From positions 1 through 20,174 of IMG/VR virus record IMGVR_UViG_3300028837_000576: a stretch of 20,174 nucleotides of DNA; one strand, 5' to 3'. This DNA is from a virus. The notes under the pieces are model-generated. The model ran no database searches. It had not been told where the DNA came from and saw nothing but the letters and a program-made list of their open reading frames with translations. The stretch's first letter is position 1. Each line of letters starts with the position of its first letter. Both the position numbers and the translations under genes were made by a program. Shown piece by piece: positions 1 through 20,174 of this stretch.

Positions 1-933
1 GTTGATGATGGAGCAGGATTTTTGCGTTTGAATAAAGAGAATACGAATATTGTTATTGACGTTACAAAGATAGGAGATGAAGAAAGAAAGTATATCTTAG
101 CAAATGATGATGGTATTGTTGCACGTATAAGTTCTAAGATGGCAACTTATATTCAAAACGAAATGAGTCACAGTAATATTCGTGGTCTTCTTAGCTCTTT
201 ACTCAAAGTTAATAATGAAGATCTATGGATAGACGAAGTATTTGATTCATTTTTTATATATGAGGATGCAGGTAAACTATATAAGCAGAGCTATGTGATA
301 AGCGACAGTTCTGTTAATTTTGAAGGAGAAAAAGAAGAAGTAGTTAGAGTAACTGAGTTTCGTACAAAAGATGGCAAGTTTATTGGTAATATTCGAAAGG
401 AAAAAACAATGGAAAAAAAGAAATTGGTAGATGGTCTCATTACCAATGCTAAAACGAAATGGAAAGAATCAGATCGTGAAGCATTAATGGCAATGAACGA
501 AGATGTGTTGGAAAAGTTAGAACCTGAGACTAAGGAACCTGAGACTAAGGAACCTGAGACTAAGGAACCTGAGACTAAGGAACCTGAGACTAAGGAACCT
601 GAGGTAGTTGAGAATATGTCAGTAGAAGATTTCTTAGCTAAAAAAGTCCCAACAGGTCTTAGGGGTGTACTTCAAAATGCGTTGAAGGTACAAAATTCTC
701 AGAAAAAGTTAATCATTGATGAGATTATCGCAAATGAAAAGAACACATTTACAGAAGAGTTTCTTAATACAAAAGATATTGAAGAATTAGCTAATATTGC
801 TAATTTAGCTCGTGATGCTTCTACTTCGGCTCCGGAAGTGCCAAGATTCAACTATGGTGGCCAGGGTGGTCAGGGTCCTCTTCAAAATAGAAAAGCTGGT
901 GAGCCTTTGCCGCTCCCATCGATGGTTGGCTAA
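1..933 (+). CDS. Head-module protein, protease/scaffold-like, 5' partial
   Basis: The frame is open from base 1, so the true start probably lies upstream; the first candidate inside the window is TTG at 22 (303 aa from there). Just upstream of decoration and capsid genes is where phages usually keep the prohead protease and scaffold. From the TTG, residues 1-128 form a mixed, beta-rich region. Residues 132-167 and 228-262 are two diverged copies of a helical motif (pattern K-L-[IV]-x-x-x-I-x-N-x-K-x-x-[FW]-x-E). They are separated by an acidic linker of five PETKE units encoded by a 15-bp tandem repeat. The C-terminus is Gly/Pro-rich and low complexity. No catalytic residues of a known protease family are obvious, although they could lie upstream of the window. 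An in-frame ATG at 409 with its own ribosome site could yield a shorter product. The protease/scaffold role is inferred from position and architecture, not from a recognised active site. Confidence 0.6.
   Translation, partial: VDDGAGFLRLNKENTNIVIDVTKIGDEERKYILANDDGIVARISSKMATYIQNEMSHSNIRGLLSSLLKVNNEDLWIDEVFDSFFIYEDAGKLYKQSYVISDSSVNFEGEKEEVVRVTEFRTKDGKFIGNIRKEKTMEKKKLVDGLITNAKTKWKESDREALMAMNEDVLEKLEPETKEPETKEPETKEPETKEPETKEPEVVENMSVEDFLAKKVPTGLRGVLQNALKVQNSQKKLIIDEIIANEKNTFTEEFLNTKDIEELANIANLARDASTSAPEVPRFNYGGQGGQGPLQNRKAGEPLPLPSMVG
395..411 (+). promoter_or_regulatory. Possible internal ribosome site and start in head gene
   Basis: GAAAGG at 395-400 is followed after 8 nt by an in-frame ATG at 409-411, the codon for Met130 counted from the TTG at 22. 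The same core (TTGAAAGG) precedes the decoration and capsid genes downstream. Starting here would give a 174-residue protein beginning exactly at the first helical repeat, much as lambda Nu3 scaffold starts inside the protease gene C. Its use is inferred. Confidence 0.4.
520..603 (+). repeat. 15-bp tandem repeat, 5.6 copies (PETKE linker)
   Basis: The unit GAACCTGAGACTAAG is repeated five times without error from 520 to 594, followed by a partial GAACCTGAG to 603. It is in frame and encodes the charged linker between the two helical repeats of the head gene. Perfect identity between units suggests recent expansion by slippage, so copy number probably varies among relatives. Confidence 0.95.
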
Positions 934-950
934 CAAAATAAGTTAATGAT

Positions 951-961
951 AAATTGAAAGG
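951..961 (+). promoter_or_regulatory. Ribosome-binding leader of decoration gene
   Basis: AAATTGAAAGG lies 7 nt before the ATG at 969 in the 35-nt gap after the head gene. The identical 11-mer precedes the major capsid gene. These two genes are among the few here with a spaced, independent ribosome site rather than a stop/start overlap, which fits their need for high expression. Confidence 0.6.
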
Positions 962-968
962 TTAAATA

Positions 969-1418
969 ATGTCAAAAAATCGTATTCATGCGAAAGGAAC
1001 TTATATATATGAGGAATACAAAGCAGCTTCTGCTTTGATATATCCTGGGTTCCTATTAATGTTAGATTCAAATGGTGAGGTTGTTCCTCACGATACGCAA
1101 GGTGGGCAGGCAGAAGCTATGTTTGCTTTGGAAGATGCTCTTCAAGGTGAGAATCGTGATCATATCTACGCTGATGATAGTTTGGTTGCCTGTATCCTTC
1201 CAAACAAGGGCAGTGTTATTTACGCTATGATCAAAGACGGCGAAGATATTGCTATTGGTGACAAATTAATGTCTAATGGTGATGGAACATTAGTTGAGGC
1301 AGCTTCGGTTGGTAGTGGTGATGCTAATGATGAAGTTGTTATTGCCTATGCGATGGAAGCTAAGGATCTAACAAATAGTGCTGTAGCAAATGGCCTTGCT
1401 TTAGTTCGTATCATCTAA
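969..1418 (+). CDS. Capsid decoration (cement)-type protein
   Basis: This 149-residue protein is encoded directly before the major capsid gene, the usual place for a head decoration or cement protein that binds the outside of the expanded capsid. The sequence is acidic and predicted beta-rich. A GDKLMSNGDGTL segment lies near residues 97-108, followed by an IAYAMEA strand, an arrangement I associate with small phage cement proteins. It has no signal peptide or membrane segment. The ATG start is set by the GAAAGG site 7 nt upstream. Function rests on position, size and general resemblance; a short head fibre is the main alternative. Confidence 0.65.
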   Translation: MSKNRIHAKGTYIYEEYKAASALIYPGFLLMLDSNGEVVPHDTQGGQAEAMFALEDALQGENRDHIYADDSLVACILPNKGSVIYAMIKDGEDIAIGDKLMSNGDGTLVEAASVGSGDANDEVVIAYAMEAKDLTNSAVANGLALVRII

Positions 1419-1437
1419 AAATTATAATTAAATTTTA

Positions 1438-1448
1438 AATTGAAAGGA
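1438..1448 (+). promoter_or_regulatory. Ribosome-binding leader of major capsid gene
   Basis: The 11-mer AAATTGAAAGG, identical to that at 951-961, lies 7 nt before the capsid ATG at 1456, within a 37-nt intergenic gap. I found no convincing -10/-35 promoter or terminator in this gap. Confidence 0.6.
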
Positions 1449-1455
1449 TATACTG

Positions 1456-2523
1456 ATGGATTTTATGTTTAATGGGCAAGCTCATGGAGAAGTCGCTGAT
1501 GTTTTAGCAATGAATGACTTCAATCCATTAGCTTTACGACCTTATCTCAGTGATTGTGGGAAATATACTTGTATAAGTGTAATGAATTCAGAAGGTAAGC
1601 TCGAAGAAAAAGTGATTGGTAATGCGACTGCGACTCTACGAAAAGATGCGTGGAAAATTCTTGATGAAGCTGTAGTCAAAGTGGCAAAACCAAGATTAAA
1701 AGCTGTAGCAGATTTTCGTGCTGCTGGATTAACTTATAATATTCCTAATGGTCTTGGTAAAACAGTTCTTGAGACTGAGACTCAGAGTGATATTAGTCCA
1801 GCGAGTGTAAGTATGGATGGTCTTCGTGAAAATGAGAATGATCGCCCTGTATGGGAATTGGGGTTTCTGCCTCTTCCAATTGTTCATAAAGATTTCTCTT
1901 ATTCCGCTCGTCAAATTGCTACTAGTCAAAATAGTGGTTCACCGCTTGATACTACTTCAGCTGAATTAGCTGCAAGACGTGTAGCTGAAGAAACTGAGAA
2001 GCTTACACTCGGTGTTAGTACTGTTGCTGACCAGTATTCATTTGGTGGTGGGGTTATTTATGGCCTTACCGATTTTCCAAGTCGTTTGACTCGCACTATC
2101 ACGACTCCAGTTGGTGGTGGGGCAAGTGTTGGTGCTAATCTTTTAGCTGATGTTTTAGCTATGATGCAGCAGTCAAGAAATGCTTTTCATTATGGACCGT
2201 GGGTTCTTTATGTTGCACCTAACTGGGATCAGTATATTGATGATGATTTCAAAGCAGCTTCTGATAAGACTATTCGTAATCGTCTTAAAGAACTTGGAGA
2301 TCTTCAGGATGTTCGTACTCTTGATTATCTTACTGGCTATGACATCATTTTAGTTCAAATGACTTCTGATGTTGTTCGAATGGTTATTGGTATGGACATG
2401 GTTACTGTTGTTTGGGACACTAAGGGTGGTCTTCAAAAGAACTTTAAGATCATGTCGATCATTGTGCCGCAGTTACGTGCAGATCAGGATAGTCAAACAG
2501 GCATCGTTCATGGTTCAGTGTAA
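1456..2523 (+). CDS. Major capsid protein, HK97 fold (linocin/encapsulin-like)
   Basis: At 355 residues this is the usual size for a major capsid protein without a delta domain. Features I recognise from the linocin/encapsulin-like phage capsid family are the helix near residues 175-187 (ELAARRVAEETEKLTLG), the YGLTDFP turn near 202-208 preceding the T-rich loop, the NAFHYGPWVLYVAPNWDQY segment near 239-257, and the C-terminal strand with VPQLRAD followed by TGIVHG. It would form the icosahedral shell, with the upstream protein as its decoration. The gene has its own strong ribosome site and is followed by a small head gene. The fold assignment is from pattern memory, without structure prediction. 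Confidence 0.85.
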   Translation: MDFMFNGQAHGEVADVLAMNDFNPLALRPYLSDCGKYTCISVMNSEGKLEEKVIGNATATLRKDAWKILDEAVVKVAKPRLKAVADFRAAGLTYNIPNGLGKTVLETETQSDISPASVSMDGLRENENDRPVWELGFLPLPIVHKDFSYSARQIATSQNSGSPLDTTSAELAARRVAEETEKLTLGVSTVADQYSFGGGVIYGLTDFPSRLTRTITTPVGGGASVGANLLADVLAMMQQSRNAFHYGPWVLYVAPNWDQYIDDDFKAASDKTIRNRLKELGDLQDVRTLDYLTGYDIILVQMTSDVVRMVIGMDMVTVVWDTKGGLQKNFKIMSIIVPQLRADQDSQTGIVHGSV

Positions 2524-2548
2524 ACCTTATTTGGAAAGGGAAATTATG
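2522..2548 (+). promoter_or_regulatory. Translation leader, near-duplicate of 10497-10523
   Basis: The 27 nt from the capsid stop to the next ATG match the leader at 10497-10523 at 25 of 27 positions. They contain TTTGGAAAGGG as Shine-Dalgarno, 5 nt before the ATG at 2546. The match justifies starting the gene at 2546 rather than at far-upstream codons inside the capsid gene. Confidence 0.65.
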
Positions 2549-2965
2549 TTTTTTGAATTAATTGGTGGAAGTCACGAACAAGATAATAAAAAGTTTATGA
2601 AAGGTGACATAATTGAAACTGATGTTAACTTAGTTTCACTATTTCGTGGTAAGTTTAAAAAAGTTTCTAAAGAAGGTGGAATTCCTGCTCCAGAAAGGGT
2701 GCCAAATATACCCACTAAGATGTCTCCTCCCCATCCTAAAGGGTCTGAAGCTGGTGATGGCAAGCCAGCTTCAGATTCTGTTAAAACAATTACAACTCGT
2801 CTTGGCCCAGATGTTACAACTGCTTTTTTAGAAGCTAAAGGAACTGAATTCAAAATTCATAAAGCAGCTGATAATATGTATCACATAGTTGATGGTAACT
2901 CTGATATTATTGGTGGTGCTGGGTTTACTCGTAATGAAGTTTTAATCTACTTGAATAATGCCTAA
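2546..2965 (+). CDS. Small head protein downstream of capsid gene
   Basis: This 139-residue protein starts at the ATG after a GGAAAGGG site. The N-terminal 40 residues (F-x-L-I-G-G-S-H, then K-G-D-x-[IV]-x-[ST], then L-V-S-L-F-R-G-K-F) match a short beta domain often encoded right after phage capsid genes. A Pro/Ser/Gly-rich linker follows (about 45-78). The last 60 residues form a separate small alpha/beta domain ending in a helix. The 3' end overlaps the next gene by 8 nt. Its position is like that of lambda FI or head-completion genes, but I recognise no catalytic motif and the role is unknown beyond likely head association. Confidence 0.65.
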   Translation: MFFELIGGSHEQDNKKFMKGDIIETDVNLVSLFRGKFKKVSKEGGIPAPERVPNIPTKMSPPHPKGSEAGDGKPASDSVKTITTRLGPDVTTAFLEAKGTEFKIHKAADNMYHIVDGNSDIIGGAGFTRNEVLIYLNNA

Positions 2966-3608
2966 ATGGATACCAGAAAAAAAGTGGGATGGTCAAGATG
3001 TGTTTATAATTGGGGGTGGAGATTCTTTAAAAGTATTTGATTGGAATCTTCTTAAACCTTTCTTGACTATTGGGTGTAACGATGCATATGTTCATGGTCA
3101 TGAGATATGTAAGATATGTGTCTTTGGTGATAAAAAATGGTTTAAGAAACATGAGAAAGCACTTGAGCAATATAAAGGAATTTTGTTTACTAATGTTTCT
3201 CAGCTAATAAATACTAAAATTCCTTGGCTTTGGACGATGGATAGGGAACCGAGAGGGTTACATTACAATGCTCTTGGTTGGAATTATAATACTGGATCGG
3301 TAGCTATAAACTTAGCATTATTGTTAGGTGCTATAAAGATATATCTTTTAGGCTTTGATATGCAACTTGGAAAAGAAGGAAATGCCAATTGGCACCATAA
3401 TCCTTTAGATGTACCAGATAGAGCAGTTTATAATAAATTCATTACAGGGTTTAGTAGGATTGCTGAAGATTTAATAAAATTTCCTGGTGTAGAAATATTA
3501 AATGTCACTGATAACAGTAATTTAGATGTATTTCCAAAGATTGGTGTCAAAGAATTCTGGGAGAATAGAAAAAATGAAGTGGATAATATTGATTATCATA
3601 TTGCTTAG
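2958..3608 (+). CDS. DUF115/sialyltransferase-like enzyme (copy 1)
   Basis: The 216-residue protein begins with a Rossmann-type strand and nucleotide loop, FIIGGGDSL (residues 16-24). A CND element follows at 40-42, then N-T-G-S at 111-114 leading into a hydrophobic helix, and the strand IYLLGFDM at 128-135. This order matches DUF115/MptE-like proteins and family GT42 sialyltransferases, which bind CMP- or other nucleotide-activated donors; phage members are often annotated only as morphogenetic proteins. A likely role is sugar transfer to a virion or cell-surface target, but the substrate is not visible. It appears complete, ending in a typical N-L-D-V-F-P-K segment. It overlaps genes on both sides. 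A diverged paralogue lies at 19340. Confidence 0.7.
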   Translation: MPKWIPEKKWDGQDVFIIGGGDSLKVFDWNLLKPFLTIGCNDAYVHGHEICKICVFGDKKWFKKHEKALEQYKGILFTNVSQLINTKIPWLWTMDREPRGLHYNALGWNYNTGSVAINLALLLGAIKIYLLGFDMQLGKEGNANWHHNPLDVPDRAVYNKFITGFSRIAEDLIKFPGVEILNVTDNSNLDVFPKIGVKEFWENRKNEVDNIDYHIA

Positions 3609-3747
3609 TTTAAGTGGATGTCGGATGATGTTTTATGGAGCTCTTGGTGAACAGAGCATAGAAAATTTAACAATACAAATGGATAATCAAAAATCAGATC
3701 CAAATATTCCTGAAGAATTAATTGAATTGGGTGCATCTTTATTATGA
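3574..3747 (+). CDS. Small lipoprotein
   Basis: A 57-residue protein starting at ATG 3574, with GGGAG about 9 nt upstream. Residues 1-15 form a lipoprotein signal peptide: K2, then a run of I/L, then the lipobox L-S-G-C with Cys16 as the lipidated residue. The mature part is about 42 residues, mildly acidic, with no recognised domain. The gene overlaps the preceding gene by 35 nt in another frame and the next gene by 4 nt (ATGA). Small phage lipoproteins include outer-membrane spanins and superinfection-exclusion proteins. This one lacks the proline richness of Rz1 and has no adjacent i-spanin, so neither assignment is secure. Confidence 0.7.
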   Translation: MKWIILIIILLSLSGCRMMFYGALGEQSIENLTIQMDNQKSDPNIPEELIELGASLL

Positions 3748-4187
3748 AAATAGAAATAATCTCAGGTAAAAAATGGAAGTACCGATTACCAGAAGATGAA
3801 ACTTTTATTTTTGATCACATAGGATTAACAGATGCAATTGATACATTGTATATTACGATGGTTGGCAGTGTAATAAATATTAAAAAAGGATATGCTTGGG
3901 ATGGATCCAGTATTCCATTGAAAAGAATTGCCAAGTTTATATCTTTTGGATTTTGGGATTTAGATAAGTATTGTAAGGTAGCAAGTCTTCATCATGATGC
4001 CCTTTATCAACTAATGAGATTAGGGTTATTGCCTAAAATTTATAAAGACTATGTTGATTCTTTGTATAGGTTTGAATGTATCTCAGGTGGCATGTCAATG
4101 AAGGAAGCTGCTATAAGATTCTGGGCGTTACAGAAATTTAGCAATGTAGATAAAAAAGAAAAACCTAATATAATTATTGAGGTTTGA
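3744..4187 (+). CDS. DUF1353 family phage protein
   Basis: This 147-residue protein has the DUF1353 signature: G-Y-A-W-D-G-S-S-I-P (residues 49-58), then a histidine-containing helix A-S-L-H-H-D-A-L-Y-Q (about 81-90), then a D-x-L-Y/F-x-x-x-L-x-x-x-G segment and a C-terminal aromatic helix. The His/Asp-rich core suggests metal binding, but no biochemical role is established that I know of. The family is common in phage late regions. Its start is coupled by ATGA to the lipoprotein stop, so the two are probably translated together. Placement between head and neck genes suggests late expression as cargo. Confidence 0.75.
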   Translation: MKIEIISGKKWKYRLPEDETFIFDHIGLTDAIDTLYITMVGSVINIKKGYAWDGSSIPLKRIAKFISFGFWDLDKYCKVASLHHDALYQLMRLGLLPKIYKDYVDSLYRFECISGGMSMKEAAIRFWALQKFSNVDKKEKPNIIIEV

Positions 4188-4189
4188 TT

Positions 4190-4588
4190 ATGGCTGTTAG
4201 AACAACTGATGAACTAGTAGAAGGCATCATAGACGTAGATTCTGCAATAAGTTTAACCCCATTTATAGCAGCTGCTAATATGATAGTGACTAAGTGTTGT
4301 ACTGAATTAGATGACGATTATACAGCTGCTCAGTTACTACAAATAGAAACTTGGTTGTCAGCACATTTTTATACTGTAAGAGATATGAGAGCCAGTGAGG
4401 AGAGGGCTGGTCCTGTATCTGAAAGATTTCAATCTAAAGTTGATTTAGGGTTTGCTACTTCACATTATGGGCAAATGGCTATGACTTTAGATTTCTATGG
4501 TGGTCTTTCTGCTTTAAATGAGAATATAAAAAATGGTACTAGTTCTGTTGTTGGGTTCACTTGGTTAGGAACTGAGGACTCTGATTAA
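4190..4588 (+). CDS. Head-tail adaptor (connector) protein
   Basis: A 132-residue protein. ATG 4190 is preferred over TTG 4184 because GAGG lies 7 nt upstream and the family usually begins just before V-R-T-T. The pattern is that of the small adaptor under the portal: V-R-T-T, then I-D-V-D-x-x-I-x-L-T-P-F-I-x-x-A-N, then Q-I-E-T-W-L-x-A-H-F-Y near residues 63-73, then S-K-V-D-L-G-x-x-x-x-H-Y-G-Q and a final G-x-T-W-L-G. Adaptors of the HK97 gp6/SPP1 gp15 type form a ring on the portal that receives the head-closure protein. It overlaps the DUF1353 stop region and is followed by a small membrane protein. Confidence 0.8.
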   Translation: MAVRTTDELVEGIIDVDSAISLTPFIAAANMIVTKCCTELDDDYTAAQLLQIETWLSAHFYTVRDMRASEERAGPVSERFQSKVDLGFATSHYGQMAMTLDFYGGLSALNENIKNGTSSVVGFTWLGTEDSD

Positions 4589-4598
4589 AGGAACAATA

Positions 4599-4799
4599 AT
4601 GAACGAAGAAAATAAAGATTTAGTAGAGCGAGTAACTAAAGTGGAAGTAGAAGTTGATGGTCTAAAAAACTTTGTAATAGAACTTAGAGGTGATATAAGA
4701 GAGATAAAAGATAAGTTGTTAAGACGTCCCTCTTGGCTTGTTAGCTTAGTTATAACAACTTTAGTTGCAATAATTATAAGTTTAGTTAAGTTTAGGTAG
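4599..4799 (+). CDS. Coiled-coil, C-terminally anchored membrane protein (XhlA-like)
   Basis: This 66-residue protein has an acidic heptad-patterned segment at 7-40 (V-x-K-V-E-V-E-V-D-x-L-K) predicted to form a coiled coil, then R-R-P-S-W, then one membrane helix at about 46-63, and ends K-F-R. The architecture matches XhlA/hemolysin-type proteins that accompany phage holins, and other small phage tail-anchored proteins. A lysis-related role is possible, but it lies between two neck genes with no endolysin in view. The start has AAAGGA overlapping the preceding stop. I am sure it is a gene, less sure of the role. Confidence 0.65.
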   Translation: MNEENKDLVERVTKVEVEVDGLKNFVIELRGDIREIKDKLLRRPSWLVSLVITTLVAIIISLVKFR

Positions 4800-4802
4800 G
4801 CC

Positions 4803-5147
4803 ATGAGTATAATTTCAAGAATGAGGAGACAAGACGCTATTTATTGGCCATTTTCTTCTGTAAATGAATTTGGTGTTAAAGTAGTAGGAGATCCTGTTCC
4901 TATTAAATGTAGATGGGAAGCTAAAAATGAAGAATTTCTTGCTTCAGATGGCGAAATACAAATGTCAAATGCGATAGTTTATGTAGATAGAGATACACCT
5001 GAGGGTGGGATACTTATGTTAGGCACTACAGCTGATATTACTGATTCTGTTAATATAAAAGAAAATATAGGGGCATGGGAGATTAAAAGATTTGATAATC
5101 TTCCAAATTTAAAGGCAACAGAATTTCTTAAGACAGCTTATTTATAA
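4803..5147 (+). CDS. Head-closure (stopper) / head-tail joining protein
   Basis: A 114-residue, predicted beta-rich protein in the head-closure position, between the adaptor and the gp10-like gene. Typical features are an early Q-D-A-x-Y-W segment, a strand with I-K-C-R-W-E (residues 34-39), a conserved D-R-D-T-P-E-G-G turn (about 63-70), and a C-terminal W-E-I-K-R-F-D-N-L-P-N-L-K region ahead of a short tail. Stoppers of this type (SPP1 gp16-like) plug the head after packaging and bind the tail. It ends in a TAATG overlap with the next gene. The family call rests on order and general pattern. Confidence 0.7.
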   Translation: MSIISRMRRQDAIYWPFSSVNEFGVKVVGDPVPIKCRWEAKNEEFLASDGEIQMSNAIVYVDRDTPEGGILMLGTTADITDSVNIKENIGAWEIKRFDNLPNLKATEFLKTAYL

Positions 5148-5500
5148 TGGCTAAACTTGTTAAAATAACTGGGTTAAAAAATGTTATTAGCAATCTTAAA
5201 AGAGCTAATTCAAAGTTGGATATTGGATTTGAAAAGAGGTTGTTAACTGCCGGTTTATTTATTCAAAGAGAAAGTCAAAAAATTGTTCCTGTGGATACTT
5301 CTAATTTAAAAGGTGGGGCAGAAACAAGAAATATTGGTGGTAAAGGGTTTAAAGCTGATGTTATAGTTTTGTATAAAGCTGCTTATGCTGTATTCGTTCA
5401 TGAGAACTTAGATGCAAGACATAAAGAAGGAAAGAGAGCAAAGTTTTTAGAATCTGTTATCAGAGAAAAAAGAGTAGAAATTTTTAAGATGCTTAGATAA
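5147..5500 (+). CDS. HK97 gp10-like neck/minor tail protein
   Basis: This 117-residue protein has the HK97 gp10 pattern: an N-terminal G-L-K-x-V-x-x-x-L-K helix, I-Q-R-E-S-Q-K-I-V-P-V-D-T-S-N-L (about 40-55), a beta segment with A-A-Y-A-V-F-V-H-E (about 83-91), and a basic C-terminal helix A-K-F-L-E-S-V. Members sit at the head-tail interface and normally come right before the tail-terminator gene. Here the terminator-like genes begin only at 9082, so about 3.6 kb of appendage genes separate the two. Start and stop overlap neighbours by one base (TAATG at both ends). Confidence 0.8.
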   Translation: MAKLVKITGLKNVISNLKRANSKLDIGFEKRLLTAGLFIQRESQKIVPVDTSNLKGGAETRNIGGKGFKADVIVLYKAAYAVFVHENLDARHKEGKRAKFLESVIREKRVEIFKMLR

Positions 5501-6159
5501 TGTTAGAAAAAGTATTATATCATAGTGTGTTGTCTGGCCTAGAGAATGATGATCATATTCAATATCTACTCGCCAGTGGGGGACGGGCCTTAGCTGGTGC
5601 TTGGGATATGGGCAGCCAGGGCCTTACCAATGTCAATATTGATTCCGGGACTGTGGATGGGATAACATCTCTTACGGTCGCCAATAACATTGATATCGGA
5701 AATTATACCCTAACAGCCAACGGGCTGACAATAGATGGTATTTTCACAGATGGAACAGCGTCATTAACTGGCGGGGCACTTACCAGTCTGACAAGATTAA
5801 CTGCCACAGGCTCAACCGGTGCGGTTGATACAGCGGCTGATGATGTGGTAGTAGCGATTGGTGGAAACGGTGGGCCGGGTTTAGCCACGTTTGGCAGTGA
5901 GTTGGTTACTGATACCGAAGAAGGTTGGACTTTCGGCGGCGACTGGTCGTGGAATGCCGGAGAGAGTGTGTCCGACTATGTTTATGATGATGACATAGAA
6001 AGTTCTTTGAGTCAGTCGATTTCAGTAGTGCAGGACAAAACATATAGAGTGTCTTTTGATATTGCTAATTGTGATTTAGGCGGTAGTTCTTTAGTTGCAA
6101 TAGGTACAGATGACGAAGGACCTATTGTTTGCAGCAGCGAGATGGAGAAGCCGGTTTAG
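5500..6159 (+). CDS. Virion fibre, N-terminal part (frame ends early)
   Basis: 219 residues. Residues 1-30 contain a D-H-I-Q-Y-L-L-A-S-G-G motif typical of the conserved attachment end of phage fibres. Residues 31-115 are repetitive beta-strand fibre sequence (G-L-T-N-V-N-I-D-S-G-T-V type). From about 125 a carbohydrate-binding-like jelly-roll module begins (E-G-W-T-F-G-G-D-W-S-W, later V-Q-D-K-T-Y-R-V-S-F-D-I) but stops after about 90 residues, short of the usual length. The frame then closes at TAG 6157-6159 while a fibre frame in the -1 phase is already open from 6114. The first 70 nt are AT-rich like the backbone and the rest is GC-richer, so this looks like a recombined fibre with its N-terminal anchor retained. 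Confidence 0.7.
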   Translation: MLEKVLYHSVLSGLENDDHIQYLLASGGRALAGAWDMGSQGLTNVNIDSGTVDGITSLTVANNIDIGNYTLTANGLTIDGIFTDGTASLTGGALTSLTRLTATGSTGAVDTAADDVVVAIGGNGGPGLATFGSELVTDTEEGWTFGGDWSWNAGESVSDYVYDDDIESSLSQSISVVQDKTYRVSFDIANCDLGGSSLVAIGTDDEGPIVCSSEMEKPV

Positions 6160-7754
6160 GGCCAGCCGGTGATGGCGGCGATATAGTATTTACAACAGGA
6201 GCGGGCGGTACAGGAGGGACTGCTACTACCGGCGGCGATGTTATTTTCGACACTTCTAACGGAACGGGTGTGAGAATAGGTTCGGCTGTAGCACCTACGG
6301 TTACTTTGGATGTTACCGGTGACGTTAAGATATCGGAAACATTGGCTGTTGATACCGATACTCTTTATGTAGACCCTGTTAATCATCGGGTGGGCATCGA
6401 GACAACAACTCCGAACAATGCGATACAAGTAGCTGGTTTGATTAACTTTGATGATACGTTGTATAATACGCTGATAGGTAAGGATGCAGGAGCTTCCTTA
6501 ACCACCGGCATTCGCAACTCAGCGATGGGTTATTATGCCCTCCGCTCCAACACCACCGGCAATTACAACTCAGCGATGGGTTATCAGGCTCTCTACTCCA
6601 ACACCACCGGCAATTACAACTCAGCGATGGGTATGTCTGCCCTCTACTCCAACACCACCGGCAATTACAACTCAGCGATGGGTTATGCCGCCCTCAACTA
6701 CAACACCACCGGCATTCGCAACTCAGCGATGGGTTATCAGGCTCTCTACTCCAACACCACCGGCAATTACAACTCAGCAATGGGTTATTATGCCCTCCGC
6801 TACAACACCACCGGCAATTACAACTCAGCGATGGGTTATGCCGCTGATTTTTATGTACCTTCGGCAATTACTACAACTGCAGCGGCTGTAGGAACTGAAC
6901 TGGAAATAGGTAATTATTATTATCGAGTATCTTATGTTTTAGATACCAAAGAAACGGCTTTATCAGCATATAAATCAGTTACTACCACCTCTGGCAATCA
7001 GCAAGTGGATTTATCGGGAATACCTACTTATTCGGGGCCAATGACCTGCACGGCCAGAAAGATTTACAGAAATGAAGTAGGATATAGTGGTGTTTTCTAT
7101 CTTGTAACCATAATATCAGATAATACAACAACTATTTATACCGATTCTATGACAGATGCCACTTTGGTTGGTCAGTCACTTCCTAATGACCCCGATTACG
7201 CAATAATGTTAGGGTATAATGCCAAGGCGTTTGAGTCTAACCAATTAGTCTTAGGTTCGGACGGGACGGGGATTACCCACGCCTATTTAGGTGAGGGGGT
7301 ATATGCCACAACTCCAGTAGGTATCACCTTGCACGCTACGGGAGGACAGGGTACAGATAACGCTGGAGGCGACTTTACTATAGCGGCGGGTATAGGAACG
7401 GGTACGGGAGCGGGGGGCGATATTATTTTTCAGACCGCTGCTGCCGGAGGTGGTTCAGGCGACTCGGCAAATTCCCTTAGCGATAGAGTGAAAATAGCAG
7501 CAGATGGTACTACTTATCTCGGTGACGGCGGGACGACGAATTACACCCAAATATCGAGTACCGGTGATTTATCTTTCGCTGGTTCTGCGGGGTTCTATCC
7601 AAGATTCTTGACCCAGGCCAACGAACCTGCTGCGGGGACAGATGCGACGCAGTGTGATACAAGCGAAATGGTTATTTGGAAAGATAGCGATGATAATAGA
7701 GTATACGCTTGTTTCAACGATGGCGGGACAGTAAAAACAGTGGAACTTATATAG
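6129..7754 (+). CDS. Virion fibre, main part with 17-residue repeats
   Basis: The frame is open from 6114; the only early start codon is TTG 6129, preceded at 8 nt by GAAGGA (6115-6120). That gives 541 residues. Order: Gly/Thr-rich fibre sequence (1-35), beta segments with D-V-T-G-D-V-K-I-S (about 60), six 17-residue repeats (130-231) of the N-S-A-M-G-Y-x-A-L-x-x-N-T-T-G-N-Y type found in phage fibres and YadA-like heads, a fibronectin-like domain (about 245-350), more Gly-rich beta sequence, and a C-terminal tip with W-K-D-S-D-D-N-R-V-Y. It probably forms a trimeric receptor-binding fibre. Continuity with the preceding gene would need a -1 shift; separate coupled translation is the alternative. 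Confidence 0.75.
   Translation: MQQRDGEAGLGPAGDGGDIVFTTGAGGTGGTATTGGDVIFDTSNGTGVRIGSAVAPTVTLDVTGDVKISETLAVDTDTLYVDPVNHRVGIETTTPNNAIQVAGLINFDDTLYNTLIGKDAGASLTTGIRNSAMGYYALRSNTTGNYNSAMGYQALYSNTTGNYNSAMGMSALYSNTTGNYNSAMGYAALNYNTTGIRNSAMGYQALYSNTTGNYNSAMGYYALRYNTTGNYNSAMGYAADFYVPSAITTTAAAVGTELEIGNYYYRVSYVLDTKETALSAYKSVTTTSGNQQVDLSGIPTYSGPMTCTARKIYRNEVGYSGVFYLVTIISDNTTTIYTDSMTDATLVGQSLPNDPDYAIMLGYNAKAFESNQLVLGSDGTGITHAYLGEGVYATTPVGITLHATGGQGTDNAGGDFTIAAGIGTGTGAGGDIIFQTAAAGGGSGDSANSLSDRVKIAADGTTYLGDGGTTNYTQISSTGDLSFAGSAGFYPRFLTQANEPAAGTDATQCDTSEMVIWKDSDDNRVYACFNDGGTVKTVELI
6501..6845 (+). repeat. 51-bp tandem repeats in fibre gene
   Basis: Six full 51-bp units run from 6516 to 6821 with partial units on both sides. 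The segment around ACCACCGGCAATTACAACTC is nearly invariant, whereas codons 6-7 and 10-11 of each unit vary (Tyr/Met, Gln/Tyr/Ser/Ala, Arg/Tyr/Asn, Ser/Tyr). Each unit encodes one 17-residue turn of the fibre. High identity between units favours copy-number change by recombination. Confidence 0.95.
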
Positions 7755-7765
7755 GAGAAAAAAAT

Positions 7766-7969
7766 ATGCTGAGTGTAACATTAACAACTTCACAAAAGAA
7801 GTATGATAAATCCTTACCAGGTTTTCTAAGGGAGCATCCACTGCCAGAGGGGATGTCTGTTGGCCAACACATAAAGACATGGTTGGCAGGACAGTATTAT
7901 AAAGAGGCTAAATATGGCTTACAGAAAATAGCTGGCGACGCTATTGAACTGGAAGAAGTTTTTGAATAA
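7766..7969 (+). CDS. Small conserved phage protein after fibre
   Basis: A 67-residue protein starting at ATG 7766, with TAGGAGAAA 5-13 nt upstream overlapping the region after the fibre stop. It begins L-S-V-T-L-T-T-S-Q-K-K-Y-D and contains P-G-F-L-R-E-H-P-L-P-E-G and a helix with W-L-A-G-Q-Y-Y-K-E-A. I have an impression of similar short proteins next to phage fibre genes. No catalytic motif, membrane segment or signal peptide is visible. It could help fibre assembly or attachment, but that is only inferred from position. Confidence 0.6.
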   Translation: MLSVTLTTSQKKYDKSLPGFLREHPLPEGMSVGQHIKTWLAGQYYKEAKYGLQKIAGDAIELEEVFE

Positions 7970-7975
7970 ACCTAA

Positions 7976-7985
7976 TTGGAAAGGG
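7976..7985 (+). promoter_or_regulatory. Strong ribosome site TTGGAAAGGG
   Basis: TTGGAAAGGG ends 5 nt before ATG 7991. It is the same core as in the leaders at 2522 and 10497 and decides the start at 7991 over the TTG that forms its own first three bases. Confidence 0.6.
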
Positions 7986-7990
7986 TAAAA

Positions 7991-8359
7991 ATGATTATTG
8001 ACATGAGTAGTGAATTATTATCACTTAAAGAAGAGCCTCTTGAAGAATTGGAAAAATATGATAATCCTAAATTTATATCTTCAGAGGAAACGCCAGAAGA
8101 AAATCCAGTGCATACTCGAAAGAAAAAACTGTTACTTCGAGATGTTTGTATTGTGGCCTTAATGAATCTTATTTCAATAGATAAAGATTTATCTGGTAAA
8201 GAAAAAAATAAAAGATTCTTTTTGGCTATGAAGCTTCAGAAAGAAGATTTAGTTGATTTAGAAGCAGAGGATATTGCTTTATTGAAAAAGAGAATAGGGT
8301 TAATGTGTACGGTTATTGTTGCTGGAAGAGCTTGGCAATTACTTGAAAATAGGGAATAA
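7991..8359 (+). CDS. Conserved phage protein, helical, unknown role
   Basis: 122 residues from ATG 7991. The first 45 residues are acidic and probably disordered. The rest is helical: L-L-L-R-D-V-C-I-V-A-L-M-N-L (about 46-59), L-S-G-K-E-K-N-K-R-F-F-L-A-M-K-L (67-82), E-A-E-D-I-A-L-L-K-K-R-I (91-102) and a closing V-A-G-R-A-W-Q-L-L-E. This pattern of an L-R-D-V-C helix ending in A-W-x-L-L-E recurs in small phage proteins near tail or fibre genes. It may be a chaperone-like or structural factor, but no function is established. It is separated by 3 nt from the next fibre-like gene. Confidence 0.6.
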   Translation: MIIDMSSELLSLKEEPLEELEKYDNPKFISSEETPEENPVHTRKKKLLLRDVCIVALMNLISIDKDLSGKEKNKRFFLAMKLQKEDLVDLEAEDIALLKKRIGLMCTVIVAGRAWQLLENRE

Positions 8360-8362
8360 GTT

Positions 8363-9082
8363 ATGGCTAATGAAGGAGTTATAAAACTTACACATCCTGT
8401 TGCAAGTTTAGGGACTATAACTTGTAAGATATTAAAACCAGATGATACGGTACGAGATGGACAAACTGCTATAGCTCTTACTGATAGTGGCCATGATAAC
8501 TTGTATTCTAATGCAGGTGCTGTGACTATTGAAGCTGGTGATTCTGTTTTGTACTATCAAGATGGAGTTAACATAACTGGCAAAGAATATCAAGAGGAAG
8601 CAACAGTAGTAAATGAGGATGATTGTAAAGCTGATGTTAGTGCTTTAGCTACAGGAGTAGATTTGGCTACTCATAATGATAGTCTTCTTGCTGTTGATGG
8701 AAAAGTGGATGCCATTCAAGGTGATGTTACAGATATAAAAACTGAAACAGATAAATTGGATGAAATGATAGAAGAAGATAGTGCTGGTAATAAATTTACA
8801 GAAAAAGCGCTAGAAGAAGCCCCAACAGCAGAAATGGATGCTACTGAATTGGCTGCTGCTATGAAAGCCATAACAGGTATTACAGAAGGTGGGACTTGGA
8901 CGTGGGAAAAGATAATGAAAATAACAACTGCTTTTATGGCAGGTGATTGGAGATTAGATGCTACAGGAACTAAACAGGAATTGATGGATGCTGAAGATGG
9001 GTCAACAGTAATACTTGAACAAGATATAACTCGTTCTCCATCAGCAGGAAATAAGTATAGAGATATTTTGGTGAAAATCTAA
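8363..9082 (+). CDS. Coiled-coil fibre-like virion protein
   Basis: This 239-residue protein has an N-terminal beta domain (1-82), then a heptad-like segment (about 90-138: A-L-A-T-G-V-D, then D-G-K-V-D-A-I-Q-G-D-V-T-D-I-K) likely to form a trimeric coiled coil, then K-F-T-E-K-A-L-E-E-A-P, a helical part and a small C-terminal domain containing G-D-W-R-L-D-A-T-G-T-K-Q. I recognise this combination from phage fibre or baseplate-peripheral proteins that join domains through a coiled coil. Composition is AT-rich like the backbone, unlike the large fibre upstream, so it appears native to this phage. It overlaps the next start by one base. Confidence 0.65.
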   Translation: MANEGVIKLTHPVASLGTITCKILKPDDTVRDGQTAIALTDSGHDNLYSNAGAVTIEAGDSVLYYQDGVNITGKEYQEEATVVNEDDCKADVSALATGVDLATHNDSLLAVDGKVDAIQGDVTDIKTETDKLDEMIEEDSAGNKFTEKALEEAPTAEMDATELAAAMKAITGITEGGTWTWEKIMKITTAFMAGDWRLDATGTKQELMDAEDGSTVILEQDITRSPSAGNKYRDILVKI

Positions 9083-9603
9083 TGTCATATAATTTGATTG
9101 CTAACATTATTTCTTCTGTTACAGGTGGACTTTTTAATTTCACCAGAGTTGTTACAGCTGAAGATAAGTTGCTTATATCTCCAGCTTCTATTTTAGCAGC
9201 TTATATAAGATCAGAAGAAACTATGTCAGATCCTGATGATGATGATGATTGGCCTTTATATATTTCTTATTTACCTGATGAAGTTAAAACTAATGCCGGA
9301 GCTATTTATAATACTCAAGGGGTTAAAGACGGTAGATTAATGGAAGGGTCTGTTATTCAGTATCATGGGATACAAATTAAAATTCGTTCAGATGCACACG
9401 ATACTGGATGGGCTAAAATTGAAGATATTTCAAATGATCTTGATTTAATTAACAGAGAAGAAATTAAAGTTGATTCTGAGGACTATCTGATTCATAATGT
9501 TAATAGAATTGGTTCAATTATTTCACTTGGCACTGAACCAGGGACAAAGAAAAGGCAATTATTTACAATTAATTTTTTAGTTACTTTAAGTAGGGTAGTT
9601 TGA
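9082..9603 (+). CDS. Tail-terminator-like protein, copy 1
   Basis: 173 residues. From L30 on it is homologous to the next gene: shared blocks include L-L-I-S-P-A-S-I-L, W-P-L-Y-I-S-Y-L-P-D, N-T-Q-G-V-K-D-G-R-L-M and G-T-K-K-R-Q-L-F. By hand alignment about 87 of 143 positions are identical. The family, with a strand-rich core and an I-R-S...T-G-W-A-K motif, occupies the tail-terminator/minor-capsid place just before the tail tube in many siphophages. Terminators form a hexamer capping the tube and binding the head. This copy has a 28-residue N-terminal extension and an acidic D5 run (51-55). Which copy acts as the terminator is not visible. Confidence 0.65.
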   Translation: MSYNLIANIISSVTGGLFNFTRVVTAEDKLLISPASILAAYIRSEETMSDPDDDDDWPLYISYLPDEVKTNAGAIYNTQGVKDGRLMEGSVIQYHGIQIKIRSDAHDTGWAKIEDISNDLDLINREEIKVDSEDYLIHNVNRIGSIISLGTEPGTKKRQLFTINFLVTLSRVV

Positions 9604-10037
9604 TGCTTTTAATTTCACCAGCTTCTATTTTAACAGCTTATATAAGAGATCAAGGATTAATGTCAGATCCTGCTGATGGTAATACTTGGCCTCTGTATAT
9701 TTCTTATCTTCCTGATGGTGTTGAAAATAATGCTGGTTCTGTTAATAATACTCAAGGAGTTAAAGATGGTAGATTAATGTTAGGCACAGTTATTCAGCAT
9801 CATGGTTTAGAACTAATAATTAGAAGCACTGTACATAATACTGGTTGGGCAAAGATGGAAGCTATAGCAACTAATATAGATTCTATGCTTAGAACTACTA
9901 TTACAGTAGATGGAGAAGATTATGAAATACATAGTATAAAAAGAGATGGTATTATTGAGACTTTAGGCTCTGAATCAGGAACAAAGAAAAGACAATTGTT
10001 TAAAAGTAGATTTTTAATGACAGTTAAAATAATTTAA
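9603..10037 (+). CDS. Tail-terminator-like protein, copy 2
   Basis: A 144-residue paralogue of the preceding gene. ATG 9603 is preferred to TTG 9600; AGTAGGG lies 8 nt upstream and the start overlaps the previous TGA by one base (TGATG). The protein begins at M-L-L-I-S-P-A-S, so it lacks the N-terminal extension of copy 1 and has the more usual length. Its place directly before the tail-tube gene is the canonical one for a terminator. The tandem arrangement and about 60% identity point to a gene duplication followed by divergence, perhaps splitting head-facing and tube-facing roles as in lambda gpZ and gpU; that split is inference. Confidence 0.7.
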   Translation: MLLISPASILTAYIRDQGLMSDPADGNTWPLYISYLPDGVENNAGSVNNTQGVKDGRLMLGTVIQHHGLELIIRSTVHNTGWAKMEAIATNIDSMLRTTITVDGEDYEIHSIKRDGIIETLGSESGTKKRQLFKSRFLMTVKII

Positions 10038-10054
10038 TTTGAAGGGAAATAATA

Positions 10055-10489
10055 ATGGCAAGAATGGATGATGGACACTCAACTACAATTGAATTTGCTT
10101 CAGAAGATAGTGCAGGGCTGAAGATGTATGAAAAAGAAGTATCTCCTCCTGGTATTGAGGGGGGAGGCCCAAATGATACTACAACTATGAGAAATTCAGT
10201 GTATAGGACTTTTGCTCCTAAGAAACTTATTACTTTGACTGATTGTACACTAAAAGTTTCTTACGATGCAGCAATAGAGCCTCAGTTAATAGAATTAGTT
10301 AATGAAAATAATCTAATTACAATAACTTATCCTGATGGTGCTACACTAGCATTCTGGGGGTGGTTAAATTCGTTTATCCCAGATCCTTTAATTGAGGGGG
10401 CACAGCCTGAAGCCACTATTACTATTCACCCATCTAACCAAAATGCTTCTTTAGTAGAAACTGCTCCAGAATTCACGGATCCTGTATAG
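10055..10489 (+). CDS. Major tail tube protein
   Basis: A 144-residue protein with the features of a siphophage tube protein: start M-A-R-M-D-D-G-H-S-T-T-I-E-F, a central K-x-x-T-L-T-D segment (about 55-62), D-A-A-I-E-P-Q-L-I-E-L-V-N-x-N-N-L-I-T-I-T-Y-P-D-G-A (about 71-95), then F-W-G-W-L and a closing strand E-A-T-I-T-I-H-P-S-N-Q-N. Such proteins polymerise as hexameric rings around the tape measure. It follows the terminator-like genes and precedes the chaperone/tape-measure pair, the standard order. GAAGGG lies 8 nt before the ATG, one of the spaced ribosome sites expected for an abundant product. Confidence 0.8.
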   Translation: MARMDDGHSTTIEFASEDSAGLKMYEKEVSPPGIEGGGPNDTTTMRNSVYRTFAPKKLITLTDCTLKVSYDAAIEPQLIELVNENNLITITYPDGATLAFWGWLNSFIPDPLIEGAQPEATITIHPSNQNASLVETAPEFTDPV

Positions 10490-10496
10490 TTTAATG

Positions 10497-10523
10497 AAAC
10501 TTTATTTGGAAAGGGAAACTATG
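10497..10523 (+). promoter_or_regulatory. Translation leader, near-duplicate of 2522-2548
   Basis: 25 of 27 positions match the leader after the capsid gene, including TTTGGAAAGGG 5 nt before the ATG. This sets the start of the next gene at 10521 rather than at the in-frame ATG 10494, which lies just upstream of the duplicated block. Confidence 0.65.
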
Positions 10524-10877
10524 GAAAGTCTAAGATTTGAAACAAGTTTAAAAGAAGTGCCAGTAACATTAGTTGATGCTAATGGCGTTGAAAGACAATG
10601 TACATTAAAAGAATTAACTGGTGCTCAAAGATCGATTTACAATGAAAGTTTTAAGATCAAGATACAAATGGATGGTGACGAAGCTAAAGCAGTTCCTGGT
10701 GAAGATTTTAAAACTTTTCCTGCTGAAGAATTTTTATCAATGTGCCTTTATGATGAAAATGGTGTACAAATAAGTAAAGAAGTAATTGGGGCTTATCCGC
10801 CTAAGAAATTAAGTATAGAAGAAAAAACACGACGTTCTAAAAGATTTTGGTCTAATTTAGTAGGAATGAATAAATAA
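10521..10877 (+). CDS. Probable tail assembly chaperone
   Basis: 118 residues, lying between tube and tape-measure genes, where siphophages encode tail assembly chaperones (lambda G/GT). An N-terminal beta part includes V-P-V-T-L-V-D-A-N-G (about 13-22); then come L-K-E-L-T-G-A-Q-R and an acidic, helical remainder ending in a basic K-T-R-R-S-K-R-F-W helix. Unlike lambda there is no second frame: the frames behind it close quickly and the stop overlaps the tape-measure ATG (TAATG). So if it is the chaperone, it works as a single product. Function is from position; sequence support is weak. Confidence 0.55.
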   Translation: MESLRFETSLKEVPVTLVDANGVERQCTLKELTGAQRSIYNESFKIKIQMDGDEAKAVPGEDFKTFPAEEFLSMCLYDENGVQISKEVIGAYPPKKLSIEEKTRRSKRFWSNLVGMNK

Positions 10878-13354
10878 TGACTGCTCCAACTTTAGATCTT
10901 GGTAATCTATTAGTACATCTTAATGCAGATATATCTCAGTTTGAAAAGAAGATGAGGAAAGCTGAACAGCGGATGAAAAAAGCTGCTGACAACATGACTC
11001 ATCTTGGAAGGCAGATGACTTTGAGGGTCACTTTGCCCATAGTAGCAATGGGAGCTGCTTCTGTTAAAGCATTTGCTTCTTTTGATGATGCTATGATTAA
11101 ATCATTAGCGATCATGAGCGACATTACACCTCAATTAAGAAAAGAAATGGAGGATTTAGCTCTATCTATTTCTAATGAAGGAATTACTTCTGCAACAGAT
11201 TTAGGTAAGTCATATTTTTTCTTAGCTTCAGCTGGTCTTGATGCTCAGCAATCTATGGCTGCTTTAGGAGCGGTAGAAGCATTTGCTGTAGCAGGAGCTT
11301 TTGATATGGCTACCGCAACTGATTTAGCTACAGATGCTCAAAGTGCTTTAGGTTTGACTGTAAAAGATGCGCAACAAAATTTAGTGAATATGACAAGAGT
11401 TACAGATGCTTTAATAGGTGCTAACACTTTAGCTAATGCTTCTACTAAACAATTTGCTTTATCTTTAACTTCTCAAGCTGGCCCAGCTATGAAAGCATAT
11501 GGTATTGAATTAGAAGAAGGCCTTGCAGTCTTAGCTGCTTATGCCGATCAAGGTATTAAAGCTCAAAATTCTGGAAATCTTTTTAGTAGAATGCTTCGTT
11601 TGATGACCAAGGGATTTTTAGATAATGAGAAAGTTTGGAAACGATTCAAAATAGATATATTTGAGGCTAGTGGTAAATTAAAACCTATGGCTACAATTGT
11701 AGGTGATTTATCAAATGCCTTAGGAGAAATGTCTACTAAGCAAAAAATCTCTACTTTAGCTATGCTGGGGTTTCAGGCTCGTTCTCAGCAAGCTATTCTC
11801 CCTTTGTTGGGCCTTCAGGATAGAATAGCAGGATATAATGAAGCTCTTTTAAAAATGAAAGGTATAACTGAGGAAGTCTATCAAAAACAATTAAAATCTT
11901 TTTCTTCTCAGATGAAAATTTTATGGAATAATATTAAAAATGCGGGCATAGTAATTGGTAAAATTTTAGCTCCAACACTTTTATCATTAAATGAGAAAAT
12001 TAAGAGTTTAGCAATAGGATGGAGAGGCCTTTCTTTAAACACTCAAAAATTAATTATAGGATTTGCTTTGCTCGCTGCTTCAGTTGGGCCAGTTTTATTA
12101 GTTTTTGGCTCATTTATTAAATTATTATTATTAGTTAAGATCGCTGCTCTAGCAGGTGCTGCTTCAATAGGAATTCTTATGGGTTCTATACTTGCACTAT
12201 ATGCAGCAATTGGAAGTTTTGCTTTAGGAACATATCTTGCAAATGAGTATAAGTGGGTTGCAGAAGCGGGTAATAAAACAATAATTTCCTTATGGAAAGG
12301 CTGGGAGCGATTAAAAAATGTAGTTGAATTATCGGGTGCTGCTATAAAATTAATTTGGAGTGGAGTAACTAAATCTATTATCAATTCTTTTTCTTTTGTT
12401 ATCGTGAAAGTAGCTCAGGGTTTAAGCAAACTTGAAGACATGATAAATAAATTACCATTTATAGAAAGTATAAATCTAGGTGCTGCTGCTGTAGAAAAAT
12501 GGGCAGCCTCTATGACAGAAGGAATGGTTACCCCTCAAGTTGAATTTAGAAAAGCTGTTGAAGAAGCAAATAAAAAATTGGAAGACCAATTAGCTATGAT
12601 CGACAGCATATCAGCAGAGGCTCAAAAAGAAATAGATATTAAATTTGCTCGCAAGAAAGATGGAACTTCTTCATTAGATGAAATGATTCAAAAGATAAAA
12701 GAAATATTAGTTGACATTGACAATGATGTACAAGAAAAAACAAAAAATTGGCAAGGATGGTTTAATGATTGGGCTGGTAGTGCTTTAGATACTTTTAGTA
12801 ATATGAGTCAGATAGCCAGCGATGCGATGGATAGTGTAGCTGATTCATTGACTGATTTGGTAATGAGAGGTAAGGCTGATTTTAATACTTTGGCTAATGC
12901 TGTTTTAGAAGATATAACTAGAATGATAATCAAAGCACAACTAGCAAGAGCTTTAATGTCTTTTATGCCAGGAATAATTCCTACTGCACCAGGGGTGACT
13001 ACTCCGGTCACAGTAGAACCTGTTGCAGTTCAACATGCTGGTGGAATGATAGGACAAGTAAATTCTTCTAGATTTGTTGCTTCTAATATTTTTAATAATG
13101 CTCCAAGATTTCATAATGGTGGGTTAGCTGCTAATGAAGTGCCTATTATAGCAGAAAAAGGCGAAAGGATTTTGAGTAAGAAGGAAGTGGCAGAGGGTGT
13201 GGGTAGAGATAAGAGGAGTTCAACAGTAAACATAACAGTTCAAGCAATAGATGCTCAGGGTACTTATCAATTTTTGAATAATAATAAAAGAGCTATTGCT
13301 TCTATGCTTCAAGGTACAATACAAAATAATCATCCTAGTAGAAGGGTTAAATAA
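10877..13354 (+). CDS. Tail tape measure protein
   Basis: 825 residues. Residues 20-45 form a charged helix. Residues 60-260 match the TP901-type tape-measure core (A-S-F-D-D-A-M, then D-L-A-L-S-I-S, then long A/G/L helices with F-F-L-A-S-A-G and N-L-F-S-R-M-L). Residues about 390-455 are strongly hydrophobic, able to span a membrane during DNA ejection. Residues about 628-695 resemble the lambda gpH C-terminal domain (W-F-N-D-W-A-G-S-A-L-D, then F-N-T-L-A-N-A-V-L-E-D-I). A Gly-rich tail follows with E-V-P-I-I-A-E-K-G-E-R-I-L-S. At the usual 0.15 nm per residue the tail would be roughly 120 nm. It overlaps the upstream gene by one base. Confidence 0.92.
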   Translation: MTAPTLDLGNLLVHLNADISQFEKKMRKAEQRMKKAADNMTHLGRQMTLRVTLPIVAMGAASVKAFASFDDAMIKSLAIMSDITPQLRKEMEDLALSISNEGITSATDLGKSYFFLASAGLDAQQSMAALGAVEAFAVAGAFDMATATDLATDAQSALGLTVKDAQQNLVNMTRVTDALIGANTLANASTKQFALSLTSQAGPAMKAYGIELEEGLAVLAAYADQGIKAQNSGNLFSRMLRLMTKGFLDNEKVWKRFKIDIFEASGKLKPMATIVGDLSNALGEMSTKQKISTLAMLGFQARSQQAILPLLGLQDRIAGYNEALLKMKGITEEVYQKQLKSFSSQMKILWNNIKNAGIVIGKILAPTLLSLNEKIKSLAIGWRGLSLNTQKLIIGFALLAASVGPVLLVFGSFIKLLLLVKIAALAGAASIGILMGSILALYAAIGSFALGTYLANEYKWVAEAGNKTIISLWKGWERLKNVVELSGAAIKLIWSGVTKSIINSFSFVIVKVAQGLSKLEDMINKLPFIESINLGAAAVEKWAASMTEGMVTPQVEFRKAVEEANKKLEDQLAMIDSISAEAQKEIDIKFARKKDGTSSLDEMIQKIKEILVDIDNDVQEKTKNWQGWFNDWAGSALDTFSNMSQIASDAMDSVADSLTDLVMRGKADFNTLANAVLEDITRMIIKAQLARALMSFMPGIIPTAPGVTTPVTVEPVAVQHAGGMIGQVNSSRFVASNIFNNAPRFHNGGLAANEVPIIAEKGERILSKKEVAEGVGRDKRSSTVNITVQAIDAQGTYQFLNNNKRAIASMLQGTIQNNHPSRRVK

Positions 13355-13357
13355 TAA

Positions 13358-13999
13358 ATGAATTTAGTTATTAATGATTTTGTTGGGGATGCTGCTTATG
13401 GAAGTTTTGGAGAGCAGGCTCCTTTGATAAAATCTTTTAATTGGTTAACTGATTTAGTAAGTTTTGATTCTGGTAAAGAACAAAGAAATCAAATACTTGA
13501 ACAACCAATAAGGGAATGGCCTATTAATTGGCAGTGGATGGATGAAGATGCAAGAGATAAACTTATAGAATTATTTCAAAGAACGAAAGGACGTTATGCC
13601 ACTTTTTTGTATAAAGATGAAGAAGATTATGCTTGCACTGTAGCAGATTGTAGCATCACAGCAATTGCAGCACAAACAGATTTTCAGTTGATAAAAACTT
13701 ATTATCCTGGTGAAACAGAAGAATGGAGTGAGAATAGAAAAGATATTGCTCCTAGTGCTGTATTTCAACCATTAGTATTTTTAGATGATGTTTATCAAAC
13801 TGAAGGAGTTGATTACACTTTAGATGATACAACTGGAATTGTTATTTTTGGTGCTGCTCCCGGTGCTGGTGTAATTTTTACAGCAGCTTATCAGTTTTAT
13901 TTTAGAGTGCGTTTTGAAGATGATATCCACACAGATATAGAACATCAAAAAGGATATTGGAGTTATGAAAATTTAAAATTGGTTGAGGTGCTAAGTTGA
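13358..13999 (+). CDS. DUF2460 distal tail protein
   Basis: A 213-residue protein in the distal-tail position after the tape measure. The DUF2460 pattern is visible: L-I-K-S-F-N-W-L-T-D near 22-31, a region with R-E-W-P-I-N-W-Q-W-M near 51-60, a segment with F-L-Y-K-D-E-E-D near 82-89, and beta strands in the C-terminal half (G-V-D-Y-T-L-D, then F-Y-F-R-V-R-F-E-D-D). In the Rhodobacter gene transfer agent the equivalent gene forms the distal tail ring joining tube and tip. A 3-nt gap separates it from the tape measure, and it overlaps the next gene by 4 nt (TTGA). It is the first of four genes with RcGTA tail-tip order. Confidence 0.85.
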   Translation: MNLVINDFVGDAAYGSFGEQAPLIKSFNWLTDLVSFDSGKEQRNQILEQPIREWPINWQWMDEDARDKLIELFQRTKGRYATFLYKDEEDYACTVADCSITAIAAQTDFQLIKTYYPGETEEWSENRKDIAPSAVFQPLVFLDDVYQTEGVDYTLDDTTGIVIFGAAPGAGVIFTAAYQFYFRVRFEDDIHTDIEHQKGYWSYENLKLVEVLS

Positions 14000-15054
14000 G
14001 ATCAGTAAATGCTACGTTTTCATCGGCTATTGCTGAGGGTTCAGTAAAAGTAGCTGAACTTTATATTTTAGAATTGTCAGATGGATCTAAATATTATTAC
14101 ACTTCCCACTCTAAAAATATAATTTGGGATGCTGGGTCAAATACTTATTTGTCTATAGTTATTAGTAGAGGCCCAGTTCAATATTCTAATAACTTTGAAT
14201 CTGATACTGTCCAAGTTATAATAGGCAATATTTCAGGAGATTTGGTTGCTGATGTTCAAGCAAATATTCTTGACGGCTGTAAAGTAACTATAAAGAGGGT
14301 TCTTTGGGATAATAGTTATGCCGCTGACTTGGAAATAATTTTATTTGTTGGTTATGCTGATGTTGAATTTGATAGAACTGTTTTAAACTTAAATTGTAGA
14401 CCATTAGAAGATTCTTTGAATTCTAAAATACCACGACATACTTTTCAAGAACCTTGTAATAATTCTTTATTTGATGATACTTGTACTTTAGTACAATCAG
14501 ATCATCAATACTCGGGAACAGCTACAGGAGGAACGGCTTTAACTCTTATTGACACGACCAGAGGTTCTGTTTATAAAGTAGATTTTGATAATGGAGATGG
14601 GGATAATCCTGTTGAGGTTGGTGATGCTTTATCCGGTGATGTAGGTGCCGGAACTGGGGTTTGTGTTCAAATAGTCTACTTAACAGCAACTACAGGTACT
14701 ATATGGTATGTAGAACAGGTGGGTGTTCAATATGTAAATGATGAGGTGTTGACAGGCGGTGGAAATACGATAACAGTAAATGGTACACCTGCGGAAGATA
14801 CTAATCTATATATTATTGGCGAACTTGAAATGACTGGTGGTAATAATTCAGGTCAACGCAGGCCAATTCTATCAGACGGTAGTAATACTATTACGGTTCT
14901 ATGGCCATTTCCAAATGTTGTTGCAAATGGTGATACTTATAATCTTTTTCCTGGTTGCGATAAAACAGCGGAGACTTGTGATTTGACTTTTGATAATGAT
15001 GAGAATTTTAGAGGTTTTTTATATATTCCAAGAGTAGAAGAGACGGTGATGTAA
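13996..15054 (+). CDS. DUF2163 tail tip/hub protein with inserted domain
   Basis: 352 residues; typical DUF2163 proteins are about 290. TTG 13996 is taken as the start because GAGGTG lies 5 nt upstream, there is no nearby ATG, and M-R-S-V-N-A-T-F fits the family. Residues 1-165 are the N-terminal beta domain (V-A-E-L-Y-I-L-E-L-S-D-G-S-K-Y-Y-Y-T). The C-terminal signature G-C-D-K-T-A-E-T-C...F-R-G-F-L-Y-I-P (about 319-345) is clear. Between about 190 and 265 lies extra beta sequence (V-Y-K-V-D-F-D-N-G-D-G-D to N-T-I-T-V-N-G) that I do not expect in the family and that resembles small repeat modules of phage fibres. The protein probably forms part of the hub below the DUF2460 ring. Confidence 0.85.
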   Translation: MRSVNATFSSAIAEGSVKVAELYILELSDGSKYYYTSHSKNIIWDAGSNTYLSIVISRGPVQYSNNFESDTVQVIIGNISGDLVADVQANILDGCKVTIKRVLWDNSYAADLEIILFVGYADVEFDRTVLNLNCRPLEDSLNSKIPRHTFQEPCNNSLFDDTCTLVQSDHQYSGTATGGTALTLIDTTRGSVYKVDFDNGDGDNPVEVGDALSGDVGAGTGVCVQIVYLTATTGTIWYVEQVGVQYVNDEVLTGGGNTITVNGTPAEDTNLYIIGELEMTGGNNSGQRRPILSDGSNTITVLWPFPNVVANGDTYNLFPGCDKTAETCDLTFDNDENFRGFLYIPRVEETVM

Positions 15055-15485
15055 TGTCTTTGAATGAAGATATAGTTAAAGAAGCATTGACTTGGATTGA
15101 TACTCCATACCAACATCGATCTGCTACGAAGCAAGGATGCGATTGTACTGGTTTGATTATTGGCGTTATGCAGACTCTTGGTTATATGAAAGATTATAAA
15201 TTGAGGAATTATCCAAAAGACTGGAATTTACATTCAATGGCGGATAATTATATTGTTGATGAAATTGAAAAATTTACAGATAAAATATTTGATATGAGAA
15301 GTGGAGATATTGTATTATTTAGATTTGGAAAATGTATTGCTCATGCTGGTATTTTATTAGAGAATAAATTGTTTATTCATAGCCATGTTAAAGCCAAGAA
15401 ATGTAATGTATCATTGATGAAAAACAACGAATGGTCAAAACGTTTTGTTGGTGCTTATCGTTTTAATTTGAAGAAAGTTGCTTGA
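15054..15485 (+). CDS. NlpC/P60 cell-wall peptidase, tail tip
   Basis: 143 residues, a complete compact NlpC/P60 domain. The catalytic cysteine is Cys31 in C-D-C-T-G-L, the histidine is His97 in I-A-H-A-G-I-L, and a third polar residue is probably His109 in F-I-H-S. D-T-P-Y (16-19) and R-S-G-D-I-V-L-F (82-89) are family landmarks. Such enzymes cut peptide stems of peptidoglycan (gamma-D-Glu to diamino acid bond). Located between DUF2163 and the hub gene, it corresponds to the RcGTA tail peptidase, so it likely opens the wall during DNA entry rather than at lysis. Both ends overlap neighbours by one base (TAATG, TGATG). Confidence 0.92.
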   Translation: MSLNEDIVKEALTWIDTPYQHRSATKQGCDCTGLIIGVMQTLGYMKDYKLRNYPKDWNLHSMADNYIVDEIEKFTDKIFDMRSGDIVLFRFGKCIAHAGILLENKLFIHSHVKAKKCNVSLMKNNEWSKRFVGAYRFNLKKVA

Positions 15486-18400
15486 TGGCAAGTAATGGAT
15501 TAATGAAATTAGGGTTAGCTATAGGATTAGCTGTAGTCGCTCCTCATGTTGGGTTGACTATGGGGGTTGGCTTTTTAGTTGGTTCTGTTTTAGGCTCAAT
15601 GATATTTCCTGCTGATTCAGATGTTGGTATGCCTCAAGCGGGGACATACCCCACTCAAAATTCAAATAAAGGAATTCCTGTGCCTATAGTTTATGGCACT
15701 ACGAGAGTTGCTGGTAACATAATTTGGATGGGTGATTTACAAGCATATACAGTAAAACATTCTTCTGGTGGCGGTAAAGGCGGTGGAGATCAAACAACCA
15801 GCTCAGAGACTCGTTATCGCCGATCATTTTTGATAGGTATATGTGAAGGTATTGCGGATATTCGCAGAGCGTGGAAGGGAAAAACTGAAATATCAGTTGG
15901 CGATTTCACAAGATTCAATGGTTTTGAGAATAGTGGAATTGCCACCTTAACCGGAGAAGATTATTCTGATTATCCTAATATGTGTTGTGCCTTTTTTGAG
16001 GATTATGAATTAGGGAACAGTCAAGCTATTCCTAATTTTGTTTTTGAGGTCTGTTCGCAATGGGTTAGTTATACTGATATTGTTATTGGCTTAGGACTCA
16101 GTGCAAGACTTTATGACCAGGAATATAATCTTTTAGCCACAAAAAGTGACCCGCCATACAATACGGTTCGCCAAATACATCAAGGACCAGATGGATTTTA
16201 TTATTCATCAAGCGGCCCGGATGGAGCTAATAAATCTATCCCTGTAAAATTGGACCGTGATTTTAACGTTGTTGCAGGCTGGCCAGCCTGGGACGGCTGG
16301 ATCGTAGATAGTGCTCATTCAATTACAGGAATTAAACCTACGTTAGATGGTGAATATGTTTATGTTTTAACAACACGTCATGCAATCAGTGGATATGGTA
16401 AATTAGTTAAATTAACTACATCAACCGGCGATTTGGTGTGGGAGAAGAACCACGGCTTATCTCCGCCAAGGGATATTGGACTGACAGCAGATGATTCCAT
16501 TGTTATCGGCGGTCACACTACGGATGGTCTTGGAAATAGTTATCCGATAGTTTATTCGGGAGCAACTGGTGACGTTGTAACAGACTGGTCTGATTATGAT
16601 GCTGATAGAGTAAATAGCTCAGATGCTTTTTACAGAATAATTGTTGTTGATTCACTGGAGCAATGGTTTACTTGTGGTACTCGTAATGGTGCTCCGTCCT
16701 GGGTTGCCAACGGCGACTGTGGAACTGTATGTCGTTACCCGTTTAGTCCTGATGATATAGACGAATACTGGATAGCGGACCCCTTAAATGGAAAAAGATG
16801 TGTTGATATAGCCTATAAGGATGGGTATTTGTATGGCTGTTTTTGGGCTGGAACTTACAACGGTCAGACGGTAACGGTTCTTAAGATGGATGCGACTGAT
16901 GGTTCAGTCATTGCAGCCGTAAGGCCCGGCAATGGAACAGCCGAGAGTATTTGCATCAGCCGAGACCATAAGCTGCTTGTGGTAGGTGTAGATAGTGGCA
17001 GCAATCATAAATTCTGGATTTTGGATCCAGATGATTTATCCACATTGAAAACACACGACGGGGCCAGCGTCTCCTACGCAAGGGTAGAGCAGATTCCCGA
17101 CTGGATAGCATTTGGGCCAGCGACCGATGAAAACCCATCTTATATTATTAGAAACCTTTTGACAAATGCTCGTTATGGTTTAGGCTTGATAGAAGCTGAT
17201 TCTTTGAACACTGATTCTTTTGACAGTGTGGCTGAATATTGTGAACTAAATAATCTAAAAATATCTCTGGCAATAAATGAACAAAAGCCAATTTGGGACT
17301 GGATTGATTATATCTGCTCTCATTTTGGAGGATTTAGGTATAGGAGTGGGGGAAAAATTTCGATAGGAGTATTCAAAGAAGAAAGTTCAGTAGCTACTTT
17401 AACGCAGGATAATCTTGTAGTGTCAAGCGATGAGCCTCCAGTACAAATAAGAAAAAGAAGATATACCGAAACTTATAACCGGATAGAAATACAATGGACT
17501 GATAGGGACGCTGATTACGATGCTTCTGTAGCCGTAGCAAATGATGAAGTAGACCAGAGAATAACAGGCCAAATGAGAAAAAAGACTATAAACCTTGCTG
17601 GTATAACTGATGCAAATTATGCCCAGAAAATGGCTTATAGAATGTTAATAGAGTCCCTTTATCGACATTCATTTTATTCTTTCATATTAACATATAAAGA
17701 TATGTTATTAGAGGTGAATGATGTTTGCACTCTGAACGATGGGATTCTTTTATCAAGTGAAAAGATAAGAATCACTTCTGTTTCGGAAGATAAGGATGGT
17801 AGGGGTTTAATTATAGAAGCTATTGAAGATGGAAGCAATCTTTATTCGAGTATAGCTTATGGTTCACAGCAAACCGGCCGCACGCCTGATGCTGCGGTTA
17901 CTTTGGCTAATGCCAGAGTTATGTTTAGAGAAGATATAAATTTGCCATTGCTTCATCTGTCAATGGTTCCTGGCAATGCTTCGGTTAATGGTTATAATAT
18001 TTATCGTAGTTATAATGATTCAAGTTATGATTTTATAGGCAGAACTACAATTGATGGTATAACAGGAGGTGACAGTAATTCACGAGGAACTTTAAGTAAT
18101 ATTTTGCCTGCATATACAGCGACGGTTTATCGATCACAAGAGACTCTTTTAGTAGATATTGGAACTCTTACTGATTTAGATACAGCTATTTCTGATGATA
18201 CTTTTTTCAATGGTAGAAAAATACTTCGGATCGGCGATGAAATAATAGGTTATCATAATGCTGTAGAAACGGCTACGACGGGTATTTGGGAGATTACTGG
18301 TCTAATGAGAGGGTTGCATAATACCCTACCGGTTGCTCATACAATAGGAGATGTTGTTGAAACACTTGATATTGATTTTACATATATTTTACAGGATTCA

Positions 18401-18880
18401 GATATTGGTAAGACTTTATATTTTAAGGCTGTGGTTTTTTATGCTAATCAAGTTCAAAGTATTTCTGATGTCACTGCTTATAGTACTACAATAGCAGGAA
18501 ACAGCTTTAAACCACTACCAGTATCTCTTATGAGAATAAATAGTAGGGAAGGATTGGGTACTTATAAGACTGATGATGTTACTATTGATTGGTATTTTTG
18601 TAGCAAGTCTTCGGGGTTTGGCAGGGGTGGATATGGAAATGCTCTTTGGGGTTCTTATACCAAAGACCCACTTCTTAGTAATGTCAAAATTGAGTTAGAA
18701 GAAGAAGATGGGACTCCTATAACAAATGAGATAGTAACTGTAGATTCTACAGGCGAGCCAAATGAATATGAAATAACATCTACTATAAGAGATGGAAAGA
18801 ATCCTGTGAATGTTAAAATAACCCCAGCCAGTCATTTATTGTCAGATGAAACAAGAGAAATATTAATAGAAAATGTATAG
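15485..18880 (+). CDS. Large tail hub/host-specificity protein (RcGTA megatron-like)
   Basis: 1131 residues from ATG 15485 (TTG 15482 rejected). Residues 5-40 are hydrophobic and Gly-rich. Residues 60-190 are the usual N-terminal hub region (P-V-P-I-V-Y-G, a Gly/Lys loop, then S-E-T-R-Y-R-R-S-F-L-I-G-I-C-E-G and I-P-N-F-V-F-E-V). The family continues at about 548 with D-E-N-P-S-Y-I-I-R-N-L-L-T-N-A-R-Y-G-L-G-L and a phage-tail_3-like region to about 780. In between lies a foreign-looking beta-propeller (194-545). The C-terminal 350 residues contain fibronectin-like and beta domains (N-G-Y-N-I-Y-R-S-Y-N, about 838-847). It is expected to form the tail tip that contacts the host. It follows the peptidase by a TGATG overlap. 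Confidence 0.88.
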   Translation: MASNGLMKLGLAIGLAVVAPHVGLTMGVGFLVGSVLGSMIFPADSDVGMPQAGTYPTQNSNKGIPVPIVYGTTRVAGNIIWMGDLQAYTVKHSSGGGKGGGDQTTSSETRYRRSFLIGICEGIADIRRAWKGKTEISVGDFTRFNGFENSGIATLTGEDYSDYPNMCCAFFEDYELGNSQAIPNFVFEVCSQWVSYTDIVIGLGLSARLYDQEYNLLATKSDPPYNTVRQIHQGPDGFYYSSSGPDGANKSIPVKLDRDFNVVAGWPAWDGWIVDSAHSITGIKPTLDGEYVYVLTTRHAISGYGKLVKLTTSTGDLVWEKNHGLSPPRDIGLTADDSIVIGGHTTDGLGNSYPIVYSGATGDVVTDWSDYDADRVNSSDAFYRIIVVDSLEQWFTCGTRNGAPSWVANGDCGTVCRYPFSPDDIDEYWIADPLNGKRCVDIAYKDGYLYGCFWAGTYNGQTVTVLKMDATDGSVIAAVRPGNGTAESICISRDHKLLVVGVDSGSNHKFWILDPDDLSTLKTHDGASVSYARVEQIPDWIAFGPATDENPSYIIRNLLTNARYGLGLIEADSLNTDSFDSVAEYCELNNLKISLAINEQKPIWDWIDYICSHFGGFRYRSGGKISIGVFKEESSVATLTQDNLVVSSDEPPVQIRKRRYTETYNRIEIQWTDRDADYDASVAVANDEVDQRITGQMRKKTINLAGITDANYAQKMAYRMLIESLYRHSFYSFILTYKDMLLEVNDVCTLNDGILLSSEKIRITSVSEDKDGRGLIIEAIEDGSNLYSSIAYGSQQTGRTPDAAVTLANARVMFREDINLPLLHLSMVPGNASVNGYNIYRSYNDSSYDFIGRTTIDGITGGDSNSRGTLSNILPAYTATVYRSQETLLVDIGTLTDLDTAISDDTFFNGRKILRIGDEIIGYHNAVETATTGIWEITGLMRGLHNTLPVAHTIGDVVETLDIDFTYILQDSDIGKTLYFKAVVFYANQVQSISDVTAYSTTIAGNSFKPLPVSLMRINSREGLGTYKTDDVTIDWYFCSKSSGFGRGGYGNALWGSYTKDPLLSNVKIELEEEDGTPITNEIVTVDSTGEPNEYEITSTIRDGKNPVNVKITPASHLLSDETREILIENV
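16064..17107 (+). other. Beta-propeller-like domain inserted in hub gene
   Basis: About 350 residues (194-541 of the hub protein) read as successive blade-like units of 40-55 residues. Examples are G-P-D-G-F-Y-Y-S-S-S, L-D-G-E-Y-V-Y-V-L-T-T-R, T-A-D-D-S-I-V-I-G-G, K-D-G-Y-L-Y-G-C-F-W-A-G and S-R-D-H-K-L-L-V-V-G-V-D, each followed by a strand ending in a D/T-G-x-x turn. This is typical of PQQ- or YVTN-type propellers. The surrounding hub sequence joins naturally if it is removed. The DNA is GC-richer than its flanks (34 of 60 G/C at 17041-17100 against 18 of 60 at 17221-17280). A receptor- or glycan-binding role is inferred. Confidence 0.75.
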
Positions 18881-18889
18881 AGGTGAAAG

Positions 18890-19102
18890 ATGGCTACAAG
18901 TTATACAGACAATTTTAGTTTTCCATTATTAGATACAGGTTCGGATGGCTGGGCTGCTGTGATGAATGGAATGCTGACAGATGTTGATAAGTTGTTAGCA
19001 GAAGCGAGAAATCCTCTAATATGGGATGACAATACAAGTGGACGCATAGATGGGTCAGAGGTTCTGACTTTTGATGGTGAAGTTTTATTATGGGCTGATT
19101 AA
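18890..19102 (+). CDS. Short tail-tip-associated protein
   Basis: 70 residues with AGAGGTG 5-11 nt before ATG 18890. The N-terminal half, S-Y-T-D-N-F-S-F-P-L-L-D-T-G-S-D-G-W-A-A then an M-L-T-D-V-D-K-L-L helix, resembles the start of short phage proteins encoded just after the hub gene, which often link fibres to the tip. The C-terminal 30 residues are a simple beta segment (I-D-G-S-E-V-L-T-F-D-G-E-V). No membrane or catalytic features are seen. A 16-nt gap separates it from the next gene. It could be a small complete protein or a shortened fibre attachment domain. Confidence 0.6.
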   Translation: MATSYTDNFSFPLLDTGSDGWAAVMNGMLTDVDKLLAEARNPLIWDDNTSGRIDGSEVLTFDGEVLLWAD

Positions 19103-19118
19103 AAACGAAAGGAATAAA

Positions 19119-19343
19119 ATGGCAAGAGCAAAAGAAAAAGTAATCTCACTTTTGGGTTCTGTTACTATAACCCTTGATTCAGTAGCAGGTACAGAATTTG
19201 CAGCGTACACAACTCCTACGGGTAAGAAAATGATTCCTGTGCTTTGTATCTTAAAAGATTTTGATGAAGCAGTTGATGAAGCGGTTATAACCGCAGGGAT
19301 AGCAGGTGGAGATTGTGATGAATTTGTAGGTAATAGAACTTGA
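19119..19343 (+). CDS. Small beta-rich phage protein, probably truncated
   Basis: 74 residues from ATG 19119, with GAAAGGA 5-11 nt upstream; upstream in-frame codons lie inside the previous gene and are not needed. The sequence reads as the N-terminal part of a phage virion domain: V-I-S-L-L-G-S-V-T-I-T-L-D-S-V, Y-T-T-P-T-G-K-K-M-I-P, then G-G-D-C-D-E-F-V-G-N. My impression from similar proteins is that they continue for another 40-60 residues. Here the frame stops just after V-G-N-R-T, exactly where the DUF115-like gene begins (overlap TTGA). Truncation by insertion of the downstream gene is therefore likely, though the short form may still fold. Confidence 0.55.
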   Translation: MARAKEKVISLLGSVTITLDSVAGTEFAAYTTPTGKKMIPVLCILKDFDEAVDEAVITAGIAGGDCDEFVGNRT

Positions 19344-19918
19344 ATGATGATATATATATTATAGGTGGTGGACCAAGTCTTAGAGATTTTGACTTTAGTC
19401 AACTTAAACATTTAGACACTATAGCAGTAAATGTTGCTGCTTTAGATGTTCCAAATCCTACATATTGTATAACTTCAGATTCAGGCCAATTTCGTAAACT
19501 TTGTGAAGGATATTACAATAATGTAAAAACAACTTGGGTTGTTGTAACTAATCCAGATCACGCGACTATGAAATGGAAGAACGGAAGATTTCAACATGTG
19601 AGCTCTAATTTTGTTTACAATTTATTTGTACCAAATTTATTGATAAGAAATGCGGGTACAGAGGGAATTGGATTCACATTCAATGATTTTAGAACAGGAT
19701 GTAACAGTGGATTTTGTGCATTACAGTTAGCAGTTTTACTTCGTTATAAAAGGATTCATCTACTAGGAATTGATTTAATTACTGGCAAACATTATCACGA
19801 TAGATATGGTGGGTTAGAAATTAATCCTTCAAGAATTGAAGAATATTATAAAAATTTTGTTTTAGCATTTGACATCTTAAAAGAGAAAAACAGATATAGA
19901 AGTTATCTCACATTCTAA
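19340..19918 (+). CDS. DUF115/sialyltransferase-like enzyme (copy 2), frameshifted
   Basis: 192 residues from TTG 19340; no in-frame ATG is near and the start overlaps the previous TGA. It shares the framework of the gene at 2958: I-Y-I-I-G-G-G-P-S-L (5-14), N-S-G-F-C-A-L-Q-L-A-V-L-L (122-134), H-L-L-G-I-D-L (140-146), and H-Y-H-D-R-Y-G-G (151-158), a His-rich segment seen in DUF115/GT42-like proteins. The last residues (N-R-Y-R-S-Y-L-T-F) do not fit the family. The +1 frame from 19890 gives a good family ending instead, so a one-base insertion in the A5 run at 19886-19890 probably truncates this gene. Sugar-transfer activity is inferred from fold resemblance only. Confidence 0.65.
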   Translation: MNDDIYIIGGGPSLRDFDFSQLKHLDTIAVNVAALDVPNPTYCITSDSGQFRKLCEGYYNNVKTTWVVVTNPDHATMKWKNGRFQHVSSNFVYNLFVPNLLIRNAGTEGIGFTFNDFRTGCNSGFCALQLAVLLRYKRIHLLGIDLITGKHYHDRYGGLEINPSRIEEYYKNFVLAFDILKEKNRYRSYLTF

Positions 19919-20174
19919 GATTAGCCGGTTAAATAAGGTTATAGCCTATACCCCCTTTAACCCCCCTCCTAAACGACTGGAGGGTCGGCCTGACGTCGTC
20001 GAGGATAAGATTAAAGTAGTAACCCCCATTAGCGTCCTTAAAACGAGGGTTTATGACCTCCTGGCGACGTCAGGTCGTCCTAGGCTGAGTATCCTAATTT
20101 GCTCACTTTATGATAGAGATGAGAGTTTGAATAGACTTTTAAGGATTCTTCGGAGACAAAAAACAGATGATGTA
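19881..20174 (+). CDS. Frame-shifted continuation: DUF115 C-terminus plus family 2 glycosyltransferase start
   Basis: Frame 3 is open from 19881 to the window end with no stop and no usable start near its beginning. From 19893 it reads D-I-E-V-I-S-H-S-K-I-S-R-L-N-K-V-I, then A-Y-T-P-F-N, the ending I expect for the DUF115-like gene upstream. After a linker of about 45 residues it gives L-S-I-L-I-C-S-L (20085-20108), then D-R-D-E-S-L-N-R-L-L-R-I-L-R-R-Q, the classic first strand and helix of a GT-A family 2 glycosyltransferase. Removing one A from the A5 run at 19886-19890 joins both frames into one two-domain protein. The catalytic D-x-D would lie beyond the window. Confidence 0.65.
19983..20080 (+). 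repeat. Imperfect inverted repeat in the 3' ORF
   Basis: CCTGACGTCG at 19989-19998 and its exact reverse complement CGACGTCAGG at 20065-20074 form a 10-bp core, with partial pairing extending into both flanks, and a loop of 66 nt. It lies inside the frame-shifted coding region and in a locally GC-rich stretch. It may be a recombination scar, an RNA hairpin or coincidence. Confidence 0.45.

Follow-up and report, generated by a model that had tools for sequence, protein, structure and literature searches.

The closest described counterparts of the tail protein analysed here are the megatron proteins of RcGTA (Rcc01698) and of phage vB_DshS-R4C (R4C). The RcGTA megatron comprises an iris/penetration domain (residues 1 to 46), an adhesin-like domain (47 to 229), a peripheral domain (230 to 744), a central domain (745 to 984), and a fibre-binding domain (985 to 1304) (PMC7296036). 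The peripheral domain of the R4C megatron (212 to 481 and 630 to 903) is mannanase-like, and residues 482 to 629 form a CBM11-like domain (PMC10276861). In both systems, peripheral parts have been proposed to touch sugar or the envelope, after which the iris opens (PMC7296036, PMC10276861). Decorated tail tips are also known from lactic acid bacteria phages, in whose evolved Dit and Tal proteins a conserved scaffold, Dit or gp27-like, hosts inserted carbohydrate-binding modules (CBMs) (PMC7291167), and propellers occur in receptor-binding and baseplate proteins such as the phi11 receptor-binding protein (RBP), PRD1 P2, and PhiKZ gp131C (PMC4901313).

We analysed a 20,174-nucleotide stretch of viral DNA (the window; IMG/VR record IMGVR_UViG_3300028837_000576). 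It carries genes for a DUF2460 protein, a gp84-like hub protein, an NlpC/P60 protein, and a megatron-like central tail protein (below, the hub) in the GTA order (Table 1), and RcGTA and R4C share both this upstream gene order and the architecture of the hub (iris, adhesin-like, peripheral, central, and fibre-binding parts). The listed open reading frame (ORF) of the hub starts with TTG, but the ATG at 15485, which overlaps the upstream stop codon, is the likelier start. Searches with the hub matched Phage-tail_3 (residues 600 to 768; E value of 1.7e-24) and Rcc01698_C (residues 869 to 957), both of which are GTA megatron domains, and gave a partial match to NCBIfam GTA_megatron (2.7e-38). The tail family phrog_1101 (8.7e-64) aligned hub residues 59 to 1041 with profile positions 37 to 710, leaving about 310 residues extra in the hub. 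Residues 1 to 51 take the position of the RcGTA iris/penetration domain and, by analogy, may share its function.

Table 1. Positions of the hub gene, its parts, and neighbouring tail genes in the window
Feature	Coordinates	Strand	Basis
Tape measure protein	10877..13354	+	phrog_1533 2.9e-66
DUF2460 protein; RcGTA distal tail protein (g12) position by gene order	13358..13999	+	Pfam 1.1e-32
RcGTA hub (g13)-like protein, gp84-N/BR0599	13996..15054	+	Pfam 2.5e-21 and 9.2e-18
NlpC/P60 tail peptidase, fixed upstream neighbour	15054..15485	+	Pfam 1.4e-14
Central tail (megatron-like hub) protein gene	15482..18880	+	1132 aa; Pfam, NCBIfam, phrog_1101 matches
Hydrophobic N-terminus, aa 1-51	15482..15634	+	NF048004 alignment, 2-191 to 1-201
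Adhesin-like domain, aa 52-190, C-terminal IPNFVFEV	15635..16051	+	~53% identity to six clade members; model vs 6TBA chain 8A from residue 64
Exchangeable insert in peripheral-domain slot, aa 191-540, predicted seven-bladed beta-propeller	16052..17101	+	AF2 model, VIA-align/Foldseek matches, weak PQQ_2
Blade 1, approximate, three strands	16079..16147	+	Model strands
Blade 2, approximate	16175..16279	+	Model strands
Blade 3, approximate, includes weak PQQ_2/BamB match	16316..16453	+	Model strands; PQQ_2 at aa ~273-323
Blade 4, approximate	16475..16585	+	Model strands
Blade 5, low confidence, incomplete in model	16625..16738	+	pLDDT 31-54
Blade 6, approximate	16793..16921	+	Model strands
Blade 7, approximate	16931..17053	+	Model strands
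Central (gp27-like) domain, aa 541-790	17102..17851	+	Phage-tail_3 at 17279-17785; alignment with RcGTA megatron reaches residue 983
C-terminal part, aa 791-1132	17852..18877	+	Rcc01698_C at 18086-18352 (PF23666 5.5e-8); fibre-binding region in RcGTA

Several other features of the window were recorded. The open-ended first ORF contains a perfect 15-bp tandem repeat of 5.6 copies (520-603; EPETK). Two paralogues (2958-3608 and 19340-19918) are phrog_4603-like, a family named alpha-2,3-sialyltransferase, and weakly MptE-like; one related locus, L007, has a longer island of glycosyltransferase- and methyltransferase-looking genes downstream of its hub. Within the tail module, two adjacent similar genes (9082-9603 and 9600-10037; xLISPASILxAYIR...SDPxDxxxWPLYISYLPD) appear to be a tandem duplication.

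The first-pass annotation of the window had placed an insert of about 350 residues between conserved parts of the hub, at 16064-17107. Both the insert and, within a few codons, its range (Table 1) were confirmed by the gap in the phrog_1101 alignment and by comparison with relatives that lack the insert. The motifs IPNFVFEV (residues 183 to 190; 16028-16051) and DENPSYIIRNLL (residues 549 to 560; 17126-17161) are 361 residues apart in the window, versus 13 to 14 residues in Acinetobacter phages Effie, vB_AbaSI_5, and MD-2021a and in about 80 IMG/VR loci. A profile of the insert-less relatives ended at ORF residue 198 and restarted at 533 (this ORF numbering is 5 higher). In Xanthomonas phage DoCa8 and Burkholderia phage AH2, the central domain is preceded by only about 190 to 220 residues, which leaves too little space for such an insert. 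Homologous hubs without the insert therefore do exist, as had been anticipated, and they form one clade in a tree of the joined flanks. Two of the Acinetobacter phages with an empty slot have genes annotated as sialidase and SGNH hydrolase beside the hub, between the gp84-like gene and the NlpC/P60 gene (L006, 428-2182; L002, 370-2523).

The insert had also been described as GC-richer than its flanks, which holds in the window (GC of 0.440, versus 0.399 on the N-terminal side and 0.356 on the C-terminal side; GC3 of 0.345 versus 0.230 in the flanks, Fisher P value of 8e-5). Of 383 stretches of this size in the window, 39 had at least this GC, the richest being fibre/spike-like genes at 5500-7750. 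As a sign of an acquired domain, however, the enrichment did not stand: among 11 relatives, insert GC was mostly equal to or below that of the flanks, and we therefore dropped it as a general mark of acquisition. The fibre/spike-like gene, the GC maximum of the window (up to 0.49), occupies two overlapping frames (5500-6159 and 6129-7754), a possible frame break, and contains a 51-bp tandem repeat of 6.6 copies with NTTGNYNSAMGYxAL units (6501-6839).

To place the insert structurally, hub residues 52 to 800 were modelled with AF2 from a 39-row alignment of related loci, excluding the insert rows of L090, L091, and L275, which MAFFT had misplaced. Residues 8 to 744 of the model aligned with residues 64 to 983 of the RcGTA megatron (6TBA_8A; Z score of 27.4, 2.5 Å over 340 residues), with the adhesin-like and central domain folds in the same order as in the GTA megatron, and the model also aligned with residues 64 to 1123 of the R4C megatron (8GTC_M; Z score of 25.3). 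The insert therefore occupies the peripheral-domain slot, which in the GTA and R4C megatrons is filled by a peripheral domain of 500 to 690 residues. In R4C, a GTA_TIM match (2e-115) ends at residue 878, ahead of Phage-tail_3 at 950; the window hub had no match to GTA_TIM (PF13547) at an E value of ≤1. It scored 131.5 bits in two partial stretches against the NF048004 equivalog, whose curated cutoff is 800 bits. The window hub thus lies outside the strict GTA megatron equivalog but has the same architecture, and the hub structure and gene order bear out the earlier description of the tail as GTA-type in the sense of GTA/R4C-like. The accompanying claim that the flanks are normally nearly contiguous applies to one branch, the Acinetobacter-type and similar phages; it fails for GTA and R4C, where the slot is filled, and for the window's own clade, where it always is. 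What fills it differs: R4C has a GTA_TIM barrel and, in addition, a CBM11-like domain, the window a predicted propeller, and relatives of the window GLUG β-helices.

In the model, most of the hub had pLDDT values above 90, whereas the insert, covered by only six or seven sequences of the alignment, ranged from about 31 to 82 (mean of about 58). The modelled insert is all-β and closed, with approximately seven groups of four strands. Its best structural match (model residues 144 to 495) was quinohemoprotein amine dehydrogenase (QHNDH; 1jju_B; Z score of 19.4, 297 of 337 residues aligned), followed by E. coli YncE and an archaeal YVTN propeller (1l0q), each with a Z score of 17.7; there were also matches to methylamine dehydrogenase and nitrous oxide reductase. 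We take all five to be seven-bladed propellers, and overall such matches had Z scores of 17 to 19 over 264 to 297 residues. With Foldseek, E values of 1e-6 to 1e-7 were obtained for BtuG, BamB, YncE, and WD40 propellers. A model built from the single sequence (pLDDT of 32.2) was discarded.

Sequence searches were less informative. PQQ_2 matched the insert with 19.0 bits (E value of 0.0012), under its cutoff of 27.6, and no curated family matched above its own cutoff. Self-hhalign detected no internal repeat (best off-diagonal E value of 0.17), so that the "repeated blade-like strands" of the first-pass annotation are present as blades in the predicted structure but not as a repeat in the sequence. 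Compared with the PDB by phmmer, the insert and three further inserts gave only chance matches, as did a profile built from the four. A tblastn search of the insert against phages yielded nothing at an E value of 0.1, and in 294 planctomycete genomes the insert found marginal matches only (best, 4.8e-4). Since the sequence offers no more than a subthreshold PQQ_2 match and no repeat, the propeller assignment rests on the model, its structural matches, and an NHL propeller in the slot of a relative (see below). The moderate pLDDT, the lack of a significant sequence family, and the single-sequence pLDDT of 32 would also suit some other β-rich repeat fold. Such a fold is improbable given the similarity to seven-bladed propellers over most of the insert, the all-β four-strand periodicity, and the relative's NHL propeller. 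We therefore predict, with moderate confidence, that residues 191 to 540 form a closed seven-bladed propeller, within the six to eight blades initially envisaged.

Viral scans with the hub or the insert as a single protein found no relatives, and a close group was collected by using the N-terminal and central domains of the hub as scan queries and by searching planctomycete genomes. The flanks of this group are about 50% identical to those of the window, and the slot is filled in every member of the window's own clade. Eight members carry GLUG-type β-helices (L088, L092, L093, L094, L095, L107, L172, and L248), supported by Pfam Glug in L093 (2.4e-18), L094 (2.8e-6), and L107 (7.6e-5), by an M26 N-terminal region in L172, and by significant similarity to other GLUG-type inserts in L092 and L095; L248 was assigned by eye. 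Ten have propeller-like inserts (L090, L091, L096, L256, L269, L272, L274, L275, L276, and L277), a label that in most cases comes from reading the strand pattern without a significant match; weak propeller-motif matches were seen in L091 (SBBP) and L276 (Kelch). In L256, the insert is clearly recognizable as an NHL propeller (Pfam, 3.5e-15; PDB NHL domains, 8.3e-35). Of the relatives, one lies in a Sedimentisphaerales MAG and one in a planctomycete chromosome; L256 is a prophage on a 1.9-Mb contig of a genome from the same phylum as that MAG, and genes for an integrase, a CI-type repressor, and NlpC/P60 lie close by. At L267, the planctomycete prophage whose hub carries an NHL propeller, a neighbouring tail gene encodes a second one (5254-6294; Pfam, 8.7e-11). 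Slot modules of about 400 residues in L104, L111, and L120 had no Pfam match. More distantly, the tail proteins of Erythrobacter phages ZS04 and R6L have a foreign vWA domain directly before the same central domain, as the window has its insert, but they lack the megatron N-terminus of the window hub.

In ten further loci (L097, L100, L101, L109, L112 to L115, L119, and L135), the slot is where the hub is split: the N-terminal domain is a separate ORF that ends right past the site. This gene of about 200 residues (L097, 2355-2949; L101, 4350-4941; L112, 3864-4503; L119, 6935-7526; L135, 6890-7532) ends past PNFSFEV and is followed by a gene of 420 to 800 residues, which had no Pfam match in the three loci checked (L097, L112, and L119), and then by the central-domain gene. 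The hub genes of five relatives contain frame breaks that may reflect assembly errors, decay, or recoding (L090, in-frame TAG at 5458; L092, 7921-7988; L095, 6872-7214; L275, ~617; L276, 6809-6833).

Across the close group, identity to the window is about 53% for the flanks, versus about 19% for the inserts. Among the propeller carriers used for modelling, the five nearest were 39 to 60% identical to the window in the adhesin-like domain and 40 to 53% in the central domain, versus 16 to 22% in the insert; the more distant L096 had 26, 28, and 19%, respectively. Propeller and GLUG carriers were intermixed on the tree of either flank. On a tree of both flanks with the insert columns removed, L274 (propeller) and L107 (GLUG) were sisters with 100/100 support. 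Many forks of these trees were weakly supported. AU tests rejected a single clade of propeller carriers (p-AU of 3.4e-9) and a single clade of GLUG carriers (p-AU of 1.5e-11). The mixed flank trees and the rejection of both one-clade trees indicate that slot contents switched at least twice in the close group. The insert of the window thus represents one state of a repeatedly exchanged slot rather than a single acquisition event. That the insert diverges far more quickly than the flanks might instead suggest that a diversity-generating retroelement targets it and makes it hypervariable. This is hardly credible, since whole folds differ among relatives, a change that point-mutating retroelements do not cause, and no reverse transcriptase was found in the records of eight relatives (up to 92 kb; possibly incomplete). 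In the literature outside most subscription journals, we found no description of exchange at the megatron peripheral slot, and the sole match for GLUG with phage tails concerned Bacillus carbohydrases. What is new is that the slot of the nearest phages is always filled while its contents keep changing (propeller, GLUG, and vWA).

We consider it likely (probability of roughly 0.7) that the hub is a megatron-type siphophage tail protein whose slot-borne propeller is an exchangeable module facing outward for contact with the host surface. By analogy with RcGTA and R4C, three megatron copies would ring the tail tip with their peripheral domains outward. The propeller would then be this phage's version of the outer contact, most likely touching a glycan or surface protein of the host during attachment, and it would bind or process a polymer or protein at the surface before the tip or iris opens. 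Retaining the hub scaffold while swapping the whole module (propeller, GLUG β-helix, vWA, TIM barrel, or none) could tune host recognition.

The position of the insert and the precedents make receptor or glycan binding plausible. It sits before the central gp27-like domain, and an inserted module in a gp27-like scaffold is a feature shared with decorated hubs of the Tal type. Evolved Tal and Dit proteins differ in that they carry small CBMs of recurring fold in phages of Gram-positive bacteria, whereas the window group has folds of different classes, 340 to 520 residues long, in one slot; no CBM family matched the window insert. The propellers of phi11, PRD1, and PhiKZ belong to separate RBP, spike, or gp131 proteins, whereas that of the window lies inside the central hub.

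Alternatively, the module might act enzymatically, cleaving or modifying polysaccharide at the surface; the TIM barrel of R4C, which is mannanase-like, with GTA_TIM in the same slot, and the propeller fold of capsule-degrading phage endosialidases (PMC4901313) would point that way. We regard this as unlikely: no glycosidase or lyase family matched the window insert, and inserts of the same type, only about 16 to 22% identical to it, have no visible conserved motifs, whereas an active site would be conserved. A passive role in the baseplate, as a spacer or stability module making no direct contact with the host, would fit the fact that no functional residue could be picked out and that insert-less hubs are common (about 80 related phages). 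That reading is distinctly unlikely, as wholesale swapping of unrelated folds on a conserved scaffold is the pattern of surface-exposed recognition parts. Recognition is favoured over both a spacer and a conserved enzyme because the scaffold is conserved while unrelated folds replace each other. The hub slot is therefore a modular site that probably serves contact with the host surface.

We give even odds to the broader proposal that whole adhesin-like folds are generally exchanged at the peripheral slot of megatron hubs, and that an undescribed siphophage group, at least partly of Planctomycetota, thereby alters what its tail tip contacts while keeping the DNA-delivery core fixed. In the usual view, a siphophage hub is a conserved core and variation resides in fibres and spikes; here, one slot of the core swaps unrelated folds between close relatives. 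The peripheral domain of GTA and R4C is thereby linked to a wider exchange system, the slot offers a place to seek host-range determinants in uncultured phages, and its contents are the first candidate adhesion modules for phages of Planctomycetota.
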